Source of the DNA: Phaeobacter sp. G2
Lineage (GTDB): Bacteria; Pseudomonadota; Alphaproteobacteria; Rhodobacterales; Rhodobacteraceae
DNA: 64,000 nt
Assembly (NCBI GenBank): GCA_025163595.1
Contig: CP104100.1
Location: 3,410,001 to 3,474,000, forward strand
Direction of reading: 5' to 3'
Positions 1-64,000 of the stretch are shown piece by piece (position 1 is the first letter of the stretch; each line of letters starts with the position of its first letter). The position numbers and the translations under genes were made by a program. Under the pieces are notes generated by a model. That model did not search any database, was not told the origin of the DNA, and saw only the letters and a list, made by a program, of their open reading frames with translations.

Positions 1-341
1 ATGGGGGTCTGCGCCCCCAGGGTCTCCTCAAAACTGGTGATTGATGTCCCCGCCGCAACCGAAACAAACAACGTCTCGCCATTGCCCAGCGCCTGCAATT
101 TTGGCAGGGCGTCGCCCATCATCTGCGGTTTGACAGCAACCAGAACCAGGGCAGGCATTGCCGGCAGATCGACATTGATATGTACACCTGTGGCCTGCAG
201 CCAGTCTGACGGGTTGGGATCCAGCACCCAGACCGAAGAGGCAGGCAACCCCCCCTTCAGCCAGCCCGCCAGCATGGCAGAGCCCATCTTGCCACAGCCC
301 AGCAGCACCAACCCACGTGTTTCAATATCACTTGTGATCAT
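1..341 (-). CDS. proC: Pyrroline-5-carboxylate reductase, N-terminal part (cut by window edge)
   Basis: The gene reads leftward off the window edge, so only about 113 N-terminal residues are present. They begin MITSDIETRGLVLLGCGKMG, which holds the Rossmann dinucleotide-binding GxGxMG signature of ProC, followed by an ADP-binding strand ending in LDPN and a VAVKPQ motif typical of the family. ProC reduces pyrroline-5-carboxylate to proline with NAD(P)H in the cytosol. The start at 341 is the only Met before the Rossmann strand. It lies 43 bases downstream of the YbjN gene on the same strand, so the two probably form one transcript. Confidence 0.88.
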   Translation of the reverse strand, partial: MITSDIETRGLVLLGCGKMGSAMLAGWLKGGLPASSVWVLDPNPSDWLQATGVHINVDLPAMPALVLVAVKPQMMGDALPKLQALGNGETLFVSVAAGTSITSFEETLGAQTP

Positions 342-384
342 CCGCTCACCCTTTGCCACTCAATTGTCTTCTCAGCACAGAGAC

Positions 385-885
385 TTACGCCCGACCATAG
401 GCCTCTGCAATGGCAACCTGTATTGCCTCATGCGGGGATTTGTCTGCCCAGGTAGTAAGCTGAATCGCCGGATAGTAGCGCTCGCAATTGGACACAGCCG
501 CATGGATCATCGCATCAACCTGCTCCGGGCTGGCAGACTGTCCACCGGCCAGAACCAACCCATAGCGATACAGCATCACCTTGTGATCAGCCCAATAGGT
601 AAAGCCCCCCGCCCAGCATTGATCATTCATCAGATTGATCAACTCATATAGCTGCGGGATCTTGGGCGCAGGCGGTTCCATCTCGTAGCTACAAACCAGT
701 CGCAGCGTTTCCTCATAGGCCGACCAGGCCAGGGTGAGAGAATAGGTACGCCACTGGCCTTCTACCGCCATGGCAATCTGGTCATCCCCGATACGATCAA
801 AATCCCAGTCGTGATGGGCCGCCAGGTTTTCGACAATATCAATCGGGTGAATATCGTCGTCCAGATGAAATTCGGAAAGGGCCAT
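385..885 (-). CDS. YbjN domain-containing protein
   Basis: This 166-residue soluble protein has no signal peptide or membrane segment. Its fold pattern (acidic N-terminus, IVENLAAHHDWDFDR, then alternating strands, then a long amphipathic helix) matches the YbjN/DUF1790 family, whose members resemble type III secretion chaperones. The biochemical role is not known. In alphaproteobacteria a YbjN gene often sits just before proC, as here, and the 43-base spacing suggests co-transcription. The start at 885 is preceded on the minus strand by a ggtgagac purine-rich stretch that can serve as ribosome binding site. Confidence 0.8.
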   Translation of the reverse strand: MALSEFHLDDDIHPIDIVENLAAHHDWDFDRIGDDQIAMAVEGQWRTYSLTLAWSAYEETLRLVCSYEMEPPAPKIPQLYELINLMNDQCWAGGFTYWADHKVMLYRYGLVLAGGQSASPEQVDAMIHAAVSNCERYYPAIQLTTWADKSPHEAIQVAIAEAYGRA

Positions 886-1586
886 GTCTCACCTCTCAGG
901 TCTCTAGCCGTTGGGACCGATTTTGCCCCCTACAGCTAGGTTTCTGGTCAACGGACCGGGGAGCATCCCCGTCTCCATACTAGATATGGTGGCAAGGGGT
1001 GTAGACTCTGGCAACCCTTTATTTGGGGATATCTTCAATAAGTTGTGGACGAATAACTGTGGGCCGCAAGATATCGGCACTATTGCGCGCGAAATATGCT
1101 GTTTGGAGAAACTCCAGCGCCTGGTTCCAGATTACGCCACTTAACGTAACGGGCGCGGCAGGCCGGCCAATGGCCCCTACCCTGCTCTGATCGGCAGCCG
1201 CCCACCCGGTGACGCGCCGCAGCGCTTTGCACCAGCCCCCAAGCAGGTCCCGCGTGGGGACAGGCCACATCAACCGCAGGTCAACAACAAGACTGGTCAA
1301 CAACAAGACTGGTCAACAACAAGACTGGTCAACACCGAAACGGAGACCTCTACAGAGACTTGTGTTTCATCTTTCTAAAAATACCTCCGCCGGAGGCAAC
1401 CCAGATCTCGGCTTGATGCGGCCAACAGCTCTGAAGCGGCACAGGCAGCTTCTGCAGCAAGACAGGCACCTCCTGGTGCCCCGCAGGCCCGACTTGTCAC
1501 AACACGGTCTTCTCCAGCCGGAACTATTTCAAACTGAAAGCTCCGCCGTTCTCCCGCCAGAACGCCAGGCAGGATACACAGGACTG
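886..1586. other. Intergenic region without a supported gene
   Basis: About 700 bases separate the YbjN gene from ubiK. Short open frames occur on both strands, but none resembles a known family and none has a convincing ribosome binding site. No tRNA fold was found by eye. The only clear structure is the 16-base tandem repeat listed separately. Confidence 0.5.
1279..1335. repeat. 16-bp tandem repeat, about 3.5 copies
   Basis: The unit ggtcaacaacaagact occurs three times without a mismatch at 1279-1294, 1295-1310 and 1311-1326, followed by a partial copy to 1335. Because 16 is not a multiple of three, it would not keep a reading frame, which supports a non-coding region. It could vary in copy number between strains. 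Confidence 0.9.
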
Positions 1587-1850
1587 TCAGGCTTTATTCT
1601 CAAGCGCATCCAGGCGCGCCTTCAGGGCTTCATTCTCTTCCCGTGCTTTCTGAGCCATAGCGCGCACAGCATCAAATTCCTCACGGGTGACAAAATCGTG
1701 ATCCGCCAGCCAGCGGTCCATCAGGCTCTTCATCGCGGTTTCTGCCTCGTCCTTTGCACCCTGGGCCACGCCCATTGCATTGGTCATCAGCTGCGAAATG
1801 TCGTCCATGATCTTGTTTCGGCTCTGCATCATCTTCTCCGTATCACTCAT
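1587..1850 (-). CDS. ubiK: UbiK-type accessory factor (BMFP family)
   Basis: This encodes 87 residues when started at the Met at 1850. The preceding 22 codons of the open frame are rich in Arg and Pro and unlike the family. The sequence has the usual UbiK/YqiC plan: an N-terminal helix (NKIMDDISQLMTNAMG), a middle helix, then a C-terminal coiled coil ending in ENEALKARLDALE. In E. coli UbiK helps assemble the ubiquinone biosynthesis complex; membrane fusogenic activity is reported for a Brucella homologue. It is divergent from lgt, 76 bases away. Confidence 0.85.
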   Translation of the reverse strand: MSDTEKMMQSRNKIMDDISQLMTNAMGVAQGAKDEAETAMKSLMDRWLADHDFVTREEFDAVRAMAQKAREENEALKARLDALENKA

Positions 1851-1926
1851 TCCCCCTATATGGGGGCGCAAAGGGTCGCGGGCAAGCCGTTGACTTTCAA
1901 TTGCGCGCAAAGGCATTCAGGACCAC

Positions 1927-2826
1927 ATGCAGGCCATGATCCACTTCCCCGATATTTCGCCCGAGATTTTCTCGATTCCCCTGTTTGGCATGGAGTTTGC
2001 CCTGCGTTGGTACGCTTTGGCCTATATCGCAGGCATTGTGATTGCCTGGCGCCTCGCTGTCAGCGCACTCAAATCACCTGCGCTCTGGCCGGGGCAAAAG
2101 CCACCGATGCGCCCCGAACAGGTCGAAGATCTGCTGACCTGGATCATTCTGGGGGTGATTCTCGGCGGGCGTCTAGGGTTTGTGCTGTTCTACCAGCCCG
2201 GCTACTACCTGTCGCATCCCAGCGAGATCCTGCGAATCTGGCAGGGCGGCATGGCCTTTCATGGTGGCCTGCTCGGGGTCATTGTCGCGGCCTGGGCCTA
2301 TGCTCACCGCCACGGGGTTTCCAAACTGCAGATGGCTGATCTGGTGGCCTATACGGTTCCGGCCGGGCTGCTGCTGGGGCGTCTGGCCAATTTCATCAAT
2401 GCCGAGCTCTGGGGCCGCCCCACCGATCTGCCCTGGGGCGTCGCCTTTCCCGGACAGGCGGCTCAGGCCTGTGGTCAGGCCCTGGGAGAGCTCTGCGCCC
2501 GCCACCCCTCGCAGCTCTATGAAGCCGCGATGGAGGGGCTGCTGCTCGGCGCGGTGCTGATCTGGCTGACCTGGCGACGCCAAAGCCTGCTGCGGCCCGG
2601 CTTGAACCTGGGCGTGTTTCTGGCCGGCTATGGCCTGGCCCGGTTTATTGTCGAATTCTTTCGCCAGCCCGATGCGCAGTTTGTCACCCCCGGCAATCCC
2701 CTGGGCCTGGCCTGGCAGCTGGGGGGCTATGGGCTCACCATGGGGCAAGCCCTTTCCGTGCCGATGATCGCGCTGGGGCTTTATTTTGCACTGCGGCGCA
2801 AACCCAGCCCGGATCCGGCCCCATGA
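1927..2826 (+). CDS. lgt: Prolipoprotein diacylglyceryl transferase
   Basis: Lgt moves a diacylglyceryl group from phosphatidylglycerol to the lipobox cysteine of prolipoproteins in the inner membrane. The 299-residue product has about seven hydrophobic segments and the family landmarks: [10 protein letters not shown] near the N-terminus, [10 protein letters not shown], the HGGLLG signature (around residue 115), [15 protein letters not shown], and HPSQLYEA with the active-site region. The length is typical. It overlaps the next gene by the ATGA arrangement (stop 2824-2826, next start 2823), so translation is likely coupled. A Met three codons further in is a possible alternative start. Confidence 0.97.
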
Positions 2827-3893
2827 GCACGCTAAAAGACCAGTTAATAGCCCGGATCAGCAGCGACGGCCCCATCAGCCTGGCCGACTATATGAGCGAA
2901 TGCCTGCTGCACCCCGACCTGGGCTATTACACCAGCCAAACCCCCTTTGGCGCTCAGGGGGATTTCACCACCGCGCCGGAAATCAGCCAGATGTTTGGCG
3001 AGCTCATCGGCCTGTCCCTGGCCCAGTGCTGGTTGGATCAGGGCGCGCCCGCCCCCTTTACCCTGGCAGAGCTCGGCCCCGGACGCGGCACCCTGATGGC
3101 GGATCTGCTGCGGGCCACCCGCGGTGTGCCCGGCTTTCACGCAGGGCTCAGGCTGCATCTGGTTGAGGCCTCGCCCGCCCTGAAACAGCAGCAGGCACAG
3201 GCGCTGGCAGGCTATGACGTCACCTGGGTCGATAGCGTGGACGCGCTGCCACATCAGCCGCTGTTTCTGGTCGCCAATGAGTTCTTCGACGCCCTGCCCA
3301 TCCGCCAATTTGTCCGCGACAGCGACGGCTGGCGCGAAAAACGTGTCGGCCTGGTTGCTAATACTCTGAGCTTTGGACTGGGACCAGAAGCGCCGCAACC
3401 TGCGTTGGAGCATCGTCTGCAGGACACCAAAGCCGATGACCTGGTCGAGCTGAGCCCGGCAACCGCCCCCATCACCGCCGCTTTGGCCCAGCGCATTGCC
3501 AGCCAGGGCGGCGGCGCCTTGATCATCGACTACGGCGATTGGCGCTCTTTGGGCGATACTCTACAGGCGCTGAAAGCCCATGCGCCCATCGACCCGCTGC
3601 AAACCCCCGGCGAGGCAGACCTGACCGCCCATGTTGATTTTGAGGTGCTCTGCTCTGTCGCGGCAGGAGCGGGCTGCACCTATAGCAAACTTACCCCGCA
3701 GGGCGTGTTTCTGGAACGGCTCGGCATCACCGATCGCGCCCGCGCGCTGGCCGCAGGGCTGGAGGGCGCGGCGCTGGAAAGCCTGATCGCGGCACATCGA
3801 CGGTTGACGCATCCGACGGAAATGGGAAACCTGTTCAAAGTACTGGGTCTGACCCCGGCCAATATCGCCCCACCACCAGGATTAAATGCATGA
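2823..3893 (+). CDS. MidA/NDUFAF7-type SAM-dependent methyltransferase
   Basis: The 356-residue protein has the family opening [19 protein letters not shown], followed by [19 protein letters not shown] and the SAM-binding motif [17 protein letters not shown]. These define the SAM-MT family of mitochondrial NDUFAF7/MidA, which dimethylates an arginine of a complex I subunit. A bacterial target has not been assigned. [14 protein letters not shown] and [11 protein letters not shown] are further conserved blocks. The start overlaps lgt and the end overlaps pgeF by four bases each, so the three genes form a tight operon, an order common in Rhodobacteraceae. Confidence 0.93.
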
Positions 3894-4645
3894 CGCTGGA
3901 AATACTCACCTCTGAGCTGTTGGATACTGTGCACCACGGGTTTTTCACCCGTCGCGGCGGTGCCTCCTCGGGAATTTTTCAGGGGTTGAACTGCGGCGTT
4001 GGCTCCAGCGACCAACGTGGGGCAGTGACGCTCAACCGCGCCCGTGTCGCCGAGGCAATGAATGTGGCCCCCACGGCGCTGGTTGGCGTGCATCAAATTC
4101 ATTCCCCGGATGTGGCCGTCATCACCGGCCCCACCGCAGCGCGCCCCCGCGCTGACGCAATGGTCACAAACACCCCCGGTGTGGCGCTGGGTATTCTGAC
4201 AGCAGATTGCCAGCCCGTGCTGTTTGCCGACGCAGAGGCCGGGGTCATTGGCGCCGCCCATGCCGGCTGGCGCGGGGCGCTTGACGGGGTGTTGGAGGCA
4301 ACATTGCAGGCGATGGAGGGTCTGGGCGCAGACCGGGCCAAGACCTGCGCGGTCATTGGCCCCTCGATCTCGCAACGCGCCTATGAGGTCGGCCCTGAGT
4401 TCTTTGACGATTTTCTGCAAAAAGACCCGGATCATAGCCGTTTCTTTGCCCAGGGCCGGGAGGGGCGCTATCAGTTTGACCTGCCTGGCCTGGGGCTGCA
4501 CCTGCTGCGCCAGGCGGGCATTGGTCAGGCCGAATGGACACGCCACTGTACCTATAGCAATGCAGAGCTGTTTTACTCCTACCGCCGCACCACCCATGCT
4601 GGGGAAGCCGACTACGGAAGGTTAATATCCTGCATCACCCTGTGA
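3890..4645 (+). CDS. pgeF: Peptidoglycan editing factor / multicopper-oxidase-like laccase domain protein
   Basis: This is 251 residues of the YfiH/DUF152 family. The sequence shows HGFFTRRGGASSGIF, the first metal-ligand block GVHQIHS, the cysteine block LTADCQPVLF, and the histidine block GAAHAGWRGALDGVLE. These His/Cys residues bind zinc (or copper). Members have been called polyphenol oxidases, purine nucleoside phosphorylases, and in E. coli PgeF, which removes wrongly incorporated L-Ser from peptidoglycan precursors. The start overlaps the preceding methyltransferase by ATGA. Paired near-palindromic G/C stretches follow the stop but have no T-run. Confidence 0.93.
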   Translation: MTLEILTSELLDTVHHGFFTRRGGASSGIFQGLNCGVGSSDQRGAVTLNRARVAEAMNVAPTALVGVHQIHSPDVAVITGPTAARPRADAMVTNTPGVALGILTADCQPVLFADAEAGVIGAAHAGWRGALDGVLEATLQAMEGLGADRAKTCAVIGPSISQRAYEVGPEFFDDFLQKDPDHSRFFAQGREGRYQFDLPGLGLHLLRQAGIGQAEWTRHCTYSNAELFYSYRRTTHAGEADYGRLISCITL

Positions 4646-4903
4646 GGGCAGATCTGGGCAGTGCTGCGCCATTTCTGCCCAAATCCCCCGGTTTTCCAGC
4701 CGGGATTATCCTAAAAGCGCCAAGAATTTTATATAAAACATAATGACTTGACGCCGCGCACGCCTGACCTGCGTCTGGTGCGGCTCTGCCTGGCGGGCAG
4801 TCACACAATTCCACCGATGAGCCACATTCTGGGCGTAATGATTACCGATAAAGGGACCAACAGAGCCGCGACAGCACCGCTCATCCCAGGTAGGAGACGC
4901 CCA

Positions 4904-5065
4904 ATGAAAGCCAGAGAACGGTTTTTGAAATCGGTAATTTCGACTGCAAAATCAGAGACTACGAAAATGCCCTGGAGCCGAGGATCGGTCCGTGAGGCGC
5001 ATCTGGTCCAGCGTCGAACATCGCAAAAAGACCTGCCTGCTGCAGCGCGGTTGAAACGCGCCTAA
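4904..5065 (+). CDS. Small basic protein, probably conserved in roseobacters
   Basis: A 53-residue frame starts at an ATG preceded by taggagacgcca, a good ribosome binding site. It starts MKARERFLKSVISTAKSETT and continues with KMPWSRGSVREAHLVQRR. It is basic with a central tryptophan and no signal peptide. It resembles small proteins of unknown function that I recall from Rhodobacteraceae (FLKSVI...TKMPW...RG pattern), but that is memory rather than a search. The open frame extends 52 codons upstream with no support, so the inner start was chosen. No function can be assigned. Confidence 0.55.
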   Translation: MKARERFLKSVISTAKSETTKMPWSRGSVREAHLVQRRTSQKDLPAAARLKRA

Positions 5066-5436
5066 GCGCGGATTCCTGTGGCCAAAGATCCGCGCAGACC
5101 AAGTCAGACTGTCTCATGGAATTTTATATGAGCCCGCTGCAGCCCCCGGATCCCGCCAAGGCCCTCCGTTTGCGGTGACCCTTTTTTAGTCAATACCCGC
5201 CACAGTCTTTACGGAACCAACCTCCAGGTCAGCTCCCTTGCAGCACCTTCTGGGCCGTTGAGACATTACATACAAGGCACCGTCGTGCACATTTTTACGA
5301 TGCAGAACACAGCGCACTTCTCTGGCCAGTTTCAGGCCCCCATCCCTGGCCTGCCTCCCCGGCGCCAGGTCTCTCCATTTTCTGCCGATGGAGGGCGCGC
5401 GCCCCTGACGTGTTTTGCCAGAAAGGTCTTAAGCCA
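5066..5436. other. Intergenic region before the first Hint gene
   Basis: These 371 bases hold no supported gene, repeat or hairpin terminator that I could recognise. They presumably contain the promoter of the Hint protein gene, but no convincing -35/-10 pair stood out. Confidence 0.4.
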
Positions 5437-6219
5437 ATGACACTTCCGCATTCCCTGCAACAAGCCGCTGCCAAGGCCGCAGAAAGCAGCGCACTTTTGC
5501 AAGATCCTGCCGCGCTGCGCCTGCCCAACAAACCGCAGTTGCGGCGCTATGAGGTCAGCAGCCTGCTGCCCAATGGCGGCATCGCTGAGACCCGCCACAT
5601 CGCCCCCGCCCTGCCGATCTTTGAGGATGCTTTTTGCGCCTTTACACGGGGCTCTCTGGTGGAAACCACGCAAGGGCCCATTGCGGTTGAAGACCTGCTG
5701 CCCGGCGACGAAATCCTCACCCAGGGTGGCGGCAGCCAGCCGCTGATCTGGAAAGGCTCCACCAGTCTGGTTCCTTCCCGCAGTGATGCCAAGGGGCGCT
5801 GCCATCGGCTGACCAGTTTCATGCCCGACAGTCTGGGGCTGCAAAAGCCCGCCTCCTGCGTTGTGGCCGGACCGGCGGCACGGCTGCTGCGCATGCCGCC
5901 GCAGATGCGCGGCACCACCGGCACACCGCTGCTGCTGACCCTGGCAGAAGAATTCCGCGATGGCATGAACATCTTTGAAACCGCGCCCCCCACCGTGGTG
6001 GACCTGTTCCACCTTTGTCTGCCAAAACATGCGGTGATCAAAGTCGGCGGGCTAGAGTTTGAGACCTATCACCCCGGCCCGGAGGCGCTAAAGCTGGTGA
6101 GTTATGCGATCAAGACGCTCTACTTCAATCTCTTTAGCCATGTGGATTCGCTGAGCGGATTTGGCCCACTGGCCTACGCGCGGGCAGCCGAAGCAACAGA
6201 TAGCCCGCTGCGGGGCTAG
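5437..6219 (+). CDS. Hint domain protein (Hint_2, hedgehog/intein type)
   Basis: The 260-residue product begins MTLPHSLQQAAAK; nine extra upstream codons of the frame look unconserved. From about residue 59 it has a Hint_2-type start, CAFTRGSLVETTQGPIAVED, followed by LLPGDEILTQ and a WKG strand. The Cys-x-x-x-x-G opening is the self-processing nucleophile position of hedgehog/intein folds. No extein-like partner or secretion signal is visible, and the C-terminal half (LFHLCLPKHAVIKVGGLEFETYH) is the rest of the same module. Such proteins are multiplied in roseobacters and their role is unknown. A second one lies at 61935-63008. Confidence 0.8.
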   Translation: MTLPHSLQQAAAKAAESSALLQDPAALRLPNKPQLRRYEVSSLLPNGGIAETRHIAPALPIFEDAFCAFTRGSLVETTQGPIAVEDLLPGDEILTQGGGSQPLIWKGSTSLVPSRSDAKGRCHRLTSFMPDSLGLQKPASCVVAGPAARLLRMPPQMRGTTGTPLLLTLAEEFRDGMNIFETAPPTVVDLFHLCLPKHAVIKVGGLEFETYHPGPEALKLVSYAIKTLYFNLFSHVDSLSGFGPLAYARAAEATDSPLRG

Positions 6220-6333
6220 TGCGCGCACTCGGGGGATGCCGGGGGAGCCTGTGCTTTTGCGCCCTAAAGCATAAAGCACCACTGCGCCGATACCAGGCTG
6301 CGGTCTGGGACCAGGTTGGGGGCTTATCCGCCC

Positions 6334-6834
6334 TCAGGCTTCTCGTTGCAGGCGCTCTTCCAGCACATCAAAGGGAACACCTGGTTCATCCTTGGCGCCG
6401 CGAATAACCAGCGATGTCTTGACGCTGGCCACATTGGGCGTGGTCAACAGCTCTGAGGTCAGGAAGCTCTGAAAGGTACTGAGATCTGGCGAGACACATT
6501 TCAAAATGAAATCCACCTCCCCGTTCAGCATATGACATTCGCGCACCAGCGGCCAGCTGCGGCACTGTTCCTCAAAGGCGGAAAGCTCTGCTTCGGCCTG
6601 GCTTTCCAGCCCGACCATGGCAAAAACCTGCACCTCAAAGCCCAGCTCCCGGGCGTTGACCTCTGCGTGGTAGCCGCCTATCAGGCCGGCCTCTTCCAGC
6701 GCACGGACGCGTCGCAGACAGGGCGGGGCCGAAATGCCGACCCGCTTGGCCAGTTCGACATTGGTCATGCGCCCATCGGCCTGCAATTCCGAGAGTATCT
6801 TGCGATCAATCGGATCAAGACGGGTTGTGACCAT
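6334..6834 (-). CDS. Lrp/AsnC family transcriptional regulator
   Basis: From the Met at 6834 this gives 166 residues, the usual size of the family. An aggagc ribosome binding site lies just upstream on the minus strand, whereas 17 extra upstream codons are Arg/Lys-rich and unlikely. The N-terminus has the winged helix (LDPIDRKILSELQADGRMTN, then VELAKRVGISAPPCLRRVRAL), and the C-terminal RAM domain (residues about 70-150) binds small ligands, usually amino acids. It is divergent from trxB; the 295-base spacer presumably holds both promoters. Its target genes cannot be read from the sequence. Confidence 0.92.
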   Translation of the reverse strand: MVTTRLDPIDRKILSELQADGRMTNVELAKRVGISAPPCLRRVRALEEAGLIGGYHAEVNARELGFEVQVFAMVGLESQAEAELSAFEEQCRSWPLVRECHMLNGEVDFILKCVSPDLSTFQSFLTSELLTTPNVASVKTSLVIRGAKDEPGVPFDVLEERLQREA

Positions 6835-7129
6835 GTGTAAAGCTCCTGTCGATTTTCGTTTCTTATAGCACCGCCGCAGGGCCACGCAATATTATTTCAC
6901 AGAGGCGACCTAATCTTTGCAACAGCCAGATACAAGCGCCAATAAGGGCGGCAAACGGGGCAGTGCCAAAATCGCAAAAGCGTGATCCCTGCGGGCTCCT
7001 GCCGTGCCCCTGGCGCGTCATCAGGGGTTTAAGAGCCGCAGCCCTGCCGCTATATGCTATGGCGACGGTGGCCGCAGCCACCACTTACAGCATCATGTGC
7101 AGCCTAGCTTGCAAATTTGGGGATACGAG

Positions 7130-8074
7130 ATGAGCGACACGCGTCACACCAAGGTTCTGATCATTGGCTCCGGCCCGGCAGGCTATACCGCCGGCGTCTA
7201 TGCGTCCCGCGCCATGCTGGAGCCGGTTCTGGTTCAGGGCATCGAGCCCGGCGGTCAGCTGACCACCACCACCGAGGTGGAAAACTGGCCCGGTGATAGT
7301 GAGGTGCAGGGGCCGGATTTGATGATCCGCATGCAGGACCACGCAAAGGCCATGGGCTGCGACATCATTGGCGACATCATTACTTCGTTGGACACCTCCC
7401 AGCGCCCCTTTGTGGCCAAAGGCGATAGCGGCACCACCTATACCGCTGATGCGGTGATCCTGGCCACCGGCGCCCGTGCCAAATGGCTGGGGCTGGAAAC
7501 CGAAGAAAAATTCAAAGGCTTTGGCGTCTCGGCCTGCGCCACCTGCGACGGGTTCTTCTATCGCGGTCAGGAGATCGTGGTCATCGGCGGCGGCAACACC
7601 GCCGTTGAAGAAGCGCTGTTTTTGACCAACTTTGCCTCCAAGGTCACCCTGGTGCACCGCCGCGACGAGCTGCGCTCGGAAAAGATCCTGCAGGACCGCC
7701 TGTTCAAGAACAAAAAGATCGAGCCCCTGTGGTTTCATCAGCTGGAAGAAGTCTATGGCACCGACAGCCCTCTGGGCGTCGAGGGCATCAAGGTCAAAAA
7801 CGTAAAGACGGGTGAAATCACCGATATCCCCTGCAAGGGCGTCTTTGTGGCCATCGGCCACGCGCCCGCCAATGAGCTGGTGAAAGACACCCTGGAGCTG
7901 CACAATGGCGGCTATGTCTCGGTTAAACCCGGCACCACTGAAACCTCGGTGCCCGGTGTCTTTGCCGCCGGTGATCTGACCGATCACAAATACCGCCAGG
8001 CGGTGACCTCAGCCGGTATGGGGTGCATGGCGGCGCTGGATGCAGAACGGTTCCTGGCCGAACAGGAAGACTAA
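7130..8074 (+). CDS. trxB: Thioredoxin-disulfide reductase
   Basis: The 314-residue flavoenzyme starts MSDTRHTKVLIIGSGPAGYT, giving the FAD-binding GxGxxG; 42 further upstream codons of the frame were rejected as non-conserved. The redox-active CATC pair lies in SACATCDGFFYRG, then comes the NADPH-binding GGGNTAVEEALFLT and the C-terminal FAD block GVFAAGDLTDHKYRQ. It uses NADPH to reduce thioredoxin in the cytosol. Length and motifs are complete. A divergent Lrp-family gene lies upstream, an arrangement I associate with roseobacters. A perfect 12-bp inverted repeat 54 bases past the stop may end transcription. Confidence 0.97.
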   Translation: MSDTRHTKVLIIGSGPAGYTAGVYASRAMLEPVLVQGIEPGGQLTTTTEVENWPGDSEVQGPDLMIRMQDHAKAMGCDIIGDIITSLDTSQRPFVAKGDSGTTYTADAVILATGARAKWLGLETEEKFKGFGVSACATCDGFFYRGQEIVVIGGGNTAVEEALFLTNFASKVTLVHRRDELRSEKILQDRLFKNKKIEPLWFHQLEEVYGTDSPLGVEGIKVKNVKTGEITDIPCKGVFVAIGHAPANELVKDTLELHNGGYVSVKPGTTETSVPGVFAAGDLTDHKYRQAVTSAGMGCMAALDAERFLAEQED

Positions 8075-8128
8075 ACCCAATCCCCCAGTGAAGCCTGCGA
8101 CAGGCCGGGGGACACAGCTGCGCGTTTG

Positions 8129-8160
8129 CTGGTCGACCAATAGCTTTTTTGGTCGACCAG
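8129..8160. promoter_or_regulatory. 12-bp perfect inverted repeat with nested palindromes
   Basis: ctggtcgaccaa and ttggtcgaccag flank an 8-base spacer (tagctttt). Each arm itself contains the palindrome ggtcgacc. It lies between trxB and the cyclase gene. It may be a transcription stop for trxB, although no T-run follows, or a paired binding site for a regulator of the cyclase gene 115 bases downstream. The symmetry is plain; the role is a guess. Confidence 0.55.
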
Positions 8161-8274
8161 AGCATCAGACCGCGGGACCGGTCTGCCCTGCCCCTTTTGC
8201 AGACTGCCAAAATACCTTGACCTGCCCAGGGAGTTCCAACACCTTGACGTGGTGCAATTGAAGGGGCCGTTCGC

Positions 8275-9993
8275 GTGACACATGTACTCTGGCGTGGGGA
8301 TCTCATTCAACGCAGCCGCACCGTTAGCGGTGTGTTTCTGCTTACCTATGCTTTGCTGCATTTCCTGAATATTGCCGCCGGGCTGGTCTCTGCTGATTTC
8401 ATGTTTCAGGTGCAGGAATTCCGTCGCCTGCTCACCGGCCACCCACCTGGCCAGATACTGTTGTTTTCCGCGCTTTTCACGCATTTCTCCCTGGCCCTGT
8501 GGCAGGTTGCCAGCCGCAGAACCCTACGGATGAGCCCGGCACAAGCACTGCAGTTGATCCTGGGGCTTTTGATCCCTCTGCAATTGATCCAGCACCTGAT
8601 CTTCACCAGCTATGCATCCAGCGCCTATGGGCTAGATGACGACATGCCCTCGATCATATTATTGATGTGGAATTCCCCAGAGATCTGGCAACAGTATCTG
8701 CTGCTGCTGGTGGTCTGGGTGCATGGCTGCATTGGGCTGCATATGTGGCTGCGGATCACCGACTGGTGGTCCCGGCTGTTGCCCTACATGATCGGCCTGG
8801 CCGTTCTTGTGCCCTCTCTGGCCCTGGCCGGACTGCTGACCGAAGGCCGTCGCATCTGGTCAGTCTTTATCCGCCCCGGCAATGCCTCGGTGATCCGCGA
8901 CAGTTTTAACTGGCCGAATAACACGGCTTTTGCCCGCCTATATGAGATCTATGATTTTGCCTTTTGGCTGTTCATTGCCCTGCTCAGCGCCGCCGTGCTG
9001 ATCTTTTATCTGCGCCGCTTTATCCGCAAACGGAAATCCCTGCAGATCCGCTATGAAAATGGCACCCAGATCACCATCGAACACGGGCTTACCCTGCTGG
9101 AGATTTCCCAGCTCAACGGCTTGCCGCATACCTCGCTTTGTGGTGGCAAGGGGCGCTGCACCACTTGCCGGATCGAAGTGACCAAGGGGCTGGAAAACCT
9201 CGCCCCACCCAGCAGCGCCGAGGCGCGGACGCTGAAAGCGATCAAAGCCCGTGATAATGTGCGGCTGGCCTGCCAGATCAGGCCAACTGCCTCGCTGTCG
9301 ATCCAGCGTGTCTACCAGGCAAAAGGACGCCGCCAGGTCCATTCAGCCCAGGGCGTGGAAAAAACCATCGCGGTCCTGTTTTTAGATATTCGCGGCTTTA
9401 CCGCACGCTCGGCCGGGTTGCTGCCCTATGACATTGTCTTTCTGCTGAACCGCTTCTTTGATGCTATTGTGCCTGAAATCACCATGGCCGGAGGCACCGT
9501 CGACAAATACATGGGCGATGGGCTGTTGGCCCTGTTTGAAATGAACAGCCCGGAACAGTCGGCCCAAGCAGGTATCACTGCGGCGGGCAATATTGGCGTC
9601 GCATTGGCCCGCTTTAACATGATGCTGGCCTCAGAGGGCGAAGACCCGGTGCGTATCGGCATGGGGCTACATACCGGAACCGTTGTATTGGGGGAAATTG
9701 GCACCACCGACAACGCCCCCCGCACGTTGATCGGCTCCGCAGTAAATGCCGCCAGTCGGCTGGAGGCCAAAACCAAAGAGCTGGGGGTCGAGCTGCTGAT
9801 CTCGGACTCTGTGGTGCAGGCGGCGGGCATGGTCGCGCCACAAGCGATGTTGCAGGACTTTTCCCTGCGCGGCGTCGACCATCCCGTCCGCGCCCTGCCG
9901 GTTGCACAGGCCTCCACCCTGGAACAACTGCTGTCTCCCCTCACAGATCCAGAGGCAACCACATTTGCTGTCGCAACCGACCAGGGGCGCTGA
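8275..9993 (+). CDS. Membrane-anchored [2Fe-2S] class III adenylate cyclase (CyaC-like)
   Basis: The 572-residue protein starts at GTG (8275). Residues 17-250 give about six membrane helices with histidines inside or near them (29, 70, 107, 150, 156), like the 6TM di-heme b anchor of Sinorhizobium CyaC and of succinate/fumarate dehydrogenases. Residues 257-345 form a ferredoxin domain with Cys289, Cys295, Cys298 and Cys333 (C-x5-C-x2-C). Residues 362-560 are a class III cyclase domain with metal aspartates Asp371 and Asp415, and Lys411 in the adenine-specificity position. The layout suggests cAMP synthesis set by the quinone or redox state. Heme and cluster binding are inferred from residues only. 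Confidence 0.85.
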   Translation: MTHVLWRGDLIQRSRTVSGVFLLTYALLHFLNIAAGLVSADFMFQVQEFRRLLTGHPPGQILLFSALFTHFSLALWQVASRRTLRMSPAQALQLILGLLIPLQLIQHLIFTSYASSAYGLDDDMPSIILLMWNSPEIWQQYLLLLVVWVHGCIGLHMWLRITDWWSRLLPYMIGLAVLVPSLALAGLLTEGRRIWSVFIRPGNASVIRDSFNWPNNTAFARLYEIYDFAFWLFIALLSAAVLIFYLRRFIRKRKSLQIRYENGTQITIEHGLTLLEISQLNGLPHTSLCGGKGRCTTCRIEVTKGLENLAPPSSAEARTLKAIKARDNVRLACQIRPTASLSIQRVYQAKGRRQVHSAQGVEKTIAVLFLDIRGFTARSAGLLPYDIVFLLNRFFDAIVPEITMAGGTVDKYMGDGLLALFEMNSPEQSAQAGITAAGNIGVALARFNMMLASEGEDPVRIGMGLHTGTVVLGEIGTTDNAPRTLIGSAVNAASRLEAKTKELGVELLISDSVVQAAGMVAPQAMLQDFSLRGVDHPVRALPVAQASTLEQLLSPLTDPEATTFAVATDQGR

Positions 9994-10234
9994 CCTTCGC
10001 CTCCCCGCCCTTGCGTTGCCCCCCCAACACCAAACGCGCAAACAGGCCAAACTTATCGTTCCAAACTTTTGCCCCGGTGCGGTCCTGTGTCCCCCTCTGG
10101 GGAGCCCACCAGGAACAGCGCCCCCAGAACACCCGATAAATCAAACCAGACTGCGTTGCAGCCCTGCAACGCGGGCCGTTTGCACCAATTTGTGAGATTT
10201 TCCCCCTTTGCAGCTGCAGCAATTTATGCGATGC

Positions 10235-10248
10235 GTTCACGCGTGAAC
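10235..10248. promoter_or_regulatory. 14-bp perfect palindrome upstream of the fusion gene
   Basis: gttcacgcgtgaac is a perfect palindrome ending 19 bases before the start of a gene whose N-terminus is a winged helix. Position and symmetry fit an operator, perhaps for self-control. No binding data can be read from sequence. Confidence 0.5.
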
Positions 10249-10267
10249 ATACACTGATCAAGACACC

Positions 10268-12343
10268 ATGACTGCAGCCAACTCAAATCTTACCCCGGAT
10301 GAGGAAGACCTGCTCTTCCGACTCCTGCGCCAGCTGGACCTGGCGCCGGAGGCCTCGCAGCGCGCGACGGCCTCGGCTTTGGGTATGTCCCTGGGCGGGT
10401 TGAACACCCAGCTGCGCGCGGCTGCGGATGCCGGATTGATCGCAATCAGCGACCGCCCCGGCCCCGACAAACGGCAGCGCTATACCTACACATTGACCAG
10501 GGCTGGCGCCTCCGAAAAACGTCGCCTGACCGATCAATTCCTCTCCCGCAAGCTCGCTGAATACAACGCGCTTTATGCGGAACTCACTGGCACAGCCAGC
10601 GGCTTGCCTCCCATTAAACACAGGACTCATCCAATGCAGAACAATCTGGCTCCTATCCCCGAGCTCTATGTCTCTTATGACTCTGCTCAAAAGCTGAAAA
10701 TTGACGCAGGCGAACTGAAAAGCCACGACCTGACACCGCGCCAGATCTGCGATCTTGAGCTTCTAATGAATGGCGGCTTCAACCCGCTCAAAGGCTTCCT
10801 GACCGAGGATGACTACAACGGCGTTGTGGAAAACATGCGGCTGGCCGATGGGTCGCTCTGGCCGATGCCGATCAACCTGGATGTCTCCGAAGAGTTTGCC
10901 GAGACCCTGGAAGTGGGCGAAGATATCGCCCTGCGCGACCAGGAAGGCGTGATCCTCGCCACCATGACCGTCACCGACCGCTGGACGCCAAACAAGGCCC
11001 GCGAGGCCGAAATGGTATTTGGCGCCGACGATGACGCACATCCCGCGGTCAACTACCTGCACAACCAGGCTGGCAGCATCTATCTGGGCGGCCCTGTCAC
11101 CGGCATCCAGCAGCCGGTGCACTATGATTTCCGCGCCCGCCGCGACACCCCAAATGAGCTGCGCGCCTATTTCCGCAAACTGGGCTGGCGCAAGGTTGTC
11201 GCCTTTCAGACCCGCAACCCGCTGCACCGCGCCCACCAGGAACTGACCTTCCGCGCCGCCCGCGAAGCTCAGGCCAACCTGCTGATCCATCCGGTTGTCG
11301 GCATGACCAAGCCCGGCGACGTTGATCACTTTACCCGCGTGCGCTGCTACGAGGCCGTTCTGGACAAATACCCAGCCTCGACCACTGCGATGAGCCTGCT
11401 GAACCTGGCAATGCGTATGGCCGGCCCACGGGAAGCCGTCTGGCACGGGCTGATCCGCAAAAACCACGGTTGCACCCATTTCATCGTTGGCCGCGACCAC
11501 GCCGGCCCCGGCAAAAACTCTGCCGGTGAAGATTTCTACGGCCCCTATGATGCGCAGGAACTCTTCCGCACCCATCAAGAAGAAATGGGCATCGAAATGG
11601 TCGATTTCAAACATATGGTTTGGGTATCGGAACGCGCGCAGTATGAGGCCATCGACGAGATCGAAGACAAGGATGATGTGACCATCCTCAACATCTCGGG
11701 CACCGAACTGCGCCGCCGTCTGGCCGAAGGTTTGGAAATCCCCGAGTGGTTCTCCTTCCCCGAGGTGGTCAAAGAACTGCGCCGCACCAAGCCACCGCGC
11801 TCCAAGCAGGGCTTCACCGTTTTCCTGACCGGGTTGTCTGGGTCGGGTAAATCCACCATCGCCAACGCGCTGATGGTCAAGCTGATGGAAATGGGTGGTC
11901 GTCCGGTGACCTTGCTGGATGGGGATATCGTGCGTAAAAACCTCAGCTCCGAGCTGGGCTTCTCCAAAGAGCACCGCGATCTCAACATCCGCCGCATCGG
12001 TTATGTCGCGTCGGAAATCACCAAGAACGGCGGTATCGCCATCTGTGCGCCCATTGCCCCCTATGCAACCACCCGCCGCGCCGTGCGCGAAGACGTGGAA
12101 GCCTTTGGCGCCTTTGTTGAAGTGCATGTCGCCACCTCGCTGGAAGAATGCGAGCGCCGCGACCGCAAGGGTCTGTATAAGCTGGCTCGCGAAGGCAAGA
12201 TCAAAGAGTTCACCGGGATCTCCGACCCCTATGATGTGCCAGTCAACCCAGAGCTGAGCGTAGAAACCGAAAATGTTGATGTGGACAACTGCGCCCATCA
12301 GGTTCTGCTCAAGTTGGAAAACATGGGGCTGATCGCAGGCTAA
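10268..12343 (+). CDS. sat/cysC: MarR-like winged helix fused to ATP sulfurylase / APS kinase
   Basis: One open frame of 691 residues. Residues 1-115 resemble EPS-associated MarR-type regulators (ASALGMSLGGLNTQLRAA, then RYTYTLTRAGASEKRRL). A linker follows, then Met123 (base 10634) starts a 569-residue enzyme matching the usual Sat/CysC length: ATP sulfurylase with QTRNPLHRAH at 314 and GRDHAGPG, then APS kinase with P-loop GLSGSGKST at 522. Together these make APS and PAPS from sulfate and ATP. An acagga stretch before base 10634 could allow internal initiation. Either it is a true fusion, or two genes merged by a lost stop; taa at 10615 lies in another frame. Confidence 0.9.
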   Translation: MTAANSNLTPDEEDLLFRLLRQLDLAPEASQRATASALGMSLGGLNTQLRAAADAGLIAISDRPGPDKRQRYTYTLTRAGASEKRRLTDQFLSRKLAEYNALYAELTGTASGLPPIKHRTHPMQNNLAPIPELYVSYDSAQKLKIDAGELKSHDLTPRQICDLELLMNGGFNPLKGFLTEDDYNGVVENMRLADGSLWPMPINLDVSEEFAETLEVGEDIALRDQEGVILATMTVTDRWTPNKAREAEMVFGADDDAHPAVNYLHNQAGSIYLGGPVTGIQQPVHYDFRARRDTPNELRAYFRKLGWRKVVAFQTRNPLHRAHQELTFRAAREAQANLLIHPVVGMTKPGDVDHFTRVRCYEAVLDKYPASTTAMSLLNLAMRMAGPREAVWHGLIRKNHGCTHFIVGRDHAGPGKNSAGEDFYGPYDAQELFRTHQEEMGIEMVDFKHMVWVSERAQYEAIDEIEDKDDVTILNISGTELRRRLAEGLEIPEWFSFPEVVKELRRTKPPRSKQGFTVFLTGLSGSGKSTIANALMVKLMEMGGRPVTLLDGDIVRKNLSSELGFSKEHRDLNIRRIGYVASEITKNGGIAICAPIAPYATTRRAVREDVEAFGAFVEVHVATSLEECERRDRKGLYKLAREGKIKEFTGISDPYDVPVNPELSVETENVDVDNCAHQVLLKLENMGLIAG

Positions 12344-12395
12344 GCCGCCTGCCCGAACTGCCAACCCGAGCAGCCTGGGCAATCGCCCTGAACAG

Positions 12396-12432
12396 ATAAA
12401 CGGCCCGTCCTTCCCAAGGACGGGCCGTTTAT
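12396..12432 (+). terminator. Strong hairpin terminator after sat/cysC
   Basis: A perfect 17-bp stem (5' arm starting ataaacggcccg) closes over a ccc loop, with the 3' arm ending in gtttat and ttgt following. It lies 52 bases past the stop, where one expects the end of the transcript. The symmetrical arms could also stop transcription arriving from the convergent GT10 gene. Confidence 0.9.
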
Positions 12433-12537
12433 TTGTCAGTCTCAGTCTCACCGTGGTTTTCCGCGATTACGGCGCGCCCCGGCGGACCTGAGTAAACTTC
12501 AGTTAATTGCGAAAGCCCTGCCTGAAACAGACCGCAG

Positions 12538-13428
12538 CTACAGACTGTCACGCAGGGCACGGGCGGCGCGCAACGACAGGTCGCCATAGTCTGCTGCGGC
12601 CTGTTTCAGGCGCCGCAAAGCAGGCAATCGCCGGGCATAGTCCTCTGGGCCGATCTGCTGAAACGCAGCCTCGAACTCCGCTTGGTTGCGGCAAAGAATG
12701 ATTCCCTCGCCCTCAAAGAAATCACTGATATTCGGACAGCCCCAATACAGCGGCACCGTTTCACAAAGAATCGCATCAATCAGTTTTTCCGTGAAGCAGT
12801 TTTGCTCGCGCACATTTTCGATCACCACGGAATAGCGATAAGGTGCCAGCCCTTCCGATTTATCCTCAAAGGCCTTGTAGCCACGGCCCAGAATCTCCGC
12901 CTCGGGCATCTGCGCCTGCAGGTAGGCCACAATCTGATGGCGCAGCTTATGGCCAGGGTGATCATTCTTGGCCGACGCGATCAGCGACAACTCTTTGGTT
13001 TTGGCGATCTGCAGCTCTTGCCACTCCGGCACCCAGGTGGTGCCAAAGGGCAGCATCAGCCCATTTGGCAACCGCGCCAAGAGCTGGGGGTCATAGGTAA
13101 AGACACGGAAAAAGCGCCGCGCACTTAGCCGCAATATGCGGTGGTGATCCGCAGACATGATCTTGGGTTCTGCCACAATCATCGAAATCCGCGCCGGGCA
13201 GCAGCGATGCGACTGGATATGCATGGCCCGCTTGGCAAAGACGATCAGGTGATCCTGCGGCGCCATGTGTTTGACCTGTTTTCCAACCAGCCGATCAGGG
13301 CAGCCCAAAGGCCACTCCATCTCGCTGAGCGGGCGTTCGGCCAGGGCTTTGCCCAGTTTGCCACCATAGGGCATCACTGCAATCGCCGGCGGCGCGACAT
13401 GGGCTGTCTCTGGGCCTGTCATAGTCAT
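12538..13428 (-). CDS. Family GT10 (fucosyltransferase-like) glycosyltransferase
   Basis: The 296-residue protein carries the GT10 C-terminal core: YRYSVVIENVREQNCFTEKL, then IDAILCETVPLYWGCPNI. This corresponds to the nucleotide-sugar-binding FxxxFENS...YVTEK...PVYxG pattern of alpha-1,3/4-fucosyltransferases. There is no signal peptide or membrane segment, so it acts at the cytosolic face on a lipid-linked or LPS-type acceptor. The actual donor sugar is uncertain. It is convergent with the sulfate-activating gene, separated by a strong terminator. A second Met two codons in is an equal choice of start. Confidence 0.82.
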   Translation of the reverse strand: MTMTGPETAHVAPPAIAVMPYGGKLGKALAERPLSEMEWPLGCPDRLVGKQVKHMAPQDHLIVFAKRAMHIQSHRCCPARISMIVAEPKIMSADHHRILRLSARRFFRVFTYDPQLLARLPNGLMLPFGTTWVPEWQELQIAKTKELSLIASAKNDHPGHKLRHQIVAYLQAQMPEAEILGRGYKAFEDKSEGLAPYRYSVVIENVREQNCFTEKLIDAILCETVPLYWGCPNISDFFEGEGIILCRNQAEFEAAFQQIGPEDYARRLPALRRLKQAAADYGDLSLRAARALRDSL

Positions 13429-13455
13429 CGGTTCCCGTCAGTTCAGGATCTGAGA

Positions 13456-14340
13456 TCAGGTTTGATCCGGCAGGTCAACAGAGCCGCGCATCAAAACGAA
13501 GCCGGTGCCGGACACCTTTATGCCCTGCAAGGCATCACAAGGGCCCAGCCGGGTGACCCGCGCCATGCCCGGTCGCCCCATTCCGTGGCCCTGTTCCGCA
13601 ACAAAACTGTCCTGTTGCATAAGGCCATTGCGCCACAGATAGGCCGCCATCGCCCCGGTAGCAGAGCCGGTAAAGGGATCTTCGGGCGGGCTGGGCGGCG
13701 CCATCAACAGCCGCGAATAGGTATCCCCCAAATCGGTTGCCCCCTGCAGGGTCACCAGAAACGGCTCCATCATATCAATGCCATCCGCCCCCAGCGCCTG
13801 GCCCAGCCTGGCCAGCGCCGGAAGATCAAGCTGCGCCTGCGCCAAGGCGGTCTGATCTTTGAGCACCGTTATGCAGAAGGGCAATCCGGTTGATACCTTT
13901 TGCGGCGCGCCCAAAATCGCCTCAACCGGCAATGAAATTGCCGCTGCCACCAGAGCGGGATCAGGTTTTGGCCCGAACTCTGGCGCAATCTGGGTCATTT
14001 CAATCTGATCGCCCGCAATGGTCACCGGCACGATGCCGGCGCCGGTCTCCAGCCGGATCTGACCCTCGCCAATCAACCCACGGTCACGCATCGCGGCCAC
14101 GGTGGCAATTGTGGGGTGACCCGCAAAGGGGATCTCGCGGCTGGCAAGAAAATAGCGCACCCGAATGTCGGCCAGATCAGACGGGCCGGTAAATGTACAT
14201 TCAACCAAAGACGTTTCACGCACATAGGCAGTGCAGGTCTCCACTGGCAAATGGGCGCCACCATGTACAACAGCGCAGCCATTGCCGCCAAAGGCCCGGT
14301 CCGAAAAGGCATCGACCCAGTCAAAATCAAATCTGCTCAT
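13456..14340 (-). CDS. PhzF family isomerase/epimerase
   Basis: From the Met at 14340 the protein has 294 residues, typical of PhzF relatives. An aggggcgg ribosome binding site supports this start over the two upstream Mets. The N-terminal half has FDWVDAFSDRAFGGNGCAVV and the catalytic Glu in VRETSLVEC; the second half repeats the fold with EDPFTGSATGAMAAYLWR. The family catalyses proton-shift isomerisation; PhzF itself acts in phenazine synthesis, but most relatives such as YddE have no known substrate. Only 27 bases separate it from the GT10 gene, so co-transcription is likely. Confidence 0.9.
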   Translation of the reverse strand: MSRFDFDWVDAFSDRAFGGNGCAVVHGGAHLPVETCTAYVRETSLVECTFTGPSDLADIRVRYFLASREIPFAGHPTIATVAAMRDRGLIGEGQIRLETGAGIVPVTIAGDQIEMTQIAPEFGPKPDPALVAAAISLPVEAILGAPQKVSTGLPFCITVLKDQTALAQAQLDLPALARLGQALGADGIDMMEPFLVTLQGATDLGDTYSRLLMAPPSPPEDPFTGSATGAMAAYLWRNGLMQQDSFVAEQGHGMGRPGMARVTRLGPCDALQGIKVSGTGFVLMRGSVDLPDQT

Positions 14341-14473
14341 CGAGCCGCCCCTATCTGCTTGATTCATTTGCGGGAAGCCTAGCCAAGATTGGGCTGAGGT
14401 TAAACCTCCCGCAAGAGCCAAGCCAATCGCCCGGGATCAGCTCAGTTCAGGCACGACAGTCGCGATCTGCGCC

Positions 14474-14707
14474 TTAGTGCACCGCAACCGGCGAGAAATC
14501 GTTTTGCCGGGCCAGAACAAAGGCCAGCTTGCGGTCGGTCACCACGGCGAGCTGTTCACCTTCGGCATCATGCACCGCATAAAGCTGTTCGCGACCTTCG
14601 GCACTGGCCTGCATGTCTTTTGGCAGATCACCAACGGCAACCGTTTTTACATAGACAATGCGCGCGCCAGACGCGTCGGAAGTAGAGTTGTCAAAAGGAG
14701 TATGCAT
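14474..14707 (-). CDS. DUF1150 family protein
   Basis: A 77-residue acidic protein of the DUF1150 family, recognisable by IVYVKTVAVGDLPKDM and the close LYAVHDAEGEQLAVVTDRKL with FVLARQNDFSPVAVH. It starts five bases after the Hsp20 stop codon, so the two are one operon; this pairing is widespread in alphaproteobacteria. The function is unknown, but the linkage points to heat or protein-folding stress. No signal peptide or membrane segment is present. Confidence 0.9.
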   Translation of the reverse strand: MHTPFDNSTSDASGARIVYVKTVAVGDLPKDMQASAEGREQLYAVHDAEGEQLAVVTDRKLAFVLARQNDFSPVAVH

Positions 14708-14712
14708 GTTTC

Positions 14713-15126
14713 TTAACCCTTCTTGATATTGATTGTCTGAACCACGGTTTCCGGACGCGATCGCGTAAGATCCACGTGCAAAAGCCCGTTTTCCATCACG
14801 GCCTCGCCAACGTCGACCCCATCGGCCAGCACAAACATGCGCTGAAACTGCCGGGCAGCGATTCCACGGTGCAGGAAGACCCGCCCGTCACTGTCTTCGC
14901 CCTGACGGCCCCGGATCACCAACTGGCGATCCTCAACTGTTATGGCCAGGTCCTGCTCGGCAAAGCCAGCCACCGCGAGGGTGATGCGATAAGAAAAGTC
15001 GGAAGTTTGTTCAATGTTGTAAGGCGGATAGCCTTCGTTACCGGATTTGGCTGAGCGTTCCAGAAGGCGTTCCAACTGCTCAAACCCCAGCATATGCGGG
15101 TAAGACCCCAGAGTGAGTTTCGACAC
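14713..15126 (-). CDS. Hsp20/alpha-crystallin family small heat shock protein
   Basis: The 137-residue chaperone has the alpha-crystallin domain from about residue 35: YNIEQTSDFSYRITLAVAGF, then VEDRQLVIRGRQ and ending in ENGLLHVDLTR. The IBP-type N-terminus (PHMLGFEQLERLLE) resembles IbpA/B. It holds unfolding proteins in the cytosol for later refolding by ATP-dependent chaperones. It is followed in the operon by DUF1150. A plausible heat-shock sigma promoter lies about 65-95 bases upstream and is listed separately. Confidence 0.95.
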   Translation of the reverse strand: MSKLTLGSYPHMLGFEQLERLLERSAKSGNEGYPPYNIEQTSDFSYRITLAVAGFAEQDLAITVEDRQLVIRGRQGEDSDGRVFLHRGIAARQFQRMFVLADGVDVGEAVMENGLLHVDLTRSRPETVVQTINIKKG

Positions 15127-15192
15127 GTGTATCGTCCTTTTGCTTCAAAGCGACGTTAATCAGCAGTCCCATGGCGGCAACTGCTTGCATAG

Positions 15193-15221
15193 AATATGGT
15201 AAGTTCTCTCGAATTCTCAAG
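15193..15221 (-). promoter_or_regulatory. Candidate RpoH (sigma-32) promoter for hsp20
   Basis: On the minus strand cttgag (-35, 15216-15221) is followed after 17 bases by catatt (-10, 15193-15198, within ccatattc). This matches the alphaproteobacterial heat-shock sigma pattern (CTTGAA, then C-rich CCATAT) in sequence and spacing. It would give a leader of about 60 bases before the Hsp20 start. Confidence 0.55.
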
Positions 15222-15304
15222 ACTATGGCGACAAGGTCTAGCGGAAAAGACGTTAAAGAAGTATCTTGTCCTCTACCCGAGCCCTTCTGTATTTTGAGTC
15301 GCCA

Positions 15305-15529
15305 ATGAATGAATCAGCCGATATTTCCATGAAAACCGATGAGGTTCTCAAAGTGGAGCTGGAAGTGTTTCGCAGGCAGCACCGGGATCTGGACGAGGCA
15401 ATCACCGCACTGCAAGAGCGCGGCACCAGCGATCAGCTGACGATACGGCGACTGAAAAAGCAAAAGCTGGGGCTGAAGGATAAAATTTCCCAAATCGAAG
15501 ACCGGCTGACCCCTGATATTATTGCCTAA
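15305..15529 (+). CDS. YdcH family (DUF465) small protein
   Basis: A 74-residue protein predicted to be a helical hairpin. The family core is visible as ELEVFRRQHRDLDEAITALQ, then a loop (RGTSDQLTIRRLKKQKLGLK) and a C-terminal helix ending IEDRLTPDIIA. YdcH proteins are common in Proteobacteria and have no established function. The frame also opens 13 codons earlier at a TTG, and a later Met at 15332 is possible; the ATG at 15305 gives the usual size. The ribosome binding site is weak for every candidate. Confidence 0.82.
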   Translation: MNESADISMKTDEVLKVELEVFRRQHRDLDEAITALQERGTSDQLTIRRLKKQKLGLKDKISQIEDRLTPDIIA

Positions 15530-15979
15530 CCCTCCCCCGTACTATCGCGATACCCCGCCTGATTGGCCCCGCCAAGCCAGCTCTCCCGCGTGGCGGCAGT
15601 GGCGGCAAAGCCACCCCACACGCCCCTTGGGCCCGGCAGCGCGCCTGTCGGCGCGCTGCCTTGGCGCGATTATTCATCGCGCCGCACCGCGCAACGCGCG
15701 GTGCCATGCCCAACCGGGCATATGGCAGCTTGCTGCCATTTTGCCTGGGCGGGAGCCCCCCTTTTTTCTTGTTTCTTGCCCAAACGGGAGCGCCCCTTCT
15801 TCCCCAGGCATTAGCGCCACCTTGGCGCACTATCAGAACCTTAATCAAAAGCCCGAAACGCGCAGCCCCCACTCGTAGCATTGTCGCATTGCACCACAGG
15901 CAAGTTTGACTATAGTGCGGCTTCCTTCCACCCCAGCAGCTCTCCACCGTGGAGACTGCGGCATGACAGGACAGATCAC
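15530..15979. other. Structured intergenic region before purE
   Basis: These 450 bases have no supported gene. The middle is packed with hairpins (separate entry), followed by gggagcccccc, a T-run and AT-poor sequence up to purE. Translated frames here are low-complexity Arg/Ala/Pro runs of the kind expected from GC-rich hairpins. Confidence 0.6.
15635..15739. repeat. Array of five back-to-back perfect hairpins
   Basis: Five perfect inverted repeats follow one another with at most two bases between them. They are 15635-15660 (11-bp arms, loop tgtc), 15663-15683 (8 bp, loop tattc), 15684-15704 (9 bp, loop aac), 15706-15721 (6 bp, loop aacc) and 15722-15739 (8 bp, loop tt). Such compact arrays resemble dispersed palindromic repeats or a structured RNA. 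Whether related copies exist elsewhere in the genome cannot be seen here. Confidence 0.85.
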
Positions 15980-16480
15980 ATGCCAAACACCCCCAGCGAC
16001 ATCAAAGTGGGCATCATCATGGGCAGCCAATCTGATTGGCCAACAATGAAAGAAGCCGCCACGCTCCTGGATGAGCTCGCCGTTCCCTATGAAGCCAAGA
16101 TCGTCTCGGCCCACCGCACCCCTGACCGGCTGTGGTCCTACGGCAAATCGGCAGCGGAGCGCGGCTTGCAGGTGATCATCGCTGGTGCTGGCGGCGCAGC
16201 CCATCTGCCGGGTATGGTGGCTTCCAAAACACGCGTGCCGGTTGTGGGCGTGCCGGTTCAGACCCGGGCGCTCTCCGGTGTCGACTCGCTTTATTCCATC
16301 GTCCAGATGCCCAAGGGCTTCCCCGTTGCCACCATGGCCATTGGCGCCGCCGGGGCTGCCAATGCCGGGCTCATGGCCGCCGGTATCCTGGCCCTGCAGG
16401 ACCCCGCCCTCGCCGAGCGTCTGGACGCCTGGCGCGCGGCGCTGTCTGCCTCGATCCCTGAGGAGCCCATCGATGACTGA
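15980..16480 (+). CDS. purE: N5-carboxyaminoimidazole ribonucleotide mutase
   Basis: The 166-residue enzyme starts [20 protein letters not shown]; the 33 codons upstream in the same frame are not conserved. The signature blocks are GSQSDWPTM, the AHRTPDR loop, [15 protein letters not shown] and [12 protein letters not shown]. PurE class I moves the carboxyl group of N5-CAIR to make CAIR in purine synthesis, and it acts on the product of PurK. The stop overlaps the purK start by eight bases, giving a coupled purEK pair. Confidence 0.97.
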
Positions 16481-17549
16481 TGCACTGAAACCCGGTGCCA
16501 CCATCGGCATCCTGGGCGGCGGGCAACTGGGCCGCATGCTGTCGGTTGCGGCCTCCCGCCTTGGCTTTAAGACCCATATCTTTGACCCCGGCGCCAATCC
16601 CCCCGCTGGCCAGGTGGCAGACCAGGTCACCACCGCCGGCTATGAGGACAGCGCCGCCCTGCTAGCTTTTGCCAATGCAGTCGATGTGATCACCTATGAG
16701 TTTGAAAACATCCCCACCGCGGCCCTGGACATTATCGAGTCCCATGGCCCCATTCGCCCCGGCCGCGAGGCCCTGCGGATTTCACAGGACCGCCTGACCG
16801 AAAAGACCTTCCTGCAAGGCCTAGACCTGCACATCGCCCCCTTCGCCGATATCACCGATGCCGCCAGCCTAGAGGCTGCCCTTGCCGAGATTGGCACCCC
16901 TGCGATCCTGAAAACCCGGCGTTTTGGCTACGATGGCAAGGGCCAGGCCCGCATCATGTCGCCAGATCAGGCCGATGAGGCCCTCAACGCCATGGCAGGT
17001 GCGCCGTCGGTGCTGGAGGGCTTTGTCAATTTCAGCCATGAAGTGTCAGTTATTGCGGCCCGTGGCATCACCGGCGAGGTTGCCTGCTATGACCCCGGTG
17101 AAAACGTCCACCGCGACGGCATTTTGCACACCACCACAGTGCCGGCCCGCCTCAGCGCCAGCCAGCGCATGGATGCGGTTCTGTTGGCGGCCAAAGTGCT
17201 GAACGCGCTTGATTATGTTGGCGTTCTTGGGGTTGAGCTGTTTGTCACTCCACAGGGGCTGGTGGTGAATGAGATCGCCCCACGCGTCCACAACTCAGGC
17301 CACTGGACTCAAAATGGCTGCGCCGTTGACCAGTTTGAACAGCACATCCGCGCGGTAGCAGGCTGGCCCCTGGGCGATGGACAGCGCCATTCGGACGTGG
17401 TGATGGAAAACCTCATCGGTGACGATATGGACCGCCTGCCCGAGCTAGCCAAAGAGCGCGACTGCGCCCTGCATCTTTATGGCAAGGCCGAAGCCAAGCC
17501 CGGCCGTAAGATGGCCCATGTAAACCGGATTACCCGGCCACAGAAATAA
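16473..17549 (+). CDS. purK: N5-carboxyaminoimidazole ribonucleotide synthase
   Basis: The 358-residue ATP-grasp enzyme starts [20 protein letters not shown]. It forms N5-CAIR from AIR, bicarbonate and ATP. The visible features are the N-terminal GGGQLGRM nucleotide-like fold, YEFENIP, the ATP-grasp lysine strand [16 protein letters not shown], and the metal-binding [14 protein letters not shown]. The start lies inside the end of purE in another frame. The longer open frame upstream overlaps purE and is not coding. A hairpin terminator follows. Confidence 0.97.
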
Positions 17550-17572
17550 TCTGCATACACAGCACAAACCTC

Positions 17573-17607
17573 AAGTGTCCGCCCTGATCTAAGAGCGGGC
17601 ACTTTTG
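17573..17607 (+). terminator. Terminator after purEK
   Basis: aagtgtccgc pairs with gcgggcactt (one G-U pair) around a short loop and is followed by tttgtta. It begins 23 bases after the purK stop. It is a typical intrinsic terminator, and its AT-rich foot may also work for the convergent phnM-like gene. Confidence 0.75.
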
Positions 17608-17635
17608 TTACCTTCTCCAGGGCTTTCCTCCCCCT

Positions 17636-18793
17636 TCACCCCATGAACCGGGTGGCAATTTCGCCGGACATATAGCTCACCCGCCCGCCGGACAGGGTGG
17701 CAGCAACCCGTTCGCTCGCCTTGTCGAGGATCACCATATCGGCGCGTTTCCCGGGCGCAAAATCGCCGCGATCCGCCAGCCCCAACAGACCTGCCGGACC
17801 AGAGGATACCAGCCCCCAGGCCGCAGACAGATCCAACAGGCCCGCGCGTGCCAGCATCAGCGCGGCGCGGCGCGGGCTGGGATAGTGATAATCCGAGGCC
17901 AGCGCATCACACAGCCCCATGGCAATCAGATCCAGCGCCGAGGCATTGCCCTTGTGCGAACCGCCCCGCACCACATTGGGCGCGCCCAAAATAATGTGAT
18001 CCCCCCCTGCCCGCGCCGCTTCGGCGGCCTCCAGCGTTTCGGGGAATTCGCTGATCTCAGCCCCGCGCGCCCGCCAAGTGGCGCGATCAACTGCTGTTTG
18101 ATCGTCATGGCTGCCAATGCGCAGCCCTGCGCTGCGCAGCTGTATGCACAGTGCATCAAGTGCAGCAGGCACTTCGGCACTACGGCCATGCATATCCAGC
18201 AGCATTTCAAAATGCCTGTCGGGATTGCGCCCGGCCTTGAGCGCCTGGCCGGTCAGCCGAGGTGGCTTTTTGCCCTGGGCCAGACGGTCATGGGGCAGAT
18301 GATCGTTAAAGACGATATAAGACAGACCCCATTTCGCGATCAACTCTGGCAGCGCGGCGTAGTCGTCCAACATATGGGTTTCAAACCTGAGCTGCGGCAG
18401 CAGATCCGTCACCAGATCTGCGCGCACCTCCGCCACGGCATCAAAAACCTGGCCGGCATAGTCCGGGCCGCGCAAGCCCCCCTCCCAGCTGTAAAACTGC
18501 GCCAAAACGGCAGTGGTGATGCCATTGGCGGCCAGCTCTGCTTCGGTGGCGACCACCCCTTCGGCCATTTGTTTCATCGCCCCACGCCGGGGCGCCAGAT
18601 GCCGTTCAAACCCATCCCCATGGGGATCAATTATACCCGGCAGCACCAGATACCCGGTCAGATCCACCCGGCGCCCGCAGGGCTGCGCGGTAATTGCGCC
18701 ACCCGAAAGCGCAATTTCCCCCGCCTGGTCCAGCCCCGCTGGTGTCAGCACATCCGCCCCCTGAAGGGTCAATTCTAGCATCGTCATTGGCAT
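17636..18793 (-). CDS. phnM: PhnM-like amidohydrolase (ribose methylphosphonate triphosphate diphosphatase type)
   Basis: The 385-residue metal-dependent hydrolase has VLPGIIDPHGDGFERH (first metal ligands), YIVFNDHLPHDRL, GSHDDQT and LASDYHYPSP. These match PhnM, which removes pyrophosphate from ribose-1-methylphosphonate-5-triphosphate in C-P lyase degradation. The rest of the phn cluster is absent nearby, so either the operon lies elsewhere and this is a spare copy, or the substrate differs. Three closely spaced Mets are possible starts; aggag upstream fits the first. It is followed upstream by the exported hydrolase gene, 14 bases away. Confidence 0.82.
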   Translation of the reverse strand: MPMTMLELTLQGADVLTPAGLDQAGEIALSGGAITAQPCGRRVDLTGYLVLPGIIDPHGDGFERHLAPRRGAMKQMAEGVVATEAELAANGITTAVLAQFYSWEGGLRGPDYAGQVFDAVAEVRADLVTDLLPQLRFETHMLDDYAALPELIAKWGLSYIVFNDHLPHDRLAQGKKPPRLTGQALKAGRNPDRHFEMLLDMHGRSAEVPAALDALCIQLRSAGLRIGSHDDQTAVDRATWRARGAEISEFPETLEAAEAARAGGDHIILGAPNVVRGGSHKGNASALDLIAMGLCDALASDYHYPSPRRAALMLARAGLLDLSAAWGLVSSGPAGLLGLADRGDFAPGKRADMVILDKASERVAATLSGGRVSYMSGEIATRFMG

Positions 18794-18807
18794 TGGCCCG
18801 GGGGCTC

Positions 18808-19599
18808 CTACTTAATTGGCGTCAAACCATAGCCGCAGTCCGCCCCAATACAGGTGCCTGCGATCACATCATTCAGGGCATCCAGCCAAGTGATATCCGG
18901 ATCAAACCGCCCCTGTTGCAGAAAGGCGATCACCTGGGCAATGACCAGTGGGTCATTCATCATAAAGGTATGGGTGACGGGCAGGACTATGTGATCCTGC
19001 ATCCCCTCAACCCGGGTGCTTGCGACCGAGACCTTCCCGTCATCCTCCCCCGGAATAATCGCCGAAAACACCGGGCTGATGGATTGATCGCCCGCAATAA
19101 CACCCAGTAAAAAATCCACTGGCGGCAACTTCTTGGGCAGGCTCTCTGCCCCAGTGCCTAGGCTCTCGCCTGCGGGGCCGTTGATCAGGTCAAAAACCGC
19201 CCAATCCCCCAGCTCATCCACCACTTCGCTGCCCTGATTGGGTGGCCCCAGCATAACCGTAGCCCCCAGGTTTGGCGGCTGATGCGCCGCAACCTGAAAA
19301 TACTGCCGCAACAAGATCCCCCCCATGGAGTGGGTCACAAAATGGATGGGCGCATTCGCATGACACTCAGCAATTGCAGCAGGCAGGGTCTGCTCGGCAA
19401 GCGCAGCGACAGGAAAGGTCGTCGACTCATATCCCGGTCGCACCACCTGATAGCCGCGGGCTTCAAAAACCTGCTCCATCACCACAAATGAGCTCTCTGA
19501 TCGCGCCAGCCCATGCAGCAGCACCACGCAATCGGCCAGCGCCTGGCCTGGGACAATGCCCAAAGCGGTCAGAATGAGAGGTTTGATCAGGTTTTTCAT
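18808..19599 (-). CDS. Exported alpha/beta hydrolase (lipase-like)
   Basis: The first 22 residues (MKNLIKPLILTALGIVPGQA) form a signal peptide with likely cleavage after ALA. The mature part has the oxyanion strand VVLLHGLARS and the nucleophile elbow FVTHSMGGILLRQY (Ser in THSMGG), followed by MLGPPNQGSEV, a pattern of lipases and cell-envelope esterases. An HTFMM segment near the C-terminus may carry the catalytic His. It probably acts on lipids or esters in the periplasm; the substrate is unknown. It precedes phnM on the same strand with a short gap. Confidence 0.82.
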   Translation of the reverse strand: MKNLIKPLILTALGIVPGQALADCVVLLHGLARSESSFVVMEQVFEARGYQVVRPGYESTTFPVAALAEQTLPAAIAECHANAPIHFVTHSMGGILLRQYFQVAAHQPPNLGATVMLGPPNQGSEVVDELGDWAVFDLINGPAGESLGTGAESLPKKLPPVDFLLGVIAGDQSISPVFSAIIPGEDDGKVSVASTRVEGMQDHIVLPVTHTFMMNDPLVIAQVIAFLQQGRFDPDITWLDALNDVIAGTCIGADCGYGLTPIK

Positions 19600-19656
19600 T
19601 CCCCTGAGATAGGGTTTGCGGCGGCGCGAGAAAACCCCTTTTTACTGGCGCCTTGT

Positions 19657-20511
19657 TTACCGGCGTTTTGGGGTCCAGATCACCAGGGCAATACCTGCCA
19701 GAACCACCAGCGTGCCCAGGATCAACCGCGCTCCTACAGGTTCCGCAAGGAAGAGCACACCGCCCAGGATCGCCAGCACCGGCACGCTCAATTGGATGGT
19801 TGCAGCGACCGCTGGTTGCAACTGGGGCAACACCCGGTACCACAGCGCATAGCCAAGCCCCGAGGTCACCGCGCCAGAAAGGACCGCCAGAACAATACCC
19901 GGTCCGGTAATAAGCCCGGTGATCAGACCGCTGCCCCACGCGGCCCAAACAAAGGGCAGTATCATCGCCGTGGCCCAGATGAAGTTCACTGCGCTCGAGG
20001 CCAAGGGATCGCGCACCCCGCGCCCAAGCAGACTATAGGCGGCCCAGCCCAGCCCGCTGAGCCCCATGAGCACCGCATCCCACAGCGTGACCTGCAGGTT
20101 CTGGTCCGGCCAGACCACATAGGCCAGCCCAGCAAAGGCCACCCCGGCGCCAACCATCTGCCCGATACTGGGGTCACTGCCCCGCAGAGCCCCCCAGCCA
20201 AACATGGCAATCTGCACCACACCAAACAGGATAAGCGCGCCAATCCCGGCATCAAGCCCTTGATAGGCGAGACAAAAGCCAATCATATAGAGCGTCAGCG
20301 CTGCGCCACCTTTTACACTGGGCAGCAGCGGTTGGCGCAGGCTCCGCCCCCGCAAGGCACAGAGGAGCCCCAACATGGCCGCCCCCGAGGCCAGCCGCAA
20401 AAGCCCAAAGCCCAGCGCATCCATATAGCCCCAGCTGATCGCCATCCGGCCCAAAACCGAATTGGCTGCAAAAGCGATCAATACAAGAAGAACAAATACG
20501 ACAAGCTGCAT
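19657..20511 (-). CDS. EamA/DMT family transporter
   Basis: The 284-residue inner-membrane protein has about ten hydrophobic helices in two EamA repeats. The second repeat starts near residue 145 and ends with the typical SVPVLAILGGVLFLAEPVGARLILG block, here cited only by its core VPVLAILGGVLFL. It resembles drug/metabolite exporters such as RhaT/YdcZ-like carriers; the substrate cannot be told. The ATG at 20511 is preferred over a GTG one codon earlier because a gaggcc stretch sits at good distance. Confidence 0.87.
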   Translation of the reverse strand: MQLVVFVLLVLIAFAANSVLGRMAISWGYMDALGFGLLRLASGAAMLGLLCALRGRSLRQPLLPSVKGGAALTLYMIGFCLAYQGLDAGIGALILFGVVQIAMFGWGALRGSDPSIGQMVGAGVAFAGLAYVVWPDQNLQVTLWDAVLMGLSGLGWAAYSLLGRGVRDPLASSAVNFIWATAMILPFVWAAWGSGLITGLITGPGIVLAVLSGAVTSGLGYALWYRVLPQLQPAVAATIQLSVPVLAILGGVLFLAEPVGARLILGTLVVLAGIALVIWTPKRR

Positions 20512-20787
20512 CACTGGGCCTCGGTCAGGCCGACAGTCCCGGCGCAGAGTGGAGTTTCCCTGCGACCGCTACCGCAAGCTCCGCTGCAGAGCAACCATCC
20601 CCAGCCCCGCTTTGCAGAACTTCGACGTCACAATTATGAGAAGGCGACAAGCCCTGGCAGCACTCGCCTCGTGGGCATGTAAATACCATAGAGTGTTCCG
20701 CTTCCAATTTCCCACAACCTTAGAGTACATAACATAACGGATCTGTTAGGTCCCGGTACATAGATGAACACATACCCTGGAGCCTGA

Positions 20788-21813
20788 ATGACCCGCTTTT
20801 TCCTATGCCCCTTCGACTGGAGCGGCACCGCATCACGCCGACAATTCTGGCTTTCTCTTCTGGTCGCTCTTGGTGTCCTTGGCAGCTTGGTCCTGATTAC
20901 CATGTCATTTGAGGTCGAGCCGTGGGTTCCGCTATCCGTATTATGCTGCCTACAATTTACGCTCTGGCCCATATTCGTAAAACGCCTGCATGCGATGGGA
21001 CGCAGCGGGTACTGGACCATCCTGTTAGTTGTACCCTTTCTTTTTATCCCGGTTTTTCTGTGGCTTGGAATTCGCCGGCCTAAGCATCAACCTGTCGATG
21101 CATGGCCTTCAAAAGCCTCACACCGAGTTGGGCAAGCGCTGCTCTTGCTGCTCGTTTGTGTCAGTCTCAGTCGGGCATATTGGTCTCCCTACTGGATCCC
21201 TGCCGGCAGCATGAAACCCGCCCTACTGATAGGAGACTACCTCATTGTATCCCACTATGGGAAAACCCAAAATCCACAACATGGCGATGTCCTGGTTTTT
21301 CGGCACCCTGTCCACGGCACCGCATTTATAAAACGGTTGATTGGTCTTCCCGGTGATGAAGTCCAAATTTCGAATGGCAAAGTATCCATAAATGGGACCT
21401 GGGCAGACTACAGCGCTCGCGCACCATTTGAAGAACCTATGGCGCCGACTTGGGCCAACGGGCAATACCCTCGCTGTCAAAATGCCCCCGGAGAAACCGG
21501 GAATGTCTGCATCAAATCCCAGTGGCTCGAAACCCTCCCCAACGGCAGGGAATACCCGGTTCTGGACATTGCAGATCAAGCCCTGGATCACACCGGAATT
21601 TTTCAAGTGCCCAAAGGGTATTACTTCTTTCTTGGCGACAACCGTGACAATTCCAGCGACAGCCGCATTGCTCAGGCGGCCGGTGGCATAGGTTTTGTGC
21701 CACGCGACGCCCTGATCGGCCGCGCGGAGCTCATATTGTTTTCCTCACAGGGACCACAGCTGCTGTCCTTTTCACAATGGCGCCAGGATCGGTTTTGGGT
21801 GCCAGTCCACTAG
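20788..21813 (+). CDS. DUF805 - signal peptidase I fusion
   Basis: The 341-residue protein begins with a DUF805 membrane region (residues 1-97: FDWSGTASRRQFWLS, FVKRLHAMGRSGYW, two or more helices). A further membrane helix (115-130) leads into a signal peptidase I domain with nucleophile Ser141 in WIPAGSMKPALLIGDY, general-base Lys182 in FIKRLIGLPGDEV, and GDNRDNSSDSR. It should cleave signal peptides at the outer face of the inner membrane. The gene is visibly AT-richer than its neighbours. A regular LepB probably exists elsewhere. Start: ggag lies six bases before the ATG. Confidence 0.88.
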   Translation: MTRFFLCPFDWSGTASRRQFWLSLLVALGVLGSLVLITMSFEVEPWVPLSVLCCLQFTLWPIFVKRLHAMGRSGYWTILLVVPFLFIPVFLWLGIRRPKHQPVDAWPSKASHRVGQALLLLLVCVSLSRAYWSPYWIPAGSMKPALLIGDYLIVSHYGKTQNPQHGDVLVFRHPVHGTAFIKRLIGLPGDEVQISNGKVSINGTWADYSARAPFEEPMAPTWANGQYPRCQNAPGETGNVCIKSQWLETLPNGREYPVLDIADQALDHTGIFQVPKGYYFFLGDNRDNSSDSRIAQAAGGIGFVPRDALIGRAELILFSSQGPQLLSFSQWRQDRFWVPVH

Positions 21814-21872
21814 CAAAAGCGCGCTAATGGCGCTGTCGTCCAGCTGCCGTGCTGTATGTAGATACCAAAAGA

Positions 21873-21899
21873 AAAGGGGCCGCCCAAAGGCGACCCCAA
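21873..21899 (-). terminator. Terminator after groEL
   Basis: On the minus strand ggggtcgcc pairs with ggcggcccc (one wobble) around tttg and is followed by ttttcttttgg. It lies about 25 bases past the groEL stop and also stands between groEL and the convergent signal peptidase gene. Confidence 0.8.
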
Positions 21900-21923
21900 A
21901 ATCATCCGGTAGGATGGCAATGA

Positions 21924-23579
<1,656 letters not shown>

Positions 23580-23642
23580 TTATTCTCCTCGAGAAAAGTC
23601 TTCTTAATTCAGCGTGATATGGGATCAGAGAAGCCTGAAGGC

Positions 23643-23930
23643 TTACTCGATGATACCCATGATGTCGCTTTCCTTCATCATCAGCAGCTCTTCGCCGTCG
23701 ACGGTGACTTCGGTGCCGGACCATTTGCCGAACAGGATGGTGTCGCCAGCTGTAACAGCCATTGCGATCAGCTCACCATTGTCCTTGCGCGCGCCTTCGC
23801 CGGTTGCGACGACCTGGCCCTCGCTGGGCTTTTCCTTGGCGGATTCTGGAATGATCAGACCACCAGCAGTTTTTTCTTCGCTTTCGGTACGACGAACCAG
23901 CACGCGATCGTGGAGTGGTTTCAATGCCAT
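23643..23930 (-). CDS. groES: Co-chaperonin GroES
   Basis: The 95-residue co-chaperonin has FKPLHDRV-type opening ([20 protein letters not shown]), the mobile loop region [17 protein letters not shown] and the ending ESDIMGIIE. Seven copies cap the GroEL ring. It is the first gene of the operon, with promoter and operator listed separately. Confidence 0.99.
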
Positions 23931-23994
23931 CTTTGCAGCTCCTTATAAGGCTCAAAGGTTGTTATCTCTATCCCCCTGCTCCCCGCAGAGGGCG

Positions 23995-24021
23995 TTATCA
24001 CTCACAGGTGGCGAGTGCTAA
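23995..24021. promoter_or_regulatory. CIRCE operator (HrcA site)
   Basis: ttatcactc - nine bases - gagtgctaa matches the CIRCE consensus TTAGCACTC-N9-GAGTGCTAA with one change. It lies 65 bases upstream of groES and just downstream of the candidate -10 box, so bound HrcA would block transcription start. Confidence 0.92.
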
Positions 24022-24029
24022 CGAACGAA

Positions 24030-24058
24030 TAGCTAGGCAGCAGCGGCGCATGAGTCAA
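24030..24058 (-). promoter_or_regulatory. Candidate housekeeping promoter of groESL
   Basis: On the minus strand ttgact (24053-24058) and tagcta (24030-24035) are separated by 17 bases, a good sigma-70 type match. The CIRCE element follows directly, as in other groE operons of alphaproteobacteria. Confidence 0.6.
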
Positions 24059-24122
24059 CCAAAATGGGAAAGAAAATTTTAGCAATCGTATGAGCGCAGA
24101 TCCGAACAGCAAACGGAGCTGC

Positions 24123-24845
24123 TCACTCAGGGCGTTTATCTGCGACCTGCCCTGCCTCTGACACCCCACAATCCGCCTCTGGCTCCCAGCTATAGGCCCA
24201 GTGTTTCAGCCCGTCACGGCCTGCTTCGGTAAGTTGGTAAATACCGGTCGAAACCCGCTCGAACCAGCCATAGTGATTGGCAGACATCAGCCCAGTGGCC
24301 CGGCCTACCCCGGTTGCCTTGGCCACCGCTGAGCCCTTGGTGGCGCCGGCCTCGGCCAAATGCGCGGCGCAACGCAGCGCATCCTGGCGATAGGCGGTCA
24401 CGATGCCATGTCTTGTCGCACCGCCAGCATTGGGATCGCCCTGCAGTTTTTCAAACTCACGCAACAGCCGCTGCTGGCGCTTTTTGGATTTGCGCGGCGC
24501 GTAGGGACCGGGATCGCAATGCACCTCGCAGCGCCCATCCGGTAGCACCGTGATCAGCCCCAGCGACAACCGGCGGCACAGGGCCAGATTATCCTTGAGC
24601 ATCCGTTTGGCCTGACGCCCCTTGGGACGGGGCACCGCGATATAGACCAGATCCGTGACCGACTGGCGGGCAATCGCCTGATGAAACAAAGACAGCGAAA
24701 ACCGCAGCTTCAGCTCAACAATCACTGGTTCTTCACCGCCGCGCCGTGCCATCACATCAGCGGCCCCCACCTCGCCCTTGACCTCATAGCCTTGGGCCTG
24801 CAGCAGCGCCTTTACGGGAGGGTAGAGTTGATCTTCGCGGTCCAT
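24123..24845 (-). CDS. DUF2161 family, PD-(D/E)XK nuclease-like fold
   Basis: The 240-residue protein has an N-terminal half with VGAADVMARRGGEEPVIVEL followed by K, an Asp...Glu-x-Lys arrangement that fits the active site of PD-(D/E)XK enzymes. DUF2161 is annotated as a putative phosphodiesterase for this reason. The C-terminal half (about 140-215) looks like a winged-helix with SANHYGWFERVSTGIYQLTE, so DNA binding is plausible. The biological role is unknown. It is divergent from the first TraB gene, with 150 bases between. Confidence 0.82.
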   Translation of the reverse strand: MDREDQLYPPVKALLQAQGYEVKGEVGAADVMARRGGEEPVIVELKLRFSLSLFHQAIARQSVTDLVYIAVPRPKGRQAKRMLKDNLALCRRLSLGLITVLPDGRCEVHCDPGPYAPRKSKKRQQRLLREFEKLQGDPNAGGATRHGIVTAYRQDALRCAAHLAEAGATKGSAVAKATGVGRATGLMSANHYGWFERVSTGIYQLTEAGRDGLKHWAYSWEPEADCGVSEAGQVADKRPE

Positions 24846-24995
24846 GGGGGATGCTTGGCAGGTTGTTGCGCACAGTTCAAGCGGCGCTGCCGGGTGACAC
24901 CAGGGCCCACTTCGCGCCAGAGCTGTGTTATCGACTTGCTATTTGGCGGCTCTCACTTCTAGCTTTTTGACAGCGAATCTAATGAGACTGAGCCC

Positions 24996-25985
24996 ATGAT
25001 CCGAATATTTGCATTTCTTTTTGCGGCTTTGCTGGCTGTTCAGTCTGCCCACGCAGCCTGCCGCGGCGCAGATTTTCGCGATCACCTGCCGCCCAGCGAA
25101 ACAGCATGGCTGGCGCGCCAGATGGCCGCAACGCCCTATTCCACCGGCAACCACTGGGTTGCCCGCAAAGACGGTCAGTCACTGCATGTTATTGGCACCA
25201 TGCACAGCGGTGACAGCCGCATGGCCCGGGTGATGCGGCGCCTACGCCCCATCATTGCCCAGGCCGATGCGGTGTATTTTGAAGTCACCCGCGCGGAAAT
25301 GAAATTGGTCAAGGATCAGATGAAAATACGGCCAGAAGCCTTCCTGCTGCCGCCCGGGCGCCGGTTGCAACAGCTGATGAGCCCCAAAAGCTGGGAACAG
25401 TTTGAGCTTTTTGCCGCGATGTCCAATGCGGACATGGAAACCATTCAAAGAATGCAGCCCTGGGCCCTGAGCCTGTTTCTGATCCCCGGTGGCTGCCGCC
25501 CCTTCGGATTTGGTCTAAAACGAGGATTGGATGACCGGATTGAGCGTTTTGCAGCCCGCAAAGGCATCCCCGTTGGCGGATTGGAGACCGCAGGCACCGG
25601 ATTTTCCGCCCTGGCCCGCCTGTCCCTGCGCGATCAGGTCCGCATGCTCGAAAACGAGGTGGCATTCCTGCTCTCTGACGCTCCCGAAAACGCGACAGCC
25701 GTAGAGGCCTACTTTGACGAAAGCGTCTGGCAGGCCTTCCTTCTGGAGCCCCGCATTGCCAGTCAGTATATCGGCGTTTCGGCAAAAGAGCTCACCCGAT
25801 TGGACCGTGCATTTTATAGTAATATGCTGGGGTGGCGGAACAAGCTCTGGATCAAGACCATTCAGCAGATCAAAGGCGAGCAAGTGGTGATCGCGGTGGG
25901 GGCAGCGCATCTGCCGGGTAAAGAGGGCATTCTGAACCTGCTCAAACAGCGCGGCTACAGTTTGGAACGCGCCGCCTTTAATTAA
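24996..25985 (+). CDS. TraB/GumN family protein (first of a tandem pair)
   Basis: The 329-residue protein starts with a signal peptide (MIRIFAFLFAALLAVQSAHA) and is probably periplasmic. It has the TraB/GumN N-terminal motif HVIGTMHSGDSRM and the C-terminal block IAVGAAHLPGKEGILNLLKQ, whose GxxH...G residues resemble the metal-protease-like core of Tiki/TraB proteins. Function in bacteria is not established. It is followed after 69 bases by a paralogue of the same length, which suggests a tandem duplication. Confidence 0.88.
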   Translation: MIRIFAFLFAALLAVQSAHAACRGADFRDHLPPSETAWLARQMAATPYSTGNHWVARKDGQSLHVIGTMHSGDSRMARVMRRLRPIIAQADAVYFEVTRAEMKLVKDQMKIRPEAFLLPPGRRLQQLMSPKSWEQFELFAAMSNADMETIQRMQPWALSLFLIPGGCRPFGFGLKRGLDDRIERFAARKGIPVGGLETAGTGFSALARLSLRDQVRMLENEVAFLLSDAPENATAVEAYFDESVWQAFLLEPRIASQYIGVSAKELTRLDRAFYSNMLGWRNKLWIKTIQQIKGEQVVIAVGAAHLPGKEGILNLLKQRGYSLERAAFN

Positions 25986-26054
25986 GATCTCCCCTTCAAA
26001 CGGCGCGCGCCAGGGTGCGGGCGGCCACCCCCTACCCATTTTCCTGGAGCAACG

Positions 26055-27047
26055 ATGCGACTGATTTATTCTATTCTATTCCTGTTGCTGCCTGCCCTGC
26101 TACCGGCCTGGGCCCAGGCCGCCTGCACCGGCACCGATCTGCGCACGACGCTGTCTCCCCAGGATCAGAGCTGGATTGACACCAGGATCGCCGATGCCCC
26201 CTTTGCTGAGGGCAATCACTGGATCGCCCAGCGCGGGGAGCGCAGGATCCATGTCATCGGGACCCTGCATTTGAATGATCCCCGCCTTAAGGCCATCACT
26301 GCCCGCCTGGAACCGGTTCTTGCCGCTGCCGACACGCTGCTGTTGGAGATCACCCCAGAGGACGAAGCAAAGTTACAAGCGCGTTTGGGAAAAACTCCTG
26401 AGCTGATGTTCATTACCCAAGGCCCATCTTTGATTGACCGGCTGTCCACCGACGACTGGGCCACCCTGTCCGGTATGGCACAGAAACACGGCATCCCCGG
26501 CTGGATGGCGGCAAAAATGCGGCCTTGGTTTCTGGCCATGTCGATGTCCGTTCCGCCCTGCCTCAGGGGCAGCAAGGCCAGCAAGCTGGGCCTTGATAAG
26601 CGGCTGCAGAAACAGGCCAAAGGCACCGAAATCCCCATGCTATCCCTCGAAGATCCGATAACGATCTTGCAGGCGATGAATGCGGAAACGCTGGACGAAC
26701 AGCTGCGCCAGATGCAGCTCTCCCTCAGCCTGATGGGACAGGGCGCGGACGAATTCGTCACATTGACCCACAGCTATTTTGAGCAGACCAGCTGGCGCTA
26801 CCTCGCCATGGTGGAGCGGCGGTTCTACCAAAGCTCTACCTTTGAAGAAGACGAGGCCAGACAGCCGTGGGATGAGGCTATGGACCTGATGCTGGTGCAC
26901 CGCAACGCAGCCTGGATCCCAGTGATCGAAGCCACCCAGGGGACCACCCTGGTGGTGGCTGTTGGCGCCCTGCACCTGCCAGGAGAAACCGGCATATTGA
27001 ACCTGCTACAACAGCAGGGATACAGCCTGACGCGCGCCGCGTTTTGA
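26055..27047 (+). CDS. TraB/GumN family protein (second of a tandem pair)
   Basis: The 330-residue paralogue of the preceding gene also has a signal peptide (cleavage after AQA). It has HVIGTLHLNDPRL and VAVGALHLPGETGILNLLQQ in the same positions, plus a central PWFLAMSMSVPPC block that parallels PWALSLFLIPGGC in its neighbour. The lone conserved Cys after the Pro-Pro or Gly-Gly is shared. The two share layout but differ at many residues, so the duplication is old. A ggag ribosome binding site precedes the start. Confidence 0.88.
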   Translation: MRLIYSILFLLLPALLPAWAQAACTGTDLRTTLSPQDQSWIDTRIADAPFAEGNHWIAQRGERRIHVIGTLHLNDPRLKAITARLEPVLAAADTLLLEITPEDEAKLQARLGKTPELMFITQGPSLIDRLSTDDWATLSGMAQKHGIPGWMAAKMRPWFLAMSMSVPPCLRGSKASKLGLDKRLQKQAKGTEIPMLSLEDPITILQAMNAETLDEQLRQMQLSLSLMGQGADEFVTLTHSYFEQTSWRYLAMVERRFYQSSTFEEDEARQPWDEAMDLMLVHRNAAWIPVIEATQGTTLVVAVGALHLPGETGILNLLQQQGYSLTRAAF

Positions 27048-27228
27048 CCCTGCATATGCCGCCGAGACGGCGCGCTTCGCCCGGATCAGCCTGATCAGAG
27101 ATCAAAAACCAGCAAATGCGGCACTGCGTGAACCACATTGCCGCATTGCACCCCTGGTGGGGTGACAAGGGATTTCACCCTGTTATAAGGCGCTCAAATT
27201 CTCCCTTTTTTGTTCATAGGATAGCATC

Positions 27229-28149
27229 ATGACCGTCCAAGTTCTTGGCCACAAATCCCCTGACACCGATTCCACCGGCTCCCCAATCATTTGGGCCTGG
27301 TACCTGAACGAGATCAAAGGTGTTGCCGCCGAAGCCAAACTGCTCGGCGAACCCAATACCGAAGCCGCCTTCATGTTGCAGCGCTGGAACCTGGACAAAC
27401 CTGCAATCATCGCTGATGTGGCGGACGATCAGCCAGTTGTCATCGTCGACACCAACAACCCGGCCGAGCTGCCCGCCAATATCAATGGCGCCGATGTGCA
27501 GGCCATCATCGACCACCACAAACTGGTTGGCGGCCTAGAGACCAAAGGCCCCATCGACATCACCATCCGCCCGCTCGCCTGCACCGCCACCATCATGTAT
27601 GATCTGATCGGTGACGACATGGCCAAGATGCCCGACGCCATCAAAGGCGCGGCGCTGACCTGCATTCTGTCGGACACGCTGGAATTCCGCTCCCCCACCA
27701 CCACCGACCACGACCGTGCCGTAGCCGAAAAGCTGGCCGCTGATCTGGGCATCGATATCGCCGCCTATGCCGCTGATATGTTTGCTGCCAAGTCCGATGT
27801 GTCGTCCTTTTCGGACGCCGAATTGCTGCGCATGGACAGCAAGGAATACGCGGTTGAAGGCACCAAGTTCCGCGTCTCAGTTCTGGAAACCACCGCCCCT
27901 GCGGTGGTGCTGGACCGTCAGGCCAGCCTGATGGAGACAATGACCACCGTCGCCAGCGAAGACGGTGTGGATCAGGTTTTGCTGTTTGTGGTGGATATCC
28001 TCAACGAAGAAGCCACCCTGATGGTGCCCAACGATCTGGTGAAAACCGTTGCCGAGAAAAGCTTTGGAGTCTCTGTTTCAGGCGACTCGGTTGTGTTGCC
28101 CGGCGTGATGAGCCGCAAAAAGCAGATCATTCCAAACCTGAAAGTCTGA
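27229..28149 (+). CDS. ppaC: Manganese-dependent inorganic pyrophosphatase (family II)
   Basis: The 306-residue enzyme has the DHH-family motifs GHKSPDTDSTGSPI, VIVDTNNPAELP, the DHH signature AIIDHHKLVGG, and a C-terminal domain ending PGVMSRKKQIIPNL with the phosphate-binding SRKKQ. It hydrolyses pyrophosphate to phosphate in the cytosol and needs Mn or Co. Pyrophosphate removal serves sulfate activation and nucleotide synthesis, both coded in this window. A good terminator follows. Confidence 0.97.
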   Translation: MTVQVLGHKSPDTDSTGSPIIWAWYLNEIKGVAAEAKLLGEPNTEAAFMLQRWNLDKPAIIADVADDQPVVIVDTNNPAELPANINGADVQAIIDHHKLVGGLETKGPIDITIRPLACTATIMYDLIGDDMAKMPDAIKGAALTCILSDTLEFRSPTTTDHDRAVAEKLAADLGIDIAAYAADMFAAKSDVSSFSDAELLRMDSKEYAVEGTKFRVSVLETTAPAVVLDRQASLMETMTTVASEDGVDQVLLFVVDILNEEATLMVPNDLVKTVAEKSFGVSVSGDSVVLPGVMSRKKQIIPNLKV

Positions 28150-28186
28150 GCAGGCGGTCCCCACAGCATCTGACCGCTGACTGTTT

Positions 28187-28215
28187 TAGGGCGTCCCAAT
28201 GGGGCGCCCTTTTTG
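28187..28215 (+). terminator. Terminator after ppaC
   Basis: agggcgtccc pairs with ggggcgccct around aat, followed by ttttt. It begins 38 bases after the ppaC stop and has the full intrinsic-terminator form. Confidence 0.88.
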
Positions 28216-28300
28216 TGCCCGCCTAAGTTGTTCTGCCCTGTCACGCTGACATGCCCCCCCGCCAGATTGACAGCGGATAAAAATCACCCACTGGGTTCTT

Positions 28301-28314
28301 TTTGTATATACAAA
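28301..28314. promoter_or_regulatory. 14-bp AT-rich palindrome upstream of the small RHH-like gene
   Basis: tttgtatatacaaa is a perfect palindrome 49 bases before the start of the 61-residue ribbon-helix-helix-like gene. Its position suits an operator or a symmetric -10 region. Self-regulation is a guess based on how such small DNA-binding proteins usually behave. Confidence 0.45.
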
Positions 28315-28363
28315 CGATATTCATTGTAGTAACAAGGTTACGCTTACCAAGGAGCCAACACAG

Positions 28364-28549
28364 ATGGCCAAAGCCGAAAAGACCAAAAAGGCCCGCAAGG
28401 ATGCCCAGCTTATCATTCGGATATCGAAAGAAGAGCGGGATGATTTTGTGGAACTTTGCGACGGGCTGGACACCAGCGCCGCCCGTGAAATTCGCCGCTT
28501 CATCCGTGGGTTCCTGCGTGAGCACGACAACACTAATTCTGAAACTTGA
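28364..28549 (+). CDS. Small ribbon-helix-helix-like protein
   Basis: This 61-residue protein follows an aaggag ribosome binding site. It has a Lys-rich N-terminus, a short strand (AQLIIRISKEERDDFVELCD) and two helices (DTSAAREIRRFIRGFLREH), the plan of MetJ/Arc/CopG-type DNA-binding proteins. The strand-helix-helix reading comes from its residue pattern, not from a search. It could be a repressor; no toxin partner is seen nearby. It is followed after 16 bases by a very Lys-rich small gene. Confidence 0.65.
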   Translation: MAKAEKTKKARKDAQLIIRISKEERDDFVELCDGLDTSAAREIRRFIRGFLREHDNTNSET

Positions 28550-28565
28550 GACAAGGACAAACGTC

Positions 28566-28700
28566 ATGAGCAAAAAAGCCGACGCCAAAAAAGCAAAAAT
28601 TAAAGACCTGAAAAAAGAAGTCAAACTGCGCGCAGCCAAAGTAGCCCGTCAGGAAGAAAAACTGAAAGCCGCTAAAAAAGCGCTGAAGAAAGCCGCCTAA
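28566..28700 (+). CDS. Very small Lys/Ala-rich helical protein
   Basis: The 44-residue frame begins MSKKADAKKAKIKDLKKEVK and holds 16 lysines and many alanines. It should form one long amphipathic, strongly basic helix, like tails of histone H1-type proteins. An aaggac stretch upstream is a passable ribosome binding site. A low-complexity frame of this size could arise by chance, but its tight spacing behind the RHH-like gene and the hairpin just after it favour a real gene. It may bind nucleic acid. Confidence 0.5.
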   Translation: MSKKADAKKAKIKDLKKEVKLRAAKVARQEEKLKAAKKALKKAA

Positions 28701-28723
28701 GCGCTGCTTGTTACCTCTGGCCA

Positions 28724-28741
28724 GCGGCACTTCGGTGCCGC
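28724..28741 (+). terminator. UUCG-loop hairpin after the small gene pair
   Basis: gcggcac and gtgccgc close over a ttcg loop, a very stable tetraloop. It lies 24 bases after the small Lys-rich frame. There is no T-run, so it may protect the mRNA end or mark a factor-dependent stop. Confidence 0.4.
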
Positions 28742-28931
28742 CGGTCCACATGCCTGAACCTGTGATACCGCTTTCTTTTCCCATGTAACGGTTTGCAGGC
28801 GATTTCCCCCTGCGCCAGTGCGGCCTGCGCGTTTCGCGGTGGCATCAGCCGGGGAACTCGGTCATATCTAGCCTCGCACAGCCCAGCCCGTCAAAACCAG
28901 ACGGCGCGGCGCAGACAGGAAAGGCGCATAT

Positions 28932-29807
28932 ATGACCCGCATCATTCAATCACTCGCAGAGGTCTCCGACCGCTACAGCGCGCTTTTTGTCGACCTATGG
29001 GGTTGCGTCCACAATGGGGTTACCGCCTTTCCCGAAGCCGTCGCCGCGCTACAGGCCTACCGCGCCCGCGGCGGTATTGTGGTGCTGGTGACCAATTCGC
29101 CAAAGCCCCGTGCCGGGGTGGCCGGGCAGCTGGCTGAATTTGGCGTCCCAGAAGACGCCTATGACACCATTGCCACCTCTGGCGATTCTGCCCGCTCGGC
29201 GATGTTTACGGGCGCCGTGGGCAGCAAGGTCTATTTCATGGGGGAATGGCAGCGTGATGAAGGCTTCTTTGAGCCGCTAGATGTCATTCACGATCCGGTT
29301 GAGATCACCCGCGCGCCCCTGGCTGAGGCTGAGGGCATCGTTTGCTGCGGTCCCTTCGACACTATGGCCGACCCCGATGTAAACCGCGCTGATTTTCTGC
29401 TGGCCAAGCAAAAGGGCCTGAAACTGCTCTGTGCCAACCCCGATATCGTCGTGGATCGCGGTGAAAAACGGGAATGGTGCGCCGGGGCGCTGGCACGGCT
29501 CTATACCGAGATGGGCGGCGAGAGCCTCTATTTTGGCAAACCCCATCCGCCGATTTATGATCTTGCCCGCCGCCGCCTGGCCGAGCTGGGCACCGACATC
29601 GCCGATGGCGATATTCTGGCAATTGGTGACGGCCCCCATACGGATATCGCTGGCGCCATGGGAGAGGGGATCGATTCCCTCTTTATCACTGGCGGCCTGG
29701 CAGCCCGTGAAACAAAAACCACCACCCAGCCCGATGCTGCAGCGCTAACAGCCTATCTCGAGCAGGAAAAATCAGCGCCGACCTTTAGCATCGGCTTCCT
29801 CAGGTAG
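28932..29807 (+). CDS. TIGR01459 family HAD hydrolase
   Basis: The 291-residue protein is a class IIA HAD phosphatase of the NagD type, the subfamily common in alphaproteobacteria. Motif I is ALFVDLWGCVHNG (nucleophile Asp), motif II is VVLVTNSPKP, and the GDGPHTDIAGA block is motif IV; YFGKPHPPIYDLA carries motif III Lys. The first motif has DLWG in place of DxDG, as in this subfamily. The substrate is unknown. An agga stretch precedes the start. Confidence 0.92.
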   Translation: MTRIIQSLAEVSDRYSALFVDLWGCVHNGVTAFPEAVAALQAYRARGGIVVLVTNSPKPRAGVAGQLAEFGVPEDAYDTIATSGDSARSAMFTGAVGSKVYFMGEWQRDEGFFEPLDVIHDPVEITRAPLAEAEGIVCCGPFDTMADPDVNRADFLLAKQKGLKLLCANPDIVVDRGEKREWCAGALARLYTEMGGESLYFGKPHPPIYDLARRRLAELGTDIADGDILAIGDGPHTDIAGAMGEGIDSLFITGGLAARETKTTTQPDAAALTAYLEQEKSAPTFSIGFLR

Positions 29808-30042
29808 ATAAATTATACCTACTTTTCATGTATCTAGCACACTTTCGATCCGCAGCACCATCGCTATAGGCGCCGGTTCAGCTGTGCTCGGCCATGCCTA
29901 ATTCAGAATTCTGAGCAGAGGGACGCCGTCAAAAAGCTCTTGATTTTCTGCACCTGCAAAGTAATAAAGTTGCCAACAGGCTCCATCTGGCGCTTTAAAA
30001 TTTCAAGAGCCCCTCAATCGGGGAGATCTCATGGAGGATCAA

Positions 30043-30486
30043 ATGTTGGACAACATGCCGCGCGGAACCATCTGCATCGAAGACATCGAAATGGGTATGA
30101 CGCGCTTTGTCCGCAAAGTGATCACCGATGAAGACATCGAAATGTTCAGCCAGGTCTCCACCGATCGCAACCCGGTGCATCTGGATGACGACTACGCTCA
30201 GGACACCATCTTTCAGGGACGCATCGCCCACGGTATGCTCACCGCCGGTCTGATTTCTGCGGTCATTGGCGAACAGCTGCCTGGCCATGGCACCATCTAC
30301 ATGAGCCAATCGCTGAAATTTCTGGCCCCGGTGCGGCCCGGCGATCTGGTGCTGGCCGAGGTTGAGGTGACGGATATCGTCATCGACAAACGCCGGGTCA
30401 AACTGGATTGCCGCTGCATGGTTGACGGCAAAAAGGTCCTGGTCGGCGAAGCCATGGTCATGGCCCCTTCGCGCAAGTTCGACTAG
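30043..30486 (+). CDS. MaoC-like (R)-specific enoyl-CoA hydratase
   Basis: A ggagg box five bases before the ATG at 30043 decides the start, although the frame opens four codons earlier. The 147-residue hot-dog protein has the hydratase motif with catalytic Asp and His: FSQVSTDRNPVHLDDDYAQD, then GRIAHGMLTAGLISAV. It should hydrate a trans-2-enoyl-CoA in fatty-acid or polyester metabolism. KFLAPVRPGDLVLAEV is the usual C-terminal strand. It stands alone, 97 bases before ribF. Confidence 0.92.
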   Translation: MLDNMPRGTICIEDIEMGMTRFVRKVITDEDIEMFSQVSTDRNPVHLDDDYAQDTIFQGRIAHGMLTAGLISAVIGEQLPGHGTIYMSQSLKFLAPVRPGDLVLAEVEVTDIVIDKRRVKLDCRCMVDGKKVLVGEAMVMAPSRKFD

Positions 30487-30583
30487 GTTCTCCCCACCCC
30501 CAGCAAGAGGTGAACACAGCCTCTTGCAAACTTCCGCAACGCCGCCACTTGCAAGCCTCTTTGCAGAGCGCTAGGCAGGCGAT

Positions 30584-31531
30584 ATGCGCATCATCCGAGA
30601 CTATCAATTTGTAGAGCAACAAGACCGTGGCGCCAGCGTCGCGATCGGCAATTTTGACGGCGTCCACCGGGGCCATCAATCTGTTATTGATCTGGCTCGC
30701 GCCGCCGCGCCGGAGGCTCCGCTGGGGGTGATGACCTTTGAGCCCCACCCGCGCGCCTTTTTTGCGCCGGACGCCCCGCCCTTCCGCCTGATGTCCCCCG
30801 AAGCCCGGGCCTCGCGCTTGGAAAAACTCGGGGTCGAGCGGCTGTATCAGCTGAACTTCAACGCCGCCCTCTCCAGCCTGCCCCCAGAAGACTTTGCCCG
30901 CAAGGTCATTGCCGAGGGGCTGGGCCTTGCCCATGTGGTGGTTGGCGCTGATTTCTGCTTTGGCAAGGGCCGCAGCGGTACCGCCACTGACCTGCAGCGC
31001 TTTGGGGCCGAGATGGGCTTTGGCGTCACCATCGCCCCCTTGATGAACCATGTGGACAATACCGTCTCCTCCACCGCCATTCGCACCGCCCTCAGCGAAG
31101 GCCGCCCCCGCGATGCCGCCGCCATGCTCAGCCACTGGCACCGGATCGAGGGCGAAGTCATCGGCGGCGAGCAGCGCGGTCGTGACCTTGGCTTTCCCAC
31201 CGCCAATATGTCCATCGACGGGCTGCACCCGCCTGCCTTTGGCGTCTATGCGGTGCTGGTGGATGTGTTGAATGGCCCGCATCAGGGTAGCTATCAGGGC
31301 GCGGCCTCTGTTGGGGTGCGGCCGATGTTTGATGGCGCACATCCCAATATCGAAACCTTCCTGTTTGATTTCACCGGCAACCTATATGGCGCGACCCTCT
31401 CGGTCGCCCTGGTGGACTACCTGCGCCCGGAGATGAAATTTGACGGGCTGCAAGCGCTGATCGACCAGATGGATGCAGATTGCGCCCGTGCCCGTGATAT
31501 TCTGGACGCCGAAATGCAGGCCCCAACATGA
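30584..31531 (+). CDS. ribF: Bifunctional riboflavin kinase / FAD synthetase
   Basis: The 315-residue enzyme turns riboflavin into FMN and then FAD. The N-terminal nucleotidyltransferase half has VAIGNFDGVHRGHQSVI and GADFCFGKGRSG; the C-terminal kinase half has GRDLGFPTANMSI and GVRPMFDG, then IETFLFDF. Length is normal. The stop overlaps the ycgN start by four bases, so translation is coupled to the two following genes. Confidence 0.97.
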   Translation: MRIIRDYQFVEQQDRGASVAIGNFDGVHRGHQSVIDLARAAAPEAPLGVMTFEPHPRAFFAPDAPPFRLMSPEARASRLEKLGVERLYQLNFNAALSSLPPEDFARKVIAEGLGLAHVVVGADFCFGKGRSGTATDLQRFGAEMGFGVTIAPLMNHVDNTVSSTAIRTALSEGRPRDAAAMLSHWHRIEGEVIGGEQRGRDLGFPTANMSIDGLHPPAFGVYAVLVDVLNGPHQGSYQGAASVGVRPMFDGAHPNIETFLFDFTGNLYGATLSVALVDYLRPEMKFDGLQALIDQMDADCARARDILDAEMQAPT

Positions 31532-31998
31532 ACGAAGGTATTGACCGCAAAGGTCTGAAAGCACGGTTCTGGGAAACCACGCCGCTGGAGCTGCTCAACC
31601 AGCAGGAATGGGAAGCCCTTTGCGATGGCTGCGGCAAATGCTGCCTCAACAAACTTGAGGACGAAGACAGCGGCGAGATCGCACTGACCCGTGTGGCCTG
31701 CCGTTTGCTCGACGACAACAGCTGCCAATGCGCCCATTATGAAAACCGCCACCAGTTCATCCCCGAATGTATCGTGCTCCGGCCCGATAATCTGGACAGC
31801 CATGCCTATTGGATGCCGCAGACCTGTGCCTACCGGCTGCTCTGGGAGGGCAAGCCCCTACCGCAATGGCACCCTCTGCTGACCGGCGACCGCAATAGCC
31901 CTCATGCCGCAGGCGTCACCGTGCGCGGCTGGACCGTTTCCGAATTCGACACCCCGGAAGAAGACTGGGAAGACCATATCATCGAGGAGCCTATCTGA
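31528..31998 (+). CDS. YcgN family cysteine cluster protein (UPF0260)
   Basis: The 156-residue protein has a Cys-rich N-terminal block (LCDGCGKCCLNKLED, then CRLLDDNSCQCAHYENR and FIPECIVLRP) that probably binds a metal or an Fe-S cluster, and a highly acidic tail. UPF0260/YcgN is widespread with no known function. It overlaps ribF at the start and the threonine aldolase by one base at the end, so all three should be made together. Confidence 0.92.
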   Translation: MNEGIDRKGLKARFWETTPLELLNQQEWEALCDGCGKCCLNKLEDEDSGEIALTRVACRLLDDNSCQCAHYENRHQFIPECIVLRPDNLDSHAYWMPQTCAYRLLWEGKPLPQWHPLLTGDRNSPHAAGVTVRGWTVSEFDTPEEDWEDHIIEEPI

Positions 31999-33056
31999 TG
32001 TTTTTTGCCTCTGACAATTCCGGCCCGGTGCCACCACAGGTTCTGACCGCGCTGGCAGAGGCAAATTCCGGCTACGCGATGGGCTATGGCGCCGATGCAG
32101 AGATGGCAGAGGTCACCGCCCGGATCCGCGAGATTTTTGAAGCCCCCGAGGCTGCGGTCTTTTTGGTAGCCACTGGCACCGCCGCCAATGCCCTGGCGCT
32201 TTCGACGCTTTGCCAGCCTTTTGAGACCATCTTTTGCACCCCCACCGCCCATATCCACGAAGACGAGTGCAACGCGCCCGAATTCTACAGCGGTGGCGCC
32301 AAACTGACCCTGGTGCCCGGTGCCCCCGGGTTTGACGACAAGATGACGCCAGAGGCTCTGCGCGCCACCATCGCCAAGGAAGAAACACGCGGCGTTCACG
32401 GGCCACAGCGCGGGCCGGTCTCTCTCACCCAGGTGAGCGAACGCGGCACGATCTACTCTCTGACCGAACTACAGGCGCTCGCCGCTGTGACCAAAGAGTT
32501 CGACCTGCCCCTGCATATGGATGGCGCCCGCTTTGCCAATGCCATGGTGGCCCTGGATTGCACCCCGGCTGACATGACCTGGAAGGCTGGCGTGGATGCT
32601 GTCTCCTTTGGTGGTACCAAAAACGGCCTTCTTGGGGTCGAGGCGGTGATCTTCTTTGATCCTAAACACGCCTGGGAGTTTGAGCTGCGGCGCAAACGCG
32701 GCGGTCATCTGTTTTCCAAGCACCGCTATCTTTCGGCCCAGATGCTGGCCTATCTCACTGATGATCTGTGGCGCGACAACGCGGTCAAAGCCAATGACAA
32801 CTGCGCCTATCTGGCCCAGGGGCTGCGCCGCACCAAGGCCCCCTTCCTGCATGAGCCACAGGCCAATATGATCTTTGCCGCCCTGCCCCGCGCAACCCAC
32901 CAGCGCCTGTTTGATGCAGGCGCCGCCTACCACCTTTGGGATGGCCCCCTCGACGGCGATCCCCAAGAGCAGGTTGCCGCCCGCTTTGTCTGCGACTGGG
33001 CAATTGAAAAGCAGCAGATTGATCAGTTCCTGGCCCTGATAACCCAACCAGAATAA
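31998..33056 (+). CDS. Low-specificity threonine aldolase family PLP enzyme
   Basis: The 352-residue enzyme has family blocks FASDNSGPVPPQVL, FLVATGTAANALAL, HIHEDECNAPEF, LHMDGARFANAMVAL and the PLP-lysine segment VDAVSFGGTKNGLLG. It should cleave threonine or other beta-hydroxy amino acids to glycine plus aldehyde. The ATG shares its first base with the ycgN stop. The exact substrate is unproven, since beta-eliminating-lyase relatives share the motifs. Confidence 0.92.
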   Translation: MFFASDNSGPVPPQVLTALAEANSGYAMGYGADAEMAEVTARIREIFEAPEAAVFLVATGTAANALALSTLCQPFETIFCTPTAHIHEDECNAPEFYSGGAKLTLVPGAPGFDDKMTPEALRATIAKEETRGVHGPQRGPVSLTQVSERGTIYSLTELQALAAVTKEFDLPLHMDGARFANAMVALDCTPADMTWKAGVDAVSFGGTKNGLLGVEAVIFFDPKHAWEFELRRKRGGHLFSKHRYLSAQMLAYLTDDLWRDNAVKANDNCAYLAQGLRRTKAPFLHEPQANMIFAALPRATHQRLFDAGAAYHLWDGPLDGDPQEQVAARFVCDWAIEKQQIDQFLALITQPE

Positions 33057-33134
33057 CCAGCCGCCCCACGTTCATCTTTGTAGGAATATTCCGGGGGCCG
33101 CGCCCCCTCCATGATCCTCAAGCCATGCCAGCCC

Positions 33135-33950
33135 TCAGGCCATCCCAGTCCAGAACTGTCGCAGCAGACCCGCTGTCACTGCGGCATGGGTGATGGGCAA
33201 CATATGGCCAGCCTGCGCAACCACTTCGCAACGGGCCTGCGGCAACCGTCGCGCCAAACCTTCATTGATCATTGGCATCACCGGCTGGCTGGCACCGCCG
33301 CTGAGCAAAAGAACCGGCATCTGAACCGGGTCCAAGGCGCCGGGTTTCAAGACGCCCTTGTCATCCAGATAAAGCGTTTCATAGCTTGTGGGAACCGCAC
33401 GCATCGCCCGCACCATGGCTGCCCGTGCCTGCTCGGACAGCTCTTCCCATTTTGGCTTCCCGGTGCCCCACATGCGATTAAACAGGCGTGTCGCCTGCTC
33501 TACCTCACCGGCCTCAAAAAGCGCATTAAACGGCGCCTCTTTTGCCTCCAGCGCCGCCTGCAGCTCTGGAGCCTCTTGTCGGGCAACTGCAAAAAGCACC
33601 GGCTCGATCAGCACCAGGCTTTTGATCTGCTCCGGGCGGGCCTGGGCCATACGCAGGGCCACGGTCGCCCCAAAAGAGTGACCAATCAGGTCAACCTGCC
33701 CTGGCTCCCTGTCCAGCAAAGCCAAACCAGCCGTCAGATTGGCAGTTTGAAAATCCACAGCTTCATCCCAATCCGGGCTGCGGCCATGGGAGAACATGTC
33801 AAAGGCCGTGAGCGTGATCTCATCCTTCATCAGCTCCGCCAGCCCGCGCCAAGCCCCGGAATGCGCCAGCGAGCAATGCACCGCCAAAACCCGGCGCGCT
33901 CCCGCTCCAAAACTGCGGCAATATACGTCGCTCACCCTGCCATCCTTCAT
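33135..33950 (-). CDS. Alpha/beta hydrolase
   Basis: From the Met at 33950 the protein has 271 residues. The open frame runs 89 codons further upstream, but that part overlaps the next gene and is Arg-rich, so it was rejected. Features are LAVHCSLAHSGAWRG (oxyanion loop), the nucleophile elbow LIGHSFGATVALRMA (Ser in GHSFG), the acid strand MPVLLLSGG and a C-terminal His in AQAGHMLPITH. There is no signal peptide. The substrate is unknown. It is 91 bases from the isomerase gene on the same strand. Confidence 0.88.
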   Translation of the reverse strand: MKDGRVSDVYCRSFGAGARRVLAVHCSLAHSGAWRGLAELMKDEITLTAFDMFSHGRSPDWDEAVDFQTANLTAGLALLDREPGQVDLIGHSFGATVALRMAQARPEQIKSLVLIEPVLFAVARQEAPELQAALEAKEAPFNALFEAGEVEQATRLFNRMWGTGKPKWEELSEQARAAMVRAMRAVPTSYETLYLDDKGVLKPGALDPVQMPVLLLSGGASQPVMPMINEGLARRLPQARCEVVAQAGHMLPITHAAVTAGLLRQFWTGMA

Positions 33951-34041
33951 CACTTGCTCTCTCACTTGTTCGGCTCTTGTGCCGCGCCAGTTTGCCCAGG
34001 CCAACACGGGGGCCTGAGCCGGGGTCTCCGTATGGGCGGGA

Positions 34042-34635
34042 TTATCCTGCCAGATGCTGTTCCAGATCCTCGATCCGATCCTGGCCCCAGAACCGCGCCC
34101 CGTCCTCAGTAATATAGAAGGGTGCGCCAAAGACCCCCGCCTTGAGAGCCTCCTCGAGGTTTCGCGCATATCTCTCCGCGCCGGCCAAGAGCCCGCTATC
34201 CGCCAGCGCGGGGTCAAAGCCGGCGCTGGTCAGACAGGATTTGATCACCTCATCCTGGGCAATATCGCGCTCCTCTACCCAGACCGCATGCATCAGCCCA
34301 TGTACCAATGCGCCCAGATCACCGCCCCCTGCAGATTGCGCCGCGATGATCGCGTAGGACGAAGGCGCAGCATTGGTCGGCCAATGTGCTGGCTGCAGAT
34401 TGATTGTCAGCCCATTCTTTTTCGCCTGCCGCTGCAGCTCGATCAACCGGTACTCCTGCCGCGAGACGTGACGTTCCTTGGGCGGTGTGCCACCGGTGCT
34501 GCCATAGAGCGCCACAATATCCATCGGTTTGTAGTTGATCTGAACATTCTGCCGCGCCGCAGCCGCCTCCAACCGTGTGCCAGCCAGATATGCATAGGGT
34601 GACAATGTCGAGAAATAATAATCAATGGTCGTCAT
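34042..34635 (-). CDS. 2-hydroxychromene-2-carboxylate isomerase family (DsbA-like fold)
   Basis: The 197-residue protein has the kappa-GST/HCCA isomerase opening IDYYFSTLSPYAYLAGTRLE, in which Ser replaces the first redox Cys and binds glutathione, and the C-terminal FGAPFYITEDGARFWGQDRI. A gggaga box precedes the Met chosen at 34635. The family isomerises hydroxychromene carboxylates in naphthalene breakdown, but no other catabolic genes are near, so a general glutathione-dependent role is as likely. Confidence 0.9.
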   Translation of the reverse strand: MTTIDYYFSTLSPYAYLAGTRLEAAAARQNVQINYKPMDIVALYGSTGGTPPKERHVSRQEYRLIELQRQAKKNGLTINLQPAHWPTNAAPSSYAIIAAQSAGGGDLGALVHGLMHAVWVEERDIAQDEVIKSCLTSAGFDPALADSGLLAGAERYARNLEEALKAGVFGAPFYITEDGARFWGQDRIEDLEQHLAG

Positions 34636-34741
34636 GGTGGTTTTCTCCCGCTTAGAACTAGGCTGGACGCTACGCACATGTTAAGCGGTGAGCAAGATCA
34701 CGAATCTGTCACATAGCCATTGCTGCCGGGGATATCAGCCA

Positions 34742-35764
34742 ATGCCGACTTTGCACGAACCCAAGCTCATCGCTGGGAACGCCAACCTCCCGCTCGCCAC
34801 TTCCATTGCCCGCCGTATGAGCATGCACCGCGGTGTCGACCAAGGCCTGGTCGATGCCCGCGTTGAACGTTTTAACGACGGTGAGATCTTTGTTGAGGTC
34901 TACGAGAACGTGCGCGGCGAGGATATGTTCATCATTCAGCCGACCTCCAATCCGGCCAACGACAACCTTATGGAGCTTTTGATCATTTCGGATGCCCTGC
35001 GCCGCTCTTCTGCGCAACGTATCACCGCTGTGATCCCCTATTTCGGCTACGCCCGCCAGGACCGCCGCACCAAGGCCCGCACGCCGATCTCCGCCAAACT
35101 GGTCGCAAATATGCTGACCGGCGCGGGTATCGAGCGGGTTCTGACCATGGATCTGCATGCCGCGCAGATCCAGGGCTTCTTTGATATTCCGGTGGACAAC
35201 CTTTATGCGTCACCGATCTTTGCCCTGGATGTGAAAAACCAGTTCAAGGACAGCATGGACGAGCTCATGGTGGTCTCTCCCGATGTGGGCGGCGTTGCCC
35301 GCGCCCGAGAGTTGGCCAAACGCATCAACGCGCCGCTATCGATCGTCGACAAACGCCGTGAAAAAGCTGGTGAAGTAGCCGAGATGACCGTAATCGGCAA
35401 TGTGCAGGACAAGATCTGCCTGATCATTGACGACATGTGCGACACCGCTGGCACCCTGTGCAAGGCTGCGCAGGTGCTGCTGGACAATGGCGCCAAAGAG
35501 GTCCACGCCTATATCACCCACGGCGTGATGAGCGGCCCTGCGGTGGAACGCGTCACCAATTCGGTGATGAAGTCACTGGTGCTAACCGATTCCATCCAGC
35601 CCACCGAAGCCGTAAGCAATGCGCCCAACATCCGCATCCTGCCCACGGCGCCGCTGTTCACTCAGGCAATCCTGAACATCTGGCACGGCACCTCGGTGTC
35701 CTCGCTGTTTGAGGACAAGACCCTGATCCCGATCTACGAGTCGCTGTATTCCAACGGCGTCTAA
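34742..35764 (+). CDS. prs: Ribose-phosphate pyrophosphokinase
   Basis: The 340-residue enzyme makes PRPP from ribose-5-phosphate and ATP, feeding purine, pyrimidine, histidine and tryptophan synthesis. It has [20 protein letters not shown], the ATP loop [20 protein letters not shown], the metal-binding [11 protein letters not shown], and the PRPP loop [15 protein letters not shown]. The Met at 34742 gives the standard N-terminus; 18 upstream codons were dropped. A good terminator follows. Confidence 0.97.
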
Positions 35765-35787
35765 GCCCGCATCACCCCCATCACAAA

Positions 35788-35820
35788 GGCCCCGCGCGGA
35801 ACTCTGCCGGGGTCTTTTTT
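35788..35820 (+). terminator. Terminator after prs
   Basis: ggccccg and cggggtc (one G-U pair) form the stem around a 13-base loop, followed by tttttt. It begins 23 bases after the prs stop. Confidence 0.82.
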
Positions 35821-35923
35821 ATTAAGTGCAAGTGGTAATGCTGCAAGAGTACAGCTTCCATTTCAATGTCAGCAATGAGCTCACTTTACCGGATGCCGCA
35901 CCATCAATGAAGGTCCGGTTAAC

Positions 35924-36427
35924 TCAGAGTTTCGTGTCAACGTGATGCATCACCACATTGAAACCTTCCTCAGGTGAAGGAGCGACGAAGTATTTCGAAA
36001 TTTGTCGGAATTGCTCTTCTGTTGCCGCAAATGGATGATCGCCTTGAGCATTGCGAGCATGAAGCCGCGCGATACAGACTTCGTCAGGGACATCTAAAAC
36101 GTGAAGTTTGTGTGCAGCCTTCGTCTGTTCCAAGATGTCCCGCATCCAATCACGCGAAGCAATCGTGTTTGCTTGGAAGTCCAAAACGACTGAAATTCCC
36201 TCATGTAGCAATGAGACGACGTGTGGTCCCATGACCTCGCGAAACTTTAACATGAACCGCATGTAGTCCGAAATCGACGACATTTCTTCAGAATAAAGAC
36301 CATTCAGCCAATCATCTTCAGCAATCACAATAGTTCCCGCCGTGCGACTAAGTTGGGCAGTCAGAGTGGATTTTCCAGAAGCAATTTTTCCGCACAACAG
36401 GTGCAGAGTTGGCGTTGTCGAGGACAT
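35924..36427 (-). CDS. P-loop kinase-like ATP-binding protein
   Basis: The 167-residue protein begins with a Walker A loop, LLCGKIASGKSTLTAQL, followed by EDDWLNGLY and VVLDFQANTIASRDWMRDIL, a layout found in small AAA/zeta-toxin-like and shikimate/gluconate kinase-like proteins. The LIDxxR-type lid is CIARLHARNAQGDHPF. The substrate cannot be told, though antibiotic or nucleotide phosphorylation is typical of relatives. The gene is AT-richer than its neighbours and stands alone, which suggests recent transfer. A zeta-type antitoxin partner is not seen. Confidence 0.75.
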   Translation of the reverse strand: MSSTTPTLHLLCGKIASGKSTLTAQLSRTAGTIVIAEDDWLNGLYSEEMSSISDYMRFMLKFREVMGPHVVSLLHEGISVVLDFQANTIASRDWMRDILEQTKAAHKLHVLDVPDEVCIARLHARNAQGDHPFAATEEQFRQISKYFVAPSPEEGFNVVMHHVDTKL

Positions 36428-36684
36428 ATGAATAACCTTGTTCAGCGCGGCGTGCGCAGTTGACGTTCAAATACGAGTTAGCCCGGCCCGGTTTTCAGAC
36501 CGGGAAGGTAATTCGATTTTGGCCCCGACGACCAAAGTTCTGAACCAAGGTTTTCATGCGCCTTTAATGACACGTGGGGTTCTTATTGTCTATCGGTGAA
36601 GCAGACCTTGGCGCAGCCGCAGCGAATGCACCGTTTGTCCCGCATAGCTGACCTTTGCGATAACACAAGCCCACCCCGCAACCC

Positions 36685-37038
36685 TCAATCCACGTCATCC
36701 CAGTCGTCATCGAAGGGCAGCTCGCCCATGGCGATCCAGGCGGTGCGCAGGCGGGCGATGCGGCTGTCGGCCCAGGTGCGGAACACCACTTCAAAATCCG
36801 TGGTGGTGATATTCTCCGTTACCAGCTCGGCACGGATGGCAGCGCTGGTGTCCATATCCCACAGCGAGATCGAGACCTGCACCGCAGGTGGGCGGCGATA
36901 GGCTTCCTGGAATGTCACCAGCTTGCGCCGCTCGCGGGCGCCCTCGCCGGTCCACATGCTGCCGCCGCTGTCGAATTCGGAAAACAACACCAGTTCGCCC
37001 TGGTCAATTCCAATCCGTGGATTGCGTAGTCGTTGCAT
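36685..37038 (-). CDS. H-type lectin domain protein
   Basis: The 117-residue protein has the H-type lectin pattern VTFQEAYRRPPAVQVSISLW, then ITTTDFEVVFRTWADSRIAR with the ending TAWIAMG. This six-stranded fold, first known from snail agglutinin and discoidin, binds sugars such as GalNAc. There is no signal peptide, so a cytosolic role or leaderless export is implied. The C-terminus is strongly acidic. It lies 155 bases downstream of atpC on the same strand, past a terminator; I recall the same neighbour in related genomes. Confidence 0.8.
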   Translation of the reverse strand: MQRLRNPRIGIDQGELVLFSEFDSGGSMWTGEGARERRKLVTFQEAYRRPPAVQVSISLWDMDTSAAIRAELVTENITTTDFEVVFRTWADSRIARLRTAWIAMGELPFDDDWDDVD

Positions 37039-37122
37039 GTCTTATCGTTCCAGCTTCAGTCTATCCGCGCGAAATCACGGTTCGGCCATTAAAAGCCAAA
37101 AAATTCTAAAATTCAAAAAACA

Positions 37123-37153
37123 AAACCGGCCCATCACGAAGAAGGGCCGGTTT
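37123..37153 (-). terminator. Terminator of the ATP synthase operon
   Basis: aaaccggccc and gggccggttt form a perfect 10-bp stem with an 11-base loop. On the minus strand it is followed by a T-rich run (ttgttttttgaatttt). It lies 40 bases after the atpC stop. Confidence 0.88.
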
Positions 37154-37193
37154 CTAAGTCTCGAGAACACACTGGGCGTGCATCCATGGGCCG

Positions 37194-37607
37194 TTACAGG
37201 CTCATATGTGTGCCCAGGGCCTCCATGTCCGACAGCAGCTTAGCGGCTTCCTCGACGATGTCGTGGGGCTGCTCCGCTTCCTGCGCGGTTTTATACATGT
37301 TACGAGCCTCTTCGATCAGCTCGTCCAGATGGGCGCGGGTCATCTCATCCATTGGGATTGCCTTCTCAGCGAGGACCGAAAGGGCCTCAGCGCTGATTTC
37401 GGCAAAACCGCCAGTGACCACAAACTCCGAAGTGCCTTGCGAGCTTTCAACCCGCAGGACACCCGGACGCAGGGTGGTGATGGTGGGTGCATGCATCGGC
37501 ATAGCCGTCATGTCACCCTCCGCGCCGGGGATCTGCACCGCGTTCACCTGGAGCGACGCTAGGCTGCGCTCCGGGCTTACGAGGTCAAATTGCATGGTAT
37601 CAGCCAT
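37194..37607 (-). CDS. atpC: ATP synthase F1 epsilon subunit
   Basis: The 137-residue subunit has [14 protein letters not shown] and [20 protein letters not shown], the beta-sandwich of epsilon, and a C-terminal helical hairpin ([17 protein letters not shown]). It is part of the rotor stalk and regulates hydrolysis. It is the last gene of atpHAGDC, eleven bases after atpD. Confidence 0.97.
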
Positions 37608-37618
37608 CAGGGCCCTCC

Positions 37619-39064
<1,446 letters not shown>

Positions 39065-39943
39065 TTAGAGCGCCTCAGCGCCCGAAATGATTTCAATCAG
39101 CTCGTTGGTGATGACGGCCTGACGCGAGCGGTTGAACTCGATGGTCAGCTTGTCGATCATCTCGCCAGCGTTACGGGTGGCGTTATCCATCGCACTCATC
39201 CGGGCACCCTGTTCGGATGCACCATTTTCCAGCAGCGCCGAAAAGATCTGGGTCGATACGCCACGGGGCAGCAGGTCGGCAAGGATTGCCTCTTCGCTGG
39301 GCTCGTAGTCGTAAACGGCCGCGGATGTCTCTTCAGCGGCACCGCCCTCGTAAGAGGCCGGAATGATCTGCTGCGCTGTTGGCACCTGGGTCACGACGTT
39401 GACGAACTCTGCAAAGAACAGAGTCGCAACATCAAATTCACCAGCGTCAAAGCGGGTCAGGATATCCTTTGCGATGTCCTGCGCGTTGGCATAGCCGATG
39501 CGCTTAACTTCGCTCAGGTCCACGTGGCCGATAAAATCATCAGCCAGATCGCGACGCAGCGCGTCGCGGCCCTTTTTACCAACGGTCAGGATCTTGACCG
39601 TTTTGCCAGCCGCTTTCAGCTCCTGCGCCTTTTGGCGCGCCAGTTTGGCGATATTGGCGTTAAAGCCACCACACAGGCCCCGCTCAGCGGTCAGGACAAC
39701 AAGCAGTTGAACCTGATCGCTACCGGTGCCGCGCAGCAGTTTTGGCGCGCTATCGCTGCCACCAACAGAAGAGGCAAGCCCCGCCATAACGGCGTTGAAC
39801 CGCTTGGTGTAGGGACGTGAATCTTCAGCAGCTTCCTGGGCGCGGCGAAGTTTCGCCGCGGCCACCATTTGCATGGCTTTTGTGATCTTACGAGTGCTTT
39901 TGACACTCGCGATCCTGTTTTTCAGGTCCTTGAGATTTGGCAT
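39065..39943 (-). CDS. atpG: ATP synthase F1 gamma subunit
   Basis: The 292-residue central shaft protein has the N-terminal helix ([20 protein letters not shown]), the SDRGLCGG-like loop [15 protein letters not shown], and the C-terminal helix ending [20 protein letters not shown]. It couples rotation of the c-ring to the catalytic sites. It is twelve bases from atpA. Confidence 0.98.
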
Positions 39944-39955
39944 TGCCTTATCCCC

Positions 39956-41494
39956 TTAAGCGAAATCTGCGGCGAATTCGTCCAGCGCTGCTTTGATTTT
40001 GTCGGCGGCATCGCCCTTGATCTTTGGATCTTCGGTCGAAATCCACTCGAGCAGATCAGCGTGCTTGCCACGCAGATGCGCCAGCATGCCTTCTTCATAG
40101 CGGCCCACGGACTTTACGTCGATCTTGTCGAGGTAGCCTTGGGTGCCGGCGAAGATCACGCAAACGATTTCTGCGTTGGTCAGCGGCGAATACTGCGCCT
40201 GCTTCATCAGCTCGGTCAGACGGGCACCACGGTTCAGCAGCTGCTGAGTGGCGGCGTCAAGGTCAGACCCAAACTGCGCAAAGGCCGCCATTTCGCGGTA
40301 CTGAGCCAGTTCCAGTTTCACCGGACCCGCAACAGACTTCATCGAGTTTGTCTGGGCCGAGGAGCCAACACGCGAAACCGACAGACCGGTGTTCACAGCA
40401 GGACGGATGCCCTGGTAGAACAGTTCGGTTTCCAGGAAGATCTGACCATCGGTGATCGAAATCACGTTGGTTGGAATAAAGGCGGAAACGTCACCACCCT
40501 GGGTCTCAATAACGGGCAGAGCCGTCAGGGAGCCAGCGCCGAAGTCTTCGTTCAGTTTAGCCGAACGTTCCAGCAGGCGGGAGTGCAGATAGAAAACGTC
40601 ACCAGGATAGGCTTCACGTCCGGGCGGACGACGCAGCAGCAGCGACATCTGACGATAGGCAACAGCCTGCTTGGAAAGGTCATCATAGATGATCAGACCG
40701 TGCTTGCCGCTGTCACGGAAGTATTCCGCCATCGCGGTGGCCGCATAGGGGGCCAGGAACTGCAGAGGCGCAGGATCGGACGCGGTTGCAGCAACCACGA
40801 TCGAATATTCCATCGCGCCGGCTTCTTCCAGCTTTTTCACCAGCTGAGCAACAGTCGAACGCTTTTGACCAATCGCGACGTAAACGCAGTACAGTTTCTT
40901 CGACTCATCGTCGCCTGCTGCATCGTTGTAGGATTTCTGGTTCAGCATGGTGTCCAGCGCGATGGCTGTTTTACCAGTCTGACGGTCACCAATGATCAGC
41001 TCACGCTGGCCACGGCCAACGGGGATCATCGCATCAACAGATTTCAGGCCTGTCGCCATCGGCTCGTGAACCGATTTACGTGGGATAATGCCTGGTGCTT
41101 TGACATCGGCAACGCCACGCTTTGCAGCGTTGATCGGGCCTTTGCCGTCCAGGGGGTTACCCAGACCGTCAACAACGCGACCCAGCAGTTCGGGGCCAAC
41201 GGGAACGTCCACGATCGAGTTGGTGCGCTTAACAGTGTCACCTTCTTTGATGTCGCGGTCGGAGCCAAAGATAACGATACCAACGTTATCGGCCTCCAGG
41301 TTCAGCGCCATGCCCATAATTCCACCAGGGAATTCGACCATTTCACCAGCCTGAACATTGTCGAGACCGTAGACGCGGGCGATACCATCGCCAACGCTCA
41401 GCACGCGACCAATTTCAGCCACCTCGGCTTCCTGACCAAAATTATTGATCTGGTCTTTTAGGATCGCAGAAATTTCTGCTGCTTGGATACCCAT
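39956..41494 (-). CDS. atpA: ATP synthase F1 alpha subunit
   Basis: The 512-residue regulatory/nucleotide-binding subunit has [15 protein letters not shown] (Walker A), [32 protein letters not shown], and [14 protein letters not shown]. It forms the F1 hexamer with beta. Its start codon directly follows the atpH stop, so translation is coupled. Confidence 0.99.
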
Positions 41495-42055
41495 TTATCC
41501 GACCTCTTTCATTGCATTCTGTAGGGAGTTGAGCTTGGAGCGGATCGAGCTATCGATCATCTTTGAGCCCACTTTAACGACGAGACCGCCAATGATGCTA
41601 TCATCGACGGTTGCATTGATGGTAATCTTTTTGCCTACGCGCTCTGCCAAAGTTTTGGCCAGCTTTTCGCTCTGGGTCTTGGTCAGCGCCTTGGCAGAAA
41701 CGACCTCTGCGGTCACTTCACCGCGGGCCTCAGCCAGACGATCCCGCAGAGCGGAGATCAGCGCTGGAACCACAAACAGACGGCGCTTTTGCGCCATCAG
41801 AGCCAGAGTATTGCGCAGAACGGGCGCCAGGCCCATTTTATCCGCAACTGCCGCAATCGCGGCACCCTGCTCATCCCGAGAAATCAGCGGAGAGCTGATC
41901 AGGTTTTGCAGGTCGTCACTGTCAGCCAGGGCAGCTGCCAGATCATTGATGCTGGTTTCAAGGCTATCGAGCGCCTTGCTTTCTTCGGCGATCTCAAAGA
42001 CCGCAGTGGCATAGCGCGCAGCAATGCCTGCTGAAATCGAAGCTGGTTCGGACAC
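41495..42055 (-). CDS. atpH: ATP synthase F1 delta subunit
   Basis: The GTG at 42055, preceded by ggaaggg, gives a 186-residue protein starting (V)SEPASISAGIAARYATAVF, the usual length and opening of the family. The open frame upstream (23 codons) is Cys/Pro-rich and rejected. Further features are ISRDEQGAAIAAVADK and the C-terminal GGLVVKVGSKMIDSSIRSKL. Delta joins F1 to the peripheral stalk. It is the first gene of the operon; F0 genes are not here, as is usual for Rhodobacterales. Confidence 0.96.
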   Translation of the reverse strand: MSEPASISAGIAARYATAVFEIAEESKALDSLETSINDLAAALADSDDLQNLISSPLISRDEQGAAIAAVADKMGLAPVLRNTLALMAQKRRLFVVPALISALRDRLAEARGEVTAEVVSAKALTKTQSEKLAKTLAERVGKKITINATVDDSIIGGLVVKVGSKMIDSSIRSKLNSLQNAMKEVG

Positions 42056-42550
42056 GTCCACCCTTCCGACATTTGGCCCCGGTTGGCATGTCTGCGAGCA
42101 GACGGCGTCCGGGGGCGTGAGCAAGCCCCACCAAAAGCGGCAGGGCGTTAAAATCAGCGTGGATGTAACAGAGCCTTAGCAACCTATCAACTGTCTATAG
42201 CCCCTAGGGTGAATTCCGTGACTTCAATGTTTTCAATCAGTTAGCCAAACTGCGGCTGTTTGCCCCTCTAAACAAAAGCATTTTTATCTACGTTACGGCA
42301 GCAATTTACGATTCCTGACTGCGTAAAAACGACACTATTGCCCCCGATAGTCCTGCCGGATGCTGCCAGCATTCAAGCCTCCGTTACAAAAAGTTACAAA
42401 CAGAATCATCTTCGCACCCCACTTCCTCCCGCGGCAATCGCCCCTCGACCGGCGCAAGCCTGCACCGGGATTGGGTGGGCCATTATTCGCCGGGCGCAGG
42501 ATTTCAGGCGGGCAGGCTTATTCAGGCGGGCAGGCAAATACAGGGGCAGC
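42056..42550. other. Intergenic region upstream of atpH
   Basis: About 495 bases between the ATP synthase operon and the methyltransferase gene. It should hold the atp promoter; several TTGA-type boxes occur on the minus strand, but none gives a clear -10 at the right distance. An 18-bp direct repeat lies at its right end. No gene is supported. Confidence 0.45.
42503..42538. repeat. 18-bp tandem duplication downstream of the methyltransferase
   Basis: ttcaggcgggcaggctta is followed at once by ttcaggcgggcaggcaaa, and a third related caggcgggg lies at 42552 inside the end of the methyltransferase gene. This looks like replication slippage in a G-rich stretch. Confidence 0.75.
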
Positions 42551-43297
42551 TCAGGCGGGGTCTGGCAAGGGATTCGACAACCCCTCAAGAACCCGGATCG
42601 GGTTGGCACGCTTGACCTTGGTCATATGCCCATGTTGCGGATGGGTCTGTTTGCTGACCTCGACCATAAACACGCCCCCCGCCAACATCGTTGGCAACCG
42701 CCGCCCGACCCGCTCAAACAGGGCACCCGACTTGAGCCAGAACCGTTTCTGGCTTGGCATTCGATACAGCGCAGCGGCATGGCGTTCGATGGTGAACTCA
42801 TGCAGGCGCAGCTGGTTTTCAAGCTGGATAAGCGTGTAGGGGCGTCCATAGCCAAAGGGAGTCTTGTCAGACCGCGCCCAGAACCCGGCCCGGTTGGGCA
42901 CCACAAAGATCGCCCGCCCCCCTGGCCCCAGAACCCGGCGACATTCCTCCAGCAACTGGGATGGCCGCTCCGAGGTCTCCAGCCCATGCATCACCACCAG
43001 GCGATCCACCCGCCCCGTTTCGATCGGCCAGCTGGTCTCTTCACACAGGACCGACACATTGGGCATGCCTGCAGGCCACTGCATCACCCCTTGGGGCCCT
43101 GGCATCAAGGCAATGACCCGGCGCGCCTCAGCCAAATAGGGCCGCATCAAGGGGGCGGCAAAGCCAAATCCCGCCACGGTCTGCCCCGCGGCTTCTGGCC
43201 AGAGCTCCAACAATCGGTTCCGCACCGAAGCCTGCGCCGCACGACCCAGAGTACTGCGGTAATAAAAATTCCTAAGATCCTGAACATCAAGATGCAT
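42551..43297 (-). CDS. Class I SAM-dependent methyltransferase
   Basis: The 248-residue protein begins [20 protein letters not shown] at 43297; 34 upstream codons overlap the gloB promoter region and are not conserved. The SAM-binding part is degenerate ([15 protein letters not shown], where ExGxGxG would be expected), with later blocks [11 protein letters not shown], then [20 protein letters not shown] that fit Methyltransf_11. It is divergent from gloB with only 61 bases between, an arrangement known from many alphaproteobacteria. The target is unknown. Confidence 0.87.
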
Positions 43298-43358
43298 TGC
43301 GGGTGCCTGCTGCTTGGGCCAATCTATGCGCAGTGTAACAATGGTGAGGCGAAAAACC

Positions 43359-44126
43359 ATGCCCCTGGAAATCATTACCCTGCCCTGTCTCTCGGACAAC
43401 TATGCCTATCTGCTGCACGATGCCAAGAGCGGTCAGACCGCTTTGGTGGATGCGCCGGAAGCAGCTGCGGTGAAAACAGCGCTGAGCACCCGTGGCTGGG
43501 GCTTGGATGCGATCCTGCTGACCCACCACCACTATGATCACATCGACGGCGTGGACGAGCTGCGCCGCAGCTATGGCGCCAAGATCTATGGCGCCAAACC
43601 CGACACCCACCGCCTGCCACCGCTGGACCATGCGCTGGACTATGGCGCCCGCTTTGAATTGTTTGGCGAAGAGGTCCAGGTGTTGGATGTCTCGGGCCAC
43701 ACCATTGGGCACATCGCCTTTTTCCTGCCAGAGAGCCAGGCCGTCTTTACCGCCGACAGCCTGATGGCGCTTGGCTGTGGTCGCCTGTTTGAAGGCACGC
43801 CAGACATGATGTGGGACAGTCTCAACCGTCTGATGGCACTGCCGCCGCAGACCATGGTTTACTCTGGCCATGAATACACCCAATCCAACGCCCGTTTTGC
43901 GGTTACAATTGAGCCTGACAATGCCGCCTTGCAGCTGCGCGTTGATGAAATCACAAAAAAACGCGCCAAAGGCGAAGCCACTGTTCCGTCGCGATTGCAG
44001 CTGGAACTGGACACAAATCCGTTCTTGCGGGCTCATCTGGATAAAGTCAAATCAGCCATCGGCATGGAAGACGCTGAAAACGCAGATGTTTTTGCAGAAA
44101 TTCGTCACCGGAAGGACACGTTCTAG
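43359..44126 (+). CDS. gloB: Hydroxyacylglutathione hydrolase (glyoxalase II)
   Basis: The 255-residue metallo-beta-lactamase-fold enzyme has the metal site [14 protein letters not shown], the second His in [12 protein letters not shown], Asp in [18 protein letters not shown] and the substrate-binding [14 protein letters not shown]. It hydrolyses S-lactoylglutathione to lactate and glutathione, the last step of methylglyoxal removal. gaggc precedes the ATG at 43359; 15 upstream codons were dropped. Confidence 0.97.
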
Positions 44127-44327
44127 CACCCGCGACCACGGTTTGAGCCTTCAAGGGCCGAGTGCAATTCAACCGCTTTAAAAAGAAATGTGACCCAAAT
44201 TTGAAAGAAAGTCCTTGAAGCTGCCGCTCTATCAACCAAACTCTAATACTATGAGGACATGGTTGATGCACGGGGAAGAGGCAGAAAGCCGATGCCCCGG
44301 TCAACCCAAGAACAGAGGAGCACGCCC

Positions 44328-46658
44328 GTGCCTTCATTCTCGAGCACACTAGAACAAGCCATTCACGCCGCGCTCGCGCTGGCGAATGAGCGGCGCCATG
44401 AGTTTGCCACGCTGGAACACCTGCTGCTGGCTTTGATCGAAGAACCAGAAGCCGCCCGCGTCATGCGCGCCTGTGGTGTTGAGCTGGGTCAGCTGCGCGC
44501 TTCGCTGATTGAATTTGTTGACGAAGATCTCGCCAATCTGGTGACGGATGTTGATGGATCCGAAGCGGTCCCGACAGCAGCCTTCCAGCGGGTTATTCAG
44601 CGCGCCGCCATCCACGTGCAAAGCTCTGGCCGCACCGAAGTCACCGGGGCCAACGTTTTGGTCGCGATCTTTGCAGAACGCGAGAGCGACGCGGCCTACT
44701 TCCTGCAGGATCAGGATATGACCCGCTATGACGCAGTGAATTTCATTGCCCATGGCGTGGCCAAGGATCCCGCCTTTGGCGAATCCCGCCCGGTCACTGG
44801 CGCCCCCGAAAGCGAAGAAGAGGCCATGGGCTCCCCCCCGCCCGGCGAAGGCGACAAAAAAGAAAGCGCGCTGGATAAATACTGCGTCGATCTCAACGCC
44901 AAATCCCGCGAAGGCGACATTGATCCGCTGATTGGCCGCAGCCATGAGGTGGAGCGCTGCATCCAGGTGCTGTGCCGCCGCCGCAAGAACAACCCGCTGT
45001 TGGTGGGGGATCCCGGTGTTGGCAAAACCGCCATTGCCGAAGGTCTGGCGCGCAAGATCGTTCAGGGCGAAGTCCCCAAGGTTCTGGCTGAAACCACCAT
45101 CTTTTCGCTCGACATGGGGGCGCTGCTGGCCGGCACCCGCTATCGCGGCGACTTTGAGGAGCGTCTCAAAGCAGTGGTGACAGAACTGGAAGACCATCCC
45201 GATGGCGTGCTCTTCATTGATGAAATCCACACGGTGATTGGCGCTGGTGCCACCTCTGGCGGTGCCATGGATGCCTCTAACCTGCTGAAACCTGCGTTGC
45301 AGGGCGGCAAGCTGCGCACCATGGGCTCCACCACCTACAAGGAGTTCCGTCAGCATTTTGAAAAAGACCGCGCCCTGGCCCGTCGTTTCCAAAAGATCGA
45401 CGTCAATGAACCTTCGGTTCAAGATGCGGTTGAGATCCTCAAAGGGCTGAAACCCTATTTTGAGGAGCACCACAGCATCAAGTTCACCGCCGATGCGATC
45501 AAATCCGCTGTCGAGCTGGCCGCGCGCTATATCAATGACCGCAAACTGCCCGACAAGGCCATCGACGTGATTGATGAGGCCGGTGCTGCACAGCATCTGG
45601 TGCCGGAAAGCAAACGCCGCAAAACCATCGGCGTCAAAGAGATCGAGGCCGTCGTGGCCAAGATCGCCCGCATTCCCCCCAAGAGCGTCACCAAGGACGA
45701 TGCCGAGGTGCTGAAGGATCTTGAAAAAAGCCTCAAGCGGGTTGTCTTTGGCCAGGACGATGCCATTGATGCGCTGTCCAGCGCCATCAAACTGGCCCGT
45801 GCCGGTCTGCGTGAACCCGAAAAGCCCATTGGCAACTATCTCTTTGCAGGCCCCACGGGCGTCGGCAAAACCGAGGTGGCCAAACAGCTGGCCGACACCC
45901 TGGGTGTGGAGCTCTTGCGCTTTGACATGTCGGAATACATGGAGAAACACGCGGTTTCCCGTCTGATTGGCGCCCCTCCCGGCTATGTGGGCTTTGATCA
46001 GGGTGGCTTGCTTACCGATGGGGTGGATCAGCATCCGCACTGCGTACTGCTGCTTGATGAAATCGAAAAGGCGCACCCGGATGTTTTCAACATCCTGCTG
46101 CAGGTGATGGATAACGGTCAGCTCACCGATCACAACGGCCGCGCGGTGAACTTCCGCAACGTGGTACTGATCATGACCTCCAACGCTGGTGCCTCAGATA
46201 TGGCAAAGGCTGCGATCGGCTTTGGTCGTGATCGCCGCGAGGGTGAAGACACCGCCGCGATTGAGCGCACCTTTACGCCGGAATTCCGCAACCGTCTGGA
46301 CGCTGTGATCGCCTTTGCGCCACTGCCCAAAGAGGTCATCCTGCAAGTGGTCGAGAAATTCGTGCTGCAACTTGAAGCCCAGTTGATGGATCGCAATGTC
46401 TCGATTGAGCTGACCCGCAAGGCTGCGGAATGGCTGGCGGAACGAGGCTATGATGATCGCATGGGCGCACGGCCTCTTGGCCGGGTCATTCAGGAGCACA
46501 TCAAGAAACCGCTCGCCGAAGAACTGCTCTTTGGCAAGCTTGCAAAAGGTGGGCTGGTCAAGGTTGGCATCAAGGATGGCAAGCTCGATCTGCGGATCGA
46601 AGGGCCAACCAAGCCACGGATCTCTGGCGACAAACCGCCATTGCTGACTGCTGACTGA
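44328..46658 (+). CDS. clpA: ATP-dependent Clp protease ATP-binding subunit ClpA
   Basis: The 776-residue unfoldase starts at the GTG at 44328, with aggagc at good distance; 23 upstream codons look unconserved. It has the Clp N-domain (SSTLEQAIHAALALANERR), two AAA modules (Walker A GDPGVGKTAIAEGLA and GPTGVGKTEVAKQLA), and IGL-like ClpP loop within IGFGRDRREGE. It feeds substrates to ClpP, with ClpS as usual adaptor; clpS is not next to it in this window. The stop is two bases before the M23 peptidase start. Confidence 0.98.
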   Translation: MPSFSSTLEQAIHAALALANERRHEFATLEHLLLALIEEPEAARVMRACGVELGQLRASLIEFVDEDLANLVTDVDGSEAVPTAAFQRVIQRAAIHVQSSGRTEVTGANVLVAIFAERESDAAYFLQDQDMTRYDAVNFIAHGVAKDPAFGESRPVTGAPESEEEAMGSPPPGEGDKKESALDKYCVDLNAKSREGDIDPLIGRSHEVERCIQVLCRRRKNNPLLVGDPGVGKTAIAEGLARKIVQGEVPKVLAETTIFSLDMGALLAGTRYRGDFEERLKAVVTELEDHPDGVLFIDEIHTVIGAGATSGGAMDASNLLKPALQGGKLRTMGSTTYKEFRQHFEKDRALARRFQKIDVNEPSVQDAVEILKGLKPYFEEHHSIKFTADAIKSAVELAARYINDRKLPDKAIDVIDEAGAAQHLVPESKRRKTIGVKEIEAVVAKIARIPPKSVTKDDAEVLKDLEKSLKRVVFGQDDAIDALSSAIKLARAGLREPEKPIGNYLFAGPTGVGKTEVAKQLADTLGVELLRFDMSEYMEKHAVSRLIGAPPGYVGFDQGGLLTDGVDQHPHCVLLLDEIEKAHPDVFNILLQVMDNGQLTDHNGRAVNFRNVVLIMTSNAGASDMAKAAIGFGRDRREGEDTAAIERTFTPEFRNRLDAVIAFAPLPKEVILQVVEKFVLQLEAQLMDRNVSIELTRKAAEWLAERGYDDRMGARPLGRVIQEHIKKPLAEELLFGKLAKGGLVKVGIKDGKLDLRIEGPTKPRISGDKPPLLTAD

Positions 46659-46660
46659 TC

Positions 46661-47641
46661 ATGCGGCTATCTTTCGGAGCGTTTCTCCTTTCGCTCGTCA
46701 CGGCACCTGCCGTGGCGAGCGATTTCACCTTGCAATGGCCGCTGGATTGTCGCCTGGGAGAAACCTGTCACATCCAACAATATGTCGACCATCTCCCTGG
46801 CCCGGCGACCCAGGATTACAAATGCCAGGGGCTAAGCTACTCCGGGCATAAAGGCACTGATATCGCCCTGCCCTATCTGAGCGACATGCAGGCAGGAGTC
46901 GCGGTCCGGGCCGCAGCACCAGGGGTTGTCCAGGGGGTGCGCAACACCATGCCGGATACCTATTCCACCCAGGAAAACGCCGAGCTTCTGAAGGGGCGCG
47001 AATGTGGAAACGGCGTTGTCCTACGCCATGAAGGCGGCTGGGAAACCCAGTATTGCCACATGAAACAGGGCTCTGTCCGGGTGCAAAAAGGCCAGCAGAT
47101 AGCAGCTGGAACCGCTCTGGGCGAAGTCGGGCTTTCTGGCAAGACCCAATTCCCCCATCTACACCTGTCACTCCGCCTAAACGGAACGGTTGTAGACCCC
47201 TTTGCCCCGGAAGGGCGCCCATCCTGTGATCTGGATACAGAGACCGCACCCGCCTCTAGCCTATGGGCCGAGCCGCTGCCCTATCAGCCAGGGGGCTTTC
47301 TGGGGGCCGGGTTCTCTACCCATGTTCCAGAGTTCATAGAAATCAAATCCGGCGCGGCGACGCGTGAGCGGTTGACCACACAATCGCCGGCACTGGTGTT
47401 TTGGGCCTATGCCTTTGGTGGCCAAAAGGGCGACCGTGTGCGCCTGACCATTTCCGGGCCTAAAGGCGTCTTTTCCGTTCACGAAATCACGCTTGAACGC
47501 GATCAGGCGCAGTTTTTCCGGGCCTCTGGCAAACGGTTGCGCAGCGAAGCTTGGGATTATGGGCGTTACACGGCATTGGCGGTGCTGCTGCGCGATGAAG
47601 AAGAAATTGACCGGATAGAAGAGGTTGTCGACCTTCGCTGA
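46661..47641 (+). CDS. Exported M23 family metallopeptidase
   Basis: The 326-residue protein has a signal peptide (cleavage after AVA, about residue 19). It carries an M23/LytM-like domain with HKGTDIALPY (His and Asp zinc ligands, HxxxD), GVAVRAAAPGVVQGV, and FPHLHLSLRLNG (second His pair HxH). All zinc-ligand positions are present, so peptidoglycan endopeptidase activity in the periplasm is likely. The C-terminal third is an extra beta-rich domain of unknown role. It follows clpA by two bases. Confidence 0.9.
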   Translation: MRLSFGAFLLSLVTAPAVASDFTLQWPLDCRLGETCHIQQYVDHLPGPATQDYKCQGLSYSGHKGTDIALPYLSDMQAGVAVRAAAPGVVQGVRNTMPDTYSTQENAELLKGRECGNGVVLRHEGGWETQYCHMKQGSVRVQKGQQIAAGTALGEVGLSGKTQFPHLHLSLRLNGTVVDPFAPEGRPSCDLDTETAPASSLWAEPLPYQPGGFLGAGFSTHVPEFIEIKSGAATRERLTTQSPALVFWAYAFGGQKGDRVRLTISGPKGVFSVHEITLERDQAQFFRASGKRLRSEAWDYGRYTALAVLLRDEEEIDRIEEVVDLR

Positions 47642-47718
47642 GCGCCCTGCCCGGGAAAACCTGACTGCTGGAACTTGGCTGGAGCGAATTGACTGAAGCG
47701 CCTGGGCCGTTGCCCCGG

Positions 47719-50094
47719 TCAGCGCTCAGTGAACTTCAGCTCGATCCGGCGGTTTTGAGCTCGGGCCTCCGGGGTATCATCGGTATTCACTGGCTGGAAC
47801 TCTCCAAAACCATTGGCCGCCAGGCGATCCGGCGCAATGCCTAGGTTTTCGATCATAAAGCGCACCACCGACAGCGCCCTGCCCTGGCTGAGTTCCCAGT
47901 TATCGCTGTATTTTTCGCTGCCTGCCATGGCCGTATTGTCGGTGTGACCATCCACCCGGATGATCCAGTTCAGCTCTGGTGGGATCTCGGCGGCGACGCT
48001 CTGCAAGATCTTCGCCACCTTGGTGATCTCGCCCTTGCCCGCGCTGGACAGATCTGCACTGCCCGAGGCAAACAGCACCTCAGAGGCAAAGACAAAGCGG
48101 TCGCCCTCGATCCGAACACCCTCCTGGCTGCCCAGAACATTGCGCAGGCGTCCAAAGAACTCTGAGCGGTAGCGCTCCAACTCCTCAGCCTTGGTTTCCA
48201 GGCTCTCTGCCTTGCTGGCCAATTCTGCTGCCTCAACCTCCAGCCGTTTGCGTTCGCTTTCTTCCAGCAGGCGGCGGCGGCGCTCTTCTGAGGCGGCCCG
48301 TGCCAAGGCCGAGTTCAAATCCTGACCGAGGTTCTGCAACTGCACCTGCTGCGCCGCATCGCGCGCTTGGTAGTCGTCCAAAATGGCCTGCAGCCCACCC
48401 AATTGCTCGCGCAGGGCAGCAACCTGCTGGTTCAACAGCGCAGTCTCGCGCTGCGCTTCGGCTGAGACGGTTTTCTGATCTGCCAAGGCGGCCTGGGCCT
48501 GGGCCAAAAGAGCCGCCCGGTCCTGCGCCAGGTTGCGATCCGTTTTGGCACTACTTTCAGCCTCTTGCTGGGCATTTAAGGCCGCCAGAAGCCGTTGCTG
48601 CAAAACCGCCTGATCGCTGGCCGCCGCCTGGGCATTTTCCAAAGCATCCAGCGCTTCCAGCAGGCGCAGCTCAACCGAGGCACGTTCCTCAGCGGTTGAA
48701 CTGGCAGCGCGGCGGGCAGCTGCCAGTTCGTTCTGCGCCTGCAGCAGTTCTGCCTCTAGCCCGGACATCACCGAGGCCGTATCGGCCTGCAAACGGGCCA
48801 GTTGCGTCGCAATCTCAAGCTGGGCCTCTTCTGCCTCAGCCCGTTGTGCCGCCAGTTGCTGCTCCAACTGCAAGACCGTTTCGGCCTGCTGCCGCTGCAG
48901 GTTGGCCAGCTCGCTTTGATACTGGGTTTCAGTCTCCACATTGGCGGCGCGTTGCCGCGCCAGCTCTGCCTCTAGTGCTGCCTTGTTTTCAGCGGCCAAG
49001 CGGCGGGCGCCGTCCAGCTCAGCATTCAGACGCTCTTGTGTGGCATTGCTATCCTGACGCAGCCGGTTCAGCTCGATTTCAAGCGCTGCGACACGGCCTT
49101 CGGCGGCGGATTGTGAGACCTGCATCTGCGCCAGCACTCGCGTCAGACGTTCGGCCAGCTCATCCCGCTGCTGCCCCTGCGCCTTGGCCGTCTCCAGGGT
49201 TGTCAGGGCCTGTTCCAGATCGCTGTTCAACTGTTCCTTGGCCTGTTCAGCCGCCGCCAACAGCGTCAGCGTATCCTCCGCCTCCTGCCGCTGACGTTCC
49301 AGCGACAGGGTCATCGCCGTCAATTCTGCATCCGCAGTTTCAAGACGCGCCCGCAGGGCTTCGGCGGCGGCGGCTTCGACAAGACGGGCTTCTTCTTCGG
49401 CACTCAGCTGCGCGGTCAAGGCCGATACCGTGCTTTCCTGCTGCGCGCCCTGCGCCTCAAGATCAGCGATCAGCGCCTCCAGGGCTTCGCGTTTGGCCGC
49501 CGCCAGGCGGGCGTTTTCAACACCGGCATCAATCTCTTCGCGTGCCTGGGCCAGGGCGATATTCATCGCCTCCGCTTCACTCAGCAAGGTGCTGCGCTCC
49601 AGCTCAAGGGCGTCCCGGTTTTCAGTCAGCTCCGCAATCCGCGCCTCAGCAGCATCCCGCCCGGCAATAAAACTCGCTACCTGCGCCTCAAAGGCGGTGA
49701 TCTGGCTTTGTGCCTGCGCCAGAGCCGCCCGTTGCTGATCCCGGTCAGCCGTCAGCCCGGCAATCACCGCGCGCTGCTGGTCCAAGGCGTTTTGCGCCTG
49801 CGCCAGATCGCTTTGTGTGGTGGAAAGCGTCGAGCTGAGCGCCCCGAGCCGCGCATTCAGGCGGCTGTTGTCGCGTTCTTCCAGTCCCAGTGCATTGGCC
49901 AGCGCCTGCACCTCGGATGACAGATCATCCAGCTCGCTTTCCTGGCCGCTGATGGTCTCGCGCAGCACAAATTGCACCACCATAAAGATGGTCAGCAAGA
50001 ACATCAGAACCAACAACAGGCCCGTCATGGCATCGACAAAACCGGGCCAGATAGAACTCTGAAATCGCTGCCCGCTGCGCCGCGACAGGGCCAT
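47719..50094 (-). CDS. Giant coiled-coil MotB/OmpA-like protein
   Basis: The 791-residue protein has one N-terminal membrane helix (about 19-47) containing Asp21 in GFVDAMTGLLLVLMFLLTIF, which lines up with the ion-carrying Asp of MotB/ExbD/TolR. Residues about 50-650 are almost unbroken Ala/Glu/Gln/Leu-rich coiled coil. Residues about 660-791 form an OmpA/MotB peptidoglycan-binding domain with VDGHTDNTAM, then LSQGRALSVVRFMIE and NRRIELKF. It follows its partner by three bases. It resembles a proton-driven stator with an abnormally long periplasmic arm. Confidence 0.85.
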   Translation of the reverse strand: MALSRRSGQRFQSSIWPGFVDAMTGLLLVLMFLLTIFMVVQFVLRETISGQESELDDLSSEVQALANALGLEERDNSRLNARLGALSSTLSTTQSDLAQAQNALDQQRAVIAGLTADRDQQRAALAQAQSQITAFEAQVASFIAGRDAAEARIAELTENRDALELERSTLLSEAEAMNIALAQAREEIDAGVENARLAAAKREALEALIADLEAQGAQQESTVSALTAQLSAEEEARLVEAAAAEALRARLETADAELTAMTLSLERQRQEAEDTLTLLAAAEQAKEQLNSDLEQALTTLETAKAQGQQRDELAERLTRVLAQMQVSQSAAEGRVAALEIELNRLRQDSNATQERLNAELDGARRLAAENKAALEAELARQRAANVETETQYQSELANLQRQQAETVLQLEQQLAAQRAEAEEAQLEIATQLARLQADTASVMSGLEAELLQAQNELAAARRAASSTAEERASVELRLLEALDALENAQAAASDQAVLQQRLLAALNAQQEAESSAKTDRNLAQDRAALLAQAQAALADQKTVSAEAQRETALLNQQVAALREQLGGLQAILDDYQARDAAQQVQLQNLGQDLNSALARAASEERRRRLLEESERKRLEVEAAELASKAESLETKAEELERYRSEFFGRLRNVLGSQEGVRIEGDRFVFASEVLFASGSADLSSAGKGEITKVAKILQSVAAEIPPELNWIIRVDGHTDNTAMAGSEKYSDNWELSQGRALSVVRFMIENLGIAPDRLAANGFGEFQPVNTDDTPEARAQNRRIELKFTER

Positions 50095-50097
50095 GGT

Positions 50098-51312
50098 CTA
50101 GTCCTCGCCTTGCAGAAAGGTGGAGCCGGCGCTCTGCTCGGGCTCTGGCGCCTGGCGCTCGCGCCCACGGGGCACTGCAAAGGCCTTGACCATAAGGTCG
50201 ATATCTTTGCGCAACTCTGCCAGGCTTTCCTGGCGACCGGCGGAAATCTCTTCCAGGATGCGAAGCATCTGCACATCGATTGAGCGCAACCTCATACGGC
50301 TTTCGGCATCCATGCCAACATCGCCATGGGCGCGCATGATCTCGGTCAGGGTCTCCTGCCCCACCGCAACCCGGTCCAGCGCGCTGGAAATGCTCGCCGC
50401 CTGGTCCTGACGGGCGTTCATATCGGTTATCGCATCCACCAGCTGGGACAGCTTGTTGTCGATCTCTGCCCGACTAGAGGCATTCTGGGCAAACATCGCC
50501 TGCAGCGCATCCATCTGCTCCGCCATGGTGTCCAGCACCTCAGAGACCACGCCGGTTTCACCACCGCCGCCCTCCTCGCCTGAGGAAAAGCTGACCCGGG
50601 TGAAGGAAGACAGCCATTCCTCCAGCTCGCGGTAAAACCGGTTTTGACCGTGTCCGGCAAACAGCTCCAGCAAGCCAACAATCAGCGATCCCGCCAGCCC
50701 CAAGAGAGACGAGGCAAAGGCAACCCCCATGCCGCCCAGCTGGGCCTCAAGCCCGGTCATCAGACGGTTAAACACCGCAATGCTTTCTTCGCCCTCCTGC
50801 GGGGCCAGGCTGCGAATGGTATCCACCACCGCAGGAACCGTGGTTGCAAGACCATAAAATGTACCCAAAAGGCCAAGAAAAATCAACAGGTTGACGATGT
50901 AGCGCGTGATCTCGCGCTCTTCATCCACCCGCTGCGCTACGGAATCCAGGATGGAACGTGTCGAAGACGAGCCCAACTGCATCCGGGCCGCCCGCGAGCG
51001 CAGCAGCGCCGCCAGGGGCGCCAGCAGCGAGGGCGCACGGTTCTCCCCGCGGCTGCCACCAGAGGCAAAGCTTTCGATCCAGCGCACCGAGCCAATCAGC
51101 TGCAGCACCTGCCAGAAACAGGAGAGAACGCCGATGACAAAAACAAAGACAATAAAGCCGTTGAGCCAGGGATTAGCCTGAAACACCGGCAGCACCTTGG
51201 GCAGGGCGACAAAGATGCCAAAGCCTGCAAGGCCAAGGGCGATCAGCATCAGGATGATTTGCCGAACGGGTTGCGAGAACTGCGGCCTGGTCTTGCGTTC
51301 GGTATGGGCCAT
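50098..51312 (-). CDS. MotA/TolQ/ExbB-like proton channel protein
   Basis: The 404-residue inner-membrane protein has helices at about 17-37, 47-70, 138-165 and 195-220. The conserved block LLIFLGLLGTFYGLATTVPA, then GVAFASSLLGLAGSLIVGLL matches the MotA/TolQ/ExbB core. The C-terminal 150 residues are cytosolic with helical regions and a Ser/Glu/Gly-rich linker. Together with the downstream gene (three bases away) it should form an ion-conducting stator complex of 5:2 type. No flagellar, Tol or Ton genes are near. The target of its force is unknown. Confidence 0.85.
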   Translation of the reverse strand: MAHTERKTRPQFSQPVRQIILMLIALGLAGFGIFVALPKVLPVFQANPWLNGFIVFVFVIGVLSCFWQVLQLIGSVRWIESFASGGSRGENRAPSLLAPLAALLRSRAARMQLGSSSTRSILDSVAQRVDEEREITRYIVNLLIFLGLLGTFYGLATTVPAVVDTIRSLAPQEGEESIAVFNRLMTGLEAQLGGMGVAFASSLLGLAGSLIVGLLELFAGHGQNRFYRELEEWLSSFTRVSFSSGEEGGGGETGVVSEVLDTMAEQMDALQAMFAQNASSRAEIDNKLSQLVDAITDMNARQDQAASISSALDRVAVGQETLTEIMRAHGDVGMDAESRMRLRSIDVQMLRILEEISAGRQESLAELRKDIDLMVKAFAVPRGRERQAPEPEQSAGSTFLQGED

Positions 51313-51389
51313 ATTCGGTGTGATCCTGTCAGGTTTTCAGCTCAATTCCCTTCGGAGCTTAAAGGCAAAGAGACAAAAGCAACAAGGCT

Positions 51390-51920
51390 TTATGCCGTAA
51401 TTTCCCGCACACGCATCATCAACCACTCCAGTTCGGCGTCGCCCAGGCCAATCTCGCTGAGATGTTCAGCCGTATTGTACAGATATTCGGTATTGGGACC
51501 ACGCCCGCCCACCGCAGTGGCGATGATCTGCGCCTGGTTTTCCAGCGCCATCCCCCCGCAATACTGCACGTGATGCGGATCGATGACATAGGTCACGGCC
51601 TCAACCTCTTCACCTGTGTGCAATGCAACCGTCAGATCACGTTCCAGATAGGCCGAGGAAACCAGTTCACGTTCGCGCAGATAGGCCAGGGTTTGGTCCT
51701 CTTCACCGGCGGCAACCGCCAGTGCCAGCCCGTGGCATTGCGATCCTTTGACCTCATCCAGGGCAAGCACCAGTCCTGGCGCCTCTTCGCTGCCCCGGTG
51801 GTGAATCGAAGTCATGCAAAAAGAACGCGCATAGCCCTGTAGGGTTGCTACCTCGCGGCGCGCCACCGGAAACCCCGGGTTCCACAGCAGCGATCCATAT
51901 CCGAATACCCACATTGTCAT
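51390..51920 (-). CDS. ChaC-like gamma-glutamylcyclotransferase
   Basis: The 176-residue enzyme has the substrate loop VFGYGSLLWNPGF at the N-terminus, YARSFCMTSIHHRGSEEAPG, then GLVLALDEVKGSQCHGLAL, all typical of ChaC-type enzymes that break glutathione to 5-oxoproline and Cys-Gly. The catalytic Glu is expected around EEDQTLAYLREREL. Length is normal. It is divergent from the DUF2125 gene by 71 bases. Confidence 0.92.
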   Translation of the reverse strand: MTMWVFGYGSLLWNPGFPVARREVATLQGYARSFCMTSIHHRGSEEAPGLVLALDEVKGSQCHGLALAVAAGEEDQTLAYLRERELVSSAYLERDLTVALHTGEEVEAVTYVIDPHHVQYCGGMALENQAQIIATAVGGRGPNTEYLYNTAEHLSEIGLGDAELEWLMMRVREITA

Positions 51921-51991
51921 GATCTATGGCCCTTTTTATCCGCCGCCTATAAACAGCAAAATGCAGGCTAGAAAAAGAGGGTCTTTGCAGA

Positions 51992-53002
51992 ATGCGACTG
52001 CTGAAATGGCTCAGCCTTGGGGCGGCTGTCTGGATAGTGTACTGGGGGCTGGCGGCCTGGGGCCTGCGCGCGGGCTTTGAGGCCTGGTTTGACGAACAGC
52101 AACGACAGGGCTGGCAGGTCTCTTATGGGCCAATGACCACCGATGGATTTCCGGCCCGCCATGTCACCCGCCTGAACCAACCGCTGCTGGCCGATCCCGG
52201 CACCGGCGCGGCCTGGAGCGCCGATTGGATCGAATTTGACAGCCCGGCCCTCTGGCCCGGTGCACAAAGCCTGCGGTTTCCCGCAACGCCGCAACACTAT
52301 TCCTTTTTTGACCAGACCCGCAGTGTGACGGCAGAGCAAATGCGCGCGGATCTGCAACTGGCCCCCGGGCTGGCGCTGGAACTGGAAAAGCTGTCGCTGA
52401 CCAGCCAGGATTGGCAGATCAGCGATGCCTCTGGCGTCATCTGGCAGGCGCAGGACCTGTTGCTGGAGATGCGGCAGCTAGCGCAGGCCGAACAATACCA
52501 CCTCACTGCCGTGGCGACGCATTTTGCTCCCCGGGGGCTATTGCGCACAGGTTTTAGCGGTTTAAGCCCCACAAGGGAGGATCTGCCGCCGCGGTTTGAT
52601 GCTCTGCGCCTGCGCGCAGATCTGGGGTTTGATACCCCCTGGGATCGGCGCGCCATCGAATTGCGACGCCCACAGCTGCGCCAGATCAACCTGGCTCTGG
52701 CCGAGGCTCATTGGGGAGATATGCTGTTCCGGGCAACTGGAGCGCTGGAAGTTGATGAGACAGGCCGTCTGAGCGGCGCGCTGGATCTGCGCGCGGAAAA
52801 CTGGCCCGCCATTCTGGACATGGCTGAGCGCCTGAGCCTGCTGCCACCAAGCAGTCGCAGAGCGGTGGAGAAAGTCCTGGCGCTGTTTTCGACCGGAACC
52901 GGGCGCGCCGCAAAGATCGACATCTCTTTGCGCTTTAAGCAGGGGCAGGTCTGGGCTGGCCCGCTGCCACTTGGCACGGCACCGCTTTTGGTTCTTCGCT
53001 GA
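51992..53002 (+). CDS. DUF2125 family exported or membrane-anchored protein
   Basis: The 336-residue protein has an N-terminal hydrophobic stretch (LGAAVWIVYWGLAAWGLR) followed by a WxVxYGPMTTDGFP-like strand, matching DUF2125 of alphaproteobacteria. Most of it is beta-rich and should lie in the periplasm, resembling AsmA-type repeats (VDETGRLSGALDLRAENWPA). The function is unknown, and outer-membrane lipid upkeep is a plausible guess. No operon partner is seen. Confidence 0.87.
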   Translation: MRLLKWLSLGAAVWIVYWGLAAWGLRAGFEAWFDEQQRQGWQVSYGPMTTDGFPARHVTRLNQPLLADPGTGAAWSADWIEFDSPALWPGAQSLRFPATPQHYSFFDQTRSVTAEQMRADLQLAPGLALELEKLSLTSQDWQISDASGVIWQAQDLLLEMRQLAQAEQYHLTAVATHFAPRGLLRTGFSGLSPTREDLPPRFDALRLRADLGFDTPWDRRAIELRRPQLRQINLALAEAHWGDMLFRATGALEVDETGRLSGALDLRAENWPAILDMAERLSLLPPSSRRAVEKVLALFSTGTGRAAKIDISLRFKQGQVWAGPLPLGTAPLLVLR

Positions 53003-53177
53003 GAGCAAAACAGCCGGACTGTCTGTAGCCGCCCGACTGGCTAACTGGCTAACTGGGAAGTGGCGGGCCAGAAGCACCAAAACACAGGGCAAAATTGAAC
53101 AAATCCACAAAACAGCGGCGGGCTCCCGCCTGATTGGCGGTATTCTTGCAGAATGCCACGTCTCAGTTGGGCCGGGC

Positions 53178-53196
53178 GCCGCGCCTATGGCGCGGC
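53178..53196. repeat. GC-rich hairpin between DUF2125 and extensin genes
   Basis: gccgcgcc and ggcgcggc close over tat within a 278-base spacer that also has a 5-bp gcggg/cccgc stem near 53118. Both neighbours converge here, so it may stop transcription. There is no T-run. Confidence 0.5.
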
Positions 53197-53280
53197 GCGG
53201 CACCGCCCGTGGCTAAAAATTCACAGAAAACAACCCATTGGCCGTGATGCAACCCTGGGCGCAGGTGCCGCCCGTTCTGC

Positions 53281-54243
53281 TTAGCGGCAATAGGAACCGC
53301 TGCGGTAACTGGCAACATCCAGATGGAAATGGTCGCGGTGATAGCGGTCTGCTTCGGGGCCGAGCACAGTGCCAAAGGGGCCACAGGCCGCCTTCCAGAT
53401 CCGCGTCAACGGTTTGCGGGTTTGGCGCGCCCCCCAGCCATGGAGCACTGTTACCAGTGTGCCGTCCTCCAGCTTGAAGCCGGAAATATCAATCGCCTTG
53501 CCCCGCCCATGTTCCGAGATCCGCGCCCCGGGGCGATTGTTGCGGGGACGGCAGGCATAATGCGCCGCGACGCGCAGGCTAACAACCTTGTTGCGGCGAC
53601 CAAAGGCGGTTTCTACATCCTTGGACACCCAGCGTTTCAACGCATCAGCCGTCTCGCAAGTCATCACCGAGGCCTGGCTCAGCCTGACCCCCGCGACAGA
53701 GGTCACGCGCACCGCATCCCGCGCACCACAGCCCGGCAGGGCTGCCGCCACTTCGCCAACCGCCTTACCCTGGATTTCAATGTCGCCACAGACAGAGCCT
53801 TTGCGCAGCCGGCGCCGTTTGAACAAAGCCTGTTCAAAAATGGTATCCGGGCGCACTAAAGGCACCAGGGACTGATCCAACACCGGCGGCACCAGATCCG
53901 CAGATAAATCGGCAGCGGCCAGAATTTGGGCTGAAACCGGACGCTCAACAGGGCGCAGACCGCCCCCCAAGGCTGGACCACCCTGTTCGAGATCCGCCAG
54001 GGCAGCAACCGAGGACTGCGGCAGCACCGCCGCCGAGGCTGCACTCCCGGACAAGGGGCGATCAATCGGGCGCAACGAGACCTCTGGTGCCGAAGCGTGC
54101 AGCGGGGCCAGACCCGCAACACAGAGCAGCCCAGCAGCCAAAGCCGCGTTCCCGGCCCCGGTCCTGGCCCCGTTCATACCACAGTCGCGAGCCCAGACCC
54201 TGACCCGCACAACTGCCGCCTGAAAACGCCCCCATCCGATCAT
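53281..54243 (-). CDS. Extensin-like C-terminal domain protein
   Basis: The 320-residue protein has a hydrophobic leader (about residues 30-50, cleavage near ASA), a Pro/Ala-rich middle, and an extensin-C domain from about 145 with CGDIEIQGKAVGEVA, then GCGARDAVRVTSVAGV and YACRPRNNRPGARISEHGRG. The SEHGRGKAIDISGF and HRDHFHLDVA blocks carry His/Asp residues like those of peptidoglycan LAS-type peptidases, so wall hydrolysis is possible. Its ATG overlaps the prephenate dehydrogenase stop (ATGA), which supports this start. Confidence 0.88.
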   Translation of the reverse strand: MIGWGRFQAAVVRVRVWARDCGMNGARTGAGNAALAAGLLCVAGLAPLHASAPEVSLRPIDRPLSGSAASAAVLPQSSVAALADLEQGGPALGGGLRPVERPVSAQILAAADLSADLVPPVLDQSLVPLVRPDTIFEQALFKRRRLRKGSVCGDIEIQGKAVGEVAAALPGCGARDAVRVTSVAGVRLSQASVMTCETADALKRWVSKDVETAFGRRNKVVSLRVAAHYACRPRNNRPGARISEHGRGKAIDISGFKLEDGTLVTVLHGWGARQTRKPLTRIWKAACGPFGTVLGPEADRYHRDHFHLDVASYRSGSYCR

Positions 54244-55160
54244 GGTTTATGCGCCCGGCCAAAGTCAGCCGCAGCAGTGTCCTGCCCGGCTTCGATAATG
54301 CCGCGACGGATGGCACGGGTACGGGTAAAGTAATCATGCAGGTGATCCCCGTCACCGGTACGGATGGCCCGTTGCAGCGCAAAGAGCTCTTCGGTGAAGC
54401 GGCCAAGGATTTCCAGCGTCGCCTCTTTGTTGGTCAAAAAGACATCGCGCCACATGGTCGGATCCGAAGCGGCAATCCGGGTGAAATCACGAAAGCCCGC
54501 CGCCGAATATTTGATCACTTCGCTATCGGTCACCCGGCGCAGATCGTCCGCCACCCCAACCATGGTATAGGCGATAAGATGCGGCGCATGGCTGGTCACG
54601 GCCAGCACCAGATCATGGTGATCGGCATCCATTTCATCAACATTGGCGCCCATCCCTTCCCAAAGCGCACGCATGCGCGCAACCGCCTCTTCGTCACTGC
54701 CTTCAACCGGAACCAGCAGGCTCCAGCGGTTATCAAACAGCTCGGCAAAGCCCGCTTCAGGGCCGGAATGTTCAGTGCCGGCCAGGGGATGCGCCGGGAC
54801 AAAATGAACGCCATCGGGGATATGCGGCGCCACAGCTTCGATCACATGGCCCTTGACCGATCCCACATCTGACACAGTTGCACCGGGTTTGAGCAACGGT
54901 CCAATTTCGGCCATGACTGGCCCCATGGCCCCTACGGGCACACAGAGCACCACCAGATCAGCATCCGCGACGGCCTCGGCGGCGCTGTCGCAGACGCGAT
55001 CACACAGCCCGATGCGCCGGGCGGTTTCGCGAGTTTCGGCGCTACGGGCATAGCCCGTGACCTCGCCCGCCAAGCCGCGCCGTTTCATCGCCCAGAACAT
55101 TGAGGAGGCAATCAGGCCCAGACCAATCAGCGCCACCCGGTTGTAGACAACCTCACTCAT
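54240..55160 (-). CDS. tyrC: Prephenate/arogenate dehydrogenase
   Basis: The 306-residue enzyme starts with the NAD-binding [15 protein letters not shown], has [38 protein letters not shown] and [18 protein letters not shown], all family blocks of the TyrA dehydrogenase. It oxidises prephenate or arogenate toward tyrosine. It overlaps hisC by four bases upstream and the extensin gene downstream, giving a hisC-tyrC-extensin operon, the first two of which are a known pairing because HisC can also transaminate aromatic acids. Confidence 0.94.
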
Positions 55161-56248
55161 GCGGCACCCTGCTGTGTTTTGAACTCAGAAATGGCCTTAA
55201 TCAGCCGGTGGCAGGCCGCCTCGTCACCAATGGTGATGCGCAATGCGGCGGGCAGGTTATAGCCGCCCACCCGGCGCACAATCAGCCCCTGGGTTTGCAG
55301 GTAAGTGTCACAGGCCTCAGCCTCGGTCTGGCTGGCAAACCGCGCCAGAATGAAATTGGTGCAGGAGGTATCCGACGCCACCCCCAGCTCTGCCAGCGCC
55401 GCCGCCAACCAGCTGCGCCATTTGGCGTTTTCATTGCGGCAATGGTCGATATAGGCGCGATCACGCACTGCGACCTCTGCCCCGGCCAGGGCTGTGGCAG
55501 AGACATTAAAAGGCCCGCGCACCCGGTTCAGCACATCAATAATGGCTGCTGGGCCATAGCCCCAGCCAACCCGCGCGCCGCCCAATCCGTAAATCTTGGA
55601 AAAGGTCCGCGTCATAAAGATGTTGTCCCGGGTCGCAATCAGATCCGCGCCAGCGTCAAAGCCTTCGACATATTCCGCGTAGGCACCATCCAATACCAAC
55701 AGCACGCCTTTGGGCAGCCCATCGGCGAGACGAGCAACCTCAGCGGCAGAAATCATCGTGCCGGTGGGATTGTTGGGGTTGGCGATAAACACCAGCTTGG
55801 TATGTTCCGAACATCCCGCCAGTAGGGCGTCCACATCGGTCACCCGCTCACGCTCCTTGACCTCGACCGGCGTGGCACCAGCGGCCAGAGCACTGATGCG
55901 ATACATGGCAAACCCATGTTCGGTATAGAGCACCTCATCACCGGGACCTGCAAAACACTGGCACAAAAAGGCGATGATCTCATCGCTGCCCGCACCACAG
56001 ATGATCTGCTCCGGGTTCAGTCCCTCGACTTCACCAATGGCCTGACGCAGGGCCTGATGGTCCGAGCTGGGATAGCGATGCATATTTGCCGCCGCCTCTT
56101 GCATGGCTGTAATCGCAAGCGGGCTTGGCCCCAGTGGGTTTTCATTGGAGGAGAGCTTTACGGTGTTGCTCACCCCCGCCACATGGGCCGCGCCGCTCTG
56201 ATAGAGAGCGATATCCATAATACCGGGCTGCGGCGTAATCTGGGTCAT
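55157..56248 (-). CDS. hisC: Histidinol-phosphate aminotransferase
   Basis: From the Met at 56248 (with aaggag upstream) the enzyme has 363 residues. It has [14 protein letters not shown], the PLP-phosphate block [25 protein letters not shown], and the PLP-lysine segment [17 protein letters not shown]. It transfers an amino group to imidazole acetol phosphate; next to tyrC it may also serve phenylalanine and tyrosine. The four-base overlap with tyrC shows an operon. Confidence 0.97.
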
Positions 56249-56403
56249 ACTTCGGGCTCCTTGGTTCCCCCCCGTAATAGCGAGGCGCAAGCCAATGGGA
56301 AAGCCGCAAGATGCCCCCTCTCAAATCCAGCTGCGTCAGATCCACCGCCGGGAGAAGGCGCCAAAGAGCCGCCCATTGCACAGCTCCCCGCGCCCCCGGC
56401 TGA

Positions 56404-58053
56404 TTACTTGGCTTTTTCCAGCTTTTTCAACTTGGCTTCGGCCTGTTTTTCCACCATGTCGGTCAGCTCTTTGCGCAGTTTTGCATCCTTGCGCATGGCC
56501 TCCTCCATGGTTTTTTGCAGCACCTTGGCAGATTGCGTCCCGTCTGAGCTTTCAAGAGCTTTATTGGCGTAGGCGACAAAGACCTTATCCTGAAGCCCCT
56601 CAGCGATATCGGCATAGATCTTTGGTCCGTGCTTTTTGGCAAATTCCTCTACCGCATCAGCGCCATATTTTTTGACCAAATCCCCTTTCCAGACCGAATC
56701 CATTGCCCGGGGGATTAGTTTCTGGGCCAAAAAGCCCTGGGAATTTGCCACATAGTTAGAGCCAAATTGCGAAACCGACTTCATCGGTCCCGAGGCCATG
56801 ATGCCCCCTGACAGGATCTTGACCACCGCGTCTGTGAACTCTTTCTGGTTCGGCGCGCGGCCTTTTTCTACCAGTGGTTTGAACAGCATGATCGCCTCTT
56901 TGGCGGCATTTTTGATCATTTCCTGCCCAATAGTGGTGGTGAACACCTTCTCCATAAACACGGTCAGCGACTTTTGTGAGAAGGTCTGGAACATCTTGCC
57001 CGGCAGTTGCGCGGCGACCTTGCCGGCAACACCTTTCAGGAAAGCGCCCCCTAGCTTACCCCCGGCGGCACCAGCCGCCCCTGCAAACATCGTATCCAGG
57101 GCAACTTTCTTGGCTGCGCCCTCCCAGGTGACCTTATTGCCGGCAAGGTATTCCCCGTACTGGCCAGCGCTGGATTTCATCGCCTCGGTGCCGGCAGCTG
57201 CGATCGCATGGGCCTTGACCGGGTTCATGCCTTTGGTGGCCACCAACCGTGCCGTGGCGTAGACCTCGATCACCGTAAAGGAGGTTTCGCGCACGATCTC
57301 CAGGGTGAAAACCGCCTTGCTCGCCGTGCCAATGCGGGCCTTGATAAATTTGTCAAAGGCCTTTTGCCCGGTGTTATAGACCCGCGTGGCCTTGGCATCC
57401 TGTTTTTGTATCTTAGCCCAATCCGGTTTGGAGCGGTTCACCAGGGCTTTTAGGTTGCCAGCTTCGGAACGGGCGTTCAAAATCGGGGTCCAGGGCGGGT
57501 CGGTGTCATCGTTCAGCGTCGACATGGTGAATTCGGCAATCGCCATCATCATGCCATCCTCGGCCTGGCGGGTTTTCTCCACGTCATTGCAGAAATCCAC
57601 CCAGGTTTCCGCCTGCCCCAGCATCATGTTGGCCTTGGACAGGATCTCATGCTTGAGCGCCTTTTCTTTGGCCTCGAACTCGCGCACTTCGACCTGTTTG
57701 GTCTTGCCCTCTTCCTTGACCTCATAGACCGCGACCTTTTGGTCATTGGCAATCATCGCCTGCAGTTTTGCCAGCCCCGCCTTCCAGGTCCGCATTCCCG
57801 GATCCACAATACCATCCGGCTTTTTGAACCCGAGCGCGTTTTTCTGGAAGCTGCGGATATCTTTAATCAGGCCTGCGTCGCATTTTTTGGAGATCGCAAT
57901 ATTGGCAAACCCATTTGCCTTCAGCATCAAACGCACCAGCTCCACATCTGCGGGGGCATTTTTTACGGGCTTGAATTTTCCCTCGCCAGATTTGGCGTCA
58001 GGTTTGGTAATACGGTTCTTATCCCCCACAGGGGCAGATAGATTAAGTGCCAT
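56404..58053 (-). CDS. Orphan protein with peptidoglycan-binding-like N-terminus and glycine-rich middle
   Basis: From the Met at 58053 it has 549 residues, with no signal peptide. Residues about 35-95 (ADVELVRLMLKANGFANIAI, then CDAGLIKDIRSFQKNALGFK) resemble a PG_binding_1-like helical repeat. The middle is Lys-rich helix, then a glycine-zipper-like stretch near 300-330 (TMFAGAAGAAGGKLGGAFLK) that could insert in a membrane. The C-terminus ends in Lys-rich coiled coil. I do not recognise the family. The plan fits a secreted effector or toxin cargo, but no secretion genes or immunity partner are near. Confidence 0.7.
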   Translation of the reverse strand: MALNLSAPVGDKNRITKPDAKSGEGKFKPVKNAPADVELVRLMLKANGFANIAISKKCDAGLIKDIRSFQKNALGFKKPDGIVDPGMRTWKAGLAKLQAMIANDQKVAVYEVKEEGKTKQVEVREFEAKEKALKHEILSKANMMLGQAETWVDFCNDVEKTRQAEDGMMMAIAEFTMSTLNDDTDPPWTPILNARSEAGNLKALVNRSKPDWAKIQKQDAKATRVYNTGQKAFDKFIKARIGTASKAVFTLEIVRETSFTVIEVYATARLVATKGMNPVKAHAIAAAGTEAMKSSAGQYGEYLAGNKVTWEGAAKKVALDTMFAGAAGAAGGKLGGAFLKGVAGKVAAQLPGKMFQTFSQKSLTVFMEKVFTTTIGQEMIKNAAKEAIMLFKPLVEKGRAPNQKEFTDAVVKILSGGIMASGPMKSVSQFGSNYVANSQGFLAQKLIPRAMDSVWKGDLVKKYGADAVEEFAKKHGPKIYADIAEGLQDKVFVAYANKALESSDGTQSAKVLQKTMEEAMRKDAKLRKELTDMVEKQAEAKLKKLEKAK

Positions 58054-58148
58054 AACAAGGCTCCGACCAATAACAAAATAATCAACGCTGTGATCCTGCC
58101 ATAAAGCCCTTGCCCCTGTCATGGGGGTTTTGACCGGTGCTTTCCCCG

Positions 58149-59591
58149 TCAGGCCGCGCGGGGCTGGAACCGCGCGGTTTTGGGATCCGCCAGATAGCTT
58201 TGGGCCAGATCTTCGGCGCGCAGTGTCAGCTCGTTCACGCTGTCGATGATGTATTGCACTGTTTCATCTGTCATCAGATAGGAAAAATTAAGCCTGACCC
58301 AGCCCGGTTTTTGCAGCTCTTGTCCCGACTGAAGCGCCGCAAACAAGGCCTCGGACTCGGCCTGTTCAATCCCCAGCAAGCGATGGGCATAGGGCCCGGC
58401 GCAGGCACAGCCGCCACGGGCCTGGATACCATAGTGATCGCTCAGCATTCGGGTAAACAGCTGCTGATGCACAGGCGCGCCAGAGCGCCCCCTGACCGTG
58501 AAAGAGAAAATGGGCAAGCGATGCGCCTGCGCGTGTCCCAACAGCGTGAGCTGCGGATTATCCGCCCAGCCCGCCCGCGCCATTTTGGCAAACTGCGCCT
58601 CTTTGGCCGCAATCTCTGCCTCGCCCACCACTTCCTTGACCAAAAACGCCAGGGCGGCGCGGATGTCGCCAATCACATTGGGCGTTCCCGCCTCTTCCCG
58701 CGCGACCAGGTCTTCGCTGTATTCGTGCCCCCAGGGAGACACAAAGCTGACGGTTCCACCGCCGGGCCAGGACGGGCAGCGGCGCTGAACCGCCAGCCTG
58801 TTAACCAGCAGCACCCCGGAGGCCGCTGGGCCCCCTGGGAATTTATGGGGGGAGACAACCACCGCATCCTTATGGGCGCCATGGTCCCCGGCCATCGAGA
58901 TTGGCAAATAAGGGCCGCCGCCTGCGTAATCCCAGATCACCAGCCCGCCCGCAGCATGCAGCAAACGGCTGACCGGATCAGGATCAGTGAGGATCCCTGT
59001 GACATTGGAGGCCGCCGAAAAGCTGCCAATCATCAAATCAGAGCTGGCGTGCTGCACCAGGGCCTGTTGCAAGGCTTCCAGATCAATTCCGCCCTCTGCC
59101 GCCTCCGGGATCTCGACAACCTTTGCCTTGCTTTCGCGCCAGGGCAGGATGTTGGAGTGATGTTCATAGGGGCCGATAAAGACCACCGGATTGCGCGCCT
59201 CATTGACCCCAAAAAGACTGACAAGCCGGTTGAGCCCGGCCGTGGCGCCGGCGCCAGCAAAGATCACCGCATCCTGCGCACCACATTGGGTCACCCGCGC
59301 TATTTCTTGCCGCGCGGCGCGGCGCATTCGGGTGACATAGGCCCCGCAAAAGGACGCCTCGGTGTGAGAGTTTGCGTAGAACGGCAGGACATGCCTGGCA
59401 ATGAAATCCTCCACCTGATGCAGACCCCGCCCCGAGGCCACATAGTCAGCATAGACCAGCGGCACATCCCCGTCCGGGCCTGGGATCATCATTCCTTCGC
59501 CAATCAGCCCCTGTGCCAGCGTTACGCCACTGGCGGCCTGGGCCAGGTCGTCTTTGAAACTTTCCAGAGGGTTCACTACTGCCGAGGTCAT
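58149..59591 (-). CDS. Class V aminotransferase-fold PLP enzyme (cysteine desulfurase-like)
   Basis: The 480-residue enzyme has the fold-type I blocks VYADYVASGRGLHQVEDFI, SHTEASFCGAYVTRMRRAAR, VIFAGAGATAGLNRL, EHHSNILPW, and the PLP-lysine VVVSPHKFPGGPAASG. A GGCACAGPY segment holds the cysteine loop of the SufS/NifS group. The length is greater than usual for SufS. The substrate is unknown; kynureninase-like or desulfurase activity is possible. It is divergent from an Lrp-type gene by 107 bases, which likely controls it. Confidence 0.88.
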   Translation of the reverse strand: MTSAVVNPLESFKDDLAQAASGVTLAQGLIGEGMMIPGPDGDVPLVYADYVASGRGLHQVEDFIARHVLPFYANSHTEASFCGAYVTRMRRAARQEIARVTQCGAQDAVIFAGAGATAGLNRLVSLFGVNEARNPVVFIGPYEHHSNILPWRESKAKVVEIPEAAEGGIDLEALQQALVQHASSDLMIGSFSAASNVTGILTDPDPVSRLLHAAGGLVIWDYAGGGPYLPISMAGDHGAHKDAVVVSPHKFPGGPAASGVLLVNRLAVQRRCPSWPGGGTVSFVSPWGHEYSEDLVAREEAGTPNVIGDIRAALAFLVKEVVGEAEIAAKEAQFAKMARAGWADNPQLTLLGHAQAHRLPIFSFTVRGRSGAPVHQQLFTRMLSDHYGIQARGGCACAGPYAHRLLGIEQAESEALFAALQSGQELQKPGWVRLNFSYLMTDETVQYIIDSVNELTLRAEDLAQSYLADPKTARFQPRAA

Positions 59592-59698
59592 AGGCGCGTC
59601 TCCTAAAAGGGATTTTGTTTAATCTCCTATGTAAAACACGCAAAATCACCACAAATGTCTGATTGATTTTTCAATTTTATGTGTCATACGATCGGGTA

Positions 59699-60160
59699 AT
59701 GGCTAATTCTATAGATCATATGGACCTCCACATTCTGCGCGCGTTGCAACGGGACGCCAGCCTGTCACAACGGGAACTGGCCGACGAGGTCGGGCTGTCG
59801 CAAAATGCCTGCTGGCGGCGATTGAAGAGCCTGAATGACAGGAAAATTCTACAAGGATCCACCATGCGGCTAGACCGCGCCCAGCTGGGTTTGGATCTGG
59901 TGGTCTTTGTGATGCTGCGGACCCGGCATCACTCTGCCGAATGGCTCACCACCTTTCGCCGCCATGTGCTGACCATTCCCGAAGTGGTGGATTTCCACCG
60001 GATTGGCGGCGATTACGACTATCAGCTGAAGGTGGTGACTCAGGATATGGGCAGCTATGACCAGGTCTATCAACGGCTGATCAGCGGCGTCGAACTGGAC
60101 AGCGTCACCTCATATTTTGCGATGGAAACCATCGCAGAGGCCCGCCCGCTGCCACTGTGA
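59699..60160 (+). CDS. Lrp/AsnC family transcriptional regulator
   Basis: The 153-residue regulator starts MANSIDHMDLHILRALQRDA at 59699; twelve upstream codons in the frame are hydrophobic and unlikely. The winged helix includes LSQRELADEVGLSQNACWRR, and the RAM ligand domain follows with VVFVMLRTRHHSAEWL and GDYDYQLKVVTQDM. It is divergent from the class V aminotransferase, so an amino-acid signal controlling that gene is a reasonable guess. A second Met at 59720 is possible. Confidence 0.9.
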   Translation: MANSIDHMDLHILRALQRDASLSQRELADEVGLSQNACWRRLKSLNDRKILQGSTMRLDRAQLGLDLVVFVMLRTRHHSAEWLTTFRRHVLTIPEVVDFHRIGGDYDYQLKVVTQDMGSYDQVYQRLISGVELDSVTSYFAMETIAEARPLPL

Positions 60161-60215
60161 CCTCAGATCAGCAAAGGTCACACCGCCAACGGGGCTCGCC
60201 CCTCGGGGTCTTCCC

Positions 60216-60788
60216 CTAATGGCCAAAGGCCTTGTCTGGCATCCAGGACGGGCGCTTTCCCTGAGGCCCCATGCGCATGTGCAAACAGGCAGTGCCAAGG
60301 CGCTGAAAATAAAGGATATCCACCTTGTACCAACCGGCCGAGGGCACCTCGACCTCGCTCATCACGGTGGAATCACAGGTTTGGCGACCATCAAACTTCC
60401 CGACCACCTGCCCGCCAATTGTCGCGCGCAGCCCGTCGTTTGTCAGAAAATCAATGCTGTGAATCCCTGGTTTGGCAAAATGCACATAGCCGTTGATCCC
60501 GGCCACCACATGCTCTGATCGTTTTGAGGTCAGCGTAATATCGCCTTCATTGGTGTCGCGGTGATCCAACCCCGCCAGAGGTCGGCCACGTTCCGATTTA
60601 ATCTTCAACGCTGAAGAGGCTTCAACCAGTGTTCTGACATCCACCGGGTAGGCATAGCGCACTGCAAGCCCCGGCTTTAGCCCCGACGGTTGCGGATTGG
60701 CAGGCTGCAGTTTCAACGGCGCCGCGCTGAGCGCCGTGGCGCAGGTCACAACAATGGCGGCAAGTGTACCGGTCCAAAAGCGTTTCAT
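60216..60788 (-). CDS. Exported PA14-like domain protein
   Basis: The 190-residue protein starts MKRFWTGTLAAIVVTCATAL at 60788, after a gggag box, with signal cleavage near ALSA. The mature part has GYVHFAKPGIHSIDFLTNDG, then LRATIGGQVVG and GWYKVDILYFQRLGTACLHM, a PA14-type beta sandwich. PA14 domains bind carbohydrates. It stands alone between the Lrp gene and rpsD, and would act in the periplasm or outside. Confidence 0.75.
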   Translation of the reverse strand: MKRFWTGTLAAIVVTCATALSAAPLKLQPANPQPSGLKPGLAVRYAYPVDVRTLVEASSALKIKSERGRPLAGLDHRDTNEGDITLTSKRSEHVVAGINGYVHFAKPGIHSIDFLTNDGLRATIGGQVVGKFDGRQTCDSTVMSEVEVPSAGWYKVDILYFQRLGTACLHMRMGPQGKRPSWMPDKAFGH

Positions 60789-60975
60789 TTCATACTCCCG
60801 TTTTCCCGGCACCTAAAAGCCCCGGTTCCTTTTCCTTACGGTAGCGACCAATCCCGGCAAAAGACAACCGCTTTTCCGCTTTGAATACTTCGCTAGGCTA
60901 GCAGATCCGGAAGCTACGCACCCTGATCTGACGCTGCTCCAGGAGACTTCGGAGCCATGCCAAAGGGTCAAATGC

Positions 60976-61004
60976 AAAAAGGGCCGCCCGCAGGCAGCCC
61001 TTTT
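60976..61004 (-). terminator. Terminator after rpsD
   Basis: aaaaagggc and gccctttt, with nearby gcc/ggc pairs, form a hairpin about 30 bases past the rpsD stop. The run of As on the plus strand becomes a T-run on the minus strand, as an intrinsic terminator needs. Confidence 0.82.
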
Positions 61005-61031
61005 CTCCAACAGCCACAAAGGGCGTCAGGA

Positions 61032-61652
61032 TTAGTTTTTGGCGTAGAATTCCACAACCAGGTTTGGTTCCATAACAACCGGGTAAGGCACATCGGCCAG
61101 ACCAGGCGCGCGCACAAAAGTCGCGGTCATTTTGGAGTGATCGGCTTCGATGTAGTCAGGAACGTCACGCTCGGCCAGGGCAACGGCTTCCAGCAGAACG
61201 GCCAGTTGCTTGGACTTGTCACGCACAGCGATCACGTCGCCTTCTTTGACACGGTAGGAGGCGATGTTGACGCGCTGACCGTTTACAGTGACGTGGCCGT
61301 GGTTGACGAACTGACGTGCGGCAAAGACGGTAGGCACAAATTTGGCGCGGTACACAACAGCGTCCAGGCGGCGCTCGAGCAGGCCGATCAGGTTTTCACC
61401 AGTGTCGCCTTTTACACGCTCAGCTTCGGCGTAGATGCGGCGGAATTGCTTCTCGGTGATGTCGCCGTAGTAGCCTTTCAGCTTCTGCTTGGCACGCAGC
61501 TGAATACCAAAGTCGGACAGCTTGCCCTTGCGGCGCTGACCGTGCTGGCCGGGGCCATATTCACGACGATTAACCGGGGACTTAGGACGACCCCAGATGT
61601 TTTCGCCCATGCGGCGGTCAATTTTATACTTGGCAGACGTACGTTTAGTCAC
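61032..61652 (-). CDS. rpsD: 30S ribosomal protein S4
   Basis: The 206-residue ribosomal protein has [40 protein letters not shown] and the S4 RNA-binding domain [20 protein letters not shown] with [15 protein letters not shown]. It binds 16S rRNA early in 30S assembly. It stands as a single gene, as is common in alphaproteobacteria. The start is preceded by aaggag. Confidence 0.99.
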
Positions 61653-61934
61653 GGCTGTTCTCCTTTTTAGTTGCTCCGCGATCTACCCGAACGGTTCCCA
61701 CTTTTCGGATTGCGGACGCAGGCGCCTACAGTCATGATCAGCCAGAACGCAGCCAAGAAAACGGCGGCTATAAAGGGCGTTGTCCTCTTAGGGTTAAATC
61801 TTGCGATCCGCGCCTATGACAGGAATCCCCTTGCGGGGCCCACCAACACCAATGAAGTGGCGCTTATATGCGCAAAGGAAGCAGAGTCAACAGCGCGTCT
61901 CCTGCTTCTTTGGTTTTTTTGACAGCCGTCCAGT

Positions 61935-63008
61935 TTAAGCGGCTTCATACATCAGGATTGCCGCCTCAGAGCTGCTCAGATTGCGGCGCGCGTAGCTGCC
62001 ATAACTCATCGGATCCTGTTCGACCTGCGGCAGCACCTTACCCAACCGAATGCGGTCCTGCGTGTCCAGCGCCGACATCGCGGCACTGGCGGGGTGAAAG
62101 CTCTCACTTTCCACCCCATTGGCCCAAAGCACCTGATGTGAGCCGAGCAGAAGGTGGATATAAGTCACTTCGCGCACTGCGGTATCTGTGGCGATCGTAT
62201 GGCCGTTGATCAGATCACGCGCCGCAACCAGCACCTCGCTGGTGTTGAACAGCGCCTGCACCTGACGCCCCCGCAGCAACATGCGGTGTTCAGGCGAGAC
62301 CAGCAGCTCTTTTTCCGGCCTGTCGATGCCCAAAGCGCCGGCGCGGATACGCACAGGCCGCAGCTTTGGCACCACAAAAAGCCGGGCACCGCTGATCCGG
62401 CGGGCACCGATCCACTGGATTTCCTGGGCTCCATTGTCGCGGGTCTGCACCTTGTCACCTTCGCGCAGATCCTCGATCCGACGGGGGCCACTGGGGGTGG
62501 CGATCCGGGTTCCCGGCGTAAAGCAAATCACCCCACTGCCCGGCTGCCCCGGCATGGTGTCGATGGGACAGCCAATACTGCCCAGCGAGTGATGCACCAC
62601 CCACAGGTCCGCGCCTTTGGGCGGGATTTCATTCACGAACATCAAAAGAGGCCGCGCGCTATCGGCGACCTCAATCAGGGTGACGGTGTAGCTTTGAACA
62701 CCATTTGTCACCACAAAACTCTTATCCAACAGCGGATCTTCGACCGCGACCTCGCGCAGGTCTGTCTTATTCTGGACCGCCGCCCCGACCAGTCTGCGCA
62801 CCGAGCGCGCCGCCCGACGTCGCAGATCCGTTTCTCCATTCGCCATACCCAAACGCAACAGTTCAGCCGGGCCATCAACCCGCACTGCTTCACCTTGCCA
62901 GGACCACGTGGCCCCGACATCGATAGACTCGACCGGTGCGGCCAAAAGGCCATCGACTTCTGTTTGCGACCAAGAAATGACGAACGTGCCCTGAAAGCCC
63001 GTTTTCAT
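61935..63008 (-). CDS. Hint domain protein (Hint_2), larger form
   Basis: The 357-residue protein has an N-terminal beta-rich region of about 155 residues (MKTGFQGTFVISWSQTEVDG at the start) and then a Hint_2 domain from about residue 161: ICFTPGTRIATPSGPRRIED, LREGDKVQTRDNGAQEIQWI, then LLVSPEHRMLLRG. The Cys of ICFTPGT is the usual nucleophile. The C-terminal HLLLGSHQVLWANGVESESF is the rest of the module. No signal peptide is clear. The N-terminal domain is unfamiliar to me. It may be a self-processing surface protein like others in roseobacters. Confidence 0.85.
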   Translation of the reverse strand: MKTGFQGTFVISWSQTEVDGLLAAPVESIDVGATWSWQGEAVRVDGPAELLRLGMANGETDLRRRAARSVRRLVGAAVQNKTDLREVAVEDPLLDKSFVVTNGVQSYTVTLIEVADSARPLLMFVNEIPPKGADLWVVHHSLGSIGCPIDTMPGQPGSGVICFTPGTRIATPSGPRRIEDLREGDKVQTRDNGAQEIQWIGARRISGARLFVVPKLRPVRIRAGALGIDRPEKELLVSPEHRMLLRGRQVQALFNTSEVLVAARDLINGHTIATDTAVREVTYIHLLLGSHQVLWANGVESESFHPASAAMSALDTQDRIRLGKVLPQVEQDPMSYGSYARRNLSSSEAAILMYEAA

Positions 63009-63184
63009 CTGCCTGTGTGCCTGCTCTTTTTTATATTATTAAGGGAAACTTAACAAAACGGACCGTTCAGATAAAGAACAAACTCATTCCCCTGGGCGCA
63101 GCCCAGCACAGGGTGTGTTTTCAAAACCTCAACTGCACCTGCAACTGCACTGGCAACGTGCCTGTCAGCTGACCTTCGCTTTGG

Positions 63185-63817
63185 CTAGGGTTCAAGAGAC
63201 AGGCCAATAATGGCCCCAACCGAGGTGAGCCCAATCTGCGACAACTCGCCGGGGGCAAAGGCCTCTGGCAAGGCGCCGCCCTCCATCCACAACCCATCAA
63301 TCAGCGCATTGCAGGCGGTCGCCAATTGGTACAGCCGCGCGGGCTCGGTTTCGCGTTCCGCCTCTTCCAGCGCGGCCCGAATGAGGTTTTCCAGCCGGTC
63401 GCGAAACTGCACATAGGTTTTTGCGTGTGTCTCTTTCATCTGTGCATCATGCTGCACCTTGTTGAGAAACCCCGCCCACAGCGCAATCGAGCGCGGGTCC
63501 ACCACAGGCGGCATCAAGGAGGACTGCACAAACACCCGCAGCTGATCCCGCGCGGAGCCTTTGACATCCGCCACAGGTGCAAAAGTCAGGTCGGTCATCT
63601 GCGTCATATGGTACTCGAAAGCCGCAGTGATCAGCTCCTCCTTGGAAGAAAAGTAATGCCTTATCAGCCCCTGCGTCACCTGTGCCCGGTCCGCGATGCC
63701 GCGCACGGTTGCCCCCTGGACGCCCTTTTCCGCAACCAGTTCCAACGTTGCTTCAATCAGAGTACGCTTGCGCTGCTGCGCACTTTCACGCGTAAATTTT
63801 CGGCGTTCGTCACTCAT
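63185..63817 (-). CDS. TetR family transcriptional regulator (BetI-like)
   Basis: The Met at 63817, preceded by ggagacag, gives a 210-residue protein. The N-terminal DNA-binding part is RKFTRESAQQRKRTLIEATL, then GATVRGIADRAQVTQGLIRH and YFSSKEELI. The C-terminal ligand domain has the WAGFLNKVQHDAQMKETHAK block, as in BetI/RutR-like repressors. It is divergent from a gene cut by the window edge and probably regulates it. Confidence 0.88.
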   Translation of the reverse strand: MSDERRKFTRESAQQRKRTLIEATLELVAEKGVQGATVRGIADRAQVTQGLIRHYFSSKEELITAAFEYHMTQMTDLTFAPVADVKGSARDQLRVFVQSSLMPPVVDPRSIALWAGFLNKVQHDAQMKETHAKTYVQFRDRLENLIRAALEEAERETEPARLYQLATACNALIDGLWMEGGALPEAFAPGELSQIGLTSVGAIIGLSLEP

Positions 63818-63907
63818 CTCTGTCTCCACAACCGCTCGGCCTAATTATACACTTGCATAACTACCACGATTACGCCTTACTACCGCAATACCCAAGGACG
63901 TCCAACC

Positions 63908-64000
63908 ATGCCAACAGTTGCCACCGCTGAACAAGACACAGCCACCGACCCCTCCTCTGCCCAGAGCGCCTCCCTGGGTAAGGATGCTGTGCGTATCGAA
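63908..64000 (+). CDS. Start of a divergent gene cut by the window edge
   Basis: Thirty-one codons are visible from the ATG at 63908, beginning MPTVATAEQDTATDPSSAQS and ending DAVRIE. The N-terminus is low in complexity. The last residues would fit the first strand of an ABC-type ATP-binding protein (RIE followed by a strand), but that is too short to decide. Divergence from a TetR/BetI-like gene suggests it is the regulated target. Confidence 0.45.
   Translation, partial: MPTVATAEQDTATDPSSAQSASLGKDAVRIE

Follow-up and report, generated by a model that had tools for sequence, protein, structure and literature searches.

Can an enzyme that activates sulfate also regulate its own gene? Sulfate activation consumes ATP, and to the question of how roseobacters control it we found no answer in literature titles and abstract openings. 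A locus in Phaeobacter sp. G2 gives the question a concrete form. Within the 64,000-nt stretch of DNA analysed here (the window), a single uninterrupted frame at 10268–12343, opening with an ATG at 10268, runs through 691 codons and joins a MarR-type winged helix to ATP sulfurylase (Sat) and APS kinase (CysC). Our analysis points to an enzyme that probably controls its own production, the sequence bringing together a candidate regulator, what seems to be its only operator and two starts for translation in one gene of a major marine group. The features of the locus are collected in Table 1.

Table 1 Sequence features of the MarR-Sat-CysC locus (window coordinates)
Feature	Position	Strand	Basis or remark
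CTTTGC box, candidate -35-like promoter element	10206..10211	+	CTTT at this spacing in 54/97 fused loci; putative promoter role
Palindromic candidate operator TGCGTTCACGCGTGAACATA	10232..10251	.	Ends 16 nt before the long start codon
Long product, MarR-type winged helix + Sat + CysC, 691 aa	10268..12343	+	Profile matches, family recurrence
MarR/EPS-type winged-helix domain, residues 10–107, with 30-residue C-terminal helix	10295..10588	+	AlphaFold2, Foldseek, TIGR04176
Predicted recognition helix, residues 42–54	10391..10429	+	Helix assignment in the model
Linker, residues 108–122	10589..10633	+	Constant length in 82/83 full-length fused proteins
Internal Shine-Dalgarno AGGA within linker codons	10622..10625	+	Conserved AGG/AGGA
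Predicted short product, Sat-CysC without winged helix, 569 aa	10634..12343	+	Start codon conservation
ATP sulfurylase PUA_2 domain	10655..11110	+	Pfam
ATP sulfurylase catalytic domain	11141..11785	+	Pfam
APS kinase domain, P-loop GLSGSGKST	11807..12262	+	Pfam; S524–T530 invariant in 42 proteins
Strong terminator-like hairpin 3' of the stop	12390..12437	+	-36 kcal/mol, z -10.55 vs shuffles

The fused enzyme

Pfam profiles assign HTH_24, PUA_2, ATP-sulfurylase and APS_kinase to the 691-aa protein. Residues 121–690 belong to the bifunctional Sat/CysC family NF004040 (NCBIfam), with 1044.9 bits against a curated cut-off of 669, and the catalytic motifs at R316–H323 and S524–T530 are invariant across 42 fused proteins; we take RNPLHRAH to be the ATP sulfurylase motif and GxSGSGKST to be the P-loop of APS kinase. 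A whole-protein search of the Phaeobacter sp. G2 genome returned this one locus only (CysD/CysN-type enzymes fall outside such a search), and elsewhere the genome has one gene of the PAPS-reductase family. Among solved chains, the Sat part is closest to 1i2d/1m8p, Penicillium ATP sulfurylase, and also matches 2gks, with 672, 670 and 568 bits to these chains, and the winged helix is covered by none of the 36 solved sequences matched, the best stretches of which begin at query residue 130 at the earliest. A full-length model was poor (pLDDT 69.6, pTM 0.47) and too uncertain to assign domain contacts or an oligomer.

The winged-helix domain

Residues 12–107 match MarR_EPS (TIGR04176, NCBIfam) with 78.5 bits, below the curated equivalog cut-off of 88, and the same holds for two further fused domains (81.9 and 85.4 bits); three stand-alone copies scored 138.8, 142.8 and 151.4 bits. 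TIGR04176 describes a stand-alone gene at an EPS locus, and the present domain is in frame with sat. We treat the fused domain as a sister group of TIGR04176 and not as a member, although that family is its best match.

The AlphaFold2 model of the domain (pLDDT 88.3, pTM 0.78) comprises three helices, a wing of two strands and a C-terminal helix of 30 residues, and this modelled combination of a winged helix with a long dimerisation-type C-terminal helix is that of the MarR superfamily. Nearly all of the best Foldseek matches to the model are MarR-family regulators (best E 8.5e-5); query-normalised TM-scores are moderate, 0.42–0.61 over 33 matches at E <= 0.001, and the non-MarR protein Sso10a-2 is also among these. 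A search of the domain sequence against solved structures gave no relative (best E 0.67). In an alignment of 69 fused and stand-alone domains, R32, S41, G43 and Y74 are invariant and R71 is nearly so. By analogy with the general winged-helix fold, residues 42–54 may act as the recognition helix, which S41 and G43 adjoin. A domain search of the Phaeobacter sp. G2 genome gave one match in total and no second EPS-MarR.

Distribution and conservation of the fusion

The family was sampled with 394 genomes representing 393 genera. The fusion is present in 91 of these genomes, among them the divergent G330, and in 90 of the sampled genera; most family genomes are unfused. Regulator-domain scores are bimodal, the 90 fused matches lying at 113–250 bits and the stand-alone copies among the matches listed at no more than 83.5 bits, with frames of mostly 119–225 aa; G330 (locus L114) is fused with a regulator domain of only 43 bits. 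Stop-to-stop frames of the loci fetched from this sample are mostly 691–741 aa long, with a maximum of 1059 and with two shortened by contig ends to 267 and 601 aa; two of the 90 fused matches (G066 and G414) reach contig ends. These profile matches and this recurrence bear out the original prediction of a regulator-like domain fused in frame to a complete PAPS-making enzyme.

In a search of 60 genomes with the first 121 residues as the query, the domain was located in a frame of 690–699 aa in 10 of 11 members of the genus (Phaeobacter sp. G2 included) and in five others. Samples at class and phylum level contained 2 fused genomes of 385 and 15 of 398, respectively, all of Rhodobacteraceae, and none outside that family. 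Within the named set of loci, fusions occur in Pseudophaeobacter, some Phaeobacter, Shimia, Aliiroseovarius, Octadecabacter, Cognatishimia, Tateyamaria, Marivivens, Silicimonas, Gemmobacter, Nioella, Planktomarina and others, and sat is unfused in the returned records of Sulfitobacter, Ruegeria, Tritonibacter, Roseovarius, Celeribacter and Jannaschia. A plasmid search matched the domain in 19 records, none covering 80% of it and all annotated as stand-alone MarR_EPS.

Beside the unfused genes fetched, no regulator-like partner was found: tblastn at E 0.01 found neither a decayed nor a separate MarR gene in 44 unfused loci with flanks of up to ~4 kb, and nine in-frame extensions of unfused sat contained nothing MarR-like by eye. 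In the fused proteins, the sole exception to the constant linker length is the divergent L114, with 22 additional residues. Median dN divided by median dS, taken over nine loci of the genus, comes to 0.082 in the regulator and 0.061 in the linker, compared with 0.040 and 0.029 in two parts of Sat, and by this sequence measure the regulator half and the linker are under purifying selection. Together with the constant linker length, this argues that the long form is translated, since an untranslated frame would not be expected to stay so.

On a Sat tree of 126 sequences, which was made quickly and has many open forks, the fused label changes 23 times on the best tree, and supported branches demand at least 6 changes; a single origin without further events was rejected on these numbers. 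Because linker length, operator (see below) and internal Shine-Dalgarno sequence are common to the fused loci, a single old fusion followed by losses or by replacement of the whole locus appears more likely than repeated fusion, the tree itself being no proof. The eleventh member of the genus, G001, has an unfused sat with different upstream DNA, without regulator or palindrome (its draft frames are broken); this may be a replacement within the genus, with the sat locus exchanged as a unit.

A predicted internal translation start

The position corresponding to 10634 is a start codon in 81 of 83 fused genes, with ATG in 77, GTG in three and TTG in one; the remaining two genes have their ATG one codon before it. 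At -12 to -10 relative to this start, 79 of the 83 genes have the Arg codon AGG, which is otherwise rare (elsewhere in these genes, AGG accounts for 32 of 4351 Arg codons), and bases -12 to -9 read AGGA in 78. With a strict Shine-Dalgarno sequence defined as AGGA, GGAG or GAGG within -18 to -5, 81 of 83 Sat starts qualify, compared with 57 of 1301 other internal ATGs. All 31 fused genes of the named set carry it, against 3 of 49 unfused genes there and 1 of 44 in the first set, although this strict test misses the GAGAG-like sequences and the extra ATG two codons upstream that are common in unfused genes. The chosen long start is preceded by a strict Shine-Dalgarno sequence in only 4 of 83 genes, which counts against the autoregulatory reading developed below.

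The simplest reading of these internal signals is that the fused gene would also yield plain Sat-CysC, with estimated masses of about 76 kDa for the long product and 64 kDa for the short one. A long and a short product, beginning at 10268 and 10634, had been put forward as one possibility in the original prediction, and both starts gain sequence support here: the long one from selection and linker length, the short one from its Shine-Dalgarno sequence and start codon. For Roseobacter litoralis, a proteomic study (PMC4103551) lists 64.39 kDa for an entry under the name bifunctional sulfate adenylyltransferase subunit 1/adenylylsulfate kinase, which we do not count as evidence for the short product.

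A palindrome at the sat promoter

A palindrome, GTTCA-N4-TGAAC, lies ~20 nt 5' of the long start. Within 260 nt upstream of the match, its core, TTCA-N4-TGAA, is present at 99 of 101 fused loci and at none of 44 unfused ones (for the fused loci, 97 of 99 by genome, as the genomes of L001/L031 and of L011/L058 are counted twice). Of the two fused loci without it, L052 has its upstream region cut off, the promoter with the site being on another contig, and L055 has two copies with one core mismatch each. Each of the 98 sites compared has a G before and a C after the core, which extends it to GTTCA-N4-TGAAC, within a wider consensus ATGYGTTCA-N4-TGAACACA. The distance from the core to the chosen start is most commonly 20 nt (31/98), and at 54 of 97 fused loci a CTTT starts exactly 30 nt upstream of the core. 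A scan of the window gave no consensus sigma-70 promoter, and neither the stretch in the window nor five stand-alone loci had an Rfam match upstream. The site adjoins both the start and a promoter-like box, a position suggestive of repression. In 19 of 97 fused promoters (L107, L109, L110, L112 and others) a second operator-like near-match is found 25–49 nt further upstream, most often at a spacing of 32 or 49 nt.

The association of site and fusion recurs in the named set, in which the core stands before each of the 31 fused loci and before 1 of 49 unfused ones; for 10 of the fused loci, the genome was already part of the first set. In all 6 independent pairs on supported branches of the Sat tree, the operator changes along with the fusion (sign test, median p 0.03). 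The single unfused locus with the core belongs to Celeribacter sp. PS-C1 (L267), where the core lies 40 nt before the match start, either by chance or as a relic.

There is apparently one operator per genome, as judged from pattern searches. The strict 20-mer TRYGTTCANNNNTGAACRYA has 51 exact sites in 50 of 80 fused genomes (the other 30 are without an exact copy); 50 of the 51 are at the sat promoter by coordinate, and the remaining one (G224) is on a broken contig end and reads as the same promoter. Of 80 genomes that gave no fused frame, 2 have the strict 20-mer, in one inside an open frame (G247) and in the other 5' of a stand-alone EPS-MarR gene (G025). With the central six bases left free, the 20-mer occurs without mismatch exactly once, at sat, in seven of eight same-genus genomes and is absent from G001. 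The site at 10232–10251 is the only zero-mismatch 20-mer in the Phaeobacter sp. G2 genome, which contains 3 further sites with one mismatch, versus 1 for the reversed control pattern, and GTTCA-N4-TGAACR at three other places, all inside open frames. A broader regulon was considered and rejected, all other core matches lying within open frames, a statement that refers to strict sites and leaves room for weaker ones elsewhere.

A related palindrome precedes the stand-alone EPS-MarR genes, which indicates that the site travels with the domain. Within 160 nt upstream, exact GTTCA-N4-TGAAC is found at 14 of 37 such loci and in 0 of 682 control windows, the form with at most one mismatch at 20 of 37 and in 3 of 682, and the looser GYTCR-N4-YGARC, a pattern devised after inspection of the stand-alone sequences, at 34 of 37 and in 5 of 682. 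The palindrome of these genes is mostly ~90–145 nt upstream, and a second element, TGCGGYAGC, which we take to resemble the ops/JUMPstart element, is present at 34 of 37 stand-alone genes and at 0 of 101 fused ones. Palindrome and TGCGGYAGC before the stand-alone genes (L185–L222; 34/37 each within 160 nt) together have the look, on the pattern of their sequences, of a leader for roseobacter EPS loci in which promoter and antitermination are combined. L203, the sole stand-alone locus inspected, has polysaccharide-type genes downstream, as judged by eye.

A candidate autoregulator and alternative explanations

We consider it likely that the locus encodes a trigger-enzyme-like MarR-Sat-CysC autoregulator with a long and a short product made from one gene. 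The winged helix of the long product would bind GTTCA-N4-TGAAC as a dimer beside its own promoter and thereby lower sat-cysC transcription, and the same mRNA would give plain 569-aa Sat-CysC through the internal ribosome site, which is a strong one. How much repressor is active would depend on the proportion of long and short chains and, probably, on the state of Sat-CysC, with substrate, APS or PAPS bound. A more specific version, which we regard as a tentative proposal, has the PAPS synthase acting as its own repressor in mixed long/short complexes, with its PAPS or substrate state shifting the winged helices on the single operator, such that enzyme saturation would be read as promoter output. 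Penicillium ATP sulfurylase is allosterically inhibited by PAPS, and a PAPS-driven change in the fused protein is plausible by analogy; the likeness to 1i2d/1m8p is in itself no evidence for it here.

Four other explanations were weighed. That a sequencing or assembly error merged two adjacent genes has practically no probability left. The out-of-frame taa at 10615, from which the original prediction had raised a one-base error or indel, is present, but 91 of 394 family genomes are fused in independent assemblies, the linker is constant in 82 of 83 proteins and is under purifying selection, and the arrangement of two genes with a stop near 10615 was not seen in relatives, the 44 unfused loci having no regulator match. 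It is improbable that the long protein alone is made, with the internal ATG and AGGA as relics of an unfused gene: the Sat start is ancestral, since unfused relatives begin at or near the same place, but the strict Shine-Dalgarno sequence is carried by few unfused sat genes (GAGAG-like sequences being uncounted), and the rare AGG codon has been kept in 79 of 83 fused genes.

The winged helix could also be a non-regulatory part that serves oligomerisation or stability, the palindrome being bound by another factor. Many MarR proteins have ligand pockets, which the short fused domain may lack, and its TIGR04176 scores are below the cut-off, in keeping with such a role; we nevertheless give it little probability, as the palindrome is absent from the 44 unfused loci, a related one stands before stand-alone copies of the domain, and the conserved residues named above (R32, S41, G43 and Y74) are invariant, and R71 is nearly so, across the 69 aligned domains. 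Very improbable, finally, is a main role of the fused protein in regulating exopolysaccharide genes, or regulation of sat by a stand-alone EPS-MarR, either of which would link PAPS supply to sulfated polysaccharide. The closest domain family takes its name from EPS loci, the one stand-alone locus inspected (L203) has polysaccharide-type genes after it, and some fused genomes have a stand-alone copy as well among the matches listed; however, the 50 of 80 fused genomes with the strict site have it at sat and nowhere else (weaker sites elsewhere being possible), and the domain search gave a single copy in the Phaeobacter sp. G2 genome.

Comparison with known systems

Trigger enzymes have a second function in repressing the genes that encode them. 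The fused protein resembles them (PutA, the proline dehydrogenase that represses putA/putP; BirA, NadR and PepA) as a metabolic enzyme with a predicted DNA-binding function, in that the sequence places an enzyme and a DNA-binding-type domain in one polypeptide; unlike in these systems, the conserved internal start should add enzyme without the DNA-binding part. PutA is described as binding only the putA–putP spacer (PMC8249747), and the fused protein is predicted from operator co-occurrence to act likewise on its own promoter, apparently at one target place. PutA serves proline breakdown, whereas the fused protein combines a MarR/EPS winged helix with ATP sulfurylase and APS kinase in sulfate activation.

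With the MarR_EPS regulators of TIGR04176, its best-match family, the fused domain has residues in common and a related upstream palindrome; those regulators differ in being stand-alone and in having the palindrome farther upstream and followed by TGCGGYAGC. NF004040 and the solved relatives, including 2gks (Bifunctional SAT/APS kinase), represent the same complete enzyme, but have no match to the winged helix. As in MocR/GabR proteins, an N-terminal winged helix is joined to an enzyme-type fold, in their case that of an aminotransferase (PMC4944035); there the enzyme fold serves the regulator, whereas in the present case the whole-protein search found no other Sat in the genome and the catalytic motifs do not vary among the fused proteins compared. 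Arabidopsis ATPS2 is likewise an ATP sulfurylase gene with long and short forms from in-frame starts, but it is eukaryotic and carries at its N terminus a plastid transit peptide in place of a regulator (PMC4283515).

In titles and abstract openings of the open-licence literature we found no prior description of a MarR-Sat-CysC fusion, and the main text of a comparative study of regulons in Proteobacteria (PMC5343134) has no sulfur or cysteine match and mentions MarR for other pathways. The present results suggest that such proteins, if named merely Sat/CysC, hide a regulator. If the autoregulatory reading is true, the locus would provide an unusually clean system to test how the catalytic state of an enzyme becomes gene expression.

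Flanking sequences

The hairpin downstream of the stop is not among the intrinsic terminators listed by a pattern scan. Upstream, the translation of the ORF at 8275–9993, judged by eye, seems to contain membrane helices, a stretch resembling a 2Fe-2S ferredoxin and an end resembling adenylate cyclase. Between this gene and the operator, the inverted repeat GCGTTGCAGCCCTGCAACGC at 10153–10172 is partly kept across members of the genus and is perhaps the terminator of the gene that ends at 9993.
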